From Shewanella oneidensis MR-1 (GTDB lineage: Bacteria > Pseudomonadota > Gammaproteobacteria > Enterobacterales > Shewanellaceae), in contig NC_004347.2 of the NCBI RefSeq assembly GCF_000146165.2, positions 3,162,001-3,226,000 on the forward strand: DNA of 64,000 nucleotides, given 5' to 3'. Each line of letters opens with the position of its first letter. Position 1 is the first letter of the stretch. A model generated the notes under the pieces. The model was not told the origin of the DNA. It was given only the letters and a program-made list of their open reading frames with translations, and did not search any database. A program made the translations under genes and the position numbers. This document shows positions 1 to 64,000 of this stretch, piece by piece.

Positions 1-49
1 TTAGCACATCGCGGCGACTGATATTTTCAACTGCGGTGAATGTACTCAT
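1..49 (-). CDS. Molybdopterin-binding large subunit of a molybdenum hydroxylase (N-terminal fragment)
   Basis: Only the first 16 codons lie in the window; the gene runs off the left edge. The start ATG at 49 is one base beyond the stop of the 2Fe-2S subunit gene, so the two are translationally coupled. The visible residues contain Ser-Arg-Arg-Asp-Val-Leu, a twin-arginine-like start typical of the isoquinoline 1-oxidoreductase beta / aldehyde oxidase large subunits that are exported by Tat. The assignment rests on this motif and on the partner 2Fe-2S subunit and XdhC/MocA-type maturation genes immediately upstream; the substrate cannot be told. Confidence 0.7.
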   Translation of the reverse strand, partial: MSTFTAVENISRRDVL

Positions 50-50
50 C

Positions 51-545
51 TTAGCCCTCCTGCTTGGCATAGCTTTGCAGCGCTGCTTTGATGCGAGGAT
101 AGGTACCGCAGCGACACAAATTGCCCGACATAGCAGCATCTATTTGTTCAGCCGACGGTTTTGGATGCTGAGTGACTAAGGCCGCTGCCGACATTAGTTG
201 CCCCGCCTGACAATAACCACACTGGGGCACATTGTGCTCAGCCCAAGCATTTTTAAGCTTTTGATTATCCAGCCCTTCAATCGTGGTTAACTGCTTACCT
301 TGCGCCTGCGACACGCTGGTTAAACAAGCCCGCACTGGCTGGCCATCTACATGCACAGTACAAGCACCACAGAGCCCAGCGCCGCAGCCATACTTAGTGC
401 CAGTTAAGCCTAAAATATCCCGTAACGCCCAGAGGATGGGCATATTGGGATCCGCATTTAAGGTAAACGATCTGCCGTTAATGGTCAGGTTTAGGGATGG
501 CGTTGTCAGACTTTTGTCCTTCGCCGCCGAGGATGGTATTGCCAT
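51..545 (-). CDS. 2Fe-2S subunit of a molybdenum hydroxylase (isoquinoline 1-oxidoreductase alpha type)
   Basis: 164 residues, the usual size for the small iron-sulfur subunit of xanthine-dehydrogenase-family enzymes. It shuttles electrons from the molybdopterin subunit. The N-terminal plant-ferredoxin-like cluster site (C-x4-C-x2-C, then C about 20 residues on, around residues 53-75) and the C-terminal cluster site (PQCGYC and CRCG, around residues 108-147) are both intact. A strong ribosome binding site (AAGGAG) precedes the ATG at 545. An N-terminal extension of about 15 residues rich in Ser and Thr has no clear signal peptide. It is the third gene of an operon xdhC - mocA-like - this gene - large subunit. 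Family assignment is secure; the substrate (aldehyde or N-heterocycle) is unknown. Confidence 0.9.
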
Positions 546-548
546 AAC

Positions 549-1238
549 TCACTCCTTAAGTGCCAACCACAACGCAAGATCGGCTTTAGTATCAATATCA
601 ATCGCAGCATTAGGTAGCGCAACGGCCTCTAGCTCACCCACATATGCCAGTTGTTTTAAGATGGATTTAGCACCGCGATCACCAGTCAAATCCGTTAATG
701 AATCGAGTATTGAGGCATTAAAAATAGCAGGCGCGCCTAATTCATCCAACTCTCCGATTTGACTCGAATAGTGGGCGGCAACAGACTTGCGGCAGTTTTG
801 CCAAGTCTCAATCAATTGCCGATAGTCATTCAATGTCAGCGCCACTTGATCTGCTAAGGTGAGTAACATGCCATCAAACTGATGTACTTTTGCATAAGCC
901 GCCGCGACCCCGAGTGACGACGCCAAACCCGTTCGCCAGTGAGGATTATCAAGCAACGTCAGCTTTACCGCCCCGAGGGCTTCAAGTTGTGGGCGTAATA
1001 ATGTTTGATGGGCACCGATCACCACCAGCAGTTCGGCATCTAATGCACCTAAGGATTCTCGTCTGTCGTTTGGTGATACGATGAAATTAGCCAAACACGC
1101 AATATGGCGCTGCAATAGGCTTTGCCCGCGATCTTCACTGGTGGACGTAGCTAAACTTTGCGCCAGCTTTGCCCCCTGAAAACGCCGACTTTCGCCCGCC
1201 GCGAGCACGGAAATGAGCAATCTTTGCCTGCTTTGCAT
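549..1238 (-). CDS. MocA-like molybdenum cofactor nucleotidyltransferase
   Basis: NTP-transferase of the MobA/MocA family that would attach CMP to the molybdenum cofactor for the downstream hydroxylase. The N-terminus reads ISVLAAGESRRFQGAKL, the nucleotide-binding LAAGxSxRxGxxK signature of the family, and TLADQVAL near residue 110 is the metal-binding LxDxP-like segment with Gln in place of Pro. I chose the ATG at 1238, which overlaps the xdhC stop (TAATG), over an upstream in-frame start inside xdhC; this gives 229 residues. Its place between xdhC and the 2Fe-2S subunit supports a dedicated cofactor-maturation role, inferred from family and context. Confidence 0.8.
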   Translation of the reverse strand: MQSRQRLLISVLAAGESRRFQGAKLAQSLATSTSEDRGQSLLQRHIACLANFIVSPNDRRESLGALDAELLVVIGAHQTLLRPQLEALGAVKLTLLDNPHWRTGLASSLGVAAAYAKVHQFDGMLLTLADQVALTLNDYRQLIETWQNCRKSVAAHYSSQIGELDELGAPAIFNASILDSLTDLTGDRGAKSILKQLAYVGELEAVALPNAAIDIDTKADLALWLALKE

Positions 1239-2251
1239 TAAGGCATCATGCCATCGAGCGTGGAAAACGCCGCGCCATGAAGTACCCCATGGCATTGCGC
1301 TAATATACTTAAGGCAATCGCGCTCGGTAATTCACCACCAAGGGCAAGACCCGCGGGCGCAGAGAAAAATCCGCTAAATGAATCAACATTAAGTGCAGCG
1401 ATGCTGAGCACTTTATCCCGCCGATGGGCTGGCCCTAAAAGTGCAACATACTTTAGAGCAAAAGGTTGAATCACCTTTAATGCCGCCGCATCTAAGGTCA
1501 GGTTATGATGCATCACCACAGCGCAATCTAAGTTTGCGATAAGGGCTGCGGCATCATCTGGGCTTTGTTTGACGATATGGGCATGGGGGAAATCCGCCGT
1601 TCTCGCGTAAGCGGTACGACTATCAAACACACTCACCTGCCACCCTAAACTGTGGGCAATCGCGGCTACAGGTTTAGCATCTATTCCACCACCAAAAATC
1701 CCTAAATGAAACCGCGGTCTTATGGGGATGATCAATGTATCTCCTGATGGCTGACTTAATACGCCAGCTTTAGCAAAATCTGCCGTAGCAAATGGCACAT
1801 TTTCAGAAGAATAAAACTGCGCGGAGTAACTGCGAGCATCACTTCCCGCGGGCACTAAGGGCAATTGGTAAAACCCTGATTGCCCCTTGCGAAACGCCTG
1901 CACTATATCGACTAGGCCAAGATCGTGATTCTCTTTAAGTAGTGGTATCAACATGATATCGACTTTACCACCACAGCCTAAGCGGTAGCTGGCATCAGAT
2001 TCGTCCGTTGCATCATAGCTGACACAGCCAATCTGATGCGACAGCATGGCATTTTGTGCATGACGGCGCAGGTCCGCTTCTAAACAACCGCCACTTAATA
2101 TGCCTGCGCCTTGACCAAATTCGTGGAATAACATCATGGCACCAGGTTTACGGTAGGATGAACCTTGAATATGGGTGATCACCGCAAGCACCCAAGCATC
2201 GTCTGCGAGTGGTAGCCAATGCTCTAATAAGTCTTCCATTTGGTGATCCAT
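1238..2251 (-). CDS. XdhC/CoxI family molybdenum cofactor insertion chaperone
   Basis: 337 residues. XdhC proteins bind the molybdenum cofactor, help its sulfuration and hand it to xanthine-dehydrogenase-type enzymes in the cytoplasm. The N-terminal XdhC_CoxI domain carries the conserved GSSYRKPGAMMLF and GGCLEADL segments, and the C-terminal half is a Rossmann domain (HLGIFGGGIDAKPVAAIA around residue 185, then VFDSR). The start is the ATG at 2251 behind GGGAG at good spacing. First gene of the molybdenum hydroxylase operon; its stop overlaps the next start by one base. No promoter motif was recognised in the 210 bases upstream. Confidence 0.85.
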   Translation of the reverse strand: MDHQMEDLLEHWLPLADDAWVLAVITHIQGSSYRKPGAMMLFHEFGQGAGILSGGCLEADLRRHAQNAMLSHQIGCVSYDATDESDASYRLGCGGKVDIMLIPLLKENHDLGLVDIVQAFRKGQSGFYQLPLVPAGSDARSYSAQFYSSENVPFATADFAKAGVLSQPSGDTLIIPIRPRFHLGIFGGGIDAKPVAAIAHSLGWQVSVFDSRTAYARTADFPHAHIVKQSPDDAAALIANLDCAVVMHHNLTLDAAALKVIQPFALKYVALLGPAHRRDKVLSIAALNVDSFSGFFSAPAGLALGGELPSAIALSILAQCHGVLHGAAFSTLDGMMP

Positions 2252-2467
2252 CAACAACTCCCATCTATTTCGCTAACCCAATTGATGCGTTAAATGCCAC
2301 GATTATCGTAAATCATCGTTTGAAAATATTATCTTTATGTAGAACAAGCTAACAAAGGAAAATTGAATTTAAAAGGGGAAGGCGGGAATAACAGCAAATA
2401 GGTAAATGATAAAGCAGACATCCTTGTCAACAATGCCGAGTCCATGGGGCAAACCATGAATTAAATA

Positions 2468-4207
2468 TTAAAACTGATACTCCCCAGCTTTAGTCCGCAG
2501 TACTTGAGATTGATTATCTAAGCTGATGGACGTCGATTCGATTTGCTCAATAATTTGTGAGACTTCGCGGGAATTATCACGGATCACCATAAGACTGGTC
2601 GCAATTTCCTTAGACACCAGCGACTGCTCTTCCGTTGATGCGGCCACTTGGGTATTGATCCCATGGATAGCAGCCGTACTTTGGCGAATATCATCAAATA
2701 CCGTCACTATCCGCTGTAATTCAACCGAGGCTTTTTGCATCAAGTTGGCCGCTTGAGTGACTGAACTGCCCACCTGATTGGTGCGATTTTGTAAGCTGGC
2801 AACAATATCGTCGATTTCCTTGGTGGAATCTTGAGTGCGCTGCGCGAGTGAACGGACTTCATCCGCGACCACCGCAAAACCACGCCCTTGCTCACCCGCC
2901 CTTGCCGCTTCAATCGCCGCATTGAGCGCGAGTAAGTTAGTTTGCTCGGCAATCGCTTTAATCACACTTAATACATTACTGACTTGAGTGCTCTCATTCA
3001 CTAAATGCTGCATTGAATCTTGGGTGGTTGTAAATTCACTTTCAAGTACTGCCATCGCATTAAGTGCCTCAGAAACCGTATTCTGACCAACGCCCACATG
3101 GTTTTCATTTTCAGCCGCACGGGTTTCAGCATTAGAGGTGCTTTCACTTACATGCACTAAGGTTGTAGTCATTTCCTCCATCGCGCTCGCACTGGCATCA
3201 AGCTCTTTGGCAACTCGATTAGAGCTTTCTCGGGAGACTTGAATCGAGGCCTTGGTTTGTTTGGCGAGATCAGCAACCTCCTTAGCAATACCGTCTGTTG
3301 TCGCTAAAGAACTGGCTAATGAGGAAATAAATAAGTTGATTTGATTGACGATTTCACCAATTTCCCCTTGGGTGGAAACTGAGATTCGGCGGGCAAGGTT
3401 TTTTGATTTCTGAATATCGAGTAGCTCGCTGCAGGTCTGCACCAGCGGAGTCACAATCCTGCTCTTCACAATCATAAAACCGCCAACAGCAACTAAAATC
3501 ACTAAAAACAGTACAAACTGCGAGCTATTTAGCGCCATGTGTAAAGAATCCAATCGATTATCCATCTGCGCATCGGTGCGTTTATCCAAGGCGGTAAAAA
3601 ACTGATCGATCGGCTGCATGATCTTTGCCTTTTCCCTATGGTATTCATCACTATGCAGTAATTCCCTCGCCATCGTCAGATTAGGCTCACCTTTAATACT
3701 GTAAGTCTGCGTATTAGGATCGATAAAAATCCCTTTTACCGCATTCATTGCTTTAACTTCTAGGGCGACTAAGGCATCAGAATTTTGCTGTGCCTGTTCA
3801 AGGTAACGGAATTCTTCATCGGAAAACCCTAAGGCTTGCATTTGGCTTTTAATGGCGACACTGGCACCGTCTGGTTGTGGCTTATCGCCGTAATTCAGTA
3901 CGAGATCCCAGTAAATCTGATGGTACTTTTCCGGCCTTGGCTTTTCGCCGTTACGAATCGCCAGAATATCCATATACATTTTTTCGTACTTTTCATCGCC
4001 AGTCACCGCATAGGTGCGGGCGAGTCTGGTCAAATCATCGGAGCTTTGCCGCAATTCATCGGCTATTTGATAAGAATGGTAGCGAATGTTGGCCGCATCA
4101 TTGAAGAGTTCAACCTTATTTTTGACGTTAAAGCTGAGTACCGCCGTAATCACCGCACTGGCGACTATGGTGGAAAAAACAACACTCATCATCGTTTTTG
4201 TATTCAT
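2468..4207 (-). CDS. Methyl-accepting chemotaxis protein
   Basis: 579-residue transmembrane chemoreceptor. Order: N-terminal membrane helix (about residues 5-25), a periplasmic helical sensor of about 220 residues with no recognised PAS/Cache motif, a second membrane helix ([17 protein letters not shown], about 235-252), a HAMP linker, and a signalling domain whose hairpin tip [20 protein letters not shown] is intact, so CheA/CheW coupling is expected. The ATG at 4207 lies behind a GGGGGA ribosome binding site; an upstream in-frame start is unlikely because it would precede the first membrane helix by 35 hydrophilic residues. Monocistronic by position. The ligand cannot be predicted. Confidence 0.92.
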
Positions 4208-4567
4208 AGCTCCCCCGATAGACAAATCCAACCACTGCGATAAGTCTAGTCGGAAATAGGTAACAAAAATAGTAAAACCCGAGGACTCAAAAGAAATAAT
4301 GTGCTGACTCACAAACCATTATACTTACATAAATCGCCTCTGATTCAGCAGGTCAGAACCAACGGCTTATGTAGTAATATGCAACAAAATAGCTCGGCTA
4401 TCGATGGTATTTAGCCAACGATTATGAGGGAATCAACTTTATATGAAGGAATTTGTATTGCTAATTTAGCCAAGCACACCAAATATCAAATGTGTGCCTG
4501 ACTTACCGGCGTGCAATATGTGGGAGGACAATTTCAATGCACGAATATGGGCCTTCAAACCGTACAC

Positions 4568-5212
4568 TTATAGCAATAGTTGATCCGCCACAAAGGGATT
4601 GTGCTCACGCTCTTCACCAAAGGTGGATATAGGGCCATGACCGGGAATAAATTCCACATCAGCACCTAAAGGCCAGAGTTTAGAGGTGATGGAATGGATC
4701 AAGCTCTGATGATTAGACTGTGGAAAATCAGTGCGTCCTATCGAACTTCTAAACAGAATATCCCCGACCCAAGCAAGCTTGGATGAGGCCGAGTAAAATG
4801 CCACGTGTCCAGGTGTATGGCCGGGGCAATGCAGTACAGTTAAGCTTTGCTCCCCCACAGTAACTGTATTGCCATCATGCAGATATTGATCAGGCTCAAA
4901 GGCATCACAGTGGGGAAAACCAAAGTTTTGGCTCTGTTTAGGCAGATTTTCAATCCAAAACTTATCCGCCTCATGCGGACCAATTATCGGCACATTCGCT
5001 TGTTGTGCTAATAGCTTAGCGCCGCCAACATGATCGATATGACCGTGGGTCAACAGGACTTTATCAAGGGTAAGTCCCAATTTGGCAATTTCCCTTAAAA
5101 TACGGTCGACATTCCCTCCCGGATCGACAACCGCGGCACGCTTGGTTTTTTCACACCAGATCAAGCTGCAATTCTGCTGGAAAGGTGTCACAGGAATAAT
5201 TTGGTACTTCAT
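4568..5212 (-). CDS. MBL-fold metallo-hydrolase (glyoxalase II-like, YcbL type)
   Basis: 214 residues, the compact single-domain size of YcbL-like type II glyoxalases. The metal-binding motif THGHIDHVGG (HxHxDH, about residue 56), the second His in CPGHTPGH (about 130), the bridging Asp in WVGDILF and a final His in PGHGP are all present, so an active dinuclear metal site is expected. The likely reaction is thioester hydrolysis such as S-lactoylglutathione, but the family is promiscuous. It lacks the C-terminal helical domain of GloB. It stands alone between the chemoreceptor and a divergent peptidase gene. Confidence 0.85.
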   Translation of the reverse strand: MKYQIIPVTPFQQNCSLIWCEKTKRAAVVDPGGNVDRILREIAKLGLTLDKVLLTHGHIDHVGGAKLLAQQANVPIIGPHEADKFWIENLPKQSQNFGFPHCDAFEPDQYLHDGNTVTVGEQSLTVLHCPGHTPGHVAFYSASSKLAWVGDILFRSSIGRTDFPQSNHQSLIHSITSKLWPLGADVEFIPGHGPISTFGEEREHNPFVADQLLL

Positions 5213-5386
5213 AGCTTCAATCTCGTGTTATCCATAGCCGATAGATTACGCTAAGAGGCTTATCATGACTCAATTTTTTACAATAAAAATTGATCTCAAC
5301 CAAAGGCTAATCAAATAATCCTAACTTGCGACAACAGTGCTTTTGTATACAATCTGCCATAAACAACAAGCCCTTAAGGTTAATTG

Positions 5387-6676
5387 ATGAAACCCGATAT
5401 GATGCTCGCTGGTGTTTTCGCCAAAAAACACTCTTTTACGCTGCCGCTCAACTACCAACAACCGATTGGTGAGCAAATTACCGTGTTCGCTCGAGAACTT
5501 TGCGCCATTGAAAATAAAGATAAAAAACTACCCTATATCGTCTTTTTCCAAGGAGGTCCAGGCTTTGCCGCTATGCGTCCAGCGGGCAATAGCGGCTGGA
5601 TCCGGCGGGCACTTAAAGAATTTAGAGTATTATTGCTCGATCAACGGGGCACAGGACTCTCAAGCCCCATCAATTATCAAAGTCTAGCCCACCTAACGCC
5701 AGCACAACAGGCAGCGTATTTAAGCCATTTTAGGGCTGATAATATTGTCCGTGATGCCGAAGCGATTCGCACCCAGCTGTGTCCTGCGGATAAATGGGCA
5801 ATCCTCGGTCAAAGCTTTGGTGGCTTCTGTGTACTGCATTATTTAAGCGCAGCGCCGCAAGGCGTGAGTGAAGCCTATATCACTGGCGGCATTCCCTCCT
5901 TAACACGCAGCAGTGATGAGGTGTATCAAGCGACTTATCAGCGCGTATTGGCTAAAAACAAAGACTTTTTTCACCGCTTCCACGATGCACAGCATCTTGT
6001 CACCCGCCTTGCCAAACATTTACTGGAGAACTCGGTATATTTAGCCACAGGTGAGCATCTGACTGTCGAAATGCTGCAACTGCTCGGCATTAATTTAGGC
6101 ATGGAGCAAGGCCCCGAGTCGGTTTACTATTTGCTTGAACAAGCACTGGTGCGCACGCCACAAGGTGAATATGTTAATCCCCTATTTTTAAATCATTTCT
6201 GCCAGTTGCTCGACTACAACACTAACCCTATTTTTGCCCTGTTACACGAGGCCATTTATTGCCAACACAATGCATCACAGTGGTCGGCGCACAGGGTTCG
6301 GGAGCAATATCCAGCCTTTAACTATAAGATTGGCAAGCCTTTTCTCTTTACTGGTGAGATGATTTACCCGTGGATGTTTGAGCAATTTAGCCATTTAGTT
6401 CCACTCAAAGCCGCAGCGGAACTCCTTGCAGATAAAGCCGATTGGCCTGCGCTTTATGACCTTGAACAGCTTAGCAACAACCGTGTGCCCGTTGCTGCGG
6501 CGATTTACAGTGAAGATATGTATGTCGAAATGAACTACAGCCTTGAAACCGTTAAACGAGTTGCAAACCTAAGGTATTGGCTAACCTCAGAATATGAACA
6601 CAATGGTATTAGAATGGATGGTGAGCGGATCTTGGATAAGCTCATCAGCCTCAACCGCGGTGACATCTTAAGATAA
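5387..6676 (+). CDS. Alpha/beta-hydrolase, proline iminopeptidase-like (peptidase S33)
   Basis: 429 residues. The oxyanion region FFQGGPGFAAMRP (about residue 58), the LLDQRGTGLSSP segment (about 85) and the nucleophile elbow GQSFGGF (about residue 145) are the three hallmarks of S33 prolyl aminopeptidases. These enzymes remove N-terminal proline from peptides in the cytoplasm; no signal peptide is present. The ATG at 5387 has TAAGG at 5375-5379 as ribosome binding site; an in-frame TTG three bases upstream is less likely. Transcription ends at a strong hairpin at 6783. The exact substrate preference is inferred from the family. Confidence 0.85.
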   Translation: MKPDMMLAGVFAKKHSFTLPLNYQQPIGEQITVFARELCAIENKDKKLPYIVFFQGGPGFAAMRPAGNSGWIRRALKEFRVLLLDQRGTGLSSPINYQSLAHLTPAQQAAYLSHFRADNIVRDAEAIRTQLCPADKWAILGQSFGGFCVLHYLSAAPQGVSEAYITGGIPSLTRSSDEVYQATYQRVLAKNKDFFHRFHDAQHLVTRLAKHLLENSVYLATGEHLTVEMLQLLGINLGMEQGPESVYYLLEQALVRTPQGEYVNPLFLNHFCQLLDYNTNPIFALLHEAIYCQHNASQWSAHRVREQYPAFNYKIGKPFLFTGEMIYPWMFEQFSHLVPLKAAAELLADKADWPALYDLEQLSNNRVPVAAAIYSEDMYVEMNYSLETVKRVANLRYWLTSEYEHNGIRMDGERILDKLISLNRGDILR

Positions 6677-6782
6677 ATGTTAATTTTTTTAAGGGTTAAT
6701 TAAGTAAAAGCTGTCATTGTGTGCAGGCTCCTCATCCAAATGAGTGATTTTGGCTACAACGTTCAACGACCTATTTTCCGTA

Positions 6783-6814
6783 AGAGTAATCCGAGTTGGA
6801 TTACTCTTTTTTTT
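6783..6814 (+). terminator. Rho-independent terminator of the peptidase gene
   Basis: Perfect 10-bp stem AGAGTAATCC/GGATTACTCT with a 5-base loop followed by eight T. It faces the terminator of the convergent cytochrome operon. Confidence 0.9.
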
Positions 6815-6844
6815 GGAAAAAAAGCACCCAACAAGGTTGGGTGC
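6815..6844 (-). terminator. Rho-independent terminator of the flavoprotein-lyase-cytochrome operon
   Basis: On the minus strand a perfect 9-bp stem GCACCCAAC/GTTGGGTGC with a 3-base loop runs into seven T. It lies 51 bases beyond the cytochrome stop codon and closes the operon. Confidence 0.9.
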
Positions 6845-6895
6845 ATGACTGCCGTTGTCAAAAAATGCAGGGGAGCGAGTTTAAAAAGGATGAAA

Positions 6896-7279
6896 TTAAC
6901 GTTTCATCTGGGGATATGTAAATTCATGACATTGATTACAATAGACTTTACTTTCTTTATGCTCTTGGTGGCAGTAAGTACAAGGTAAGTCAGTACCATA
7001 ATGCAGACTATCGTGGGGATTAGGCTCAACCGAGTGACCCGCATCCGCAGGGCGCTGAGTCTGTTTAGCCACATCCTGCGGTGCTCCATGACAACTACTG
7101 CATCTGGTCGCATCGGGAACCGTTTTACGTTTTTCATCGCCATGACAAGCCGCACAATCGACTTTACCATTGGTATCTGTCATCACCTTTTTATGGTAAT
7201 CCTTGATATTCATTGCATTAGCAGCCATCGGTGTTGCCAGCATGAAACCGAGTAATAGAATAAATACGGGTTTTAACAT
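6896..7279 (-). CDS. Periplasmic tetraheme cytochrome c (heme subunit of split flavocytochrome)
   Basis: 127-residue precursor with a Sec signal peptide (about residues 1-22, ending ANA) and four CxxCH heme sites (CAACH, CSSCH, CTYCH, CNQCH). This is the heme count and size of the N-terminal domain of Shewanella flavocytochrome c3 fumarate reductase, here as a free protein. It is the last gene of a three-gene operon, 41 bases behind the lyase gene, with ribosome binding site GGAAGG. The inferred role is to take electrons from the inner-membrane quinol dehydrogenase (CymA in Shewanella) and pass them to the Tat-exported flavoprotein encoded first in the operon. Confidence 0.9.
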   Translation of the reverse strand: MLKPVFILLLGFMLATPMAANAMNIKDYHKKVMTDTNGKVDCAACHGDEKRKTVPDATRCSSCHGAPQDVAKQTQRPADAGHSVEPNPHDSLHYGTDLPCTYCHQEHKESKVYCNQCHEFTYPQMKR

Positions 7280-7320
7280 CAGAGCCTTCCTAGGCGGGGC
7301 ATGATGCCCCGCATCGCAGA

Positions 7321-8958
7321 TTAATAATGTGTAATAAAGTCAGTAGACGCTTGGATATCCGGTGTGAATGGGCGATCTTTTGCGACAAAAGGCACTTTTG
7401 CACGGTAAGCCTTGTACATGGCTTGAGTCGCTTTACCTAGTTGCAGCTCTGGGTTAGCTTGCTTACGTAAATCAATCGCTTGAGTAGAGTGTAATAACTC
7501 TAAACCATAGATGACTCGGGTGTTATCGACGATTTGGATCAGGTTATCTGATGCTAACTTAAGGTTAGTGAAGGTATCTTCAATGCCACCTGCGATAGAA
7601 ATGCCATCAAAGGAGACTGGCGTCGCTAACTGTTTGTTACGCACTTGCATATCCACAAAGGCTTTTTGAATAGCACCAAAGGCATGGCCTTGGTTTTCTG
7701 GCGCACTTAAGAAGCGCGTTAGCTTAGTAAAGTGCTCATCGGACAAATGAATCGTGCGCATCACACTGTTATGGGAAACATGGGTCAGCGCCACACTCAA
7801 GTTTTGCACCGCTAATGCTACAGGTAAAGGTTCGAAGTTAGTGGTTGGGAATACGCCGCCCTGTCCTTCAACCACATACTTAGCCACTTGCGGGAACTGG
7901 GCATATTGATTTGACGCGCCCACAATCACCGCAGGGTTATCATCGGAGTGGTTAATTTGGATATTAATGACTTCATCCAATGAGGCTAACGCCTGCTCGG
8001 CGCCCGCAAAGGTGTAAGCCGTGGTTCTAAAGCTCAGCGGATCCTGCAATGGGCGCTCATCATTTAGCTGCCATAAATAGCTGCCATCGAGTTGTTTTAA
8101 GATGTCACTCGTGGCAGTTTTAATATAAGGGAACGGGCGGATATCATTGGTTTGTGGCAAGAATGGCGCCACGTTACCATTTAAGCCTTCCAAGCTTAAG
8201 CCAAAGACCGTTGGCGACACGGACAATAATTGTTTCGCCTCACGGTAACCTTGCATCGCATACGCCACAGCAAAGGCGTTGTTAGATAAAATCGACAACG
8301 CATCTTTACCCATTGGGACTAATGGCGTAATGCCCGCATCGGCCATAGCCTCTTTGCTGCTAACACGCTGACCTTTATAGAATACTTCCCATTCGCCAAT
8401 CATGGCTAAACCCACATGAGATGAAAGCAGAATATCCGCTTCGCCCACTGTGCCTTTGCTAGGGATTACGGGTGTGAGCCCCTTATTGAGATAAGCCTCA
8501 TAAAGCTCGGCCACTTCGGGTTGCACACCGGTTTGTCCGGCCAGCATGGTATTTAACCGCACCGCTAAAGCTACGCGAGTGAGTCGAATGGGTGCCGCCT
8601 CACCCACGCCCGCACTGTGGGCACGTAAGGTGCTAAAGTTAAAGCTTCTAGAAGCATCGAGCACCGCATCACTCAGTTTGCCATTAGCATCAAACAGTTT
8701 GTGATCTTTGTTAAGCCCAACACCGACGGTTAGACCATAAACGGGTTTACCAAGACGCGCCGCTTCCATCAATAGTTCGTGTGCTTTCACTAATTGGGTT
8801 TTAGCTTGTGGGGCAATTTTTACTTTAGCGCCATCGGCAATTGCCCACGCTTGATCTTGGGTTAAATGTTTACCGTCAAGCACCACTTGTTCCATCGCTA
8901 ACGCACTGCCTGAGAGTAAACTCAAGGTGAGAGATGCCATCAACACTGATTTATTCAT
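7321..8958 (-). CDS. Periplasmic aromatic ammonia-lyase-family protein lacking the MIO triad
   Basis: 545-residue member of the histidine/phenylalanine ammonia-lyase superfamily with a Sec signal peptide (first 21 residues, LSGSALA), unusual because HAL and PAL are cytoplasmic. Family landmarks are present: the inner-loop Tyr (PVYGLTVGVG, about residue 74), QDPLSFR, the SDDNPAV segment, NFEPLPVALAVQNL and GGIEDTFTN. The segment that normally reads G-x-V-G-ASG-D-L and cyclises into the MIO electrophile reads GTVGEADILLSSH (about 169-181): no Ala-Ser-Gly and one residue shorter, so MIO cannot form in the usual way. The start ATG at 8958 follows GGAGA. Second gene of the flavoprotein operon. It may eliminate a better leaving group than ammonia; from memory, ergothionase is a superfamily member that works without MIO. 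Substrate not determined. Confidence 0.85.
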   Translation of the reverse strand: MNKSVLMASLTLSLLSGSALAMEQVVLDGKHLTQDQAWAIADGAKVKIAPQAKTQLVKAHELLMEAARLGKPVYGLTVGVGLNKDHKLFDANGKLSDAVLDASRSFNFSTLRAHSAGVGEAAPIRLTRVALAVRLNTMLAGQTGVQPEVAELYEAYLNKGLTPVIPSKGTVGEADILLSSHVGLAMIGEWEVFYKGQRVSSKEAMADAGITPLVPMGKDALSILSNNAFAVAYAMQGYREAKQLLSVSPTVFGLSLEGLNGNVAPFLPQTNDIRPFPYIKTATSDILKQLDGSYLWQLNDERPLQDPLSFRTTAYTFAGAEQALASLDEVINIQINHSDDNPAVIVGASNQYAQFPQVAKYVVEGQGGVFPTTNFEPLPVALAVQNLSVALTHVSHNSVMRTIHLSDEHFTKLTRFLSAPENQGHAFGAIQKAFVDMQVRNKQLATPVSFDGISIAGGIEDTFTNLKLASDNLIQIVDNTRVIYGLELLHSTQAIDLRKQANPELQLGKATQAMYKAYRAKVPFVAKDRPFTPDIQASTDFITHY

Positions 8959-8993
8959 TATTATCTCCAACATTTTGTTATATTTAATAAAAT

Positions 8994-10547
8994 CTAGGCT
9001 TGCTTGAGTGCCACCGCGCTCGCTGCGGCGCAGTTTCGGCCTGCATTGCGCCCCGTTACGACCCCTTCGGCAACGGCACAGGCTCCTAATCGACTCGCCC
9101 CGTGGATACCGCCCGTGGCCTCGCCTGCGGCATATAATCCAGGGATCGCTTTATTGCTAACTAAATGCAACACTTCAGATTGGGTGTTTACCTTCACCCC
9201 GCCCATGCAGTAATGCACCTTCGGCCACATACGCACCGCGTACCAAGGGCCTTTGTCTAGCACGATGGCCTCTTGCATCGGGCGCTCGAATTCTTTATCG
9301 ACGCCAGTCTTCACCGCCTCGTTCCAGCGTTCGACTTGCGCCTTTAACGCCTTAGCAGGCATGCCGTAAATCTTGGCTAATTCATCTAAGGTTTCGGCCT
9401 TGCTGATAACCTTATATTTCAAGCCCCAATCTAAGGTTTGCGCCTTACTGGCTCCGGCTGCATTGGTAAAACCGATGGGATAAACAGGCTGACCTTTTTC
9501 ATCCCGTCTGGTCATAATGGCGTCGGCCCGCGCCTTACGATCTGCTAATTCATTGAAAAAACGCTCACCAGTGCGCACGTCCACGACAATGCCGTGGGGA
9601 TAGGTTGCAATCGTATTGAACTGGGATGCCGTACCAAATCCCTTCTCATCGGGAGACGCCCAAGGGCCAAGTTGAATTTGGTCTAAATGAATGGGATTGG
9701 CCCCAATCAGCATCATCTGCTTGAGCGCCTCTGAGGTTGCGCCAGCATGGTTAGTCGAATCTAAATCACTATTCAACTCAGGTAATTGCATCATGCGGTA
9801 TTCGATATCACGGCCAAAACCGCCTGTTGCCATAATCACGCCGTGACGCGCACCGATGCGGCGTATTTTACCCGTGCGCTCATTGGGAAAATAAAAACCT
9901 TCACGAACTTCGACACCGATCACCCGTCCGGCATCATCTTTTACAAAGCCTTCGAGCTTGGTCTGATTTTTCATGATGACGCCCTTGTCTCGCGCAGCCT
10001 TGATCAAGGGACGAATAATACCAGCACCCGAACTTTCAACGGTTTGGAGTACCCTTTGTACCGAGTGCCCGCCAAAGTGCTGCACGAAGGGTTTCCAATG
10101 AACACCATAATCAATCAACCACTGGCAAGACTCGGCAGTACCGTTACACACCAGTTTGAGCATTTCCACATCGTTCATGCCGCGACCTGCGCGCAGCATG
10201 TCCGCAACCATGGCATCGACCGAATCTTCGATCCCTGCTTGTTTTTGTAAGGGAGAACCCGCCACGGCCATGGCACCACCGTTGATAGTAGAGTTGCCGC
10301 CAAACACCGGCATCTTATCAATAACCATCACCTTCACGCCGGATTCTCTGGCTTGCAGTGCTGCGGACATGCCAGCAAAACCGCTGCCAACAACGAGCAC
10401 ATCCACTATTTCATCAAAGCTGACAGGGGCTGAATCACAACTTGCCGTGGCGGGCAGCGCCATACTCGCCCCCAGTCCTGCGGCCATGACCATGCCTCCC
10501 TTTAATAACTGGCGACGCCCGGCATTAATATCTTGGGTTTTACTCAT
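8994..10547 (-). CDS. Tat-exported FAD-dependent reductase of the flavocytochrome c/fumarate reductase family
   Basis: 517 residues. Tat signal RRQLLKGG with hydrophobic stretch ending ALPATA; FAD-binding VLVVGSGFAGMSAALQA (about residue 50) and the closing GLYAAGEATGGIHGASRLG. Compared with S. frigidimarina fumarate reductase Fcc3 as I remember it, the proton-donor Arg402 (R337 here, in NELADRKA), His504 (H445, in HYCMGG) and Arg544 (R486, in GASRLG) are kept, but His365, which holds the second carboxylate of fumarate, aligns with G294 (IQLGPW). It has neither heme domain nor FMN-binding domain; the tetraheme protein two genes downstream supplies the hemes. The ATG at 10547 follows GAAGGAAAT. 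A reductase for an aryl-acrylate-like acceptor is inferred; fumarate or urocanate reduction is less likely. Confidence 0.88.
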   Translation of the reverse strand: MSKTQDINAGRRQLLKGGMVMAAGLGASMALPATASCDSAPVSFDEIVDVLVVGSGFAGMSAALQARESGVKVMVIDKMPVFGGNSTINGGAMAVAGSPLQKQAGIEDSVDAMVADMLRAGRGMNDVEMLKLVCNGTAESCQWLIDYGVHWKPFVQHFGGHSVQRVLQTVESSGAGIIRPLIKAARDKGVIMKNQTKLEGFVKDDAGRVIGVEVREGFYFPNERTGKIRRIGARHGVIMATGGFGRDIEYRMMQLPELNSDLDSTNHAGATSEALKQMMLIGANPIHLDQIQLGPWASPDEKGFGTASQFNTIATYPHGIVVDVRTGERFFNELADRKARADAIMTRRDEKGQPVYPIGFTNAAGASKAQTLDWGLKYKVISKAETLDELAKIYGMPAKALKAQVERWNEAVKTGVDKEFERPMQEAIVLDKGPWYAVRMWPKVHYCMGGVKVNTQSEVLHLVSNKAIPGLYAAGEATGGIHGASRLGACAVAEGVVTGRNAGRNCAAASAVALKQA

Positions 10548-10590
10548 GCTGATTTCCTTCAATAATCACTGGAACTTGTCAGCTTTAAAG

Positions 10591-10607
10591 TGCAGGTGCT
10601 GTGCCAA
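10591..10607 (-). promoter_or_regulatory. Sigma-54 promoter of the flavoprotein-lyase-cytochrome operon
   Basis: On the minus strand TTGGCAC-N5-CTGCA gives GG and GC with the exact 10-base spacing required for sigma-54 (-24/-12). The -12 element is about 44 bases before the flavoprotein ATG. The divergent neighbour encodes a sigma-54 activator. Confidence 0.8.
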
Positions 10608-10656
10608 GCACCTAAAAGGAGGTATTTAAGTGGCGAACTTTGATTGCAGGCACAAA

Positions 10657-10697
10657 ATCACGAAATATAAAGATCTACAATCACGATACTTAGTGAT
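10657..10697. promoter_or_regulatory. Two operator-like sites (putative upstream activating sequence)
   Basis: Site 10680-10697 reads ATCA-CGATACTTAG-TGAT; site 10657-10674 reads ATCA-CGAAATATAA-AGAT. Centres are 23 bases apart, about two helical turns, and lie roughly 87 and 109 bases upstream of the predicted sigma-54 start. The same ATCA-N10-TGAT motif recurs upstream of the porin promoter. The sites also sit just upstream of the activator gene, so autoregulation is possible. Confidence 0.6.
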
Positions 10698-10712
10698 CAA
10701 CTTGAAATATCA

Positions 10713-12239
10713 ATGGAAAAACACTTTTATTACGAATCAACCTTAAGGCTCTGTAGTAGTCTGCAACTGGAGAAATCCCTACAGAGCTACTTTGAGTTTA
10801 TTCGGGATGAACTGCCCATTGATGGGCTATATGTGAATATTTTTCGCAAACAATTTAATGATATACAGTTTATCGCCCATGTTGATGAGACCCATTGCTG
10901 CACCTTAGACAAGTGCATTCCCATCCCTGAACAAATGGCACAATTCCTAGAAGATCCTGAGCGCCCAAGGGTCAGAATTGTTAATGATATTGAGCATGAT
11001 CCTGTTACTTCATTAGTCGCGCCTAAAGTGATAAACCATATTCGCTCACTGATTATTCTGCGAATGTCGATAGAAAATACTCACCTTGGGATAGTCGGCT
11101 TTTATGCCAAAACCACAGGCGTATTTAGACCACGCCATGCCGACCTCATTGCGCCGCATATGCAAACCTTAGCGCTGATCACGGCATTAAATCTAAGGGG
11201 CCGTAATTTACTCAAGGAAAACGAAGCGCTCTCGAAACAAAATGTCAGTCTGCGTCGCACCTTAGATGTTCAAAATGGCGTTGTGGGTGCCAACTCGGGA
11301 CTCAAACAGGTGATGCAACAGGTGCAATCCATCGCCAAAATCAATACGACAGTCTTGATGCTGGGCGAAACTGGTTGCGGCAAGGAAGTGATCGCCAATG
11401 CCATCCACGAATTGTCGGAACGTGCAGGTAAACCATTTATCAAAGTAAACTGTGGCGCCATTCCTGATACTTTGATTGACTCCGAGCTGTTTGGTTATGA
11501 AAAAGGCGCCTTTACGGGTGCAGAATCCCGCAAGATTGGCTACTTTGAACAAGCCAATGGCGGCACGATTTTTTTAGATGAGATAGGTGAGCTGCCGCTT
11601 TCAGCGCAAGTTCGGCTTTTGCGAGTATTACAAAATAGCTGTATCACCCGCGTTGGCGGCCACGATGCGGTGCAACTCGATATTCGCATTATCGCGGCGA
11701 CCCACAGAAACCTTCAAGCTATGGTGCACAGGGAGGTGTTTCGTGAAGATCTCTGGTATCGACTGGCGATTTTCCCGATCGAAATCCCGTCATTAAGACA
11801 AAGACGTACAGACATTCCCCTACTTGTGCAACATTTTATTGAGCAGCTGAGTGCCAAGTTTAATTTGCCGCAGTTGCCAAGAATTGCACCAGACCAACTG
11901 AATATCCTCAATCAATATGGCTGGCCGGGCAATGTGCGAGAACTTATCAACGTACTTGAGCGCGCCATGATCCAGCATCCTGCTGGGCCACTCGACTTTC
12001 GTTTTCTGGCACCACAAAGCTGTGAAGAAGTGAAAACCCCATCCAATCAAACCGTGATTATCGACCCAAGCCATGCCACCGATAAATTGGTGCCGCTGGA
12101 TGTGATGACCAAAAAATACATCAGCCATGCCTTAAGGATCACAGGGGGCAAACTGTATGGCCCAGGTGGTGCGGCGGAGTTATTGGACATTAATGCCAAT
12201 ACGCTGCGCAGTAAAATGAAGAAGTTAGGGATTGTGTAA
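10713..12239 (+). CDS. Sigma-54-dependent transcriptional activator (GAF-AAA+-Fis)
   Basis: 508 residues in the FhlA/NorR-like architecture. An N-terminal GAF-like sensor spans about residues 10-165, then a short coiled linker. The AAA+ domain has Walker A GETGCGKE (about 218), the sigma-54 contact loop GAFTGA (about 267), and Walker B TIFLDEIGEL (about 289). A C-terminal Fis-type helix-turn-helix ends the protein (AAELLDINANTLRSKMKKLGI). There is no receiver domain, so a small ligand sensed by the GAF domain is expected. It is divergent from the flavoprotein operon and convergent with the porin gene, both of which have sigma-54 promoters; it is the obvious local activator. A bidirectional hairpin follows at 12264. 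Confidence 0.93.
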   Translation: MEKHFYYESTLRLCSSLQLEKSLQSYFEFIRDELPIDGLYVNIFRKQFNDIQFIAHVDETHCCTLDKCIPIPEQMAQFLEDPERPRVRIVNDIEHDPVTSLVAPKVINHIRSLIILRMSIENTHLGIVGFYAKTTGVFRPRHADLIAPHMQTLALITALNLRGRNLLKENEALSKQNVSLRRTLDVQNGVVGANSGLKQVMQQVQSIAKINTTVLMLGETGCGKEVIANAIHELSERAGKPFIKVNCGAIPDTLIDSELFGYEKGAFTGAESRKIGYFEQANGGTIFLDEIGELPLSAQVRLLRVLQNSCITRVGGHDAVQLDIRIIAATHRNLQAMVHREVFREDLWYRLAIFPIEIPSLRQRRTDIPLLVQHFIEQLSAKFNLPQLPRIAPDQLNILNQYGWPGNVRELINVLERAMIQHPAGPLDFRFLAPQSCEEVKTPSNQTVIIDPSHATDKLVPLDVMTKKYISHALRITGGKLYGPGGAAELLDINANTLRSKMKKLGIV

Positions 12240-12263
12240 CACTCAAAAATGGATCGTAAAGAA

Positions 12264-12286
12264 AAAGGCCACAAAATGTGGCCTTT
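12264..12286. terminator. Bidirectional terminator between activator and porin genes
   Basis: 10-bp stem AAAGGCCACA/TGTGGCCTTT with a 3-base loop. A and T runs flank it on both sides, so it can serve both convergent genes. Confidence 0.8.
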
Positions 12287-12324
12287 GATTTATGCAACCG
12301 AATTAGTCAGCCAAGCCATTGAGC

Positions 12325-13494
12325 TTAGAAGAAATAACGAATACCAACGGCGTAGTTATTGTCTTGCAGATCTTCATAGGCCTTATCGTCCATGTTGCTG
12401 AAGTCAATCTTGGCTTCGGCGTACATAATGGTGTCGCGGCTATAACGATAATGCAGACCAAGTACGGCAAACTGGCGGGTCCATTTACCTTGAATTGCCG
12501 TGTTTTCATCAGTATCAAGATCTTGATAGGTCAGCAATACACTCGGCACAAAGCCATTGTCATATTGATAAGCCACAATAAATTCAGCACCTGTAGAATC
12601 GTAGAGCTCACCACCCACTAACTCGTTTTGCTCACTCTTATGGGCGTTAAAACCAACATATAATCCATCGGCATCACGACCTGGCGCATACTGATAGAAA
12701 CTACCATACTGCGCACCAATACCCATGATTTGATTGGTATTATCTACGTCTTTACCCGCGAGGTTTCCAGTAAAGTCGCCACGGTTAAAACCCGCTAACA
12801 CCTTAAATTTATCAGTAATGTAGTAAGTGGCACTCGCACCATAGCTAGGGTCGAAGCTCAGCTCTGAACCATCATTTAAGGCATGGCCTTGGTTATCATA
12901 AAGCGCTACATCGCTATTTTGCTTAGAAGCGTATTGCACAGCGATATGTAGATTGCCAAAGGTATTACGGTATTGCAGCGCCGCGTCAGCACGACCCGCC
13001 CCCGTCAAACCACCATCACCGAAGGTGTAAGCTCCGACAGACCAGCCAGTAAACGCATTGAGCACGTCAGTAGTATAAGCCACGTCATAGTAAGCACCCC
13101 ATTGCTTACCAAAGCTGAGGGTACCCCACTTTTCGTGTGCCATGCCGACATAACCTAAACGGTTGAACAGGAAATCTGAGGTTTTTGATGCCGATAATTG
13201 ACCGCCACCTTGGCCTTGGGTATAAATCAGGCCATCGTCGCTGGTGACCATGTTAATGCCCCATTCCGTGTGGGCAAACGAACGCCAACCGTTTTTCTCT
13301 TGACGATCGAAACGGAAGCCCACCCGAGAAAAGTTATCGATAACCGAAGTTTCATGACCATCATTTAACGCCGCAAAGCCTAACCACCCCATCATATTGA
13401 CGCTATTGGTTTGATCGTTATACAGCTCGACCGCTTGAGTTGTACCAGTGAGCAACACCGCGGGGATCATCACTGCAAGCAATTTCTTTTTCAT
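12325..13494 (-). CDS. Outer-membrane general porin (Gram-negative porin family)
   Basis: 389-residue precursor: Sec signal peptide (about residues 1-22, ending TTQA), then a 16-strand-type barrel sequence with the porin landmarks SRVGFRF, GTLSFGKQWGAYYDV and alternating aromatic residues. It ends in Tyr-Phe-Phe, the C-terminal aromatic residue recognised by the Bam machinery. A sigma-54 promoter and an operator like the ones at the flavoprotein operon lie 82-170 bases upstream. The inferred role is entry of the substrate of the periplasmic lyase/reductase across the outer membrane. Confidence 0.9.
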   Translation of the reverse strand: MKKKLLAVMIPAVLLTGTTQAVELYNDQTNSVNMMGWLGFAALNDGHETSVIDNFSRVGFRFDRQEKNGWRSFAHTEWGINMVTSDDGLIYTQGQGGGQLSASKTSDFLFNRLGYVGMAHEKWGTLSFGKQWGAYYDVAYTTDVLNAFTGWSVGAYTFGDGGLTGAGRADAALQYRNTFGNLHIAVQYASKQNSDVALYDNQGHALNDGSELSFDPSYGASATYYITDKFKVLAGFNRGDFTGNLAGKDVDNTNQIMGIGAQYGSFYQYAPGRDADGLYVGFNAHKSEQNELVGGELYDSTGAEFIVAYQYDNGFVPSVLLTYQDLDTDENTAIQGKWTRQFAVLGLHYRYSRDTIMYAEAKIDFSNMDDKAYEDLQDNNYAVGIRYFF

Positions 13495-13575
13495 ATCATC
13501 TACACCTATTCATTCAGCTAAATCATAAATAATCTTATGATTTAATTGGCTTATTATATTCTCCAGCCAAGACAA

Positions 13576-13591
13576 AGCAGTTAGTATGCCA
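13576..13591 (-). promoter_or_regulatory. Sigma-54 promoter of the porin gene
   Basis: Minus strand TGGCAT-N5-CTGCT; the invariant GG and GC have the exact sigma-54 spacing. The -12 element is about 82 bases before the porin ATG. Confidence 0.7.
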
Positions 13592-13637
13592 CGGCGCGGA
13601 AAAGCTGAGTTTCAAGGTGTTTTTTAGAAGTGGATCC

Positions 13638-13663
13638 GGCAATCACGAAATACCATGATTGCC
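13638..13663. promoter_or_regulatory. Operator-like inverted repeat upstream of porin
   Basis: Perfect 8-base inverted repeat GGCAATCA/TGATTGCC around a 10-base spacer. It contains the ATCA-N10-TGAT motif and a 12-base identity (AATCACGAAATA) with the site at 10656-10667. Its centre is about 85 bases upstream of the predicted start of transcription, the same distance as at the flavoprotein promoter. Confidence 0.65.
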
Positions 13664-13743
13664 GATGATTAAATATCGCGGAATAAATTAAATATCGTCA
13701 CCAAATCGCGAACATTAGCGACAGTTTGATTACATTTGTGTCA

Positions 13744-15852
13744 TCAGGCTTGGGCGGTCGCTTTGCTCGTTCGCCGTCTAGGGACGGTCGGTTTAGCTGT
13801 TGTGGATGTGGAAGATGCTGCGGCTGAATTTCTAGCATTTTTAGCGCCCGTTCCAGCTTTTTTCCCGCCAGCAGCGCCTCTGACTCCCGCTTTTCGATAA
13901 CCGGACTTTTTAGTAGCGGCACGCTTAAAACCCTGTCCTTTTAGGCCATTGAGGGCTGAGGGTAATTGGGCGCCAGCATTTTGGATCAACGAATGAAGCG
14001 TCCCTAGCAGTGGCTGCATAAATCCTTGATAGGAGATGTCTTTGTGGCAAATACCATTAAGGCTTGCCTCCCATAATGCCGTCATATCAGGTGTAGTGGC
14101 GCTAAGTGGCAGGCTATTAATTAAGCCTTTTCCCACCTCAGTTGCAACAATCGACTTACCCTGACGCTGAATAAAGCCCCGTTTAAACAGCAACTCGATA
14201 ATCCCTGCTCGAGTCGCTTCAGTTCCTAGTCCATCGGTTTCTTTTAAAATTTTACGGATCTCAGGATCAGTTACATAGCGATTAATCCCCGTCATGGCGC
14301 CCAGTAAGGTGGCATCGGTAAAAGCTTTAGGCGGCTGGGTTTGCTTCTCGACCAATTCTCCTTGGTTACAATGAAGAACTTGCCCTAAGATGAGAGGCGG
14401 TAACTGGCCAGCATATTCCCCTTCATCTTTATCCTTGTCGTCTTGTGCAAAGGTCTCTGTGTTCGAAGTGTCTTTTCGCTCGCCCTCTTCTCTAGCAAAC
14501 AACTGTTTCCACCCAAGGGACTTATCCTGTCTTGCCTTCGTTTTAAAGAGGCCACCTTCAATCGTCACTTCAACCGCCGTTTCACTGTAGCAATAGGCAG
14601 GGTAAAACTGCGCCAAATACTGTCGGGCAATATGCAGATAAAGCTGTCTTTCCCGCTGACTTAAACTGCCTAAATTAGGCTGTTTTTCCGTTGGGATAAT
14701 GGCATGGTGGGCATCGACTTTTTTATCATCCCACGCCTTAGATTTAAGCCGAGGATTCGGTGCCTCAGAGTGGGCAACTAACTCGGGCGCACCCGATGTA
14801 ATAGCGTTTAACACTGAACTTGCCAGCCCATGTTGCTCGGTAGGCAGATAACGACTATCGGAGCGTGGATAGGTAATCAGTTTATGGCGCTCATATAAAC
14901 TCTGGCAGGTATCAAGAACCTCCTTGGCGCTCATCCCAAACCGCTTGGCCGCATCAATTTGCAGTGCCGATAAACTGTAAGGTAAGGGAGCACTTTGCTG
15001 CTTATCCTTAGTGCTTAACTGGGTCACTTTGGCCGGTTTATCGGTAATTCTTCGAACCACATTTTGTGCCAATCCCTTCGAAAGAACACGACCTTCATCG
15101 TCCATATAGGGTTGACAGGCTTCGCTAGGTTGCCATTTAGCACTAAAAAATTGCTGTTTATCCGTGACTAAGTGAGCCAAAACTTCATAGAAGGGTTTAG
15201 ATTGAAAATGGGCGATTTCCTCATCACGGCGAACAATAAGCCCTAGGAGCGGGGTTTGCACACGTCCTACAGATAGCACGCCCTGATAACCCACCTTTTT
15301 CCCTTGGATGGTGTAGGCTCGCGTCATATTCATGCCATAGAGCCAGTCGGCGCGGCTGCGCGCTAATGCCGAAGTCGACAAAGGAATAAACTCACGGTTA
15401 CTGCGCAGTTGCGACAAGGCACGCTTAACCGCCTGAGGGTTTAAGTCGCTGATAAGGAGTCGCTGCGTTTGCTGCAACTTATCACCGGTGACCCCCAAAT
15501 AGGCAATCACTTCATCAACCAATAACTGGCCTTCTCGATCAGGATCACCCGCATTAACTAAGGTATCAGCCTGCTTGATTAATTTTTTCAGTACAGTAAG
15601 TTGGCTGCGGGTCGCAGCCTTAGGTTTGAGCTGCCACTTTTCAGGCACTATGGGTAAATGCTCAAATTTCCACGACTTAAAGTCGGGATTATAGGCATCA
15701 GGCTCGGCCTGTTCGAGTAAATGTCCTACACACCAAGACACACAGTTACCGTTTGCGTCTTCAATAAAACCTTCACCCTTTTTATGGGGTTTTGGCAACA
15801 CATCGGCAATAGCACGCCCAAGACTTGGTTTTTCGGCAATATAGAGGATCAT
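13744..15852 (-). CDS. topB: DNA topoisomerase III
   Basis: 702 residues; type IA topoisomerase that decatenates single-stranded and replicating DNA. The N-terminal TOPRIM domain starts LYIAEKPSLGRAIADVLP and has the acidic pair in AGDPDREGQLL (about residue 103). The catalytic Tyr lies in LITYPRSDSRYLP (about 330). The C-terminal 60 residues are rich in Lys, Arg, Ala and Gly, a basic tail often seen in Shewanella and Vibrio TopB. Start ATG at 15852; the region before the porin promoter contains no terminator that I could recognise. Confidence 0.95.
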   Translation of the reverse strand: MILYIAEKPSLGRAIADVLPKPHKKGEGFIEDANGNCVSWCVGHLLEQAEPDAYNPDFKSWKFEHLPIVPEKWQLKPKAATRSQLTVLKKLIKQADTLVNAGDPDREGQLLVDEVIAYLGVTGDKLQQTQRLLISDLNPQAVKRALSQLRSNREFIPLSTSALARSRADWLYGMNMTRAYTIQGKKVGYQGVLSVGRVQTPLLGLIVRRDEEIAHFQSKPFYEVLAHLVTDKQQFFSAKWQPSEACQPYMDDEGRVLSKGLAQNVVRRITDKPAKVTQLSTKDKQQSAPLPYSLSALQIDAAKRFGMSAKEVLDTCQSLYERHKLITYPRSDSRYLPTEQHGLASSVLNAITSGAPELVAHSEAPNPRLKSKAWDDKKVDAHHAIIPTEKQPNLGSLSQRERQLYLHIARQYLAQFYPAYCYSETAVEVTIEGGLFKTKARQDKSLGWKQLFAREEGERKDTSNTETFAQDDKDKDEGEYAGQLPPLILGQVLHCNQGELVEKQTQPPKAFTDATLLGAMTGINRYVTDPEIRKILKETDGLGTEATRAGIIELLFKRGFIQRQGKSIVATEVGKGLINSLPLSATTPDMTALWEASLNGICHKDISYQGFMQPLLGTLHSLIQNAGAQLPSALNGLKGQGFKRAATKKSGYRKAGVRGAAGGKKAGTGAKNARNSAAASSTSTTAKPTVPRRRTSKATAQA

Positions 15853-15987
15853 ATCTACACTAAATACTGGATATAATTACAGTATAATTTAGCCCAAAGC
15901 AGGAGAGAGTGCAAATCGCAGTATCAACTTTAACGCAACCTCATCTCGGTCAATGCGCTGATAAAACTAAAGCCGTGTAAATTTTGT

Positions 15988-16002
15988 TGAGAACAATTCT
16001 CA
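15988..16002. promoter_or_regulatory. Fur-box-like palindrome
   Basis: Perfect inverted repeat TGAGAA-CAA-TTCTCA. The half-sites match the typical Fur-box core (TGAGAA/TTCTCA). It lies 50 bases upstream of the small membrane protein ATG, a position suited to repression. Confidence 0.5.
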
Positions 16003-16051
16003 TCTAAATTTAAAATGACGTCAGTTGTTGGAGATAAATCAGGAGAATGCC

Positions 16052-16339
16052 ATGCAAGCCCTCATAGCTACCTTGCCTATAAAGTCAGCGTTCAAACCCA
16101 CATTCGTATTAAAATTCAATCAATTGGTCATATTTCACAGCCTAATGCTATTAGGGTTAAGCCTACTCTGTGAGCTTGGGTTGAAGAAACTCAATCTTGA
16201 TACCCCAGTGATCCCTTGGAGTATTATTCAGTTTATGCCTGCCGCCGTGGGCCTATCACTTCTGCTTAATCATAGGGTGAGCCGCCGCAGTTTAACTTGG
16301 CTATTTGCACTGTGGATGTTGTTGTGGCTCGTTATCTAA
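16052..16339 (+). CDS. Small inner-membrane protein of unknown function, possibly Fur-controlled
   Basis: 95 residues. I recognise no family. The first 30 residues are soluble and weakly basic; two hydrophobic segments follow (about 34-53 and 60-72) with a third near the C-terminus (about 81-94), separated by a short basic loop HRVSRRS. The ATG at 16052 has AGGAGA at ideal spacing, so I prefer it to the in-frame TTG at 16025. A Fur-box-like palindrome upstream suggests iron-dependent expression. It is followed by the amino-acid symporter after about 290 bases without other genes; that gap shows no clear element. Confidence 0.7.
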   Translation: MQALIATLPIKSAFKPTFVLKFNQLVIFHSLMLLGLSLLCELGLKKLNLDTPVIPWSIIQFMPAAVGLSLLLNHRVSRRSLTWLFALWMLLWLVI

Positions 16340-16632
16340 CGCTATTTTCACGGGATATCAAGCCACGATAAACTTTCCCTAAGTTCACCCCATCTAGAAG
16401 ACTTGCAACTGTCAGCTTTACCGCCCAAAACACCTTACGTTAAAAAAGAACATCAAACTATCATACATTTAACAACTTTAACTATGAAGCAACTGAAAAA
16501 GTCGCTATGTTGAAGCTCTTAGACGTTCACACAAGTCTTAACCTTAGGCCAATTTGGTCTGCGAATACCAAAACTTACAAACAAATATCTAAAAAACTCT
16601 GCAAAAACAACAGAATATTGGAGTTGAACTAT

Positions 16633-18120
16633 ATGAATGAGATTGTTAATGCGGTCAACAATATCGTTTGGAGCCCCGCGCTTGTATATCTTTGCCTTGG
16701 TGTGGGACTCTTTTTCTCCCTGCGCTCACGTTTTTTACAGTTACGCCATTTACCCGAGATGATCCGTTTAATGTTTGATGGTAAGAGCACCGATGCAGGT
16801 GTATCTTCCTTTCAGGCATTAGCCATGACCTTAGCCGGTCGGGTGGGTACAGGGAATATTGCCGGCGTTGCAACTGCGATTACCTTTGGTGGCCCCGGCG
16901 CCCTATTTTGGATGTGGATGGTGGCGTTTCTAGGCGCGAGCTCCGCATTTGTGGAATCAACCTTAGGCCAAGTCTATAAAGAAAAAATCAATGGTGAATA
17001 CCGCGGCGGCCCAGCCTTCTATATTGAAAAAGGTTTAGGCATGAAGTGGTACGCATGGACGTTTGCCATTGCAACCATTTTTGCCTGTGGGGTGTTACTG
17101 CCCGGGGTGCAAGCCAACTCCATTGGCGCCAGCTTAAAAACCGCCTTTGATATCGACCCTAATGTTACCGCGGCCGTGTTAGCCATGTTACTCGGGTTTA
17201 TTATTTTCGGCGGAGTAAAACGCATCGCCAATTTTGCCACTTTGGTGGTGCCCTTTATGGCGCTCGGTTATATCATCGTCGCCTGCGTGATTATCGCCCT
17301 TAATATTGATCAGTTACCCGGGATTTTATGGTTAATTATCAAAAGCGCCTTTGGCTTTGATGCCGGTTTTGGCGCGATTTTAGGCCTCGCCATTATGTGG
17401 GGGGTTAAACGCGGGGTGTATTCTAACGAGGCAGGACAAGGTACCGGCCCACATGCCTCCTCGGCGGCGGCGGTGACCCATCCAGCCAAGCAAGGCTTAG
17501 TGCAAGCTTTCTCCGTTTACATTGATACCCTATTTGTGTGTTCTGCCACCGGTTTTATGTTACTTATCACCGGCCTTTATAACGTGCAGGGGCCAGATGG
17601 CGCCGCGCTCTATACCGGTATTGCAGGGGTTGCTGCTGGCTCAGGTTATGTACAAACCGCGATGGAAAGTATGATGCCAGGCTTTGGTAATATGTTTGTC
17701 GCCATTGCCCTGTTCTTCTTTGCCTTCACCACCATTGTTGCCTATTACTATATTGCCGAAACCAACATTGCCTATATCAATCGCAAGGTGAATCGCCCTT
17801 GGCTGACTGTCATGCTTAAAGTCATCATCATGGCATCGACCGTCTATGGCACCGTAAAAACCGCTGACTTAGCTTGGGGCATGGGTGATATTGGTGTGGG
17901 AATTATGGCTTGGCTAAACATTATTGCCATTATTCTGCTGCAAAAAGTCGCCTTTACTTGTTTGAAAGATTATGAGTCTCAACAAAAACAAGGAATTGAG
18001 CCGCAATTTGATCCTGAAAAACTCGGGATCCCCCATGCTGACTATTGGGTTGAGCGTAAAAATGCGCAGGATGAACCTATGTCTATCCGCCACTCAATCG
18101 AAAGTAAAAAACGAGTCTAA
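16633..18120 (+). CDS. Sodium:alanine/glycine symporter (AGCS family)
   Basis: 495 residues with about 11 hydrophobic segments. AGCS carriers import alanine or glycine with Na+. The family signature FQALAMTLAGRVGTGNIAGVATAI lies near residue 55-80 (only its core GRVGTGNIAG is needed for the call), and the conserved NEAGQGTGPHASSAA segment is near residue 265. The ATG at 16633 is chosen over the upstream start at 16507, which would add 42 hydrophilic residues not seen in the family. Monocistronic; a strong terminator follows. Confidence 0.92.
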   Translation: MNEIVNAVNNIVWSPALVYLCLGVGLFFSLRSRFLQLRHLPEMIRLMFDGKSTDAGVSSFQALAMTLAGRVGTGNIAGVATAITFGGPGALFWMWMVAFLGASSAFVESTLGQVYKEKINGEYRGGPAFYIEKGLGMKWYAWTFAIATIFACGVLLPGVQANSIGASLKTAFDIDPNVTAAVLAMLLGFIIFGGVKRIANFATLVVPFMALGYIIVACVIIALNIDQLPGILWLIIKSAFGFDAGFGAILGLAIMWGVKRGVYSNEAGQGTGPHASSAAAVTHPAKQGLVQAFSVYIDTLFVCSATGFMLLITGLYNVQGPDGAALYTGIAGVAAGSGYVQTAMESMMPGFGNMFVAIALFFFAFTTIVAYYYIAETNIAYINRKVNRPWLTVMLKVIIMASTVYGTVKTADLAWGMGDIGVGIMAWLNIIAIILLQKVAFTCLKDYESQQKQGIEPQFDPEKLGIPHADYWVERKNAQDEPMSIRHSIESKKRV

Positions 18121-18140
18121 CTTACAGATATATAAACAAA

Positions 18141-18169
18141 AAGCCAGTGATTAGTCACTGGCTTTTTTA
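18141..18169. terminator. Terminator between symporter and purF
   Basis: Stem AAGCCAGTGA/TCACTGGCTT with loop TTAG and a T run; A-rich on the other side, so probably usable in both directions. Confidence 0.88.
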
Positions 18170-18215
18170 TCAGTTAAAACATGCTCTCAGTTAATATGAG
18201 TGCATTCATCTCAAC

Positions 18216-19730
18216 CTAGGGATGGCAGACGTTGTGCAACTCAAGGTTAGTACCAATATCCTTATTACGGTCAGCTTTGGCATCATCGTTACGAAGCTGC
18301 GTTAAATGATCAAGATAGGATTGATCAACATCGTTGGTGATGTAATGTCCGTCAAACACTGAGGTTTCAAAACGTTTGATCTCAGGATTTTCCATTCTTA
18401 CCGCTTCAATCAGATCCGGCAGATTTTGGAAGATAATGCCATCGGCACCAATCAGTTTAGCAATTTCATCGGCATCACGACCGTGGGCGATAAGCTCGTT
18501 CGACGTTGGCATATCGATACCATACACGTTCGGGAAGCGGATTTCCGGCGCCGCGGAGGCAAAGTATACTTTCTTCGCCCCTGCTTCACGGGCCATCTCA
18601 ATAATTTGCTCAGAGGTGGTGCCGCGCACGATAGAGTCATCGACTAACAGGACATTTTTACCTTTAAACTCGGTATTGATGGCATTGAGTTTACGGCGTA
18701 CTGATTTCTTACGTTCCTGTTGGCCAGGCATAATAAAGGTACGGCCGATATAACGGTTCTTCACAAAACCTTGGCGATAAGGCAAATCCATGCAGCGTGC
18801 GATTTCCAGCGCGATATCGCATGAGGTTTCCGGAATAGGGATCACCACATCGATATCATGGTCGTACCATTCTTTCTTAATCTTCTCACCAAGCTTAGCC
18901 CCCATATTCACGCGGCTAGCGTAAACAGAGACATTATCGATGGTGGAATCAGGGCGAGCGAAATATACAAATTCGAAGATACAAGGTGAATAGCTTGGCT
19001 CTTTTGCACATTGGCGGGTGTAAAGATTGCCATCAAGGGAAATATAAATCGCCTCACCTGGTGCCACATCGCGCATGACTTCAAAGCCTACGGCATCGAG
19101 GGCCACGCTCTCAGAGGCGACCATGTATTCAGTGCCAGTTGGCGTTTCATGTTTACCTAGTACCAAAGGGCGAATGCCGAAAGGATCGCGAAATGCGACT
19201 AAACCTTGACCAATGATCATGGCCACTACGGCATAGGCGCCACGGGCCTGCTCATGAACCTTAGCGATAGTGTCAAACACTTCGTCAGCGGTCAGATCGA
19301 GGCTCGTGGTTTTTTGCAGTTCATCGGCAAGCAGGTTTAACAACACCTCTGAGTCAGATGTGGTGTTCACATGGCGACGTTTTTTGATCAGGCCTTCGGC
19401 CAATTCAAGTGTGTTGGTTAAGTTACCGTTATGGGCCAATGAAATCCCAAATGGCGAGTTAACATAGAAAGGCTGCGCTTCTGACGCACTGGAACTGCCA
19501 GCAGTAGGATAACGTACATGGCCAATACCCGCATTGCCCTGTAGGCGCTGCATGTGTTTGACTTCAAATACGTCTTTGACTAGACCATTGGCTTTACGTA
19601 GTCTGAAAGCACCACGATCAACGGTGACAATACCTGCCGCATCCTGACCTCTGTGTTGAAGCACAGTCAGTGCATCATAAATGGTCTGATTAACCGATGA
19701 TTGGCCAACTATTCCGACGATACCACACAT
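18216..19730 (-). CDS. purF: Amidophosphoribosyltransferase
   Basis: 504 residues; first committed step of purine synthesis, PRPP + glutamine to phosphoribosylamine. The N-terminus MCGIVGIVG exposes Cys2, the glutaminase nucleophile; [14 protein letters not shown] [11 protein letters not shown] follows. The C-terminal phosphoribosyltransferase domain holds [13 protein letters not shown], the PRPP-binding signature (about residue 370). Third gene after dedD-like and cvpA genes as in E. coli; a 182-base gap to cvpA includes a weak hairpin (AGCC-GAAT-GGCT followed by GGGGTTTT on the minus strand). Confidence 0.97.
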
Positions 19731-19912
19731 GGGTAAGCTTCCTCATTGTAAGATGTTCTATGCCCTTTCATGTTGAAATATAAGTAAAAGACGAAGTAAA
19801 ACCCCAGCCATTCGGCTAGTGTCCTTCGCCTCGGTTTGAGTCTGTCGCAAGGGTGCTACAGAGTTCAAAACTGACTTATCTTCCATCACTTAGGATAAAT
19901 TTATTGTCTTTT

Positions 19913-20401
19913 TTATAGTTTGGGTACAAAGCTGGAGGTGTTTTCCAAATAGTTAAAAAACCATTGGATGACAACGCCAAATTCGGGCACTAATACAGAA
20001 TCCTTCCACCATTGGGCGTTGGGTGAGCCTGTAAAAGCATCCATAAAAAACAGTAGCGCGCTGACAATCAGCGCGCCCCTTATGGCACCGAAACACAGAC
20101 CTAACAGTCTGTCAGTGCCTGATAATCCGGTTTTAACCACTAATTGCCCAATGATGTAATTAATAAGGGCGCCGAGAATTAAGGTGGTGATAAAAAGAAT
20201 GGCAATAGAAACGCCGTTGCGCAGCATCTCATCGTTCATTTGTGTCAGATGGATGGCGAGGTCTTGGTAAAATTGGCTGGCAACAAAGAAAGCCGCGAAC
20301 CATACCACTAACGACATGGCTTCTTTGGCGAATCCACGGATCAGACTGATAAGAGTCGATAACCCGATAACGAAAATAATAGCGTAATCAATCCAAACCA
20401 T
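19913..20401 (-). CDS. cvpA: CvpA family inner-membrane protein
   Basis: 162 residues with four hydrophobic segments (about 5-18, 27-45, 62-85, 100-120). In E. coli cvpA is needed for colicin V production and for envelope/bile tolerance. The N-terminus [26 protein letters not shown] matches the family start, with conserved RGFxKE. Order dedD-cvpA-purF is conserved in gamma-proteobacteria. Confidence 0.92.
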
Positions 20402-20447
20402 TGAGATGGCTTTCCAGCATAGGCTTTAAGACGGCGCGATTCTACCA

Positions 20448-20499
20448 GAGACTGAAACGATTCTCACCCCTCGAGAGGTAAATAAATTATTTCAGTCTC
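20448..20499. repeat. Inverted repeat between dedD-like gene and cvpA
   Basis: Perfect 10-base arms GAGACTGAAA and TTTCAGTCTC separated by 32 bases, with a small inner palindrome (CCTCGAGAGG). It has no T run, so it is not an ordinary terminator; it may fold in the leader of cvpA mRNA. Confidence 0.4.
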
Positions 20500-20510
20500 A
20501 GTACTCGCGA

Positions 20511-21356
20511 TTAAGATTCCAATGGATTAAAAGGCACAATACGGCCTTTTAAGCGTGTCAGATTTTCAACCTCTTGTTGTACTTTCTTCAACTTAGCTTC
20601 AGACACATCCGGCCCAACGAACACTTTCGTCAACACGCCATCCTTTGGTGTCTCCGGAATGGTGTAGGCCTTATACCCGCTTTTACGCAGTTGTGCTACC
20701 AACGACTTCACGTTCGCCGCATTACTAAAGGCGCCCAATTGCAGGGTGAGTCCAGGCTTTAATGAATCACGGCTGACCACTTTTATGCCATCATCCTTGG
20801 CTGGTTTTGCAGATTCTGTTTTCGCGGTTTCGGTTTTAGGCTTTTCGGTTTTGGCGACGGTTGTCGGCTTGGACTCAGGCTTTTTCGGTTCCGTTTTCGC
20901 AACCACAGGCTTTGGCTTGTCTTTTTTAGGTTCAGCCTTTGCCGTATCGGTTTTCGCCTCTTTCACCTCAGCCTTGGGTTCAGCTTTTGCAACCTGCGGT
21001 TTAGCTTGCTCTTTGGCCACAACCTGCGCTAATTCAGTTTTAGATTCAGGCTTAGGCTTAGATTCAGGCGTCAATTCTGATTTAGGATCAGCACCAACCG
21101 CCTGCGCTAACGCAGTATCATCATTGCTGGATGCCTCATCAGGTTCTGCCCCTTCACCATCCACTTCCTGCGCAGATAACACTTCAAACATTTCATCGGT
21201 GTTTTTCTGCATTACCGCCGTAGGACGTAAGGGAATTTCAGCAAATTGCTCCTCTTGACGCTCTTTCTTACCATCTAAAATATCCGGCAGAAAAATCACC
21301 CCGAGGGCGACCAGCACCACAGTGCCGACTAATCGATTATGAAACTGGCTAGACAA
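20511..21356 (-). CDS. DedD-like SPOR-domain protein
   Basis: 281 residues. One N-terminal membrane helix (about residues 10-26, VGTVVLVALGVIFLP), a long low-complexity Lys/Pro/Glu/Ala linker (about 60-195), and a C-terminal SPOR domain (about 205-280, starting LTLQLGAFSNAANVKSLVAQL) that binds denuded septal peptidoglycan. DedD takes part in cell constriction. I propose a TTG start at 21356, where the coding sequence overlaps the folC stop, because upstream residues in this frame lie entirely in folC and would not fit before the membrane helix. Confidence 0.85.
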   Translation of the reverse strand: MSSQFHNRLVGTVVLVALGVIFLPDILDGKKERQEEQFAEIPLRPTAVMQKNTDEMFEVLSAQEVDGEGAEPDEASSNDDTALAQAVGADPKSELTPESKPKPESKTELAQVVAKEQAKPQVAKAEPKAEVKEAKTDTAKAEPKKDKPKPVVAKTEPKKPESKPTTVAKTEKPKTETAKTESAKPAKDDGIKVVSRDSLKPGLTLQLGAFSNAANVKSLVAQLRKSGYKAYTIPETPKDGVLTKVFVGPDVSEAKLKKVQQEVENLTRLKGRIVPFNPLES

Positions 21357-22644
21357 AACGGTTATCCTGCTTAAAGAGAGACTTAAAACCTGCCACAGTG
21401 TAAAAGGAGCCAAACACAATTACCACATCATCGGGCTGAATTTGCGCTTTTAATGCCGTCCAGGCGGTGGCGATATCCTCAAACTCACATGCCTTAGTCT
21501 CTTGAGTTAAGGTTTGGCGTAACAGGCTAGCATGCGCGCCGCGCTCTCCCTGTAAACTCACTAAGTACCAAGTATCAATTAAGGGCGAGACCACTGGCAA
21601 CACACCACCAATATCCTTATCCTTTAGCATGCCGCACAGGGCAAACACTCGCTTACCCGCGACGATGGGCGTGAGTTGCTTGACTAAAAACCTTGCGGCA
21701 TGGGGATTATGTGCCACATCGAGCAGAATGAGCGGCTGCTCACTGACTTGCTCCAAGCGTCCGGTTAAGCGCGCGCTGCTAATACCTTTGGCAATGATAT
21801 CGGCGGCAATTTCTGGCCAGCCATGCTCGACAATGGCAATGACTGTCGCAGCATTGGGCAGTGTCGGTAAGCTAAGTTGTTTAAGTTTGAGCACTTGCCC
21901 TTGGTAATCCCAAGTGTGGCCATTTTGCTGATAGGTGAATTCTGTCCCTACCCGATATAGCTTGGCCCCCAGTTGCTGGGCGACATCATTGACGGTATGG
22001 GGCAAGTTTGGCTCGCCCACAATCGCAGGTTTACCTTGGCGAAAAATCCCCGCCTTTTCGCGGCCAACCAATTCGCGGGTATTGCCCAAATACGCCTCAT
22101 GGTCTAAATCGACGGACGTCACCGCACTAATATCGGCATCAATCATGTTAGTGGCATCTAAACGGCCACCAAGACCGACTTCTAAGATCACCACATCCAG
22201 CTTAGCCGCTTTAAACAGGATTAATCCCGCCAAGGTGGCATATTCGAAGAAGGTGAGCGAAATATTACCGCGCGCCGCTTCTATCTGTTCAAAGGCGGCG
22301 ACAAAGGCCTCGTCACTCTGGTCTTGACCGTTAATACGTACCCTTTCGTTATATTTGAGCATATGGGGCGAGCTGTAAACGCCCACTGTCAGCCCGGATA
22401 AACGCAGGATGTTTTCCAGCATGGCGCAGGTCGTGCCTTTACCATTGGTGCCACCCACAGTGACAACTTTACTTGGCCCTAAATCCAATACATTAAGGCG
22501 CTGTGCCACCTTAGAAACCCGAGTTAATCCCATGTCGATTTCCGTCGGGTGAATAGATAATAAATACGCTAGCCACTGTTCAAGGGGCGCATTTGCACTG
22601 GGTACGGTTACACTTGAAGCCTGTTCACTCGGGGCTACGGTCAT
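21349..22644 (-). CDS. folC: Bifunctional dihydrofolate synthase / folylpolyglutamate synthase
   Basis: 431 residues. ATP-dependent addition of glutamate to dihydropteroate and to tetrahydrofolate. The P-loop VGGTNGKGTTCAML is near residue 55; LEVGLGGRLDATN and DVAHNPHAARF are the other Mur-ligase-type motifs. Its 3' end overlaps the SPOR-protein start. Upstream lies truA after only 67 bases; in E. coli accD separates the two, and it is not here. Confidence 0.96.
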   Translation of the reverse strand: MTVAPSEQASSVTVPSANAPLEQWLAYLLSIHPTEIDMGLTRVSKVAQRLNVLDLGPSKVVTVGGTNGKGTTCAMLENILRLSGLTVGVYSSPHMLKYNERVRINGQDQSDEAFVAAFEQIEAARGNISLTFFEYATLAGLILFKAAKLDVVILEVGLGGRLDATNMIDADISAVTSVDLDHEAYLGNTRELVGREKAGIFRQGKPAIVGEPNLPHTVNDVAQQLGAKLYRVGTEFTYQQNGHTWDYQGQVLKLKQLSLPTLPNAATVIAIVEHGWPEIAADIIAKGISSARLTGRLEQVSEQPLILLDVAHNPHAARFLVKQLTPIVAGKRVFALCGMLKDKDIGGVLPVVSPLIDTWYLVSLQGERGAHASLLRQTLTQETKACEFEDIATAWTALKAQIQPDDVVIVFGSFYTVAGFKSLFKQDNRFV

Positions 22645-22711
22645 CTGTTCATTCCTTCCTTCGAAACGCGCTTACTTGCTCGCACGGTCTTGCTCACACG
22701 GCTTAGCACGA

Positions 22712-23497
22712 TTAATCCAGCATAAATAGTGGTCCTAACGCTAACTTGGGCAATTGATATGGCTCAGGATAAGTCACATCCACAAGATAGAGTCCGTTCG
22801 GTTTAGCCGTTGCCGCGGCTTGGTTTCTATCCTTTAATGCTAATAGCTCTGCCATCCAAGTGAGTGGCTGGTTGCCAAGCCCAATCTCCAGCAGTGAGCC
22901 GACAATATTACGCACCATATGATGTAGGAAAGCATTGGCCGAAATATCGACAATGACATACATCCCTTGGCGAGTCACTTTAACGCTGTGCACATTGCGA
23001 AAAGGCGTTTTAGACTGGCATTGAATGGCTCGAAAACTGGTAAAGTCCTGCTCACCGAGCAGTGCCTGTGCCGCGATATGCATTTTATCGGCATCGATAT
23101 CGCCATGATAATGGCTGACACCTTGACGCAGGATCCCCGGGCGAAGATTGTGATTGTAAATCACATAACGGTAACGTCTGGCTGTGGCCGAAAAGCGCGC
23201 ATGAAAGCTCTCATCCACCTCTTTTGCCCAGCGCACTGCAATATTATCGGGCAAATTGGCATTCACGCCTAAAGTCCAAGCACCTTCGTTACGCACTGCG
23301 TTGGTATCGAAATGCACCACCTGCCCAGTCGCATGGACGCCAGCATCGGTTCTTCCGGCACAAAACAAACTAATGGGTTCATTCGCCACCTTAGATAAGG
23401 CTTGTTCTAATTGCCCTTGTACTGAATCGACTTCGGCCTGACGCTGCCAACCGAAATAACCACTCCCGTCATATTCAATACCTAATGCAATCCGCAT
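22712..23497 (-). CDS. truA: tRNA pseudouridine(38-40) synthase
   Basis: 261 residues. Isomerises U38-U40 in the anticodon arm. The catalytic Asp lies in [18 protein letters not shown] (about residue 52), and the start [19 protein letters not shown] is characteristic. The ATG at 23497 is 8 bases from GAGG and matches the usual N-terminus; a GTG two codons upstream is possible. Downstream of fimV, with a terminator between them. Confidence 0.96.
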
Positions 23498-23547
23498 CCA
23501 CACATCCTCACAATTAATTTAGCAGCGCATTTTATCACAGCAGCCCA

Positions 23548-23576
23548 TAAAAAAAACGGCGCTCTGCGCGCCGTTT
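23548..23576 (-). terminator. Terminator of fimV
   Basis: 9-bp stem AAACGGCGC/GCGCCGTTT with a 5-base loop; followed on the minus strand by a T run. Confidence 0.85.
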
Positions 23577-23599
23577 GTCTTAAATCGATCCCCTAAAAA

Positions 23600-26500
23600 C
23601 TAACTCATTTCTTTGAGTAAGCGGGCCGCTTCTTCTTGCTGACGATCGTTACCGTCGATTTGGACTTCTCGTAACAACGCTTTAGCACTGTCACTGTCAT
23701 CGATTTCGATATAGGCGCGGGCTAAATCAAGCTTGGCATTGACGGAGTTTTCTTCATCGTCCACATCGATCATCGCGGCATCACCAATCAGGGCACCCAC
23801 ATCACTCATCTCAACATCCATTTCAGGATAGAGATCTGTCTCAACGCTGTCCTGCTCAGCATCATTGAGCAGTTTTTCAATGTCGATATAGCCATGCTCA
23901 TTTTGGAAATGCGTTAAATCGTGCTCTGGCACAAATTTCTTCGACTTGCGAGATTCCTGTGCATCAAGTGCCGCTAATGCTTCATCAACGGTAAGAGTGT
24001 GCTCATCATCAAGGGCAAAGCTGTCCTCAGGCGTTAATACCTCTTCATCCTCAATATCGACATTAGCACTGAAAGCGGCAAGTACACTATCATCTGTTAA
24101 ATCAATATCATCAGTATCTAGGTCAGCTTTTAAATCAAACTCATGGCCTAAATCCACATCAACGATGTCATCATCTTTATCAGTGTTAACCGTAAATGTA
24201 GGTTCTACCTTCTTAATAGGCTCGTCTAATACAAACTCCAAAGGTTGACGCGCAGAAACCGCTTGCGGATCGACGGGCGCAGGTTCCACGGGTGCCACAG
24301 GTTCAGGCTTAGGGATCTCGGTTTTTGCACTAGACGTCGGCGCAAAGTTAAGTTCAGTATCCCAATCGAGTACATGGGGATCTTTGCTCTTGTTCGCCTT
24401 TAAATCGTTAAAGAATGAAGCCTCTTTTTCTTTGACTTTAGCCGCAGCGGCGGCAGCAGTCGCTGCCGTTAAGGTTGCAGTCGCGAGCTCGACGTTATTC
24501 GCTTCATTATCAACAAAACCCGTAAAGGTTGGCTCATCTGTCGCTTCGTTAGCATCATCGCGACGATCTGCAATCGTGTCGCTTAGCTCAAAGGTATCAT
24601 CCGTACCATCAATCGCATGGGCTGCACCAATGCCTTTGAGTAAGTCTTCTTCCTCCTCAGCCTTATCCTCTGTATCTAAGTGTGTGGTTTCAAGGTCGAA
24701 ATTAAACTCATCAGCGTCGGCTTCAGCCTGCTCTGGCACATCAAACTCGGCGAGAAGGGAGTCAAGATCATCATCTGCAGCAGTCAACTCTTCGGGTAAT
24801 GTCGCTTCTAGCTCAGCGGCAATCTCATCGCTATGGCCGTTGTTTATATCACTTGGTGTTTGAACTTCTGCAGTATCTTGGGCATTGAAACCCGCCAACA
24901 ACTGGTCAAGGTCATCATCACTAACGGGCAGCTCGGTGTTTAATTCTTCTTCCAATTCGGCAGCAATGGCAGCAGCAACCACAGGATCATGCTGTATTGG
25001 AGCATCCAAACTTGCGAGCAGCGAATCAATATCATCGGATTCACTAACACCAATGTCAGTTAAATCGACATCTAGCTCTGCGGCAATTTCATCGCTCAGA
25101 TCCGGTTCCGGTGCCACTGGCTTATCAAAGTCCGCCAGTAAGGCATCGATATCATCGGTTTGCTCAACCCCTAATTCAGCTAAGTCATCATCCAATTCTG
25201 CGGCAATTTCATCGCTAAGATCAGGCGTCGCTTCAGCAGGCGTCTTGTCAAAATCCGCTAATAAAGCATCGAGGTCGTCTGCCTCAGAATCAGTTACTGA
25301 GTCAGTCGCTTCTGAGGTGTTAAAGCCTGCAAGCAAAGCATCAATATCATCGTCAGCCGTTTCAGCTGACGGTTTATTTTCAAGTTCACTCTCTAATTCT
25401 GCGGCAATCGCTGCTGCCAGATCGGCATCGGTGGAGTCAATTGCAGCAGCTGGTTCTGATGGAATATCAAAATCCGCCAATTCATCAAAGTTTTCAGTGT
25501 CAGAAGCCGCATTCGTTGATGGCTCATTGCTAACATCTGAGCCAAGTCCTGCCAATAAAGCATCAAGATCCTCTTCTTCAAGAATGTTTCCTGATTTAGT
25601 TTTTTCTTCAGCAAAGGTTTCCTCTTGATCGCCCATGGCCTCAGCCCAAAGATCATCCAAGGATTGGCCTTCGTCCTCTGCAAATTGCGGCGCAGCCTCG
25701 GTACTAGCACCAGAGTCGATAAACATTTCAGAGGCAATATCCATCTGCTCATGCCCATCAGTCATTTCCTGCTCGGGTTGCAGACTCACGCTACCGACAT
25801 CTAATAGGCTATCGATGGAATCGGCATGGTCGCCATCTAAATGCACTGCCATGTCGTTAATGTCATCGTCATCCATAGCCAGCACAGATGCGCCTGTTGC
25901 CATGCCTGCAGCGCCTGCGGTCATAGCAACCTGCTGCGCTGCGAGCTCGCGGCGCTCTTTATTACGCTTACGACGAAGCATCCAGAACACAAGCAGCAGT
26001 AGCAATAATGCCGGGATCACAGCCGCAGCAACAAGAAGCAGCGGATTATTCATCAAGTTACGCCACACATCTTCAGGCTCAGCAGGTATTTGTGGTTGCG
26101 CATCGGTTTCTGATGGAGCTTGAGCGGCTTCTACTTCGGCCTTCAGTGCTAGATTTTGCTTTTTACTCGCCTGTAAAGTTTCTTCTAATACTGCAATTTG
26201 TTGATTTAAATCCTCAATTTTGGCTTTAAGGGCTTCAACATCGGCATTTCTCACGGCGAGCTGATCTTGTGCTCTGGCTAACTCATCAGTTAAAGATAAA
26301 TTTTTGCTCTCCGCGGCCTCAAGGCGAGTATTCACATCGGAACTCGCCATATTCGGCGCGACGGGAGTTGCGGGTGGCGTTGCCACGACCTCCGTTTTAG
26401 CGACTTCGGTCTTAGTCGCTTCAGGTTTAACTTCAACCTTAGGTTTATTTTCAACCACCGGAGTGACAACGACGGGCTTCGTTACCGGCTTAGTTACCGG

Positions 26501-26932
26501 CTTAGTCGCTACTTTAGCGGTATTGCGGACTTGCTTATCACTGCGTTCAGCGCGGGCAATGGCCACACTATTAGGAATGGATAGCATCACTTCTTTCGAA
26601 GGGATCAGCAAAATCATCCCACGTTCTAGGCTGTTATAACTATCGGAGTTAAAGGCATGGGGGTTAGCATCAAATACTGCAGCCATCACTTGATAAACAC
26701 TGACGCTGGCATCAGGGCGCACTTTTTGCGCAATACTCCAAAACGTGTCTTTTGAAGTCGTAGGGCCATATTGGTGATTCACTTGACGGATTTGTCCGTC
26801 TGGGCCCATGATTTTTAAAGGTTTTATTTTGGGAGTATCGGCAGCAATCGCAGGATCAATAAAAGAGGTCGTGGAAGAAACAGCCAAAATGGTGGCCATT
26901 AGGCCAAGAAGATACGAAGTGCGAAATTTCAT
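23600..26932 (-). CDS. fimV: FimV-like polar hub / LysM-TPR membrane protein
   Basis: 1110 residues. Signal sequence (about 1-30, ending PAIAA), a FimV N-terminal and LysM-like peptidoglycan-binding region (about 35-125), Lys/Thr/Val-Pro linker, coiled coil (about 205-265), one membrane helix (LLLVAAAVIPALLLLLLVFWML, about 300-320), then about 700 highly acidic residues, and a C-terminal FimV/TPR motif (SVNAKLDLARAYIEIDDSDSAKALLREV-type end). The cytoplasmic part carries at least six copies of D-D-[IL]-D-x-L-L-A-x-[FL]. FimV/HubP proteins organise the cell pole (flagellum, chemotaxis, chromosome origin, type IV pili). The ATG at 26932 follows GAAGG. Confidence 0.92.
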   Translation of the reverse strand: MKFRTSYLLGLMATILAVSSTTSFIDPAIAADTPKIKPLKIMGPDGQIRQVNHQYGPTTSKDTFWSIAQKVRPDASVSVYQVMAAVFDANPHAFNSDSYNSLERGMILLIPSKEVMLSIPNSVAIARAERSDKQVRNTAKVATKPVTKPVTKPVVVTPVVENKPKVEVKPEATKTEVAKTEVVATPPATPVAPNMASSDVNTRLEAAESKNLSLTDELARAQDQLAVRNADVEALKAKIEDLNQQIAVLEETLQASKKQNLALKAEVEAAQAPSETDAQPQIPAEPEDVWRNLMNNPLLLVAAAVIPALLLLLLVFWMLRRKRNKERRELAAQQVAMTAGAAGMATGASVLAMDDDDINDMAVHLDGDHADSIDSLLDVGSVSLQPEQEMTDGHEQMDIASEMFIDSGASTEAAPQFAEDEGQSLDDLWAEAMGDQEETFAEEKTKSGNILEEEDLDALLAGLGSDVSNEPSTNAASDTENFDELADFDIPSEPAAAIDSTDADLAAAIAAELESELENKPSAETADDDIDALLAGFNTSEATDSVTDSEADDLDALLADFDKTPAEATPDLSDEIAAELDDDLAELGVEQTDDIDALLADFDKPVAPEPDLSDEIAAELDVDLTDIGVSESDDIDSLLASLDAPIQHDPVVAAAIAAELEEELNTELPVSDDDLDQLLAGFNAQDTAEVQTPSDINNGHSDEIAAELEATLPEELTAADDDLDSLLAEFDVPEQAEADADEFNFDLETTHLDTEDKAEEEEDLLKGIGAAHAIDGTDDTFELSDTIADRRDDANEATDEPTFTGFVDNEANNVELATATLTAATAAAAAAKVKEKEASFFNDLKANKSKDPHVLDWDTELNFAPTSSAKTEIPKPEPVAPVEPAPVDPQAVSARQPLEFVLDEPIKKVEPTFTVNTDKDDDIVDVDLGHEFDLKADLDTDDIDLTDDSVLAAFSANVDIEDEEVLTPEDSFALDDEHTLTVDEALAALDAQESRKSKKFVPEHDLTHFQNEHGYIDIEKLLNDAEQDSVETDLYPEMDVEMSDVGALIGDAAMIDVDDEENSVNAKLDLARAYIEIDDSDSAKALLREVQIDGNDRQQEEAARLLKEMS

Positions 26933-27055
26933 CAATCCTTCCCTTTGAAGCGCTATGTAAGTTATCTCGCTGATAACAGGCTTTAGGCAATTGTATTTAT
27001 TGAGATTACTATAAACTAGAAATCCCAGCCCTGCTACTGTTCACAATTGTAAAAC

Positions 27056-27084
27056 AAAAAAAGCCTGCTGGCAGCAGGCTTTTT
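27056..27084. terminator. Terminator of the pdxB-asd operon
   Basis: 8-bp GC-rich stem AGCCTGCT/AGCAGGCT extended by A-T pairs, 3-base loop, T run on both strands. Confidence 0.88.
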
Positions 27085-27111
27085 CATTGGGCATTCATTG
27101 ACACTTAGTGC

Positions 27112-28128
27112 CTAGTAATAATCTCTCACTAGGATCTCGGCAATTTGCACACTGTTTAAGGCTGCGCCTTTACGAATATTGTCCGACACCACCCACAGGT
27201 TAATACCGTGGGCATGGGAAATATCCTTACGAACACGACCAACATACACAGGATCGGTACCCGCTGCATGGGTTACCGCGGTAGGGTATTCGTCATCGGA
27301 CTCAAACAATACCACTCCTTCGGCATTACGCAGTAAAGCTTTAATATCTTCTGCATCGGCAGGTTGTCGAGTTTCGATGTGGACCGCTTCAGAATGGCCA
27401 TAGAATACTGGAACACGTACAGCAGTCGCGTTAACGAGGATGTCATCGTCACCGAAAATCTTCTGGGTTTCCCAGACCATTTTCATTTCCTCTTTGGTAT
27501 AGCCGTTATCCATAAACTTATCAATTTGCGGCAATACGTTAAAGGCAATTTGCTTAGGATACACTTCAGCCTCTGCGGGTAAACCTTGCAGCAACTTAGT
27601 GCATTGTCTTGCCAGTTCTTCAATTGCTTTTTTACCCGTACCAGAGACAGATTGATAGGTCGCCACATTAATACGACTAATACCATAAGTATCGTAAATC
27701 GGTTTTAAGGCCACCAGCATTTGGATGGTTGAGCAATTCGGGTTGGCAATAATATTACGGTTGCGAAAATCAGCAATTGCATGCGGGTTAACCTCTGGCA
27801 CAACCAATGGAATATCAATGTCGTAGCGGAAGTGAGAGGTATTGTCGATAACCACACAACCGGCTTCAGCGGCAATCGGTGCCCACTTGGCTGACACATC
27901 GCCACCGGCGGAGAAGAAACCTAATTGTGCTTGGCTCCAATCGAAGGTTTCTACGTCCAAAATGGTAATTTGTTTGCCATGGAAGCTGACCGTTTCACCG
28001 GCGCTACGACTACTGGCTAAAGGGTATAAGTTCGCAACCGGGAAATTACGCTCTTCAAGGATCTCAATCATAGTTTGACCCACTGCGCCCGATGCACCTA
28101 AAACGACAACATTAAATTCCTGCGACAT
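27112..28128 (-). CDS. asd: Aspartate-semialdehyde dehydrogenase
   Basis: 338 residues. Reduces aspartyl phosphate to the semialdehyde for lysine, threonine, methionine and peptidoglycan. NADP-binding VVLGASGAVGQTM at the start, catalytic Cys in NPNCSTIQ (about residue 132) and the His in GHSEAVHIE (about 245) are present, so it should be active. It occupies the place of E. coli usg, an asd-like gene, between truA and pdxB. The ATG at 28128 lies two bases behind the pdxB stop, so the two genes are coupled. Confidence 0.95.
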   Translation of the reverse strand: MSQEFNVVVLGASGAVGQTMIEILEERNFPVANLYPLASSRSAGETVSFHGKQITILDVETFDWSQAQLGFFSAGGDVSAKWAPIAAEAGCVVIDNTSHFRYDIDIPLVVPEVNPHAIADFRNRNIIANPNCSTIQMLVALKPIYDTYGISRINVATYQSVSGTGKKAIEELARQCTKLLQGLPAEAEVYPKQIAFNVLPQIDKFMDNGYTKEEMKMVWETQKIFGDDDILVNATAVRVPVFYGHSEAVHIETRQPADAEDIKALLRNAEGVVLFESDDEYPTAVTHAAGTDPVYVGRVRKDISHAHGINLWVVSDNIRKGAALNSVQIAEILVRDYY

Positions 28129-28130
28129 AA

Positions 28131-29261
28131 TTACCGACCGACTCCTGAAAAACCTAAATTGGACAACCAATCTACCTCAGATTGACCGCGATAAGCCAGC
28201 GCCAATGCACTAAATTCACGTCGATGTTTATGATTTTTTCTCATAATGTCGAAGCCATTTTCTTTTGCAAAGCAATTTCGGAAAACAGCATCGTCATCTC
28301 GTAGGTCGTAGACGAATCTTGCGAGCTGTAATAAGGCTTTTTCATCGGGAAGCTGTTCGAGTTCAACGGCTTTGATATTGAAACGGGGCAATAAGTCTGA
28401 TAAGCCTTTAGTGGCAGGAATAGCTAACAATTCACATAACTTTTGGTACAGCATAAAAGTGCCACGGGCCTTACCTTCTAAGCTGTAACCGGCGATATGC
28501 GGGGTCGCAAACTCAGCAAAAGGCACTAACTCCGGCATGGGATTCGGCTCCCCTTCCCATACGTCGAGCACTAATTTAAGGTCATCCCTTTGCTGCTTAA
28601 CTTTGATTAATGCTTGATTATCAATGACGTCACCACGACAACAATTAATTAGCCAGATATTCGCTTTGAGGCTCATTAGGCGCGCCTCATCAAATAAATG
28701 CAGCGTTTTATGCTCGCCAGTGCGGGTGATTGGCACATGTAAGCTGATGATATCTGCCTCTTGTAATAAGGTTTCAAGGCTCACAAAATCGCGCGGATCG
28801 CCCTCGGCCTCTTTGATGGGATCATTGAGCAATACTTTAATACCGAAGGCTTCAAGGCATTTGGCTGTCGCACTGCCAGTATTGCCCGCACCAACAATCC
28901 CCACGACCTTACCCCTGAGCGGCGAATTAAACCGCGCCGCCAGTTCTAGCATGGCAATAAAGGCAAATTCACCCACCGCTGTTGCGTTACAACCTGGCGC
29001 ATTTGAAAACACAATGCCTCGAGTGGCAAGGTAAGCTAAATCCACATGATCTGTGCCAATGGTCGCGCTACCCACAAACTTAAGCTTTTGATTTGCCTCT
29101 AACAGTGCAGCATTGACTCGGGTAACGGAACGAACCAGCAGCACATCGGCATCTTGCACCTGCTCAGGCGTTAATGTGCGGCCATTGACTGGAATTATCT
29201 CGCCGAGATCCCCGAATAAGGGTTCGACATAGGGCATATTTTCATCGACAACAATCTTCAT
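28131..29261 (-). CDS. pdxB: Erythronate-4-phosphate dehydrogenase
   Basis: 376 residues. NAD-dependent 2-hydroxyacid dehydrogenase of pyridoxal phosphate synthesis. The start [20 protein letters not shown] is the PdxB signature; the NAD site is [11 protein letters not shown] (about residue 120), and the catalytic region includes [13 protein letters not shown] and the His in ATPHIAGYS. The C-terminal PdxB dimerisation domain is present (about 285-376). First gene of an operon with asd; the ATG at 29261 is preferred over an in-frame start 30 bases upstream by homology. Confidence 0.96.
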
Positions 29262-29364
29262 GGAGACCTTTCTGATAAACAGCAATATCAAGATATTCAG
29301 GATTCTAACAAGACTCTAGAGATAAATCCCAACCCTTAAGTCGCATTACTCAATTTCAGCCAAT

Positions 29365-29392
29365 AAAAAAGGAAGCCGAAGCTTCCTTTTTT
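29365..29392. terminator. Terminator of fabB
   Basis: GGAAGC-CGAA-GCTTCC tetraloop hairpin extended by A-T pairs, with T runs in both orientations; it is 16 bases beyond the fabB stop. Confidence 0.88.
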
Positions 29393-29407
29393 AACGAAAA
29401 TAATGGC

Positions 29408-30619
29408 TTACTTATATTTACGCATGACGAGTGTTGCGTTAGTACCACCAAAACCAAAGCTGTTGCTCATAACAGTATTTAGTTCGGCATCACGGTATTC
29501 ACGCACGATTGGCATGTCTTTCGCGGCTTCATCTAGGTTATCGATGTTAATGCTTGGAGCGATGAAGCTGTTTTCCATCATGATTAAGCTATAAATGGCT
29601 TCATGTACGCCAGCAGCGCCTAAGGCATGACCTGTCATCGATTTGGTCGATGCAACTGGTGGGCATTTGTCTTTAAAGACTTCACGCAGCGCTTCTAACT
29701 CACGCACGTCACCGACTGGCGTCGAAGTACCGTGGGTATTAATGTAGTCAATGGGGGTATCCACATCGGCCAATGCAAGTCGCATACAACGCACAGCGCC
29801 TTCGCCAGAGGGAGCGACCATGTCATAACCATCTGACGATGCGCCATAACCAATCACTTCGGCGTAAATCTTCGCGCCGCGAGCCAGCGCATGCTCTAAC
29901 TCTTCAACGATTAAGATACCGCCACCGCCAGAGATCACAAAACCATCACGGTCGGCATCATAGGTACGAGAGGCTTTGTCTGGAGTGGCATTGTATTTAG
30001 TCGATAGGGCGCCCATCGCATCGAAGCCCATGGTCAGGGTCCAATCGAGCTCTTCTGCACCACCAGCAAATACCATATCTTGCTTACCCATTTGGATAAG
30101 TTCTACAGCATGGCCAATACAGTGAGCACTGGTCGCACAGGCTGAACTGATTGAGTAGTTCATGCCTTTAATTTTGAATGGAGTGGCTAAACAGGCGCTT
30201 GCGGTACTTGCCATAATACGAGGCACAATATAAGGACCAACACGTTTTACACCCTTTTCGCGCAAAATATCTGCCGCTTGCACTTGGTTAGAAGACGAAG
30301 CGCCGCCTGTGCCGACAATCAACCCTACGCGAGGATTTGAATATTGTTCTTCAGTTAACTGAGCATCCTTAATGGCTTCTTGCATAGCAATGTAAGCATA
30401 TGCCGCAGCATCACCCATAAAACGCAGTGCTTTACGGTCAATCAGCTCGGAAGGATCTAATTTGATATTGCCCCATACATGACTACGTAGTTGCATTTCT
30501 TCAAACTGAGCGGAATGTGTAATACCACTACGGCCCGCTTTAAGTGACTCTGTCACTTCTTGCTTGTTATTACCGATACTTGAAACAACACCCATTCCGG
30601 TGATCACGACTCTTTTCAT
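29408..30619 (-). CDS. fabB: Beta-ketoacyl-ACP synthase I
   Basis: 403 residues. Elongates fatty acids and is needed for unsaturated ones. The Cys-His-His triad is intact: Cys in [12 protein letters not shown] (about residue 161), His in [11 protein letters not shown] (about 296), His in [12 protein letters not shown] (about 331). The chosen ATG at 30619 matches the family start [16 protein letters not shown]. Two upstream in-frame ATGs (30634 and 30643) exist and the latter has a better ribosome binding site (GTAGG), so the true protein may be 5-8 residues longer. Divergent from mnmC, as in E. coli. Confidence 0.95.
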
Positions 30620-30757
30620 TTTTTTGCTATCCATTGTGTACATGTCAGTACCTACTTTTTGCTGAGCCAATAGTATCTGTTTTGCTTCAATTAAGTGGTC
30701 AGCTTTCCATAAAGGCGAGTAAAATAATGCCCATTATGAGACCGAGAGTATATTTCT

Positions 30758-32857
30758 TTGACTGCAAAGCCCCACATATCTTGTCAATTTAAGCGTGATT
30801 ACCCGCAATTGATCAACCTTTATCCCACATGCACGATAGCGACTCAACACTCTCTGGACAATCTCAACCGTCTTCGACATCAGTGCTTAACGGCGCTATT
30901 GACGCAACCATCCCCCCACTTATGTGTGATGGGGCAATGGGGATTAGGCGACGGAATCGAACTGCTCTCTTTTATTCATTACTGGCAAACACTGGCTAAA
31001 ACCCAAAATCTACCGCGCTTACTGCTGAAGGTGTTTGAACCAAATCCGATTAACTATTACGAACTTAAATTACTTTGGGATCAATCGCAAAGCTTAATTT
31101 TACATCCGCATTTACAGCCCATTGCCAACGCCATCATTGAGGCAAAGCCAGCGCGCATTATAGGGTGTCAGAGATTAATTTTTGATGACGGTCGCATCAG
31201 CCTCGATTTAGATTTTGGCGATCTGCAAACCATGCTGGTCAATCAGCCACACTGCGGCACTTATCCCATTCAGCAATGGCTGATTTTGCCGCATTTAGCA
31301 CCGCAACTGAGTCGTAAAATACTCTGGCAAATGGCGCGCTTAAGTGCCGATGATGCCCATTTTATCGGCGTAGAACTTGCTGAAACAACGCAGAATCTCG
31401 CCAAAACCTGCGGCTTTAGCCCTCTTACCATCACTGCCGACATGCTCTGTGGCGAACAGATTGACTCAATTGCAAGCCAGATTGTCACAGACGATATTCT
31501 GCTACATGAACGCAAGCTCCTGCGCCAGCAAGCCAATAACCATCAAGCGTTTACACCAAGGCCATCCCAAGTAGCCTCAACCAAGCAGCCGATAGCCATT
31601 ATAGGTGGCGGACTGGCGTCAGCGCATCTGATGTTGTCCTTAGCCGAACGCGAGCAGAGTAGCATACTGTTTTGCAAAGATAATGACTTAGGACAAGGTG
31701 CGTCCGGTAATCGCCAAGGGGCGATTTATCCCCTACTTACGCCAGAGAATGATGAGCTCAGCCGTTTTTTCCAACAGGCGTTTTTATTTAGTCGCCGCCG
31801 CATCGCCGCGCTGAGTCTTGCGTCGATGAAGGGGTCGGACGTCGCATCTGGTGTGATGCCAATTTCCCATGATTTTTGTGGTGTGCTGCAAACAGGCCAT
31901 GATGAACGCAGTCAACAACGGCTCGATAAAATTATCCAAAGCCAAGACTGGCCGGCGGAAATTGCCTATGCCGTTGATGCGAGCGAAGCCAACAAGATTG
32001 CAAAAATAGGTATTGATAAGGCTGGATTTTATTATCCCCTCGGCGGCTGGGTGTGCCCTTTTGAATACGCTAAGGCGGCGGTGGATAAAGCCTCGCAGCT
32101 TGCCAATGTGCAGTGCCATTTCAATACCGAAATCACTGAAATTGAGCGCGATGCTAAGGGCTGGTATCTTCTCAGCCAAGACCAGCGTTTTGGACCGTTC
32201 CGTCAACTCGTGCTCGCCAATGGCGCACAGCTGACACAGTTTTCGGCCAGTGAACGTTTGCAGATAAGTCCGTTTCGCGGCCAAGTGAGTCATATTCCGT
32301 CACAATTTCAGCTAAGCCAATTGGCCACAGTGTTATGCGCAAACGGTTACCTCACGCCAAGCCATCAAGGGCTACATTGCCTCGGCGCCAGCTATGTAAA
32401 AGCGGCTGAGCACCTCGATTTTTGCCCGCTGGAGCAGTTGGAAAATCTTGGTAAAATGCAACAAAGCTATCCTAATCAAGATTGGGTCGAAGATATTGAT
32501 ATTAGCGCCAATAGCGCCCGCGTTGGCGTGCGCATGGTAACGCGCGATCATTTCCCGATGATGGGCTGTGCTCCCGATGTAAATGAGATTTGGGCTCGAT
32601 ATGAGCAGCACCAAATTAATCAGCAGCAAGCCGAACAAATCCGCCATTATTGGCAAACCACGCCAGCCCCTATCCACGATGGCCTTTATATCCTTGGTGG
32701 CTTAGGTTCGCGGGGGTTAAGTTCGGGGCCATTGGCGGCAGAATGCCTAGCCGCTCAATTAACCGACGAGCCGCTGCCGCTTGATTGGCCCACACTCAAT
32801 AAACTCAGCCCGAATCGAATGTGGTTACGCAAACTACTCAAAGGCAAAGCACTTTAG
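30758..32857 (+). CDS. mnmC: MnmC-type tRNA mnm5s2U34 biosynthesis protein with a degenerate methyltransferase half
   Basis: 699 residues in the fused MnmC2-MnmC1 layout. The C-terminal FAD oxidoreductase (about 275-680) is well kept: IIGGGLASAHL, GASGNRQGAIYPLLTPENDE, YPLGGWVCP, ending NRMWLRKLLKGKAL nearly as in E. coli. It removes the carboxymethyl group from cmnm5U34. The N-terminal half aligns with the E. coli methyltransferase (VFEPNPI, MARLSADDAHF, ADMLCGEQ), but the SAM-binding glycine motif ESGFGTGLNF is replaced by GQWGLGDGIEL and the catalytic LDGFAPAKNP by ILPHLAPQLS, so methylation may be lost. No ATG fits; a TTG at 30758 is used. Confidence 0.85.
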   Translation: MTAKPHISCQFKRDYPQLINLYPTCTIATQHSLDNLNRLRHQCLTALLTQPSPHLCVMGQWGLGDGIELLSFIHYWQTLAKTQNLPRLLLKVFEPNPINYYELKLLWDQSQSLILHPHLQPIANAIIEAKPARIIGCQRLIFDDGRISLDLDFGDLQTMLVNQPHCGTYPIQQWLILPHLAPQLSRKILWQMARLSADDAHFIGVELAETTQNLAKTCGFSPLTITADMLCGEQIDSIASQIVTDDILLHERKLLRQQANNHQAFTPRPSQVASTKQPIAIIGGGLASAHLMLSLAEREQSSILFCKDNDLGQGASGNRQGAIYPLLTPENDELSRFFQQAFLFSRRRIAALSLASMKGSDVASGVMPISHDFCGVLQTGHDERSQQRLDKIIQSQDWPAEIAYAVDASEANKIAKIGIDKAGFYYPLGGWVCPFEYAKAAVDKASQLANVQCHFNTEITEIERDAKGWYLLSQDQRFGPFRQLVLANGAQLTQFSASERLQISPFRGQVSHIPSQFQLSQLATVLCANGYLTPSHQGLHCLGASYVKAAEHLDFCPLEQLENLGKMQQSYPNQDWVEDIDISANSARVGVRMVTRDHFPMMGCAPDVNEIWARYEQHQINQQQAEQIRHYWQTTPAPIHDGLYILGGLGSRGLSSGPLAAECLAAQLTDEPLPLDWPTLNKLSPNRMWLRKLLKGKAL

Positions 32858-32994
32858 TGGAAGTGAGCGTCGTGATTTTAGTGGTTCTTATTGGTGACCG
32901 TATTAATGAGCTTAATTGCAGCAAATAAGCGTTATCGCTCAGAGAAAACTAAGCACTCCAATGCGGGGATTTTCTCAAGATAAAAGTGCAAAAA

Positions 32995-33028
32995 CAAAAA
33001 AGGATTAAGTCATTGCTTAATCCTTTTT
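32995..33028. terminator. Bidirectional terminator between mnmC and the SpoU methyltransferase gene
   Basis: 9-bp stem AGGATTAAG/CTTAATCCT with 6-base loop, flanked by A and T runs. The 140 bases between mnmC and the hairpin show nothing else. Confidence 0.88.
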
Positions 33029-33051
33029 GGATAAGACGCTGCTCCTTAAGA

Positions 33052-33660
33052 CTACTTCGAAGACTCACGCTTAGTGGTTTTAACGCGGGTACGATTATTG
33101 TTGTCTCGACTTGTGCGGATCAAGGCATCTCCATCAAACTCAGCTTCATTGGTCGCCTGTTTGCGATAGGTTTTCGCTAATCTATCGTACAGCAGTACAT
33201 TGACCGACGCAGCCAGATTCATGCAACCAACAGTTGGCACATACACAACGGCATCAGCCCTATCGATAATCTCTTGGCCAATAGTGCCATCCTCAGGCCC
33301 AAACACATAAAAGGCTCTTTCGGGATGGACAAACTCCGGCAAAGGCGTCGCCCCCAAGACTAAATCCACGCAAACCAGTTGAGTACCAGCAGGAATCGCA
33401 TCAAGTAACGAGGTGACTCCAGTTAACGGAATGCGCTCAGCGGCGCTCTGCGTATCAGCATTATATTGCTGCGGCCCACGGGCGGCATATTCATAGCGTT
33501 TGCCCGTGTAGAACACGGCATCGACACCATAACAGCCCGAAGCGCGCATAATGCCGCCCACATTGGTGGGCGTTTTGGGATTCACTAAACCGATATAAAC
33601 CGCTTGCTGAGCTTGTGGTGATGCCACTGCGTCAACCAAAGTCGTCGTGGATGAACTCAT
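33052..33660 (-). CDS. SpoU/TrmH-type RNA 2'-O-methyltransferase
   Basis: 202 residues. SPOUT-fold methyltransferase acting on tRNA or rRNA ribose. Motif 1 NPKTPTNVGGIMRA (about residue 29), motif 2 FGPEDGTIGQE (about 121) and motif 3 GCMNLAASVNVLLYDR (about 146) are intact, so the knotted SAM site is present. A basic tail of about 30 residues (TRVKTTKRESSK end) may bind RNA. The ATG at 33660 lies three bases behind the yfcL stop; a TTG one codon upstream is possible. The modified position cannot be assigned. Confidence 0.85.
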   Translation of the reverse strand: MSSSTTTLVDAVASPQAQQAVYIGLVNPKTPTNVGGIMRASGCYGVDAVFYTGKRYEYAARGPQQYNADTQSAAERIPLTGVTSLLDAIPAGTQLVCVDLVLGATPLPEFVHPERAFYVFGPEDGTIGQEIIDRADAVVYVPTVGCMNLAASVNVLLYDRLAKTYRKQATNEAEFDGDALIRTSRDNNNRTRVKTTKRESSK

Positions 33661-33663
33661 CAA

Positions 33664-33945
33664 TCAGGCCGCTAAATGACTAACAATCTTGCCATGCAAC
33701 TCTGGCCACGAAGCTTCTACCAGCGCGTAATCGGCATCATTTAATTCTTGGCGGGCAAGGGCTAAACATTCAGTCATTTTTTCAAGTAAGGCTTCTAGCG
33801 TGCTCTCGCCTTGGTCTTCAAGTTGCGACAACACCACCGCCACATGGCCCTGCAGATAACCACAGGCAAATAAGGCATCGTCATCACCATGGCTCACAAC
33901 GGACTCAATCCACTGTTCTAGTGCTTCTTCATACTGCTCTAACAT
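33664..33945 (-). CDS. yfcL: YfcL family protein
   Basis: 93 residues, small acidic helical protein. E. coli has yfcL next to mnmC in the same neighbourhood, and the sequence (start MLEQYEEALEQWIE, Asp/Glu-rich, LHGKIVSHL near the end) agrees with that family as I recall it. Function unknown. Coupled to the SpoU methyltransferase gene downstream. Confidence 0.8.
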   Translation of the reverse strand: MLEQYEEALEQWIESVVSHGDDDALFACGYLQGHVAVVLSQLEDQGESTLEALLEKMTECLALARQELNDADYALVEASWPELHGKIVSHLAA

Positions 33946-34029
33946 CGGGTCAAACTCTCCAATAACGTATTTCGCCCAAATGGCCGCTGGCCCCTCGGTG
34001 CTTGCAATCTCCGAGGAGAATAAATCTGA

Positions 34030-35160
34030 TTAGTCGGGGTTGGCCACCTGATACATCACATAATCATGGTAACCCGTCGTCACTTTGTAATAGCCACAAA
34101 GCTCACGATCTAATTGAGGGTCGCCACTATCCACAATTAAGGGGCGTCCTTCAAGTGCTTTTAGCTTAGTTTTTGTGGCGAGGATAATAATATTGTCCTT
34201 ACCGAGGCGGCGGATAAGCTCTGGCGACAACTGTTGATTGCCACGACCGAGAATATGCCCCTGCCCGCCAATCAAGGTAATAATCAGTTTTGTCGGCTTA
34301 TCTTGGGTAAGTTCGAGTAACTGCTTGGCGGTTAAATCACTTGCCACCAAGGCTTTATCTTGGATAAGGTCAACCCCCAGCAGGGTATTATCAAGGCCAA
34401 GTTCTTCCATCACAAAGGCGACTGTACTGCCCGAGCCCATAATGTACAGCTCATCTTCCATCTGCTGGATAACATCGGCGGCAATATCGGCGAGCACGAA
34501 CTCGTCAACCTCTTTGCCCCCCATCTTGACCGCTTGCACATAACGGGGTTCGGCGGGCACTAATAGCTCACCAAAACGTTTGGCGCGCACCGTACCTTGG
34601 CGAAACGCGACTTCATCAATATCCATCACATCGGCGCTCATTAGGCTAACCAACTCACCCTCGAGCAGCATTTTCACCACCATGCCCGCAGCATGGGGTG
34701 TGATACCGTAAACGCCGGAATGGATTTTCACCCCAGCCGGTACACCAAGTACGGGTAATTTATCGTCGATAACCGCTTGTTCAAACACGCTATACACATC
34801 GCGAGCCGTGCCATCGCCCCCCGCAAACAGTAATAAATCGAGGGGTTCGTTCAGCAAGGTACGCACAACGGCTTGCGTATCGATGGCCTGAGTTTTATCT
34901 GGGGTTTGATACACCACGCGAGTGTTAAAACCTAAGGCGTTGGCGGCATCTTCCCCCATCACGCCTGAGGCGGTAATGATTTCGATATCATTGGCATAGG
35001 GTGCAATGACTTCTAAGGCTTGCATCATACGCTTTATCGCCTTGGGCTCGGCGCCTAATGCAAGGGCTTCTTCTGCCACACCATCGCTGCCCTTAAGACC
35101 CACACTTCCACCTAAACCCGCCAGTGGATTGATGACTAAGCCTAAACGAAACCGGATCAC
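34030..35160 (-). CDS. ATP-NAD kinase family protein (AcoX-like)
   Basis: 376 residues. The NAD kinase-type catalytic motif appears as LLLFAGGDGTARDVY (about residue 107) with PVLGVPAGVKIHSGVYGI following; the N-terminus LVINPLAGLGGSVGLKG fits the AcoX/COG3199 branch rather than NadK. The substrate is not established for this branch. The start is GTG at 35160 behind AGAGG. Possibly in one transcript with yfcL and the methyltransferase (84-base gap). Confidence 0.82.
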   Translation of the reverse strand: MIRFRLGLVINPLAGLGGSVGLKGSDGVAEEALALGAEPKAIKRMMQALEVIAPYANDIEIITASGVMGEDAANALGFNTRVVYQTPDKTQAIDTQAVVRTLLNEPLDLLLFAGGDGTARDVYSVFEQAVIDDKLPVLGVPAGVKIHSGVYGITPHAAGMVVKMLLEGELVSLMSADVMDIDEVAFRQGTVRAKRFGELLVPAEPRYVQAVKMGGKEVDEFVLADIAADVIQQMEDELYIMGSGSTVAFVMEELGLDNTLLGVDLIQDKALVASDLTAKQLLELTQDKPTKLIITLIGGQGHILGRGNQQLSPELIRRLGKDNIIILATKTKLKALEGRPLIVDSGDPQLDRELCGYYKVTTGYHDYVMYQVANPD

Positions 35161-35222
35161 CTTAACCTCTCTTGTTGATTATTCTTTTTTACAATGAGTT
35201 ATTGTTCACAATCAATGTCAGC

Positions 35223-36392
35223 TTATGGCGCAACCGCTTGCGCCCTATCCTTTGGGATAAAAAACACTGCTAACATGGCAGCAAAAGCGCACGTAGCCGC
35301 AAATACCCAAGACCACACCGCCCCGCTGCCATCGCCCCAGATATACCCACAAATCCACGTTCCGAGTGCACCACCAACGCCAAAGCTTAAGCTGGCATAC
35401 AGGGCTTGCCCTTGGCTGCGATGACTTGCATCAAAATGTCGGTGCACAAATTGAATCGAAGCCGCATGGGTTAGACCAAAGGTGAATGCATGCAGCACTT
35501 GGCTTAAACCCAGCAATAACATGCTCTCTACGCCAAACGCGACCAATAACCAACGCACGGCGGTCATAGCAATACTGACGACAAGCAAGGTATTCACGCC
35601 ATAACGCCCAAGCAAACGAGGCGCAAACATAAACATCACGATTTCGGCCATCGCCCCTAAGGCGACAAAGATCCCCGCGGCCGCTTCGGTGTAACCCGCC
35701 TGCTTTAGATAAAGCACAAAGAAACCGTAAAAAGGCCCAGCACTCATCTGTAATAACATTGCCGAGATCATGAACCAGATAATCGGCTTAGTCCATTTAA
35801 GAGGCTGGCGCTCTTGTCCTTGTGGGCGCACAGCCCGATTGGCTGGCAGAGGCAAGGCACACACCAGCATCCCCGTAAACAAAACTAAACCAATATAGGG
35901 CAACACCTCGGTGCCCCATTGACCAATGGCAAAACCCGCACCGACGACTAAGCAGATATAGCCGATGCTGCCAAAGCTGCGGATCTGCCCATAACGACTG
36001 GCATTTTCACCTAGGGTTTCGAGGGTAATCACCTCAAGTTGTGCCAAAATCGCGTTCCAGAAAAAGGTATAAAGCGCAAGGCTCAGCGCCATATACACAA
36101 AACCACCGTGATAGAAAAAGCTTAAATACGCGAGCATCGCGGCGCCCGCGCCCATCTTAATTAATTCGGAACGCATGCCAGTGCGATCGGCCACCTTCGC
36201 CCACACATTGGGTGCCACGATACGCGTCGCCATTAAAATCGCGAGTAAAAAACCGATTTCTTGAGGATTAAATCCTCGGTTTTCAAAGAAGACCCCAAGG
36301 TAGGGGATCATAGTACCGAGAATTGAAAAGAAGAAAAAATAACAAGCACATAGCCAGCGTAATTGCTGGCTTGTGCTAGAGATTGTAAGCAT
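35223..36392 (-). CDS. MFS transporter (HcaT / nucleoside:H+ symporter-like branch)
   Basis: 389 residues, 12 hydrophobic segments in two halves. Start RWLCACYFFFFSILGTMIPYLGVFFENRGF and the loop KVADRTGMRS (about residue 65) correspond to the MFS_1-like branch that includes E. coli HcaT. HIS-type landmark THAASIQFVHRHFDASHRSQGQAL (positions about 305-330) is typical of that branch. The substrate is unknown; it lies downstream of aroC on the same strand with a 77-base gap. Confidence 0.85.
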   Translation of the reverse strand: MLTISSTSQQLRWLCACYFFFFSILGTMIPYLGVFFENRGFNPQEIGFLLAILMATRIVAPNVWAKVADRTGMRSELIKMGAGAAMLAYLSFFYHGGFVYMALSLALYTFFWNAILAQLEVITLETLGENASRYGQIRSFGSIGYICLVVGAGFAIGQWGTEVLPYIGLVLFTGMLVCALPLPANRAVRPQGQERQPLKWTKPIIWFMISAMLLQMSAGPFYGFFVLYLKQAGYTEAAAGIFVALGAMAEIVMFMFAPRLLGRYGVNTLLVVSIAMTAVRWLLVAFGVESMLLLGLSQVLHAFTFGLTHAASIQFVHRHFDASHRSQGQALYASLSFGVGGALGTWICGYIWGDGSGAVWSWVFAATCAFAAMLAVFFIPKDRAQAVAP

Positions 36393-36469
36393 TAACGCAT
36401 TCCATTTATTGCACAGTTATCACAGCCGCTATGTATTACTGTTGTCTTATGCCGGCTGTTTCATACGGC

Positions 36470-37564
36470 CTATCTCATACCAAGAATCGGTGTATGACTA
36501 CGGACATGCTGATTTTGCGCTCTATGTCTTAACAGATGATCCATCAACACAATCGCCAGCATCGCTTCGGCGATTGGTACGGCGCGGATCCCGACACAGG
36601 GATCGTGACGACCTTTAGTCACCACTTCCGCCATTTCTCCTTGGGCCGTCATGCTTTGGCCCGGCACACTGATACTCGAGGTCGGTTTTAATGCGATATG
36701 AGCAATAATCGGTTGACCCGATGAGATGCCGCCGAGGATGCCGCCCGCATGATTAGATTCAAAACCCTGCGGCGACATTAAATCGCGCCCTTCTGAGCCC
36801 TTTTGCGTCACAACCCCAAAACCATCACCGATTTCCACGCCTTTTACGGCGTTAATGCCCATTAAAGCATGGGCGATGTCGGCATCGAGCCTATCGAACA
36901 CGGGTTCACCCAGTCCAACTGGCACATTAGTCGCCACCACCGAAATTTTGGCGCCAATGGAATCACCGGATTTTTTCAGCTCGCGCATATATTCATCCAG
37001 CGCCTCGAGCTTACTCGCATCGGGGAAGAAAAAGGCGTTCTGCTCGATTTGACTAAAATCGAGGGTCTCGGCGCAAATCGGCCCAAGTTGCGACATATAA
37101 CCTTGGATACTAATGCCATGCACTTGTTTTAAATATTTTTTCGCCACGGCACCCGCAGCAACGCGCATCGCGGTTTCACGGGCGGATGAGCGGCCGCCAC
37201 CACGGTAATCACGCAAGCCATACTTTTGCTGATAAGTGTAATCTGCGTGGCCTGGGCGGAATAAATCTTTGATATTAGAATAATCTTGGCTGCGCTGATC
37301 GGTATTTTCAATCAACAAACCAATGGAGGTTCCCGTAGTTTTGCCTTCAAACACACCGGATAAGATCCGTACTTCATCAGGCTCACGGCGGGCGGTGGTA
37401 TAACGGGATGTACCAGGACGACGACGGTCTAAATCATGTTGCATATCGGCTTCGGTGAGTTCGAGCCCTGGGGGGCAACCATCAATAATACAACCGAGTG
37501 CCACACCGTGACTTTCACCAAAGGTAGTCACCACAAAATTTTGACCAATACTGTTTCCAGACAT
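36470..37564 (-). CDS. aroC: Chorismate synthase
   Basis: 364 residues. Converts EPSP to chorismate with reduced FMN. Family signatures are [18 protein letters not shown] (about residue 14), [20 protein letters not shown] (about 124) and [17 protein letters not shown] (about 316). I use the ATG at 37564, which gives the standard N-terminus [10 protein letters not shown]; an upstream in-frame start would add 35 residues from the hairpin-containing leader. Downstream of prmB as in E. coli. Confidence 0.97.
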
Positions 37565-37625
37565 CCGCTTTTTACACCTTAAATGATTTGCTTCTCGCTC
37601 CGCGCCCAGCAATGGCTGGACAATT

Positions 37626-37663
37626 CTTTTTCCCGCTGCAAGCCTAACTGGCAGCGGGAAAAG
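37626..37663. other. Stable hairpin in the prmB-aroC intergenic region
   Basis: Arms CTTTTTCCCGCTGC and GCAGCGGGAAAAG pair over about 13 bases around an 11-base loop. On the minus strand the stem is followed by AAAAG, not T, so it is not a classical terminator for prmB. It could be an mRNA processing or stabilising element ahead of aroC. Confidence 0.5.
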
Positions 37664-37692
37664 ACTCAACCTAATTTATGTGCTTATTGTGA

Positions 37693-38637
37693 TTATTGCG
37701 CATCGCGATAAATAGCAAAAAGCGATTGATGTTCGATCAATTGATCACGAGTCAGGACAAACACACCGTCGCCGCCGTTTTCAAAGTTAACCCAGGTAAA
37801 TGGCACTTCAGGGAATTGCTCCATCAGATGCACCATAGAGTTACCCACTTCAACCACTAAAATACCCGTTGGTGTCAGGTATTGAGCCGCATTCGCTAAA
37901 ATACGTTTGGTTAAGTCAAGGCCATCACGACCCGAGGCTAACCCAATGGCAGGCTCATGGTGGTATTCATCTGGCATATCGCCGATGTCTTCTTCATCCA
38001 CATAGGGTGGATTAGAAACAATCAAATCGTATTGTGGACCTTCAGGAATGGCTGAAAACAGATCCGATTGCATCGGGAAAACTCTGTCCATCACCCCTAA
38101 GGTTTCGACGTTGACCTGCGCCACATCAAGGGCATCTTCACTGATATCGAGCGCATCGACTTCAGCTTCATCAAATTCGTAGGCGCAGGCAATCGCGATA
38201 CAACCACTGCCAGTGCATAAATCTAAAATACGGTTAACGGGTTTGCCGTATAACCAAGGGCCAAAGCGATTGGCGATCATCTCCGCAATAGGTGAACGAG
38301 GCACAAGTACACGTTCATCGACATAAAACTCAAGCCCTGCAAAGCGCGCTTTATTGGTTAAATAAGGCACAGGCAAACGTTCACGAACGCGGCGAATGAT
38401 AAGCTCGACAATTTTGTGTTTTTCGCTGCTGGTTAAGTTACTTAAAATCACTTGTTGGCCGATTTCTTCGGGCAAGTGCAGCGCATGGAACACTAAGGCT
38501 ATCGCCTCATCCCACGCATTATCTGTACCATGGCCATAGTACACATTGGCATCATTAAAGCGGCTCACCGCCCAACGCAACATGTCACCAATGGTGCGTA
38601 ACTCTGTCACAGCTTCATCTACAAAGATCTTATCCAA
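37693..38637 (-). CDS. prmB: Ribosomal protein uL3 glutamine methyltransferase
   Basis: 314 residues. N5-methylates a glutamine of ribosomal protein L3. The SAM motif [16 protein letters not shown] (about residue 137) and the glutamine-methyltransferase motif [13 protein letters not shown] (about 205) are present; the N-terminal helical domain (1-100) is of PrmB rather than PrmC type. The start is TTG at 38637 behind GGGAG; no ATG fits better. Divergent from smrB. Confidence 0.95.
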
Positions 38638-38717
38638 AACGCTCTCCCGCTTGTATGTTCACAAACATTGTAACTGAACTCTATTCAGAAACCATAGGAT
38701 TCAATAGAATACCCGCC

Positions 38718-39248
38718 ATGAATAAAGACGATGACAAAGAAGGCATGGCGATGTTTTCGGCGCTAATCGAGGGGATAAAACCTATCACCCAAGATAAGCG
38801 GCATTTTCGCACGCCCCTAAAAACCAAACAGGAAATTGAACTAAAAGAGCAGCAATTGCATGCTAACAGTTATTTCTCAGATACTTATCAACCGCTACTC
38901 CCCGTTCAAGGGCCGATGCGTTGGCTCGATGAAGGGGTTGATAGTTTAGAGCTTAAACGCTTAAGACGTGGCGATTATCAGCCGGATTTATTGCTGGATT
39001 TACACGGTTACCGCCAATCAGAGGCCAAGCTCGAATTAGCTGCGCTCATTCAAGCCTGTGTAAAACAGCAAAGCCAATGCTGCTGCGTGATGCACGGTTA
39101 TGGCACCGGCATACTTAAACAGCAGGTGCCTATGTGGCTGGTGCAACATCCGATGGTTAAGGCCTTTCACCAAGCGCCTAAAGAATGGGGTGGCGATGCC
39201 GCGTTGCTGGTACTGATTGATATTGGCGACCAGCCCCATAGACGTTAA
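38718..39248 (+). CDS. smrB: Ribosome rescue endonuclease SmrB
   Basis: 176 residues. SmrB cleaves mRNA at collided ribosomes. The Smr domain has LDLHGYRQSEAKLEL (about residue 95) and MHGYGTGILKQQVP (about 125), followed by FHQAPKEWGGDAALLVLI, nearly identical to E. coli SmrB. The ATG at 38718 gives the family-like length; an in-frame ATG at 38655 lies in the divergent promoter region and is less likely. Confidence 0.93.
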   Translation: MNKDDDKEGMAMFSALIEGIKPITQDKRHFRTPLKTKQEIELKEQQLHANSYFSDTYQPLLPVQGPMRWLDEGVDSLELKRLRRGDYQPDLLLDLHGYRQSEAKLELAALIQACVKQQSQCCCVMHGYGTGILKQQVPMWLVQHPMVKAFHQAPKEWGGDAALLVLIDIGDQPHRR

Positions 39249-39280
39249 GTTATTCAACTTTATTAAAAAAGCATACTAAA

Positions 39281-39315
39281 ACAAAGGGCCCACATTGGTG
39301 GGCCCTTTGTTTTAT
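39281..39315. terminator. Bidirectional terminator between smrB and sixA
   Basis: 13-bp stem ACAAAGGGCCCAC/GTGGGCCCTTTGT with a 4-base loop and a T run downstream. Confidence 0.9.
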
Positions 39316-39325
39316 ATTGAATTTA

Positions 39326-39796
39326 TTAACTTATACTATGAGGAGCATGCTGCCACATAAGAGAGGCTTGCTCGGCATGTTTATCGATTAATGTGATCCC
39401 AGAGGTGGCAAACAAGGGCGGTTCAACACCCGCTACCAGCTCACTCACCAAATAACCTAACAGTGGCATATGGGAAATCACCAACACTTTATCGGCCTTA
39501 TACAATTCGGCATAGGCTAAAATCAATGCGGCCACATTAGCAGGATCACCGGAAGGCACGAGATCATCGGCAACCAGCCATTTGCGCGGCTCAGAAAAAT
39601 GTTGACTCAATTCTTGCCAAGTTTGCTGAGCACGTAAGTAAGGACTGACCAAAACAAGATCAAAATCGCTGACGCTTCGGGCTAACCAGTTGCTCATCAA
39701 GACAGTATGGAGTCTTCCAACATCGGTTAGTGTTCTATCCCTATCCGACTGAGCGTTAAATCCAGCCTCACCATGTCGCATCAAAAATAGCTGCAT
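39326..39796 (-). CDS. sixA: Phosphohistidine phosphatase SixA
   Basis: 156 residues. Histidine-phosphatase family; in E. coli SixA dephosphorylates phosphohistidine on NPr and ArcB. The catalytic RHG lies in QLFLMRHGEAGF at the N-terminus, and the second His in VISHMPLLGYL (about residue 102). The ATG at 39796 matches the family start; an upstream in-frame start would add six residues. In E. coli sixA sits directly before fadJ; here about 9 kb intervene. Confidence 0.92.
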   Translation of the reverse strand: MQLFLMRHGEAGFNAQSDRDRTLTDVGRLHTVLMSNWLARSVSDFDLVLVSPYLRAQQTWQELSQHFSEPRKWLVADDLVPSGDPANVAALILAYAELYKADKVLVISHMPLLGYLVSELVAGVEPPLFATSGITLIDKHAEQASLMWQHAPHSIS

Positions 39797-39965
39797 ACGT
39801 CTCTCGCTACCCACACTTGTTTTTGTTTTATCCCAATTGTAGCCCTAAAATGGATTTCGACAAACCTTGCAAGCGTTAATCTTTAGTCGATAAGCACAAG
39901 AGATATTTGCCAAAAACCATTAAGACTATCAATATATAACAAGCCATCGTTACCGGAGTGTCTCT

Positions 39966-42755
39966 TTGCAAGCCTCTCAGTCTATTTACAAAAGTCCAAA
40001 CGATCACCGCCAATACCGTTATCTCCAGTTAGATAATGCGCTGCGGGTATTATTGGTGGAAGATTTGGATGCCAGTCAAGCCGCCGCTTCCATGGCGGTT
40101 GCAGTGGGGCATTTTGATGATCCTGCGGATAGACCGGGTATGGCCCATTTTTTAGAGCATATGCTCTTTTTAGGCACCGAAAAATTCCCCGATTCAGGCG
40201 AGTATCACGCCTTTATCAATCAGCATGGTGGCAGCAATAATGCTTGGACAGGCACTGAGCATACCAACTTCTTTTTTACCATCAACGCCGATGTATTTGC
40301 CGACTCCTTAGATAGGTTTAGCCAATTCTTTATCGCGCCCAAATTTGACTTAGAACTAGTAGATAGAGAACGCCAAGCCATTGAATCTGAATTTAGTTTA
40401 AAGCTGAAAGACGATATTCGCCGCACCTATCAAGTACTTAAAGAAACTGTCAACCAACAGCATCCATTCTCAAAATTCTCCGTGGGTAACTTAGTCACTT
40501 TAGGTGGTGAGCAGGCACAGGTTAGAAGTGAATTATTGACGTTTTATCAGACTCACTACAGTGCTAATTTAATGACTCTGTGTTTAGTCGCTCCGATGTC
40601 GTTAGATGCTTTGCAAGCACTTGCAATGCAATATTTCAGCGAGATCCGTAATTTAAACATCGTAAAACAGTACCCGCAGGTGCCGCTGTTTTCTGAAAAT
40701 GAACTACTAAAGCAAATCAATATAGTCCCTCTAAAGGAACAAAAGCGCTTAAGCATCAGTTTTAATTTTCCTGGCATTGACCACTATTACAAACGCAAAC
40801 CGCTCACCTATATTAGCCATATTCTCGGCAATGAGAGTAAAGGCAGCCTGCTGTCGTACCTTAAAGAACAAGGTTTAGTGAATAATTTATCGGCAGGTGG
40901 TGGAGTCAATGGTTATAACTTCAAAGACTATAGTATTGGCCTGCAGCTCACCGACAAAGGCATGAGCAATATTGACGACATTGTTTGTAGCTGTTTTGAG
41001 TACATTGAACTGATTAAAACTCAAGGACTTGAAGACTGGCGCTATTTGGAGCGAGCAAATCTGCTGAAAATGGCATTTCGCTATCAAGAACAAGTCAAAT
41101 CTCTCGATTTGGCCAGCCACTTAAGCATCAATATGCACCACTATGAAGTGGAAGATCTGTTGTTTGGTGATTATCGCATGGATGGCTTAGACGTAGCCGA
41201 AACCCTCGAATTATTGGCACTAATGACACCACAAAACATGCGGTTGCAGCTTATCGCCCAATCAGTGGCAACTGAACGTAAAGCCAGCTGGTATCACACA
41301 CCCTACCAAGTTTTGCCGATAAAGCCTGAGTCCCTCGCCCGCTGGCAAGTCACAGATATTCGCCCTGAACTCCAGTTACCTGCAGCGAATCCCTTCATTG
41401 TGGCTGATTCTATTGCTCGCCCCGATAAAAGCGAAGTTGCCGTCCCAGTCATCGTTGCTGAATCAGCGGGATATCGTATTTGGCATAAAAAAGACGATGA
41501 ATTTAATGTTCCTAAAGGGCATATGTATTTATCACTCGACTCAGAGCAAGCAAGTAAAACACCAAAACATGCCGCCCTCACCCGCTTGTATGTCGAGATG
41601 TTGCTCGATTATCTGACCGAGCCTACTTATCAAGCGGAAGTCGCAGGATTGAGTTATAACATCTATCCACATCAAGGGGGCATAACACTGCATTTATCCG
41701 GTTTTACTGGTAATCAAGAAACGCTATTAGCTTTGCTTATCCATAAAGCAAGAGAACGTAATTTTACCGAAGAACGGTTTGCCTTAATCAAGTCTCAGTT
41801 GCTACGTAGTTGGCAAAATTTGGCTCAAGCTAAGCCAATTTCTCAGCTGTTTACCAGCCTGACGGCAACATTACAAAAGCGCAGTTACGAACCAGCCAGA
41901 ATGGCGCAAGTACTCGAAGATATAACCTTAAATGACCTACACAACCATGTAAGGGCATTTTACGAGAAAATTTATCTTGAAGGGTTAATATACGGGGATT
42001 GGTTAGTCTCAGAGGCACAGGCACTTGGCAAACGTCTGGAACATATTTTATCGCTTGTCTCTAGTCCAAGCGCCGAATCGACCCGAGAATTAATTAATTT
42101 AACCGGACAAGGCACACTTTTAAGAGAACTGGCAATAGATCATCAAGATAGCGCCATTATTGTGTATTACCAATCAGCAACTGCAACGCCAGAAAAAATG
42201 GCGCTTTTTAGCTTACTTAATCACACAATGTCTTCAACCTTCTTCCATGAACTGCGCACGGAAAAACAGTTAGGCTATATGGTTGGCACTGGATATTTGC
42301 CGCTAAATCGACATCCTGGACTCATTTTTTATATTCAATCTCCCACCACAGGACCACTGTCTTTACTGGAAGCAATAGATGAGTTTATTGCTGATTTTAA
42401 CTATGCCGTCATGCAAATCACCAATGAAGAATGGGAAAGTACAAAACAAGGTCTCATCAATCAAGTGATGGAACACGATGCCAACCTTAAAACCCGAGGC
42501 CAGCGTTATTGGGTTAGTGTAGGTAATCGAGATTACCAGTTCAATCAAAGGGAATTGGTAGTCGCCGAAATCAGCAAACTCACTCGCCCTGATTTACTCA
42601 AATTTATGATGCAAAAAATGCGTACTAAGCATAGTGATCGCTTAGTGCTTTTTAGTACAGGTTCAGCTCATACAGCTCAGTCAGCACTCACATCCGATAA
42701 TATGATTACCGACCTTAAAGTGTTTAAACAAAACACTGAGAAGTTTAATTTTTAA
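39966..42755 (+). CDS. M16 family zinc metallopeptidase (insulinase/pitrilysin-like)
   Basis: 929 residues, full length for the four-domain M16A enzymes. The inverted zinc motif is in HFLEHMLFLGTEKFP (HxxEH, about residue 60) with the downstream Glu in ERQAIESEF (about 138). M16A proteases degrade peptides of about 20-60 residues inside a closed chamber. I see no signal peptide, so it is probably cytoplasmic, unlike periplasmic E. coli Ptr. The start is TTG at 39966 with GGAG at 39955-39958; no ATG lies in the right place. Monocistronic; no terminator found downstream. Confidence 0.92.
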   Translation: MQASQSIYKSPNDHRQYRYLQLDNALRVLLVEDLDASQAAASMAVAVGHFDDPADRPGMAHFLEHMLFLGTEKFPDSGEYHAFINQHGGSNNAWTGTEHTNFFFTINADVFADSLDRFSQFFIAPKFDLELVDRERQAIESEFSLKLKDDIRRTYQVLKETVNQQHPFSKFSVGNLVTLGGEQAQVRSELLTFYQTHYSANLMTLCLVAPMSLDALQALAMQYFSEIRNLNIVKQYPQVPLFSENELLKQINIVPLKEQKRLSISFNFPGIDHYYKRKPLTYISHILGNESKGSLLSYLKEQGLVNNLSAGGGVNGYNFKDYSIGLQLTDKGMSNIDDIVCSCFEYIELIKTQGLEDWRYLERANLLKMAFRYQEQVKSLDLASHLSINMHHYEVEDLLFGDYRMDGLDVAETLELLALMTPQNMRLQLIAQSVATERKASWYHTPYQVLPIKPESLARWQVTDIRPELQLPAANPFIVADSIARPDKSEVAVPVIVAESAGYRIWHKKDDEFNVPKGHMYLSLDSEQASKTPKHAALTRLYVEMLLDYLTEPTYQAEVAGLSYNIYPHQGGITLHLSGFTGNQETLLALLIHKARERNFTEERFALIKSQLLRSWQNLAQAKPISQLFTSLTATLQKRSYEPARMAQVLEDITLNDLHNHVRAFYEKIYLEGLIYGDWLVSEAQALGKRLEHILSLVSSPSAESTRELINLTGQGTLLRELAIDHQDSAIIVYYQSATATPEKMALFSLLNHTMSSTFFHELRTEKQLGYMVGTGYLPLNRHPGLIFYIQSPTTGPLSLLEAIDEFIADFNYAVMQITNEEWESTKQGLINQVMEHDANLKTRGQRYWVSVGNRDYQFNQRELVVAEISKLTRPDLLKFMMQKMRTKHSDRLVLFSTGSAHTAQSALTSDNMITDLKVFKQNTEKFNF

Positions 42756-43006
42756 TCAAAATCGTGATGCAAGCTCAGTAATCCAGCATTTGTTGTAAAC
42801 AAACATAACCGCTGCTTTAATGCATTTATGTAGTGTTATCTATGGCCTAAGCATGGAAAATTAATGTAAAACACGCCTACCCCACCTATCTGATGGAAAA
42901 CCACGCACGATCTGACTCCATCTATCTGCAATTAAAAGGAATTTTTACATTCTCACTTTTGACAAAAGCGGGTATTTCTGGAAAAGTGATGTAACACAAT
43001 TGTTTC

Positions 43007-46000
43007 ATGGCATCCTCGGACAATACTAAGAACAACACTATGCCGAAAGTACTCTTAAAAATTTTCATCTACAGTTGCCTATGCCTAAGCACCTTGTATC
43101 CATCAGATTCTATTGCAATATATTCTAAGGAGCTCGACTCATCCATAGTTTTGAATTCAAACCTATTTGGAGTTCCGCAAGGTCTTTCACAAGGAACAGT
43201 AACCTCGATTGTTCAAGATAATGATGGATACCTATGGATAGGTACATTTAATGGTCTTAATCGCTTTGATGGAAGCAACTTCAAATATTTTTTCGCTGAT
43301 GGAACAAATTCAGGACTCCCTAGCTCTTTTATTCGAAGTTTACAAATTGATAAGAATGGCATTCTATATGTAGGAACTGACAATGGCCTAGCTGTATATG
43401 ATAAGAACAACGATTCCTTCATTAAATACGGAGCACCACTAGACAACACTCCAATCTGGAGTATAAATACCACTATTGAAACCTTAATTGTTGGCACCAA
43501 CAACGCAATCATTGACATCCATGGAAAAGAGAACCATCTAGACCTATCGTCTAAAGGGATTGGTGAAATAAAAAAATCTATCAAAATTGGTGATGATTAT
43601 TTTTTAAAGGATTACTCCGGAAAATTATTTAAAATAAATCAAGAAAGTTCAATCTTAATAAAAGAAAACATTATCGACATTGAACAAAAAAACAATAAAT
43701 CTCTAATTATATCCACAAAAGATGGACTTTTTGAATATGATGGCGTTTTGATAAATAGAATTGACAACCGTTCTTTTTCACAGCTTGCAAAGAACAATAA
43801 CACCATCTATGGCATCTCTGAAAACTACATTATTGACATCAACAATAAAAAAACGATAGGACTAATTTCAGCATTCAACCCAGATAAAACCACCGTTTTT
43901 TATGCCAACAATAACTTTTTTACACTAGGAAGTGTAGATCAAGGTTTTTTTATCATAAAAAAACAAAATAACTTAGTCAAAAAAACCTCTCTAACAACTA
44001 ATAGCACTTGGCATTTAAGTAAAAACTCTCAAGGTTTTCTAGTTTCATCAGAAGCTGAAAAAATAACCTTATTCAACAATGAATTCAAAAAAATTAGAGA
44101 TTACAACACATATACCACAGGATATAAATATGCATTACTCCATAAAAACCAGCTTTTATATGGAACAAGTAATGGATTGTTTTTGGATAATAGTAATTCT
44201 GTAAAAAAACTTAGCAATGAAACCATATCAGCATTGTCAAGTAATGAAGATGATTCTATTTTATCAGCTGGAACCCCCGATGGTAAAATCTTAATAATAA
44301 AAAACTCAGAAATAATAAAAACTTTTAACACAGAAAGGAAGGAACCTATTTTTGATATTGAAACCATATCAGAAAACTTGTTTTATATAGCCAGTCAGGG
44401 AGGACTTAGAAAGTATGACAACGGTCAGGAAACACTTATAAGCGAGCAACTGACATATAGTATTCAAAAAGATAGAAATTATTTATTATTCGGCACATCA
44501 AAAGCCTTAATGCGTTATGATATAACTAATGAAAAAATAGACACCTTATTCTCAAAAAATAAAGAAATCTACTCAATTGCAAGTGATACCAACTTTATTA
44601 CTGTTTCATCATTAGGAGAGGTAATTATTTTTGATAAGAATAGTAAAACTTCTTATGCGCTGGGAACATCAAATGGGAGTCAATATGAATACAACTCACC
44701 TAGCGCAATAAAAATTAATGATTTTATATTGTTGGCAGGAATTAACGGGGTAAGCTTAGTATCTCCACAAGAAATTTCTGATTATATAAAAAGTCAAAAA
44801 GCAAACAAAACAGAAATATCTAAATTTTCCGTTTTCAACATGAGTCAAGAAAAAAATGGAAAGTATTTAAAAAAACCAATCGATGTAACAAAAGAAATAA
44901 CACTTAAATATTCAGACTATCCATTTTCTTTTGATTTCATATCTCCTATGTCTGATGAATCATCTACTAACTACTACTACAGAATGCTAGGGTTGTCTGA
45001 TACTTGGATTTACTCTAATGGAACAAACTCCGCAACCTATACCAACCTATCTCCTGGCGAATACGTATTTCAGGTTTACACCATAAATAATCTTTCAGGC
45101 GAAAAATCATCTGAGAGAGAAGTTAACGTAATAATTACGCCTCCTTGGTGGTCATCTACTCAAGCCAAAATATTTTATTTTTTAATAACAATGTTTTTGT
45201 CCCTATTTATATTCAAAGCAATTCTTCGTAAAAGAGAAATTCAGCGTCAAATTGCTTTGAGTGAAGAACGACTAAAGCTATCTCTATGGGGCAGCGGTGA
45301 TGAAATGTGGGACTGGGATATAGAAACGGGTAATATTTTCCGCTCGAATATTTGGGGTGCATTAGAGTTCCCACGAGATGGACATCGCTCGGGTAATCGA
45401 GATGAAGAAAGTAATATACATCCCATGGATCAAGAACGCGTTAGAGAAGCACTAAATAAACACTTCTATGGTGAGACAGATCATTTCGAAGCGGCATATA
45501 GAGTTAAAGGCAAAGATGATAGTTGGATATGGATTTTAGATAGGGCTAAAATTGTAGAACGAGATGATAAAGACAACGCTCTACGAATGACTGGCACTAT
45601 TAAAAATATCAGTCAATTTAAACAAAAAGAAGAACAATTAAGACTCTTCGAAAAAGCGATTGAAAATATTTCTGAAGGTATGTTTATTCTTGACAGTGAA
45701 TACCGTTTCGTAGAAGTGAACGAGGCTTGCTGTAGAATATCACAACGAAATAGGTCTGATTTTATTGGCAATTTACTTACCTTTGAATTATATCCTGAAT
45801 CCTTCTCAAATCAGATTCGTACTATGCTGAAACAGCAAGGTCGATGGGCAAGTGAAGTCGAAGCAAATCGAGGCGATAACAGCCATTTTCATATGGAGCT
45901 CACGATTGACGCTATCTACGATGAATTAGGTGAATTGTCGCATTATGTGGGTGTTTTCTCTGATATATCAAGACGTAAACAGCAGGAAGAAGAACTTCGT

Positions 46001-47308
46001 AAACTCACCAACAATGATTTATTGACTGGCCTACCCAACCGGTCAAACCTACAAGTCACATTAGGAAACTTAGTCAATAAAGAAATTAATCATGCATTAA
46101 TGGTACTCGATTTAGATAATTTTAAGCGTATCAATGACTCATTAGGTCACCAAGTTGGTGATAAATTACTAAAACTTGTATCAGTCAGAATTAAATCTTC
46201 TGTACCTAAAAACACCAACATCTATCGTTTAGGAGGAGATGAGTTTGCCATTGTTCTCGATAAAACGTCGGATATTTTAGCCTCCGCCGCTATTGCGGGA
46301 CGAATTGTTGATGCTTTTAACACTGTATATGAAATAGACAATGAACAACTTGTCTTAGGTGTGAGTGTTGGAATTGTACTGTATCCAGATGATGAGCAGA
46401 ATGAGCAAGCCTTACTCAGAAAAGCTGATATTGCCATGTACCATGCAAAATCTGCAGGCGGTAACTGTTACCAATTTTACTCTGAATCACTCAATGAACA
46501 TGCAATTAAACAGCTTGAGACCGAAAATCTTATCCGTGAAGGCTTAAAAGAAGATTTATTTGAAGTTTATTATCAACCCAAAGTCGATCTGAAACATGGT
46601 CATGTTGCTGGAATGGAAGCTTTAGTCAGATTAAATCATCCAACCTTAGGACTTATTCCACCGAATGATTTTATCCCTCTTGCAGAAGAGAATGGTCTGA
46701 TTGTTGAAATAGGTGAAATTGTACTCAGAAAGGCCTGTTTTGCCGCGCAGAAGTGGCGTGAGCAAGGTCTATTTAAGGGCCGAGTCGCCGTCAATTTATC
46801 GTCACGACAATTTGCCCTACCCGATCTACAACAGCGGATAGAGTCAATTTTACGACTCACCCAATTACCTGCCTCTCATTTAGAGCTAGAAATAACTGAA
46901 GGTACTGTTATTAAGCAACCAGAAATGGCTATTACTGTTATGCAGCAATTAGCCAAAATGGGTGTGAGCCTTGCTTTAGATGACTTTGGAACGGGTTATT
47001 CATCGCTTTCTTACTTAAAAAGATTCCCGATTCATACGCTGAAAATCGATAAAGCATTTGTTGACGATATTGATAAATCCGACCGCGATTTAAAAATGGT
47101 CGATTCCATTATTACCATCGCCCACAATATGGGTCTATCCGTCGTTGGTGAGGGAGTTGAGCAAGCTGCACAGCTAAATATCCTTCGAGCCCTAAATTGT
47201 GAAGAAATACAAGGTTACATCTTCAGTAAGGCCATTAATGAAGCAGAGTTTACCCTTTTACTACAGGAGGACCAGGCTAAATCCATCGCGATAAACAACA
47301 CATTGTAA
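43007..47308 (+). CDS. Membrane-bound beta-propeller/PAS/GGDEF/EAL cyclic-di-GMP regulator
   Basis: 1433 residues. Layout: signal sequence (about 12-40), a periplasmic propeller of two-component-regulator-propeller repeats (about 50-620, e.g. DNDGYLWIGTFNGLNRFDG, 19 residues), a Y_Y_Y-type beta domain (about 625-705), a membrane helix (about 715-740), two PAS domains (about 745-1000), GGDEF (about 1005-1165) with intact RLGGDEF near residue 1075, and EAL (about 1185-1425) with intact MEALVRL and DDFGTGYSSLSYL. Both c-di-GMP synthesis and degradation are chemically possible. The sensory half is strikingly AT-rich; the output half is less so. The start is uncertain: the ATG at 43007 and the ATG at 43040 both lack a good ribosome binding site. 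The secreted repeat-protein gene follows after 106 bases. Confidence 0.92.
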   Translation: MASSDNTKNNTMPKVLLKIFIYSCLCLSTLYPSDSIAIYSKELDSSIVLNSNLFGVPQGLSQGTVTSIVQDNDGYLWIGTFNGLNRFDGSNFKYFFADGTNSGLPSSFIRSLQIDKNGILYVGTDNGLAVYDKNNDSFIKYGAPLDNTPIWSINTTIETLIVGTNNAIIDIHGKENHLDLSSKGIGEIKKSIKIGDDYFLKDYSGKLFKINQESSILIKENIIDIEQKNNKSLIISTKDGLFEYDGVLINRIDNRSFSQLAKNNNTIYGISENYIIDINNKKTIGLISAFNPDKTTVFYANNNFFTLGSVDQGFFIIKKQNNLVKKTSLTTNSTWHLSKNSQGFLVSSEAEKITLFNNEFKKIRDYNTYTTGYKYALLHKNQLLYGTSNGLFLDNSNSVKKLSNETISALSSNEDDSILSAGTPDGKILIIKNSEIIKTFNTERKEPIFDIETISENLFYIASQGGLRKYDNGQETLISEQLTYSIQKDRNYLLFGTSKALMRYDITNEKIDTLFSKNKEIYSIASDTNFITVSSLGEVIIFDKNSKTSYALGTSNGSQYEYNSPSAIKINDFILLAGINGVSLVSPQEISDYIKSQKANKTEISKFSVFNMSQEKNGKYLKKPIDVTKEITLKYSDYPFSFDFISPMSDESSTNYYYRMLGLSDTWIYSNGTNSATYTNLSPGEYVFQVYTINNLSGEKSSEREVNVIITPPWWSSTQAKIFYFLITMFLSLFIFKAILRKREIQRQIALSEERLKLSLWGSGDEMWDWDIETGNIFRSNIWGALEFPRDGHRSGNRDEESNIHPMDQERVREALNKHFYGETDHFEAAYRVKGKDDSWIWILDRAKIVERDDKDNALRMTGTIKNISQFKQKEEQLRLFEKAIENISEGMFILDSEYRFVEVNEACCRISQRNRSDFIGNLLTFELYPESFSNQIRTMLKQQGRWASEVEANRGDNSHFHMELTIDAIYDELGELSHYVGVFSDISRRKQQEEELRKLTNNDLLTGLPNRSNLQVTLGNLVNKEINHALMVLDLDNFKRINDSLGHQVGDKLLKLVSVRIKSSVPKNTNIYRLGGDEFAIVLDKTSDILASAAIAGRIVDAFNTVYEIDNEQLVLGVSVGIVLYPDDEQNEQALLRKADIAMYHAKSAGGNCYQFYSESLNEHAIKQLETENLIREGLKEDLFEVYYQPKVDLKHGHVAGMEALVRLNHPTLGLIPPNDFIPLAEENGLIVEIGEIVLRKACFAAQKWREQGLFKGRVAVNLSSRQFALPDLQQRIESILRLTQLPASHLELEITEGTVIKQPEMAITVMQQLAKMGVSLALDDFGTGYSSLSYLKRFPIHTLKIDKAFVDDIDKSDRDLKMVDSIITIAHNMGLSVVGEGVEQAAQLNILRALNCEEIQGYIFSKAINEAEFTLLLQEDQAKSIAINNTL

Positions 47309-47342
47309 TCATTATATTACTCATCAGGGCAACTTGAAACAT

Positions 47343-47358
47343 TGGCACAACATCTGCA
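47343..47358 (+). promoter_or_regulatory. Sigma-54-type promoter of the repeat-protein gene
   Basis: TGGCAC-N5-CTGCA with GG and GC at exact -24/-12 spacing. Predicted transcription starts near 47370, giving a leader of about 45 bases before the ATG at 47415. No ATCA-N10-TGAT operator was seen nearby, so the activator is probably not the one at 10713. Confidence 0.65.
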
Positions 47359-47414
47359 TCAACTGTATCAGTGTCAATAATAAATATTATCAACTACCCT
47401 GAGAGAGAAACATA

Positions 47415-47993
47415 ATGAAAGGAATCCTAACTGCTGTTGCACTAGTGTCATCAATTGGTTTTGTTGTAAATACTAATGCAGTTGAAACAACTCAAAAAAT
47501 TACAACATCCAATCAAGTTGTGACGTCTGAACAAAACACTGTAAGCGAGCAAGAAATTGCAGGTCACCCATATGTGAAGTTCAAGCCGTTTGAAGTCGCC
47601 GGTCACCCGTATGTGAAGTTCAAGCCTTTTGAAGTAGCTGGTCACCCATATGTGAAGTTCAAGCCATTTGAAGTCGCGGGTCACCCATATGTGAAGTTCA
47701 AGCCATTTGAAGTCGCGGGTCACCCATATGTGAAGTTCAAGCCATTTGAAGTCGCGGGTCACCCATATGTGAAGTTCAAGCCATTTGAAGTCGCGGGTCA
47801 CCCATATGTGAAGTTCAAGCCATTTGAAGTCGCGGGTCACCCATATGTGAAGTTCAAGCCTTTTGAAGTAGCTGGTCACCCATATGTGAAGTTCAAGCCT
47901 TTTGAAGTAGCTGGTCACCCATATGTGAAGTTCAAGCCATTTGAAGTCGCGGGTCACCCATATGTGAAATTTGCTAATACAGAAATAGCGTAA
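47415..47993 (+). CDS. Secreted protein of ten identical 13-residue repeats, unknown family
   Basis: 192 residues. Sec signal peptide (about 1-22, ending NTNA), a Thr/Gln/Ser/Glu-rich spacer (23-48), then ten perfect copies of AGHPYVKFKPFEV and an eleventh partial copy ending AGHPYVKF-ANTEIA. There is no Cys, Trp or membrane segment after the signal. Each repeat carries two Lys, one His and one Glu, so the mature protein is basic. Alternating aromatic/hydrophobic and polar residues suggest beta-strand stacking or, alternatively, a multi-copy peptide precursor. The reading frame is supported by the good signal peptide, ribosome binding site (GAGAGAG) and synonymous-only differences between repeats. 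I recognise no homologue. It sits behind a c-di-GMP regulator and a sigma-54-type promoter. Confidence 0.85.
   Translation: MKGILTAVALVSSIGFVVNTNAVETTQKITTSNQVVTSEQNTVSEQEIAGHPYVKFKPFEVAGHPYVKFKPFEVAGHPYVKFKPFEVAGHPYVKFKPFEVAGHPYVKFKPFEVAGHPYVKFKPFEVAGHPYVKFKPFEVAGHPYVKFKPFEVAGHPYVKFKPFEVAGHPYVKFKPFEVAGHPYVKFANTEIA
47559..47990 (+). repeat. 39-bp in-frame tandem repeat array (10 full copies plus a partial one)
   Basis: Period 39 bases. Copies differ only at synonymous third positions and fall into two spellings (GAAGTCGCGGGT and GAAGTAGCTGGT types) arranged in blocks, as expected from recent duplication and gene conversion. Copy number is likely to vary between strains. Confidence 0.95.
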
Positions 47994-48020
47994 TTAAACT
48001 TTAAATTGAGGTAATGCATC

Positions 48021-48137
48021 ATGATGAACTCACTCAAAAAAGCACTTGGTTTCGCAAAACCTGTTCGTAAAAAAGTAAAATTACCAGAAGGCTTAAACCA
48101 TCTTGAAGTAATCCCTGCCAAGGGGTGGTGGAATTAA
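48021..48137 (+). CDS. Small ORF behind the repeat-protein gene, 38 residues, unknown
   Basis: Begins with two Met codons (48021 and 48024) behind GAGG at 48008-48011, 27 bases after the repeat-gene stop and before the shared terminator. The N-terminal half is strongly basic (SLKKALGFAKPVRKKVKLP) and the end reads NHLEVIPAKGWWN. It has no signal peptide or membrane helix. Co-transcription with the secreted repeat protein is likely. It could be a partner, a regulator or a precursor peptide; I do not recognise it, and a non-coding 3' leader cannot be excluded. Confidence 0.55.
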   Translation: MMNSLKKALGFAKPVRKKVKLPEGLNHLEVIPAKGWWN

Positions 48138-48205
48138 TTTATAAGCCATTGGTAAAAGCTCGTATCGCCTAAAATAATCTTACTAGCGCAGCGATATCGC
48201 AGACT

Positions 48206-48242
48206 AAACCAAAGGGAGCTACTGCTCCCTTTGGTTTTTTAC
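48206..48242 (+). terminator. Terminator of the repeat-protein operon
   Basis: 14-bp stem AAACCAAAGGGAGC/GCTCCCTTTGGTTT with a 4-base loop and a T run. It sits 69 bases beyond the small ORF, showing that transcription normally includes it. Confidence 0.92.
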
Positions 48243-48266
48243 AGCTCCTATGACTAACAATCAAAA

Positions 48267-48476
48267 TCAAGCTGCAATGTAGCAGTCATGGCTATGGAGG
48301 CTCCTTCTTAAGGCAATACGTTTGTGGGTGGAAAACAAGGGAAAAGCCATGGGGCCAAGGATAAAACCAAGCACCGTCCAGTATTTTACTGAAAGCCCTG
48401 CCCTAAAAGCCGCATATCCAAAACACCATGCACAGAAAAACGATAGCGCAACCAACATATAAGCAACCAATCCCAC
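48267..48476 (-). CDS. Small membrane protein of unknown function
   Basis: 69 residues. Two hydrophobic segments (about 3-25 and 31-50) separated by a short turn, then a basic Arg/His tail. The GTG start at 48476 has GAGG six bases upstream (AGAGG-TTTGCG-GTG). No family recognised; the WTVLGFILGPMAFPLF segment resembles small integral membrane proteins of many marine gamma-proteobacteria. Convergent with the repeat-protein operon and upstream of fadJ on the same strand. Confidence 0.6.
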   Translation of the reverse strand: MGLVAYMLVALSFFCAWCFGYAAFRAGLSVKYWTVLGFILGPMAFPLFSTHKRIALRRSLHSHDCYIAA

Positions 48477-48646
48477 CGCAAACCTCTTTATTCGCCAAAT
48501 ATAAATACAAAACAGCTAAGCCTATCTGCTTTTTTGTGCAGTCCGAATGCCTCAAGGCGGTAATCTTTCATAAAAGAGATCGAATAATACAAGATATCTA
48601 GACTAGATATGAGTGTTTTTTAGGCAAAAATTAGCCTGAGGGCAAT

Positions 48647-48676
48647 AAAAAAGCGGCATTGAATTGCCGCTTTTTT
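48647..48676 (-). terminator. Terminator of fadIJ
   Basis: 8-bp stem AAGCGGCA/TGCCGCTT with a 6-base loop; T run on the minus strand, 20 bases beyond the fadJ stop. Confidence 0.88.
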
Positions 48677-48695
48677 GACCAAGGATATCTAAGTG

Positions 48696-50819
48696 TTAGA
48701 AGAAGCGAGCTTTTTCTGCCGCCATAGCCTTAAGCCGTTGGCAAGGCTCAAATCGATCGCCATATTGTGTTTGATAACGTTCAAGTATTTTGACTAAGTT
48801 ATCCGCGCCTAAAGTATCGATATAATGGAATGGTCCACCCAAGAATGGTGGGAAGCCGATGCCAAAGATAGCGCCAATATCACCATCGCGCGGCGAGGCA
48901 ATAATGCCTGCATCTAAGCAGCGCACTGCTTCATTCAGCATTTGCACTACACAGCGTTCCGCTACCGCGCTCATTTCTTTATCGACACCAGGCTTGATAC
49001 CTAATACGCCATACACGGTTTCATCCACAGCTTTTTTCTTGCTGGCAGCGCCATACTGATAGAAACCTTTGCCATTTTTACGACCTTTTCTATCGTCGCT
49101 TAATAGCTTGTCGAAGGCTGCTGGTGCTTTAAAGCGTTCACCAAGCTCTTTTTCAAGAATTGGAGAGATCTTAGCGCCCACATCAATACCGACTTCATCG
49201 AGTAAGGTAATTGGGCCAACGGGGAAACCAAACTTCACTAACGCTTTATCGAGATGTTCAACACTTTGCCCTTCTAGCAGCAATTGTGCGGCTTCGTTCA
49301 TATAAAGCGCGAGGATGCGGTTAACATAAAACCCCGCACCGTCTTGTACCACAATTGGCGTTTTACCCTGTTTACGGGCAAAGGCGACTGTGGTGGCAAT
49401 GGTTTCTGGTGAGGTTTTAGCGTGGGCAATCACTTCCACCAGCGGCATTTTTTCTACCGGTGAGAAGTAATGTAAGCCAATCACATTTTCAGGACGGCTT
49501 GCCGCTTGTGCAATTTGACCAATGGGTAACGATGAGGTGTTAGACGCAAAAATCGTGTGCTCACCGCATTCACGCTCAATATCTTTAACCATTTGATGTT
49601 TAAGCGCTAAATCCTCAAATACCGCTTCAACAACAATATCGGCATCCTTAACACCTTTATATTCGGTCGTCGTTGTCATCAGCGCCATTAAATTGTCGCG
49701 AGCGGCTGGCGTCATATGACGACGTTTCACGCCTTTATCCAATAACTTATAGGCGTAAGAAAGCGCGTTGCTTAAGCCCTTTTCGTTAATGTCTTTTACT
49801 CGCGCAGGAATTTTAGCCTTAGTCGTAGTGACAGAGGCAATACCACCTCCCATCAAACCGCCACCTAAGATCACGGCTTTTTTGACTTTACGTGGCGTTG
49901 CACCTTCGGCGCCGGTTTCTTTCTTCATCTCTGTAGTTGCAAAGAAAATACTGCGCAGCGCTTCAGATTCTTTCGACACCACCAGCTCAGCAAAATGGCT
50001 GGCTTCGACTTCCAGTCCCTTCTGCATACCTTTGGCAATACCTTGGCGCACACAATCAATAATCTTTGCTGGCGCTGGGTAGTTACCTTGGGTTTTCTTA
50101 GCAACTTGCTTAGCCGCTTGATCGAAAATAATGTTGCGACCAAAGCCAGTACCTTCAAGCAATTGGTTTACTAGCGATTTTTTAACTGGCTTAGCTATTT
50201 GTTTACCCGCGAGCGCCATCTCCACTGCGGTTTGCAGCAAAATCGTTTGTGGCACCACATCGTTAACTAAGCCCATCTTTAACGCTTGTTTCGGGCGAAT
50301 TTGTTTACCCGTCAACATCATATCCAGCGCAGTGGTAATCCCCACCAAGCGTGGCAAACGCTGGGTACCACCGCCACCGGGTAATAAACCGAGCTGCACT
50401 TCAGGTACGCCCAGCATGGTCTTGCCATCATCACTGCACACACGTTGATGGCAGGCAAGCGCTAGCTCTAAACCGCCGCCCAAGCAAGCACCATGAATTG
50501 CAGCGACCACAGGGATGTTTAATGCTTCCAACTCGTTAAACACCACATGCCCTTGCTGGGATAACGCTTTGGCATCGCCCGCCGTTTGGCAAGCATCGAG
50601 CATAGAGATATCGGCACCGGCAACAAATGAATCTTTTTTGCCCGAAATCAGCACTAGGCCACGGATACTCGAATCGCGTTTAATCTCAGACAGGATCTCA
50701 CTGATCTCAGGGCCAAACTCCGCCTTGAGGGTATTCATGGTTTCGCCAGGTACGTCCATGGTTAAAATGGCGATACCGTCTTCACGGCGAGTTAAATTAA
50801 ATGTTTTTCCCACCGCCAT
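48696..50819 (-). CDS. fadJ: Fatty acid oxidation complex subunit alpha FadJ
   Basis: 707 residues. Enoyl-CoA hydratase/isomerase domain at the N-terminus (about 1-190, oxyanion residues in [12 protein letters not shown] and [15 protein letters not shown]) and 3-hydroxyacyl-CoA dehydrogenase domains (NAD site [15 protein letters not shown], about residue 317; [14 protein letters not shown], about 447). Length and the pairing with fadI identify it as FadJ rather than FadB. Forms a complex with FadI; in E. coli it serves anaerobic and medium-chain beta-oxidation. The ATG overlaps the fadI stop by one base. Confidence 0.96.
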
Positions 50820-52129
50820 TACTCCACTTCCACAATCATTGCAGCCCCTAAACCACCCGCAGCACAGGCCGTTGCTAGACCCGTTCCGCCGCCACGACGT
50901 TTAAGCTCACGACAAACCTGAGTGATTAAACGCGTACCTGTGGCTGCAAAAGGATGGCCATAGGCTAAAGAGCCGCCGAGTACGTTGAATTTGCTCATAT
51001 CGATGTCGCCAATGGCGCGGTTGCGGCCAAGTTTTTCTTCGGCAAATTTTTTGGATGCAAACATCTGCATATTGGCTAGGGTTTGCGCTGCAAAAGCTTC
51101 GTGCATTTCGATTAGGGTTAAATCCTCTAATTCCATGCCAGCACGTTTTAATGCCAATGGCGTCGCATAAGATGGGCCCATTAGCATATCTTGCCAAACA
51201 TCAATGGCGGTAAATGCGTAGCTCTTAATGTAACCAATTGGTTGATAACCAAGAGCTTTAGCGCGGCCTTCACTCATCAGAATGATCGCCGAGGCGCCAT
51301 CGGTCAGCGGCGTACTGTTCGCGGCAGTCACGCTACCATGCTTTTTATCGAAAGCCGGACGCAGTTTGGCGTAAGAGGCTAAATCGGAGTTTTCACGAAT
51401 ATTGTTATCGCGCTCGATAAACTGTTTGTAGGGTGGGACATGGGCCACCATCACTTCATCACGTAGATGGCCCGAAGCCCAGGTTTCATTCGCTAAGGTA
51501 TGAGAGCGATGCGCCAGCGCATCTTGGTCGGCGCGGCTGATGTTGTAAGTCTTCGCCATTTGTTCAGCGGTTTGTCCCATTGACAACCCCGTTGAATACT
51601 CGGCCACGGCAGGCGGCACAGGCAATAAATCTTTAATGCCTAAACGGCGAAAAATCTGTAATTTTTGACCAAAAGTACGGGCTTTGTTCAGATCGACTAA
51701 AGCATGAGCAAGTTTTTTAGACACACCAATAGGTAATACAGAAGAGGAGTCAGCGCCGCCGGCAATACCGATCTCAATATTCCCCGTCATGATTGACTCA
51801 GCCACATTCACCGCAGATTGAAAACTGGTCGCACAGGCGCGGGTCACGCTATAGGCATCGGTTGATACATCCATACCCGTTCCTAATACGATTTCACGGG
51901 CAATGTTAGGCGCAGCAGGCATTTGCACTACTTGACCATATACCAGTTGCTCAATCAATTTCGGATCCAGTTCGCTACGAACAAGCAGTTCGTTAACCAC
52001 CATTTTGCCCATATCAAGGGCCGAAATACCGTGGAATGCGGTCGCCTGTTTCGCAAATGGCGTTCTTAAGCCTGCCACAATGGCGATACGCTCACCCCTT
52101 GCGTTAGTTACCTGTTGTCTATCACTCAT
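50819..52129 (-). CDS. fadI: 3-ketoacyl-CoA thiolase FadI
   Basis: 436 residues. Thiolytic cleavage of 3-ketoacyl-CoA. The nucleophile Cys is in [12 protein letters not shown] (about residue 99), the His in [11 protein letters not shown] (about 355-360) and the second Cys in [14 protein letters not shown] near the C-terminus, with [10 protein letters not shown] before it. First gene of fadIJ; a FadR-type operator lies about 95 bases upstream of the start. Confidence 0.96.
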
Positions 52130-52221
52130 TTGTCACCCTCTTTATGTGCGCTATCGCTGAGAGATTTCAGGCGGCGCTATCGATTTCCATGTATCCCTGT
52201 TGTGGCCTTAAAATGGCTTAT

Positions 52222-52238
52222 AACAGGTCTGACCATTA
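52222..52238. promoter_or_regulatory. FadR-type operator upstream of fadI
   Basis: Minus strand TAATGGTCAGACCTGTT; it agrees with the E. coli FadR consensus AACTGGTCNGACCTGTT at all central positions. The 268-base divergent region to moxR contains no other recognised element. Confidence 0.65.
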
Positions 52239-52397
52239 AAGTGTGATCTGATTCTAACTTCTTGTCAGCAAGTTTTAAACACCTGTTTGTTTTTTTAACA
52301 CTAGCCAAACCCTTAGGGAATTCTTTACCATATTCGTTGTCTTAAGCCCACACACGTATTTTCAATTAATATTTTCAACCTAAAAACGAGTAGCATC

Positions 52398-53354
52398 ATG
52401 CCTTTGAGTCGCTTCCATGCATTACGCACTTACCTAAATAAGGTTGTTTTAGGGCAGCCAGTACTGACCGAAAATCTGCTCATTGCCCTCATCGCCAATG
52501 GCCATTTATTAGTAGAAGGTCCACCAGGACTTGCCAAAACCCGCGCAGTTAAAGCCCTTTGCGACGGAGTTGAAGGCGATTTTCACCGGATCCAATTTAC
52601 CCCCGACCTGTTGCCTGCCGATTTAACGGGCACGGATATCTATCGCTCCCAAACCGGTACCTTTGAATTTGAGGCAGGTCCTATTTTCCATAACCTGATC
52701 CTCGCCGACGAAATCAACCGCGCGCCAGCTAAGGTGCAGTCGGCGTTATTAGAAGCTATGGCTGAAGGTCAAGTGACTGTTGGCAAAAACAGTTATAAAT
52801 TACCGCCGCTATTCCTGGTGATGGCAACACAAAACCCCTTAGAAAACGAAGGCACTTATCCGCTGCCTGAAGCACAGCTCGACCGTTTTTTAATGCACCT
52901 GAATTTGGATTATCCCAGTGGCGACACTGAAATCGAAATTCTGCGTCAATCCCGTAAGGAGGCACTCACTCACGAGTTGCCAACCACTGAGCCGATTGCT
53001 CAGGCGGATATTTTTGCCGCCCGTGATGAAGCAATGGAAATCTATCTGGCTGAGCCGCTAGAGAAATACATAGTCGAAATCATTATGGCAACCCGCCAGC
53101 CAATACGTTACAGCGACGACTTAGCCAAATGGTTAGAGTATGGTGTTAGCCCCCGCGCGACGATTTCGCTTGAACGCTGCGCCCGTGCCAGAGCCTGGTT
53201 ACACCAGCGAGATTTTGTGTCACCGGAAGACATTCAAGCCGTTGCGCCCAATGTACTAAGGCACAGACTGCTGCTGAGTTATCAGGCACAAGCTGAAGGT
53301 GTCAGCCGCGACCAAGTGATCAACCATATTTTGACTCAAGTGGCCGTGCCTTAG
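52398..53354 (+). CDS. MoxR family AAA+ ATPase
   Basis: 318 residues. Walker A is GPPGLAKTRAV (about residue 40) and Walker B LILADEINRAP (about 100), followed by a sensor-1 ATQNPLENEGTYPLPEAQLDRF segment characteristic of MoxR. MoxR ATPases act as chaperones, together with VWA-domain proteins, in assembling or activating protein complexes. First gene of the Bat-like operon that follows; the 113-base gap to the next gene holds a short tandem repeat. Confidence 0.93.
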   Translation: MPLSRFHALRTYLNKVVLGQPVLTENLLIALIANGHLLVEGPPGLAKTRAVKALCDGVEGDFHRIQFTPDLLPADLTGTDIYRSQTGTFEFEAGPIFHNLILADEINRAPAKVQSALLEAMAEGQVTVGKNSYKLPPLFLVMATQNPLENEGTYPLPEAQLDRFLMHLNLDYPSGDTEIEILRQSRKEALTHELPTTEPIAQADIFAARDEAMEIYLAEPLEKYIVEIIMATRQPIRYSDDLAKWLEYGVSPRATISLERCARARAWLHQRDFVSPEDIQAVAPNVLRHRLLLSYQAQAEGVSRDQVINHILTQVAVP

Positions 53355-53410
53355 AGTAGAGCCAAAAATCAGTCCCATAGTCTATGTGCTTCGGTAGCGA
53401 ACAAACTAAC

Positions 53411-53448
53411 GTTAAGTTAAATAAATGGCGTTAAGTTAAATAAATGGC
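53411..53448 (+). repeat. 19-bp direct tandem duplication
   Basis: GTTAAGTTAAATAAATGGC occurs twice without spacer between moxR and the DUF58 gene. Probably a slippage product; it slightly lengthens the leader of the second gene. Confidence 0.9.
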
Positions 53449-53467
53449 TTTAAATGAGTGACTTTGA

Positions 53468-54451
53468 ATGAATGACAGTGCGCTAAACGCATCCCTAAAT
53501 AATGATGTTGTACAACATGGCTTACCTCTTAATGGTTTGCCCTTGTTTGCCGATGGGTTGCATTTAACCGAGAAGGAACTGCTCGCCTGCCAGACGATTG
53601 CGCGGGCCATTCCTGAGCGTCACAGCCGAGCACGCGCCAATCTGGCGGGTCATCGCAGCAGTCTAATCAAGGGCCGTGGCATGGAGTTTGCCGAAGTGCG
53701 CCATTACCAGCAAGGTGACGATGTCCGCACAATTGATTGGCGTGTTACCGCACGCACAGGGCAAACCCACACCAAACTCTTTATCGAAGAGCGCGAGCGC
53801 CCTATTCTGCTGCTGCTCGATTTAAGCCAGAGTCTGTATTTTGGCTCGAGTTTGCTGTTACAGTCAGTTCAAGCTGGGCATCTCGCCACCACGCTTGGTT
53901 GGAATGCTATCAATCACGGCGATAGGCTCGGGGCCTTAATCGCCTGTGAGTCGGAGCATCTTGAATTAAAGCCCCGCAGTCGAAGGCAAGGTATTTTGCA
54001 GCTGATCTCAGGACTATGCCGAGTGCACGAGCAGCAACTCAATCAACTTGGCAGTCATCCGCGCGATCCAGACCATATATTGCGTGCCTGCCAGCGTTTG
54101 CAACGTATCGCTAAGCCCGGCTCATTGATTTGGATTATCACCGATGGCAGCCATTTTACACCGCAATGTATCGCGCCGCTGACAGAGCTCAAGCGCCATT
54201 GCGATATTGGCGCGTATTTGATAACTGACCCTTTAAGGCAAGGTAGCCTGAACTTACCTAAACAGTTCAGTTTACCTGTCCGAGATGCAGAGCAAGACTT
54301 AGTGTTGACTCACCACAGCTATCAGGCATGGCTCGCGCTGCAACACCAGCAGCAGAATGACTTTATCGCCATGATGCAAAAGCTAAGAGTACACACCCAA
54401 TTTATCGATGCAGGCCGCCCCCTTGCAGAGCAATTAGCATTACTGCAATAG
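53468..54451 (+). CDS. DUF58 domain protein
   Basis: 327 residues. The DUF58 signature RGMEFAEVRHYQQGDDVRTIDWRVTARTG spans about residues 75-105, and a degenerate VWA-like strand LLLDLSQSLYFGS follows (about 120). No membrane segment. DUF58 proteins are constant partners of MoxR ATPases and VWA proteins in Bat-type operons; the biochemical role is unknown. Second gene of the operon. Confidence 0.9.
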   Translation: MNDSALNASLNNDVVQHGLPLNGLPLFADGLHLTEKELLACQTIARAIPERHSRARANLAGHRSSLIKGRGMEFAEVRHYQQGDDVRTIDWRVTARTGQTHTKLFIEERERPILLLLDLSQSLYFGSSLLLQSVQAGHLATTLGWNAINHGDRLGALIACESEHLELKPRSRRQGILQLISGLCRVHEQQLNQLGSHPRDPDHILRACQRLQRIAKPGSLIWIITDGSHFTPQCIAPLTELKRHCDIGAYLITDPLRQGSLNLPKQFSLPVRDAEQDLVLTHHSYQAWLALQHQQQNDFIAMMQKLRVHTQFIDAGRPLAEQLALLQ

Positions 54452-54526
54452 CCACATGGCTAAAAGACGATTCAATAAACTATTGAACATAAAAAATGCA
54501 ACATAAAGAATAAGTGAGTCCAAAGC

Positions 54527-55120
54527 GTGAACCCACAAACTTTACCGCCAGCCTCGGATAAGGCTGTAACGCCAAATCCCGCGTTGGCGGATTTACAGGA
54601 TATTATTCTGCCCGACCCCATTGGCGCTTGGCCATGGGCAGTTGGCTATTGGTTGGTACTTGCTATCCTGCTGGTGCTTATCATCGGCGCAATTCTTTGG
54701 CTTAAAAAACGTGCCGCTTACTTAGCGCCGAAAAAAACCGCCCAAGGTTTATTGGCAACTTTAGACCCAAATTCCAGCCATTACCCTTCCGAGGTCAATC
54801 AGCTATTAAAGCGTACCGCGCTGAGTTACTTGCCAAGGGAGGTGATCGCAAAACTTGATGGTGATGCCTGGGCAAGTTGGCTGGATACCCATTTACCCAA
54901 ACAAAATCGTGGCCGCATTGGCCCCTTATTGGATAAACGCCACCAAGCTTCACCGCTTAGCACCGATGAAGCCCGAGAGTTACACAATCTTGCCCAACGT
55001 TGGTTTGCCTCAAAAGCCAAATTTAGCTCACCGCAAGTAAATAGCTCATCGAGCCAAACATCCTTTGCGACAGCGCCATTATCCCAAGCGAGCACCAAGA
55101 CTGCGGAGGAACAATGTTAA
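54527..55120 (+). CDS. DUF4381 membrane protein of the Bat-like operon
   Basis: 197 residues with one membrane helix (about 38-62, WLVLAILLVLIIGAILWL) preceded by the typical LQDIILPDPIGAWPWAVGYW. The rest is cytoplasmic and helical with a Ser-rich tail. Start is GTG at 54527. It lies between the DUF58 and VWA genes, as in other Bat operons, and overlaps the next start by seven bases. Probably anchors or links the MoxR/VWA machinery; inferred from context. Confidence 0.85.
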   Translation: MNPQTLPPASDKAVTPNPALADLQDIILPDPIGAWPWAVGYWLVLAILLVLIIGAILWLKKRAAYLAPKKTAQGLLATLDPNSSHYPSEVNQLLKRTALSYLPREVIAKLDGDAWASWLDTHLPKQNRGRIGPLLDKRHQASPLSTDEARELHNLAQRWFASKAKFSSPQVNSSSSQTSFATAPLSQASTKTAEEQC

Positions 55121-56130
55121 CTGTCGTATGGCCCTTGGCATTGATTTTACTGCCTTTACCTTTAATTTTTTGGCGGCGTCAAACGCTGCACGCCGAAGGT
55201 GGGCGCCTGCAACTGCCCGGTATCAGTCAAACGAGCAAGGCAACCTTAGCCACCCAAACTCGTCAAACCCGTAAACGCTATTGGTTAATGTGGTGCTTGT
55301 TAGTACTTGCTATCGCCCGTCCGCAATGGCTTGGCGATCCAATTGAGCTCCCTAGCCAAGGGCGCGATCTCATGCTGGCGGTGGATTTATCCGGCAGTAT
55401 GCAAATTGAAGATATGGTGATCGACGGCAAAGTGGTCGACCGCTTTACCCTCATCCAACACGTGGTCAGTGAGTTTATTGAACGCCGTAAAGGCGACCGC
55501 ATCGGTTTGATTTTATTCGCCGATCATGCCTATTTACAGGCACCACTCACCCAAGATAGACGTTCCGTGGCCCAGTTTTTAAAGGAGGCCCAAATCGGTC
55601 TCGTCGGCAAACAGACGGCTATCGGCGAGTCGATTGCACTGGCGGTAAAACGCTTCGATAAAATGGATGAAAGTAACAGGGTTTTAGTTCTATTGACCGA
55701 TGGTTCAAATAACGCCGGTAATATCGAGCCACAGCAAGCGGCCCAAATCGCAGCAAACCGCAAAGTAACCATTTATACCGTAGGTGTCGGCGCCGATGTG
55801 ATGGAAAGACGCACCCTCTTTGGTCGTGAACGGGTTAATCCGTCAATGGATCTGGATGAAAACCAACTACAGCAGATTGCCGATGCCACCCACGGCCGCT
55901 ATTTCCGCGCCCGTAATAGTGAGGAGCTAGAACAGATTTATCAAGAAATCGATAAACTTGAACCCGTTAGCCGCGATCAACTCAGTTATCGCCCTCAAGC
56001 GGAACTATTTTACTGGCCGCTCGCGTTGGCACTGCTCACCAGTCTCTGGATTGCACTAAGCCAGTTACCGTTTTTTACTCGCGCTAAAAACCTTGTTTTA
56101 TCAGCCACACCGCGGGGGAATGTCCGTTAA
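55114..56130 (+). CDS. VWA-domain membrane protein, BatA-like
   Basis: 338 residues. Membrane helices at both ends (about 1-18, 50-68 and 300-318) enclose a von Willebrand A domain with an intact MIDAS: DLSGSMQ (about residue 90) and later LLTDGSNNAGN (about 190). A GGAG ribosome binding site lies seven bases before the ATG. It is expected to display the VWA domain to the periplasm and work with the second VWA protein encoded next. Confidence 0.92.
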   Translation: MLTVVWPLALILLPLPLIFWRRQTLHAEGGRLQLPGISQTSKATLATQTRQTRKRYWLMWCLLVLAIARPQWLGDPIELPSQGRDLMLAVDLSGSMQIEDMVIDGKVVDRFTLIQHVVSEFIERRKGDRIGLILFADHAYLQAPLTQDRRSVAQFLKEAQIGLVGKQTAIGESIALAVKRFDKMDESNRVLVLLTDGSNNAGNIEPQQAAQIAANRKVTIYTVGVGADVMERRTLFGRERVNPSMDLDENQLQQIADATHGRYFRARNSEELEQIYQEIDKLEPVSRDQLSYRPQAELFYWPLALALLTSLWIALSQLPFFTRAKNLVLSATPRGNVR

Positions 56131-58169
56131 TGAGCCTGCATTTTATTCGTCCAGAATGGTTACTCGCCCTACTGCCATTGGTGATTATTTTATGGATGCT
56201 TTGGCGCCAGCATGCAACTAACAGTGCTTGGAACCGTTATATTGCGCCACATTTGGCAAAAGTATTAGTCACAGAAGGTTCGCAAAAGTCCCGCAGGCCG
56301 CTGCATATATTGGCCTTTTCTTGGTTTATCGCCACCTTAGCGTTAGCTGGACCGGCCCTCAATAAGCAATCTTTGCCCGTTTTCGCCGCAGAGCAAGGCC
56401 GAGTGCTGGTGATGGATATGTCCGTCTCCATGTTTGCCACCGATTTGGCACCTAACCGTTTAACCCAAGCCAAATTTAGGGCGACAGATTTACTCCGCAG
56501 CTTAAAAGAAGGAGAAACCGGACTTATCGCCTTCGCGGGCGATGCCTTTACGATCAGCCCCTTAACCCGAGATACTGGCACTTTACTCAATTTATTGCCG
56601 ACCTTAAGCCCTGAGATTATGCCCGTGCTAGGGTCAAACTTAGCCGCCGCATTAACCCAAGCCAAAAACCTGCTGGCACAGGGCGGACATCTTCGCGGCG
56701 ATATTATCGTAATGACCGATGGCATCACCCCAAGACAATTTGATGAAGCCAATTCGGTATTGACGGGCAGCCAATATCGCCTCGCAATAATGGGATTTGG
56801 CAGCAATCAAGGCGCACCAATTCGCTTACCCGATGGCCAATTGCAAAGGGATAGCAGCAATGAGGTCGCAGTCGCCAAAACTGACTTTGGCTTGCTGCAA
56901 AAATTAGCCGATAACCATAATGGCATTATGATCCCCAATCGCGCCGATGGTGAGGATCTTGTCCAACTTCAACATTGGTTAAGCGATAGTGGCGATGCCA
57001 AAGCCACGGATCTTGATGGCGAAACCTGGCAAGATCTCGGCCCTTACCTCGCCTTATTCTTACTCATTCCTGCCCTGCTGAGCTTTAGGCAAGGTATGCT
57101 CGCCAGTTGGATGCTGATGGGATTTGCCAGCCTACTACTCGGCGCACTGCCACAAAATGCCCATGCTAATGCTTGGAACTCACTCTGGCACACTCAAGAG
57201 CAGCAAGCGATGCAGGCTTACCAAGCCGAGGACTATGCAAGTGCCGCCCAAAAGTTTGAAACTCCCCAATGGCAAGGCGCTGCACAATATAAGGCTGGCA
57301 ATTTCGAACAAGCGCTAAAAAGCTTTGAGCAAGATAATTCAGCTAACGGGCTTTACAACCAAGGCAACGCGCTGATGCAAATGGGCAAACCCGATAAAGC
57401 TAAAGAACGCTATCAGGCGGCGCTCGATAAGCAGCCCGATTTCCCGCAGGCAAAGGCTAACCTTGAGTTAGCGGAAAAACTGCTGGAGCAACAACAATCG
57501 CAGCAAAATGCTAACAACCAAGACAAGCCGTCTCAGGGCGATCAAAACCAACAGGGACAGGATCAAAACGATCAACAGCAGGGTCAAAACCAGCAGCAAG
57601 GTCAGCAAAAAGAGCAGCAATCCTCGCCAAACGACCCATCTCAAGAGCAACAAGCTGGCGAAAAGCAGACGCAGGACAACACCTCTTCCGCTAAAGATAA
57701 GCAAGATAACCCTGAGCAGGAAGCGCAGGACCAACAGCAAGCCAGTGATGATGCAGCAAAACAAGATGCCAATGCCGGAAATCAACAACAGCAGTCTCAA
57801 CAGCAAGAAGCATCGGAGCAAAACGCACAAAATAACCCGACTGCAGAGTCCTCTGAACCCGCTAGTAATGAGTCCAAAATGCAGGCAAAGGTCGAAGATG
57901 ATAAGTCAAAAGCTAAACAAGAACAGCAACAAGCCGTAGCGCAACATGCGGATAAAGAGAAACAGTCACCGACAGAGAAAGATCCGCAAGCCGCCGTTGA
58001 ATCTCTCGAACCGCCGCCTAGCAACAGCGACCCGTTACCCGCTGACATGCAACGGGCACTGCGCGGCGTGAGTGAGGATCCACAAGTATTGCTGCGTAAC
58101 AAGATGCAACTCGAATATCAAAAACGCCGTCAAAATGGCCAAATATCAAGGGATAACGAACAGTGGTGA
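56130..58169 (+). CDS. VWA- and TPR-domain protein, BatB/BatC-like fusion
   Basis: 679 residues. N-terminal membrane helices (about 8-25, 55-75), VWA domain with MIDAS DMSVSMFATD (about residue 93) and MTDGITPRQ (about 195), two further membrane helices (about 305-345), TPR repeats (about 365-455, AAQKFETPQWQGAAQYKAG type), then a Gln/Asn/Asp/Lys-rich disordered tail (about 460-640) and a short ordered end. Bat operons often encode BatB and BatC separately; here they are fused. Its start overlaps the BatA stop (TAATG). Confidence 0.9.
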   Translation: MSLHFIRPEWLLALLPLVIILWMLWRQHATNSAWNRYIAPHLAKVLVTEGSQKSRRPLHILAFSWFIATLALAGPALNKQSLPVFAAEQGRVLVMDMSVSMFATDLAPNRLTQAKFRATDLLRSLKEGETGLIAFAGDAFTISPLTRDTGTLLNLLPTLSPEIMPVLGSNLAAALTQAKNLLAQGGHLRGDIIVMTDGITPRQFDEANSVLTGSQYRLAIMGFGSNQGAPIRLPDGQLQRDSSNEVAVAKTDFGLLQKLADNHNGIMIPNRADGEDLVQLQHWLSDSGDAKATDLDGETWQDLGPYLALFLLIPALLSFRQGMLASWMLMGFASLLLGALPQNAHANAWNSLWHTQEQQAMQAYQAEDYASAAQKFETPQWQGAAQYKAGNFEQALKSFEQDNSANGLYNQGNALMQMGKPDKAKERYQAALDKQPDFPQAKANLELAEKLLEQQQSQQNANNQDKPSQGDQNQQGQDQNDQQQGQNQQQGQQKEQQSSPNDPSQEQQAGEKQTQDNTSSAKDKQDNPEQEAQDQQQASDDAAKQDANAGNQQQQSQQQEASEQNAQNNPTAESSEPASNESKMQAKVEDDKSKAKQEQQQAVAQHADKEKQSPTEKDPQAAVESLEPPPSNSDPLPADMQRALRGVSEDPQVLLRNKMQLEYQKRRQNGQISRDNEQW

Positions 58170-59830
58170 TCAGACAATTTTTTATCCTCCTCATTCTTTG
58201 CATCGCGGTCATTGAGCCCGCCTTTGCCCTGAGCAAACTCGAGGCCTCGGTCGATCGCAATCCGGTGATGGAGGGAGAGTACTTTGTACTGAATGTCAGT
58301 GCCGACGATGAGGTTGACACCGGCAAACTCGATACCTCAATCCTACTTCAGGATTTTATCGTAGGCCGCACCAGCGTAAGCCGTAGTACCCAGATCATGA
58401 ACTTCGATGCGGTCAAAGAAACTCGCTGGCAAGTGCTGCTAGCGCCAAAGCAGAAGGGACAGCTAACCATTCCGTCCTTTAGTATCGATGGTGTGAGCTC
58501 TGCCGAAATCCCACTAAATGTGGTCGAGGCTGGCGCGCAACCTGAGCAAGCGAAAAATCTGTTTATCGATGCAAAGGTATCGAGCGATGAGGCCTATGTC
58601 GGCCAGCTTATTACTTATAAAGTGAAGCTCTACCTCGCCGTAGAATTGCAACGGGGCGTGCTTAACGCGCCAGTCATTGAAGGCGCGCAAATTAAACAAG
58701 TTGGTGAGGATAAAGACGGCTCAGAGATCATCGATGGCCGCCGTTACCGCGTCATTGAGCGCACCTATGGCATCATTCCCGATTTACCCGGCCAAGTGAA
58801 TATTAAGGGTGCCACCTTTTCTGGCGATGTATTAGTGGAATCCCAACGCCGCGGTGGCATGTTTGGTTTTAATGAGAGCCGCCCAATGCAAGCAGGCGCG
58901 CCCTCATTAAGCATTCAAGTTGAACCTGCGCCAAGCAGCTTCCAAGGCCAATGGCTTGTAGCGGATTTAGTGGTCTTAAAAGAAAGTTTTCCTGAAGATG
59001 TAAAAGAATTTACTGTCGGTAGCCCTATTACCCGTACTATCATAGTATTGGCATCCAATGCCGATGAAAATAGTCTGCCGGATATTTCGCAAAATCTACC
59101 CGCTGAGCTTAAATCCTATCCCGAAAAACCTCAGCGCCAGAGCTTTGTGCGCGATGCGCAGATTGTGTCCCAATACAGCATTACCTCGGCGATTGTGCCC
59201 AGTAAAGCCGGGACGTTTACCTTACCCGAGGTAAAACTCCCTTGGTGGAATCCACATCTCAAACGCCAAGAAATCGCGACCCTACCCGCGCGCACGATTA
59301 ACGTTAAAGGTGGCGCTGAAGTTGATGCACCAACGCAAGTCGCATCGCAAAGTAGTACAGTGAGCAGCAACCAAGACAGTTGGAGCGCTAATCTCTTTGC
59401 CCTGCTTTGGCTAGTCACACTGGTTGCATGGGGAGTGACCTTTGTTGCTTGGCGCCGCGCAGTGAATCGCCAAGTACAGACTATGGCTCCACTACCGCCT
59501 CAACCTCAATTGCTTGGCAATGGATTGAAGGCATTAGAGCAAGCCTGTGCCGAAGGCAATACCAGTAAGATATTAAAGCAGTTACAACGCTATGTGAGTG
59601 AGCAGGACGCTCGTCCAATGACCTTAGATAAAATTGCCGCTAAGTCTGATGAATTAGCTGCAGCTATCAGCCAATTGCAAACATTGGCTTATGGCGGTAA
59701 ATCAAATGCCAGCACGGATCCACTGCAAGCTACGGCCGTTAAAGCCCTATTAATCGCAGTCAAGAACCTCAATCTCAATGCGATGGCGCATCAACCATCC
59801 CCATTACGTCCGCTTAACCCTAGTGAGTAG
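58163..59830 (+). CDS. BatD-like protein
   Basis: 555 residues. Signal sequence (about 1-23, ending AFA), large beta-rich periplasmic region with ASVDRNPVMEGEYFVLNV at its start (a BatD hallmark), one membrane helix (about 412-432) and a cytoplasmic helical C-terminus. A GTG start at 58163 or 58166 overlaps the preceding stop. Last gene of the MoxR-Bat operon; such operons are linked to oxygen or envelope stress tolerance, but the mechanism is unknown. Confidence 0.88.
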   Translation: MVIRQFFILLILCIAVIEPAFALSKLEASVDRNPVMEGEYFVLNVSADDEVDTGKLDTSILLQDFIVGRTSVSRSTQIMNFDAVKETRWQVLLAPKQKGQLTIPSFSIDGVSSAEIPLNVVEAGAQPEQAKNLFIDAKVSSDEAYVGQLITYKVKLYLAVELQRGVLNAPVIEGAQIKQVGEDKDGSEIIDGRRYRVIERTYGIIPDLPGQVNIKGATFSGDVLVESQRRGGMFGFNESRPMQAGAPSLSIQVEPAPSSFQGQWLVADLVVLKESFPEDVKEFTVGSPITRTIIVLASNADENSLPDISQNLPAELKSYPEKPQRQSFVRDAQIVSQYSITSAIVPSKAGTFTLPEVKLPWWNPHLKRQEIATLPARTINVKGGAEVDAPTQVASQSSTVSSNQDSWSANLFALLWLVTLVAWGVTFVAWRRAVNRQVQTMAPLPPQPQLLGNGLKALEQACAEGNTSKILKQLQRYVSEQDARPMTLDKIAAKSDELAAAISQLQTLAYGGKSNASTDPLQATAVKALLIAVKNLNLNAMAHQPSPLRPLNPSE

Positions 59831-59896
59831 GTAGTTCAAGCGTGCGAGCAAGGAGTAATGATTTGAATTATAAAATAAAAAGAAAAAATCAAAAAA

Positions 59897-60460
59897 ATGT
59901 TTGCTAACTGGCGAAATAAATCCGTTGAGCCTGCGGTCTCTTCTGACATGCTGAGTAAACAACGACGATACAACAGCCTCGTCAAGGCGCTGCACGCCGA
60001 CATTTTCCGCTATGCCTTTTGGTTGTGCGGCGAAAAGCAGGTGGCAGAAGACATCACCCAAGAAACCTTCTTGCGGGCGTGGCGCGCTTTAGATTCCCTG
60101 CAGGATGATAAAGCGGCGAAGGCTTGGCTTATCACGATTTTAAGACGTGAAAATGCCCGTCGATTCGAGCGCAAACAATTTGATTACGCCGATGTCGAGC
60201 AAGAGAGCTTAGAAGATCACCTTGCCTCCGGCACTGAAGAACAAACTGAGCAGTATTGGCTGAGAAGGCAAATTGCCAAGCTAGATATCGAATATCGGGA
60301 GCCATTACTACTGCAGTTAATTGGTGGATTTAGTGGTGATGAAATCGCCGAGCTGTTGGAGCTGAATCGTAATACCGTAATGACACGATTATTTCGGGCG
60401 AGGAACCAATTGAAAGAACTACTTGAGAAAACAGCGGTAAGAGGTCAATCCAATGGATGA
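59897..60460 (+). CDS. ECF-family RNA polymerase sigma factor
   Basis: 187 residues. Sigma region 2 is LHADIFRYAFWLCGEKQVAEDITQETFLRAWRAL-like (about residues 34-67, of which QVAEDITQETFLRAW is the diagnostic core) and region 4 is LDIEYREPLLLQLIGGFSGDEIAELLELNRNTVMTRLFRAR-like (core GDEIAELLELNRNTV, about 150). The upstream leader is A-rich with a weak ribosome binding site. Its 3' end overlaps the anti-sigma gene by eight bases, the usual layout. Target promoters are unknown; the adjacent Bat operon is a candidate. Confidence 0.92.
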   Translation: MFANWRNKSVEPAVSSDMLSKQRRYNSLVKALHADIFRYAFWLCGEKQVAEDITQETFLRAWRALDSLQDDKAAKAWLITILRRENARRFERKQFDYADVEQESLEDHLASGTEEQTEQYWLRRQIAKLDIEYREPLLLQLIGGFSGDEIAELLELNRNTVMTRLFRARNQLKELLEKTAVRGQSNG

Positions 60461-61157
60461 GCTTAAATTTAGACGTCAAGCTTATGAAGATCCTCGTAAT
60501 CAAGACCCAGAATTTCTTGAGCAAATGCAGGCTACACCTGAGCATCAAGCTTTGGTGTCCGAGCTAAAACGCTTAGACGCTAAACTCAGCCATGCCTTAA
60601 AAGTAGCAGTGCCGGAAGACTTGGCTGATAAACTGATCCTGCGTCAACAACTGCAACAACACCATAAACAGCGCCGTCAAACAGGCTTTTTAGTAGCAAT
60701 GGCCGCTTCCGTCGCCTTTATTGTGGGCATCAGTTTTAGTCTGTTACGTTTAGGTCCAGTGGATTTGGCCGAGCATGCGTTAGCCCATGTTTACCATGAA
60801 GGTGTGGCATTACAGGTTGATCAGAATGTTAATTTCAGCCAAGTGAATGCGCAGCTCGCCGCGATGAAAAACCTCGAACACGCAAAATTTATCGAGCAGC
60901 CCGGCAAGGTTTACTACACCTCTTACTGTGATTTTCAAGGTGTTAAGAGTCTGCATTTAGTTTTACAAGCTGAAAAAGGCAAAGTCACGCTGTTTATTGT
61001 GCCTATCGAAAAACGCATGGTGCTCGATAATACCTTTGCCGATGGCAAGTATAAAGGAATGGGGTTTGAGACCCGCGATGCCTATATTTTGCTTATCGGT
61101 GAGGATCAAGCGGACCTTCGCTTTGTAAAAGACGAAATCAAGAATACCTTTATTTAA
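60453..61157 (+). CDS. Probable membrane-bound anti-sigma factor (DUF3379 type)
   Basis: 234 residues. An N-terminal cytoplasmic helical segment of about 75 residues, one membrane helix (about 78-98, GFLVAMAASVAFIVGISFSLL), and a periplasmic domain. DUF3379 proteins follow ECF sigma genes in Shewanella and Vibrio, and the eight-base overlap fits an anti-sigma pair. No zinc-binding HxxxCxxC motif is visible, so it is not of the ZAS type. Function inferred from layout. Confidence 0.8.
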   Translation: MDELKFRRQAYEDPRNQDPEFLEQMQATPEHQALVSELKRLDAKLSHALKVAVPEDLADKLILRQQLQQHHKQRRQTGFLVAMAASVAFIVGISFSLLRLGPVDLAEHALAHVYHEGVALQVDQNVNFSQVNAQLAAMKNLEHAKFIEQPGKVYYTSYCDFQGVKSLHLVLQAEKGKVTLFIVPIEKRMVLDNTFADGKYKGMGFETRDAYILLIGEDQADLRFVKDEIKNTFI

Positions 61158-61312
61158 CTCTCTAATATTCCTTTCTTTCTTAAATATGCCTCCGATATTT
61201 TCTCACGCTCGGAGGTCGGATTTCGATTACATATCCATCTACTAACGGGTTCTTGCTCAAACATCTAGTAGCATGCTTGCCACTTTTAATAACAAGATGG
61301 GATAAAGACAAT

Positions 61313-62758
61313 ATTACGATTGAAACTCCGATTTTAATCACTTTTGTTGGCTATTTAGTATTGATGATGGGCATAGGGTTTTGGGCTTACCGTGCCACCG
61401 ATACTGTGGATAATTATATTTGGGGTGGCCGTAAGATGGGCCCCGCTGTCACCGCTCTCAGCGTAGGCGCTTCTGATATGTCAGGCTGGTACTGCTAGGC
61501 TTACCCGGCGCCGTGTATTTGGGCGGTTTAGAGGAAGCTTGGATTGGTATTGGCTTAGTGATAGGTGCGTGGCTGAATCGGTTATTTGTCGCAAAACGCT
61601 TGCGTATTTATACCCAATTAGCAGATAACGCACTCACCCTGCCCGACTTTTTCGAGAAACGGTTTCACGATAAACAGGGCTATCTCAAGCTGGTTTCAGC
61701 GGTCACTATTCTGGTGTTTTTTACCTTTTATGCATCTTCTGGCATGGTGGGTGGTGCCATACTGTTCGAAAAGGTCTTTGGCTTAGATTACAACGTAGCC
61801 TTGGTGATAGGCTCAGCCATTATTGTCGGTTATACCTTTATTGGCGGTTTTTTGCCGTGAGTTGGACCGATTTCTTCCAAGCCAGTTTGATGTTAATTGC
61901 CCTGCTGATCATCCCGTTTGCGGTATTCTCCCGCCCTGAAAGTCATGCTGGAATTGAATCTATTGATCCTGCGATGCTGGCATTAATCAGCGATAAAACC
62001 ACAATGATTGGGTTGTTATCACTCTTAGCTTGGGGACTGGGTTATTTTGGTCAACCGCATATTTTGTCGCGCTTTATGGCTATCGGCACTGTCGATGCCT
62101 TGCCCACATCACGCCGTATTGCAATGAGCTGGATGATTTTATCCCTGCTTGGCGCTTTAGCAACAGGCTTGGCGGGTTCTGTGTATTTTGCCAATGAACC
62201 ACTAGCAAATGCAGAAACTGTCTTTTTTCACTTAGCACAGGCGGCATTTAATCCTTGGATTGGAGGCTTACTGATTGCTGCGATTTTATCGGCCATTATG
62301 AGCACCATTGATTCACAGTTATTGGTATGCTCAAGCGTCATTACCGAAGACTTTTACCGCAAATGGTTACGCCCTACAGACGACCGTGAACTCATGATGG
62401 TTGGCCGTATGGGTGTGCTTGCTATTGCCGTAATAGCTGGGATTATCGCCCTAAATCCAGAAAACAGTGTATTAAACCTAGTGAGTTATGCATGGCAGGA
62501 TTTGGCGCCGCTTTCGGGCCAGTCGTACTTTTATCGCTGTTTTGGAAGCAATATAGCCGCAATGGTGCTATCGCAAGCATTATTGTTGGTGCCTTAACCG
62601 TGGTGTTTTGGAAGCATCTCTCCGGCGGTATTTTTGAGTTGTACGAAATATTACCCGGATTTGTGTTTGCCGTTATCGCCGGTGTGATTGTGAGTAAAGA
62701 CTCTCAACCCGACGAAGACATCACTGCTGAATTTGAGCAATTTAAGTTCTCATTGTAA
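61313..62758 (+). pseudogene. putP: Degenerate sodium/proline symporter gene
   Basis: The sequence aligns along its full length with PutP when three single-base deletions are repaired: at about 61490 (GGTTACTG to GGTACTG, with a stop seven bases on), 61854 (TTTTTGGCC to TTTTTGCC) and 62494 (ATGGGCAGG to ATGGCAGG). The expected start codon before ACGATTGAAACTCC is ATT at 61313 rather than ATG. Several positions conserved in PutP are changed: Trp for Leu in NYI-GGRKMG, Glu for Gly/Ser in GGL-EAWIG, Arg for Trp in AWLN-LF. Together these argue for decay rather than sequencing error. An intact terminator still follows. Confidence 0.9.
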
Positions 62759-62783
62759 CAGCCCAAATACCCCTTCCTATTGT

Positions 62784-62809
62784 AAAAGGCGTACAGGTGT
62801 ACGCTTTTT
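62784..62809 (+). terminator. Terminator behind the putP pseudogene
   Basis: Stem GCGTACA/TGTACGC, extended by A-T pairs, with a T run. The rest of the 340-base gap to fadL holds the two FadR-like sites and an AT-rich promoter region. Confidence 0.8.
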
Positions 62810-62902
62810 ACAATTTGTATAATTTAATTAACCCTCGCGTCATCACAAAGTATTAACCTTAATTAAAACCTTGCCTTTAAATAAAAGCCAAAGATACCAA
62901 GC

Positions 62903-62919
62903 ATCTGGCCAGACCATTC
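62903..62919. promoter_or_regulatory. FadR-like site upstream of fadL (distal)
   Basis: ATCTGGCCAGACCATTC; one central mismatch (C for T in TGGTC) to the FadR core TGGTCNGACC. Confidence 0.45.
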
Positions 62920-62973
62920 GTTCATGCTAAAGTACAATAATGTTTTAATTAACTGAATTTTAACAAATTTAAA

Positions 62974-62990
62974 ATCTGGTCGGACTTGTT
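62974..62990. promoter_or_regulatory. FadR operator upstream of fadL (proximal)
   Basis: ATCTGGTCGGACTTGTT matches the FadR consensus AACTGGTCNGACCTGTT except at two positions. It lies 109 bases before the fadL ATG. Confidence 0.65.
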
Positions 62991-63098
62991 GAGGTTACAC
63001 ACAATCCCTAACATGCCGCAGACTATAAAAGGATTTGCGCGTTGTTCTGGTAACTAGGACCGAACAAAATCCAATATCAAAATAATGAGAGAATAATA

Positions 63099-64000
63099 AT
63101 GAAATCATTCAACAAGACGCTGCTTACTGTTGCCATCGCACTGGCTAGCTCACAAACTTTCGCTTCAGGTTTCCAATTAAACAGCCAATCCGCCACGGGT
63201 ATGGGTCGTGCTTTTGCAGGGGATGCGGTTATTGCCGATAACGCCACTGTTTTGTCACGTAACCCTGCTGCAATGGCATTATTCGATAAAGATGCGATTT
63301 CTTTCGGCTTAACCTATGCCGATATTACCGTTGATGTTAAAGACGTTAACTTTAACTTACCTAATGGTGCCGTTGACTTAGGCAGCATCGACGATGCGGG
63401 TAGCTCTAAAGTTATCCCTAATATTTTTTATATTCACCCAATCGACGATAAATTCGCCGTCGGTTTTGCAGCCTTCTCTAACTTTGGAACTGGTACCGAT
63501 GCCAGCTCACTGTCTAAGAATTTACCAAAAGGCTCACCAGCACCTTATGATCTGCTTGGCGAAACAGAAGTAACCACGGTTAACTTTAACGCCAGCGTGT
63601 CTTATCGCATCAATGATATATTCAGCATCGGTGCAGGTGTAGATGCCATCTACGGTGAAGGTCGTTTAACCCGTAACGCAAGCACTACACCTCTCGTTGA
63701 TGTGGATGCTGACGGCTGGGCCTTCGGTGGTATCTTGGGTGCCACAGTTGAGTTAGATAAAGATAACCGCTTCGGTATCAGCTACCGTTTCAGCCCGACA
63801 GTGAATGTTGAAGGGGATATTAACACCATCAGCACTAAAGACTTATCTGCTGCTGGCTTAGGTTCAAAAACAGCCCTAGCAACAAACTTTGACAGCTTAG
63901 ATGTACCACTTGCAGATATTTTCCAAGTTGCAGGCTTCCATCAAATCACGCCTAAGTTTGCGCTGCACTATACTGCGCAATACACCCAGTGGAGCAAATT
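63099..64000 (+). CDS. fadL: FadL-family outer-membrane long-chain fatty acid transporter (5' part)
   Basis: The first 300 codons are in the window; the gene continues to the right. Signal peptide (about 1-22, ending TFA) followed by the FadL hatch SGFQLNSQSATGMGRAFAGDA and the conserved SRNPAAMALF motif (about residue 55). The rest shows alternating beta-strand pattern. FadL imports long-chain fatty acids; in E. coli it is next to fadI, here about 11 kb away. The start ATG at 63099 follows GAGAG. A second FadL-type paralogue with aromatic substrates cannot be excluded, but the FadR sites favour fatty acids. Confidence 0.9.
   Translation, partial: MKSFNKTLLTVAIALASSQTFASGFQLNSQSATGMGRAFAGDAVIADNATVLSRNPAAMALFDKDAISFGLTYADITVDVKDVNFNLPNGAVDLGSIDDAGSSKVIPNIFYIHPIDDKFAVGFAAFSNFGTGTDASSLSKNLPKGSPAPYDLLGETEVTTVNFNASVSYRINDIFSIGAGVDAIYGEGRLTRNASTTPLVDVDADGWAFGGILGATVELDKDNRFGISYRFSPTVNVEGDINTISTKDLSAAGLGSKTALATNFDSLDVPLADIFQVAGFHQITPKFALHYTAQYTQWSK

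Follow-up and report, generated by a model that had tools for sequence, protein, structure and literature searches.

What is a secreted protein made of identical 13-residue repeats for, and is the cyclic-di-GMP (c-di-GMP) gene beside it more than a neighbour? These questions are raised by a locus of Shewanella oneidensis MR-1 that lies in the stretch of 64,000 nucleotides analysed here (the window), taken from a genome of 5,131,424 bases in 2 contigs. The original prediction allowed two readings of the repeat gene, a stacked beta fibre or matrix protein and a multi-copy precursor cut into identical peptides, and took the c-di-GMP gene as a hint of a biofilm role. Having compared the sequences of related loci, we consider a pherotype-like peptide-receptor system with c-di-GMP output to be the best reading, and a probable one.

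The repeat gene and its surroundings

The repeat gene (47415..47993, forward strand) encodes a putative secreted multi-copy peptide precursor of 192 aa, as judged from the sequence, the translation of its open reading frame (ORF) and Tandem Repeats Finder. On inspection of the translation, the first 22 residues resemble a Sec signal peptide with TNA at the end (MKGILTAVALVSSIGFVVNTNA, 47415..47480, forward strand), and residues 23-48 are a spacer rich in Thr, Glu and Gln. The array itself (47559..47972, forward strand) comprises ten AGHPYVKF-KPFEV units and a partial eleventh that contains only the core: the ten identical AGHPYVKFKPFEV units, 13 residues each, span 47559-47948, the partial unit AGHPYVKF covers 47949-47972, and the protein ends with ANTEIA. 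The DNA of the ten units differs at synonymous sites only, and the protein is thus as originally described, from its signal-peptide-like start and spacer to its last, incomplete unit. Tandem Repeats Finder reports 47562-47968 with period 39, 10.4 copies, 96% matches and a score of 730, the highest of its six rows for the window. In three relatives (L044, L104 and L116) an AxA signal-peptide site directly adjoins the first unit. The precursor has no match in NCBIfam or PHROGs, and Rfam gave nothing at gathering scores in 47200-48700. The whole precursor does score 36 bits against the Pfam family EPTP (cut-off 21), an identity that we reject as an artefact of small fragments summed over the repeats, since no single stretch passes alone.

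A search for the repeat in relatives had been proposed, and it was fruitful. Of 60 genomes searched with the precursor protein, 33 gave a match, one of them being the window's own; all 33 belong to the genus. Arrays were detected by our script in 114 of the 115 loci parsed; a chance origin of the array is thus excluded. A better anchor than the precursor is a conserved ORF of 38 aa (MMNSLKKALGF...PAKGWWN; 48021..48137, forward strand) that begins 27 bp past the precursor stop and was found in 118 of 129 genus genomes. Of 394 genomes of the order, 36 have it at E<=1e-4, including six that do not belong to the genus, and in the class the one hit among 369 genomes at E<=1e-5 is the window's own. 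The named contigs that match this ORF number 65: Shewanella stands in the title of 61, and the other four are titled Paraferrimonas, Parashewanella (two) and Ferrimonas. The parsed set consists of 115 loci from 113 genomes (the window and L031-L144), five of the 118 positive genomes having been left out because the match lies at a contig start. Beyond this set, the module is present in contigs of Paraferrimonas haliotis (L202), Parashewanella curva (L207) and Ferrimonas marina (L208), in Shewanella sp. OPT22 and Parashewanella hymeniacidonis (L203 and L204), whose arrays are nearly identical, and in genomes of other families (L212-L215 and L217), although the search of the order found no match to the 38-aa ORF in the genome of L217.

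Across species, the unit consists of a 7-residue core (GHPYVKF in the window) and a looser linker; it is near-uniform within a genome and differs between species, with 71 distinct dominant cores among 114 loci. In these loci core position 5 is I, V or L, position 6 is K or R, and position 7 is F, V, L, Y, W, H or I, a constancy that is partly built in, because the search motif demands P at position 3 and K or R at position 6 and restricts positions 5 and 7. In order to lessen this bias, pN/pS was computed on a 13-residue lattice that takes in all units between matching cores, whether or not they match themselves (the anchors do), which gave 1124 units in 96 arrays. The core has pN 0.0096, pS 0.33 and pN/pS 0.029, the linker pN 0.0498, pS 0.28 and pN/pS 0.179, and core positions 1, 2 and 4, which are free in the motif, have pN/pS 0.039; array by array, pN is lower in the core than in the linker in 80, higher in 4 and equal in 12. 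Since pN/pS is this low at a pS of about 0.33, the copies are not merely fresh duplicates and the core is held by selection, which bears out the earlier view that selection keeps the peptide constant. The residue before the core agrees with the array consensus (A in nearly all arrays) in 1065 of the 1124 units, and 99 of 101 precursor proteins have A as their last residue.

The arrays vary in other respects. Copy number ranges from 2 to 34 (101 loci with a receptor end and the 38-aa ORF, incomplete arrays counted), and the dominant period is 13 aa in 104 loci and 9, 14, 15 or 17 in the other ten, with units of nine residues in L132 and L135. Linker length can vary even within one array (L141, L097 and L040); in L141, 5- and 3-residue linkers mostly alternate round a constant AGVPNIRY, giving a mixed 11/13 period. 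The one parsed locus in which the script found no array, L113, has a single unit, GIPWVKC, which may be due to array collapse in a short-read assembly, and a single-copy relative, L216, encodes a short secreted-looking protein with the end SRIPIVIF behind the same sigma54-type element that precedes the window's precursor. The proteins of L212-L215 and L217 end with their last core, which thus forms a free C-terminus. Arrays broken by frameshifts had been named as a case that would speak against the original prediction; such a break occurs in L125, the sole locus where we saw one, after four intact units and with the rest of the locus present. The repeat gene at the corresponding place in L217, which belongs to another family, has an 18-residue period unit, ATRRGMIRISNELDTQES, with the core end MIRI, and is followed by a short ORF ending KGW.

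Taken together, the varied period, the varied linkers and the single-copy forms favour a peptide precursor over a fixed-period fibre. Thus, of the two readings first offered, the multi-copy precursor is the one that we favour. A structural beta-stack, amyloid or matrix fibre, whose assembly the neighbouring sensor might monitor or with which it might diverge by hitch-hiking, would be helped by the alternating P-x-[VI]-K-F, which could form strands, and by the frequent placement of matrix genes under c-di-GMP control; a low-confidence structure model of the repeat protein, made without an alignment, also contains strands only, and at a pLDDT of 48.6 it proves nothing for or against a fibre. However, the period ranges over 9-17 aa between species and is mixed in L141, and single-copy versions exist, so that the fixed period and the several repeats which a beta-solenoid, amyloid or fibre needs were not found; we regard a fibre as very unlikely. 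CsgA and FapC are bacterial functional amyloid subunits with repeats, and they share with the present protein short repeats, secretion and a c-di-GMP context, but here the repeat length is variable, single-copy versions exist, and no secretion machinery is present among the flanking genes checked.

Whether the precursor is cut is a separate matter. Tandem identical peptides separated by less constrained spacers, as found here, are what defines a multi-copy precursor, and we rather lean towards cleavage into short peptides on the pattern of the arrays. Alternatively, the uncut repeat protein might itself be a multivalent ligand in the periplasm or on the surface, with the propeller of the adjoining receptor binding cores within the chain and reporting envelope state or contact with kin. 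The often high copy number suits this alternative, as does the fact that no dedicated protease was recognised in the locus; the single-copy forms L113 and L216, the freely varying copy number with drifting linkers, and the free C-terminal last core of L212-L215 and L217 weigh against it, and we hold it to be unlikely, though still worth serious consideration.

The gene order, read in the window and 34 relatives as far as their contigs extend, is M16 peptidase, receptor, precursor, 38-aa ORF, a fatty-acid oxidation pair on the opposite strand and a MoxR ATPase, and the Pfam assignments of the window's flanking genes are M16, receptor, fatty-acid oxidation pair and MoxR ATPase. In L035 (G005) and L044 (G030) fadJ is located elsewhere. 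The M16 peptidase (39966..42755, forward strand), which the original prediction suspected of being there by chance, is on Pfam and its position in relatives probably outside the system: in G001, G043, G044 and G055 the distance from M16 to fadJ is 0.4-0.7 kb, which leaves no room for the module, so that M16 is most simply a flanking gene of an insertion or loss, and we dropped it as the default maturation protease. Pfam also found no modifying enzyme beside the precursor among these flanking genes, and such an enzyme is the mark of a RiPP. Further along the window, the minus strand at 48267-48476 carries a 69-aa ORF that looks membrane-like by eye, has tblastn matches in 27 of 34 loci and no Pfam match, and at 52398-56130 the MoxR ATPase (Pfam) is followed by ORFs resembling DUF58 and von Willebrand-type proteins.

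Between receptor and precursor lies a sigma54-type -24/-12 element, TTGGCACAACATCTGCA (47342..47358, forward strand), identified by its sequence and by a strict pattern across loci: of the 105 loci that have a receptor match, 104 carry TGGCA[CT]-N6-TGC after the receptor gene, compared with 108 of 3640 random 480-nt windows of the fetched loci, some of which contain a true sigma54-type site. The lone miss, L144, has a variant element, and with a looser scan 101 of 104 loci agree with the consensus at 10 or more of its 13 positions. The 38-aa ORF has a mean column identity of 74% (12 chosen rows), is tandemly duplicated in 14 of the 115 parsed loci and has no match in Pfam, NCBIfam or PHROG; since its conservation contrasts with the precursor, its product may touch a constant part of the system. 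It is followed by a terminator-like hairpin with a T tail (48206..48240, forward strand; fold -25.8 kcal/mol, z -6.27), which a consensus terminator scan does not list, we suppose because the stem absorbs three T.

Joint divergence of core and putative receptor ectodomain

The gene upstream of the precursor (43007..47308, forward strand) encodes a putative receptor of 1433 aa, with a periplasmic double beta-propeller plus Y_Y_Y domain, one transmembrane helix and the domains PAS-PAS-GGDEF-EAL. Pfam recognises Reg_prop, Y_Y_Y, PAS, GGDEF and EAL in it, and the GGDEF and EAL signature residues are present in the translation by eye. An AlphaFold2 model of the ectodomain (42 sequences) has a mean pLDDT of 89.5 and a pTM of 0.82, and its best match in the PDB is the periplasmic domain of BT4663 (4a2l, TM 0.74-0.76), together with relatives. 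Pfam, model and PDB match thus agree on an ectodomain of HTCS type, with two propellers and Y_Y_Y as in the Bacteroides hybrid two-component sensors (BT4663; PDB 4a2l and 4a2m). Known ligand sensors of the periplasm have this fold, which speaks for a receptor role. Unlike those sensors, the present protein has, according to Pfam, a PAS-GGDEF-EAL output in place of a histidine kinase and response regulator (receiver). A peptide ligand, as proposed below, would be a departure too, because 4a2l is titled as a heparin/heparan sulphate sensor.

A receptor match stands just upstream of the precursor in 105 of the 115 parsed loci. Nine of the ten without one are at a contig edge and the tenth is L142, where the nine-copy array is intact and the 38-aa ORF present, with no receptor in 7.5 kb upstream; the genes that do lie upstream of L142 are others, and by eye two resemble transposases. 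L065, L107 and L111 have a broken receptor frame, due to mutation or sequencing error, and in these three loci and L142 a signal could be made but not heard, or the loci could be decaying. In L210 and L211, two loci of another family, the place between receptor and 38-aa ORF is taken by nothing more than a short ORF of about 40-45 aa, which looks secreted, has no clear core and in L210 lies behind a sigma54-like element; these are possibly single-peptide or degenerate versions as far as their sequences tell. In L218, again of another family, a shorter GGDEF-EAL protein (783 aa open frame) lies between M16 and fadJ, and a repeat gene is not listed there; this is possibly a joint loss of ectodomain and ligand.

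Among close relatives, the cytoplasmic half of the receptor is 95-100% identical, while the ectodomain falls as low as 28%. Between the window and L038 or L055, for instance, identity is 97% in PAS, 98% in EAL and 89% in GGDEF, as opposed to 29-36% in the propeller. The block that co-varies with the core comprises residues 26-711 (43082..45139, forward strand), and divergence drops sharply soon after it. For the comparison of core and ectodomain, which was made between species only, 98 loci were used; the 17 left out of the 115 are the ten without a receptor match, six without a complete receptor frame, and L113, which has no assigned core. When the cytoplasmic halves are at least 0.98 identical, the median ectodomain identity is 0.88 for pairs with the same core (n=12) and 0.435 for pairs with different cores (n=32), with an AUC of 0.971; at a cut of 0.95 the medians are 0.76 (22 pairs) and 0.44 (117), and at 0.90 they are 0.68 (38) and 0.45 (420). 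Using 35 disjoint pairs, we obtained 0.90 for the same core (n=8) and 0.45 for different cores (n=27; p=4e-6). When cores were permuted within clusters of close relatives, none of 2000 permutations reached the observed correlation, and a partial Mantel test over all 4753 pairs gave a modest r of 0.21, reached by none of 1000 permutations.

Linker identity tracks the ectodomain as well, though less than the core does: in a regression over 458 close pairs the standardised betas are 0.46 for the core, 0.25 for the linker, 0.16 for cytoplasmic identity and 0.11 for the signal peptide, and the median ectodomain identity is 0.58 for pairs with the same core and a different linker (19 pairs), against 0.46 for the same linker and a different core (56). 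Nearest neighbours by ectodomain and by cytoplasmic half disagree in 73 of the 98 loci, and there the closer core is found in the ectodomain neighbour 54 times and in the cytoplasmic neighbour 6 times, with 13 ties. Core changes over six positions take 123 steps on the ectodomain tree and 162 on the cytoplasmic tree, compared with a mean of 238 on either tree for shuffled core labels; if the whole core is treated as one label the difference is small (67 and 73 steps). There is one real partial exception, L040/L078, with an ectodomain identity of 0.73 although the cores differ at three of seven positions; L106/L108, which also looked like one, arises from the labelling, because each of the two arrays contains a mixture of two cores.

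Given that ectodomain and array both evolve fast between conserved flanks, one may ask whether they are surface antigens diversified by phage or predators, each independently fast and associated through shared ancestry. This we judge to be extremely improbable, since the ectodomain of a receptor is expected in the periplasm, the core follows the ectodomain over the cytoplasmic domain (the 54 versus 6 above), and the within-cluster permutations never reached the observed value. The co-variation fits an uncut multivalent ligand equally well as a released peptide, and in either case the upstream protein is likely to be the receptor for the peptide, given the pattern of sequence divergence. The c-di-GMP gene, which had been read as a hint of a biofilm role through its mere vicinity, is therefore likely a receptor and not just a neighbour, because its ectodomain co-varies with the peptide.

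The same relation can be seen at the DNA level in four mosaic pairs (L066/L038, L117/L044, L133/L132 and L077/L041), in which there are two dips in similarity, one in the ectodomain and one in the array, with conservation elsewhere. Before the receptor, similarity is 0.84-0.99 in M16 where covered, with some lower intergenic bins (L077 is uncovered there); it goes down to roughly 0.43-0.76 across the ectodomain, recovers in the cytoplasmic half, dips again in the array and recovers downstream. For L066/L038 the values are 0.93-0.99 upstream, 0.48-0.64 in the ectodomain, 0.83-0.98 in the cytoplasmic half, 0.57-0.70 in the array and 0.96-0.97 downstream, and L077/L041, in the part covered, is at 0.97-0.99 everywhere but in ectodomain and array. 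In protein profiles the switch in similarity lies near the membrane segment of the receptor. What changes jointly is therefore a pair of segments separated by about 2.4 kb, with a conserved stretch in between, and hitch-hiking with a fibre gene would leave this conserved cytoplasmic half between two variable segments unexplained.

Residue 484 of the putative receptor and core residue 2

A scan of residue size against core residue 2 over 705 variable columns (548 in the ectodomain and 157 in the cytoplasmic part) of 78 non-redundant receptors gave one column that stands alone, that of Tyr484 (codon 44456..44458, forward strand), a candidate contact by size complementarity. Its size is inversely related to that of core residue 2 (Spearman -0.73), with -0.49 for the next column and -0.42 for the lowest cytoplasmic one, and none of 100 family-wise permutations over ectodomain columns reached this value. 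When core residue 2 is F or Y, residue 484 is mostly small (T, A, S or G, with I and V once each); when it is H, S, A, T or G, residue 484 is Y or F, and for V and I the picture is mixed. Among the 14 disjoint pairs where both residues change, their sizes move in opposite directions in 13, although by such sign contrasts three other ectodomain columns have a larger net count and four an equal one. Over 43 pairs, conservation of residue 484 depends only weakly on core residue 2: the receptor residue is unchanged in 11 of the 16 that share core residue 2 and in 13 of the 27 that do not. The Tyr484 relation is a further point that hitch-hiking with a fibre leaves unexplained.

As a held-out check, alignments of loci outside the 98 that cover the site were read by eye. 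The rule fits L065 (H in the core, Tyr in the receptor), L202 (L, Thr) and L203/L204 (Y, Ser), and also L207 (T, His), where His is large but new; L113 (I, Thr) is neutral, and L208 (V, Thr) lies outside the observed set and does not fit. L214, L215 and L216 are too gapped at the site, and the other held-out loci stop short of it. In size scans for core positions 1 and 4, cytoplasmic columns match ectodomain columns, and for position 7 the best ectodomain column (-0.64) is slightly beyond the best cytoplasmic one (-0.58). The top single pair of a mutual-information scan was receptor residue 426 with core position 6 (z 8.7), for which we make no claim, as it rests on 11 R-type loci and has no simple chemistry; in the same scan cytoplasmic columns lead for core positions 4, 5 and 7, which we read as shared ancestry.

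A possible pherotype system with c-di-GMP output

On these comparisons, the core is very probably the ligand of the adjoining receptor, and the whole may work as follows. A sigma54-type promoter would drive the precursor and the 38-aa protein, perhaps as a feedback loop, and Sec would export the precursor with its about eleven copies of the core GHPYVKF (mass ~0.85 kDa by hand calculation). In the periplasm the cores would then become exposed or be freed, the latter probably through proteolysis within the linkers, and they might get as far as other cells; the propeller ectodomain of the adjoining receptor would bind its own core, and the signal would pass through PAS to GGDEF and EAL, so that c-di-GMP is changed. 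Peptide and ectodomain would have diversified together into many pherotypes with the cytoplasmic half constant, which is what one expects of a self-recognition signal. Among these steps it is the ligand-receptor relation that has support here, whereas cleavage, exit of the peptide, binding, mutual specificity, the sign of the c-di-GMP change and feedback are what we infer. Against a pherotype, Sec reaches the periplasm only, and in the locus we recognised neither a dedicated exporter nor a dedicated protease; we incline, if only slightly, to a peptide that acts between cells rather than within the periplasm only.

Peptide pheromones with matching receptor polymorphism are known as a Gram-positive theme, with CSP-ComD in Streptococcus, ComX-ComP in Bacillus and AgrD-AgrC in Staphylococcus as pheromone/receptor pherotypes. 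The case of S. pneumoniae is the subject of PMC2751782. As in those systems, a short-peptide gene is linked here to a membrane-receptor gene, and peptide and sensing domain are polymorphic together while the output domain is conserved. The present locus differs in being Gram-negative, in its sensor, where a propeller is joined to GGDEF-EAL and not to a histidine kinase, in the many tandem copies per precursor and the sigma54-type promoter element, and in that the flanking genes checked include no dedicated ABC exporter and no modification enzyme. Yeast alpha-factor is likewise made from a multi-copy peptide precursor, with a signal peptide, a pro-spacer and tandem identical peptides with looser spacers between them; in contrast to it, the window's units have no Kex2-type dibasic sites, and the present arrays are bacterial, near-uniform per genome and different between species. 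In the open-licence literature we found no account of the precursor, nor of any peptide that a receptor of this kind would bind; PMC13220807 names S. baltica among AHL producers, and a passage of PMC4168976 has no demonstrable link to the genes of this locus.

The fuller proposal is that of a Gram-negative pherotype system: a linear peptide, produced as tandem copies in one precursor, would act directly on a c-di-GMP enzyme by way of a propeller receptor, the genus would maintain dozens of specific types, and kin would thereby be told from non-kin in the choice to settle or swim. It has in our view an even chance of being right. If it is true, a widely used laboratory genus has a peptide pheromone system wired straight to c-di-GMP. 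Relatives that differ at the locus mainly in ligand and ectodomain would then be a natural experiment on joint specificity switching, and the HTCS-type propeller fold would gain a candidate peptide ligand together with a candidate contact residue.
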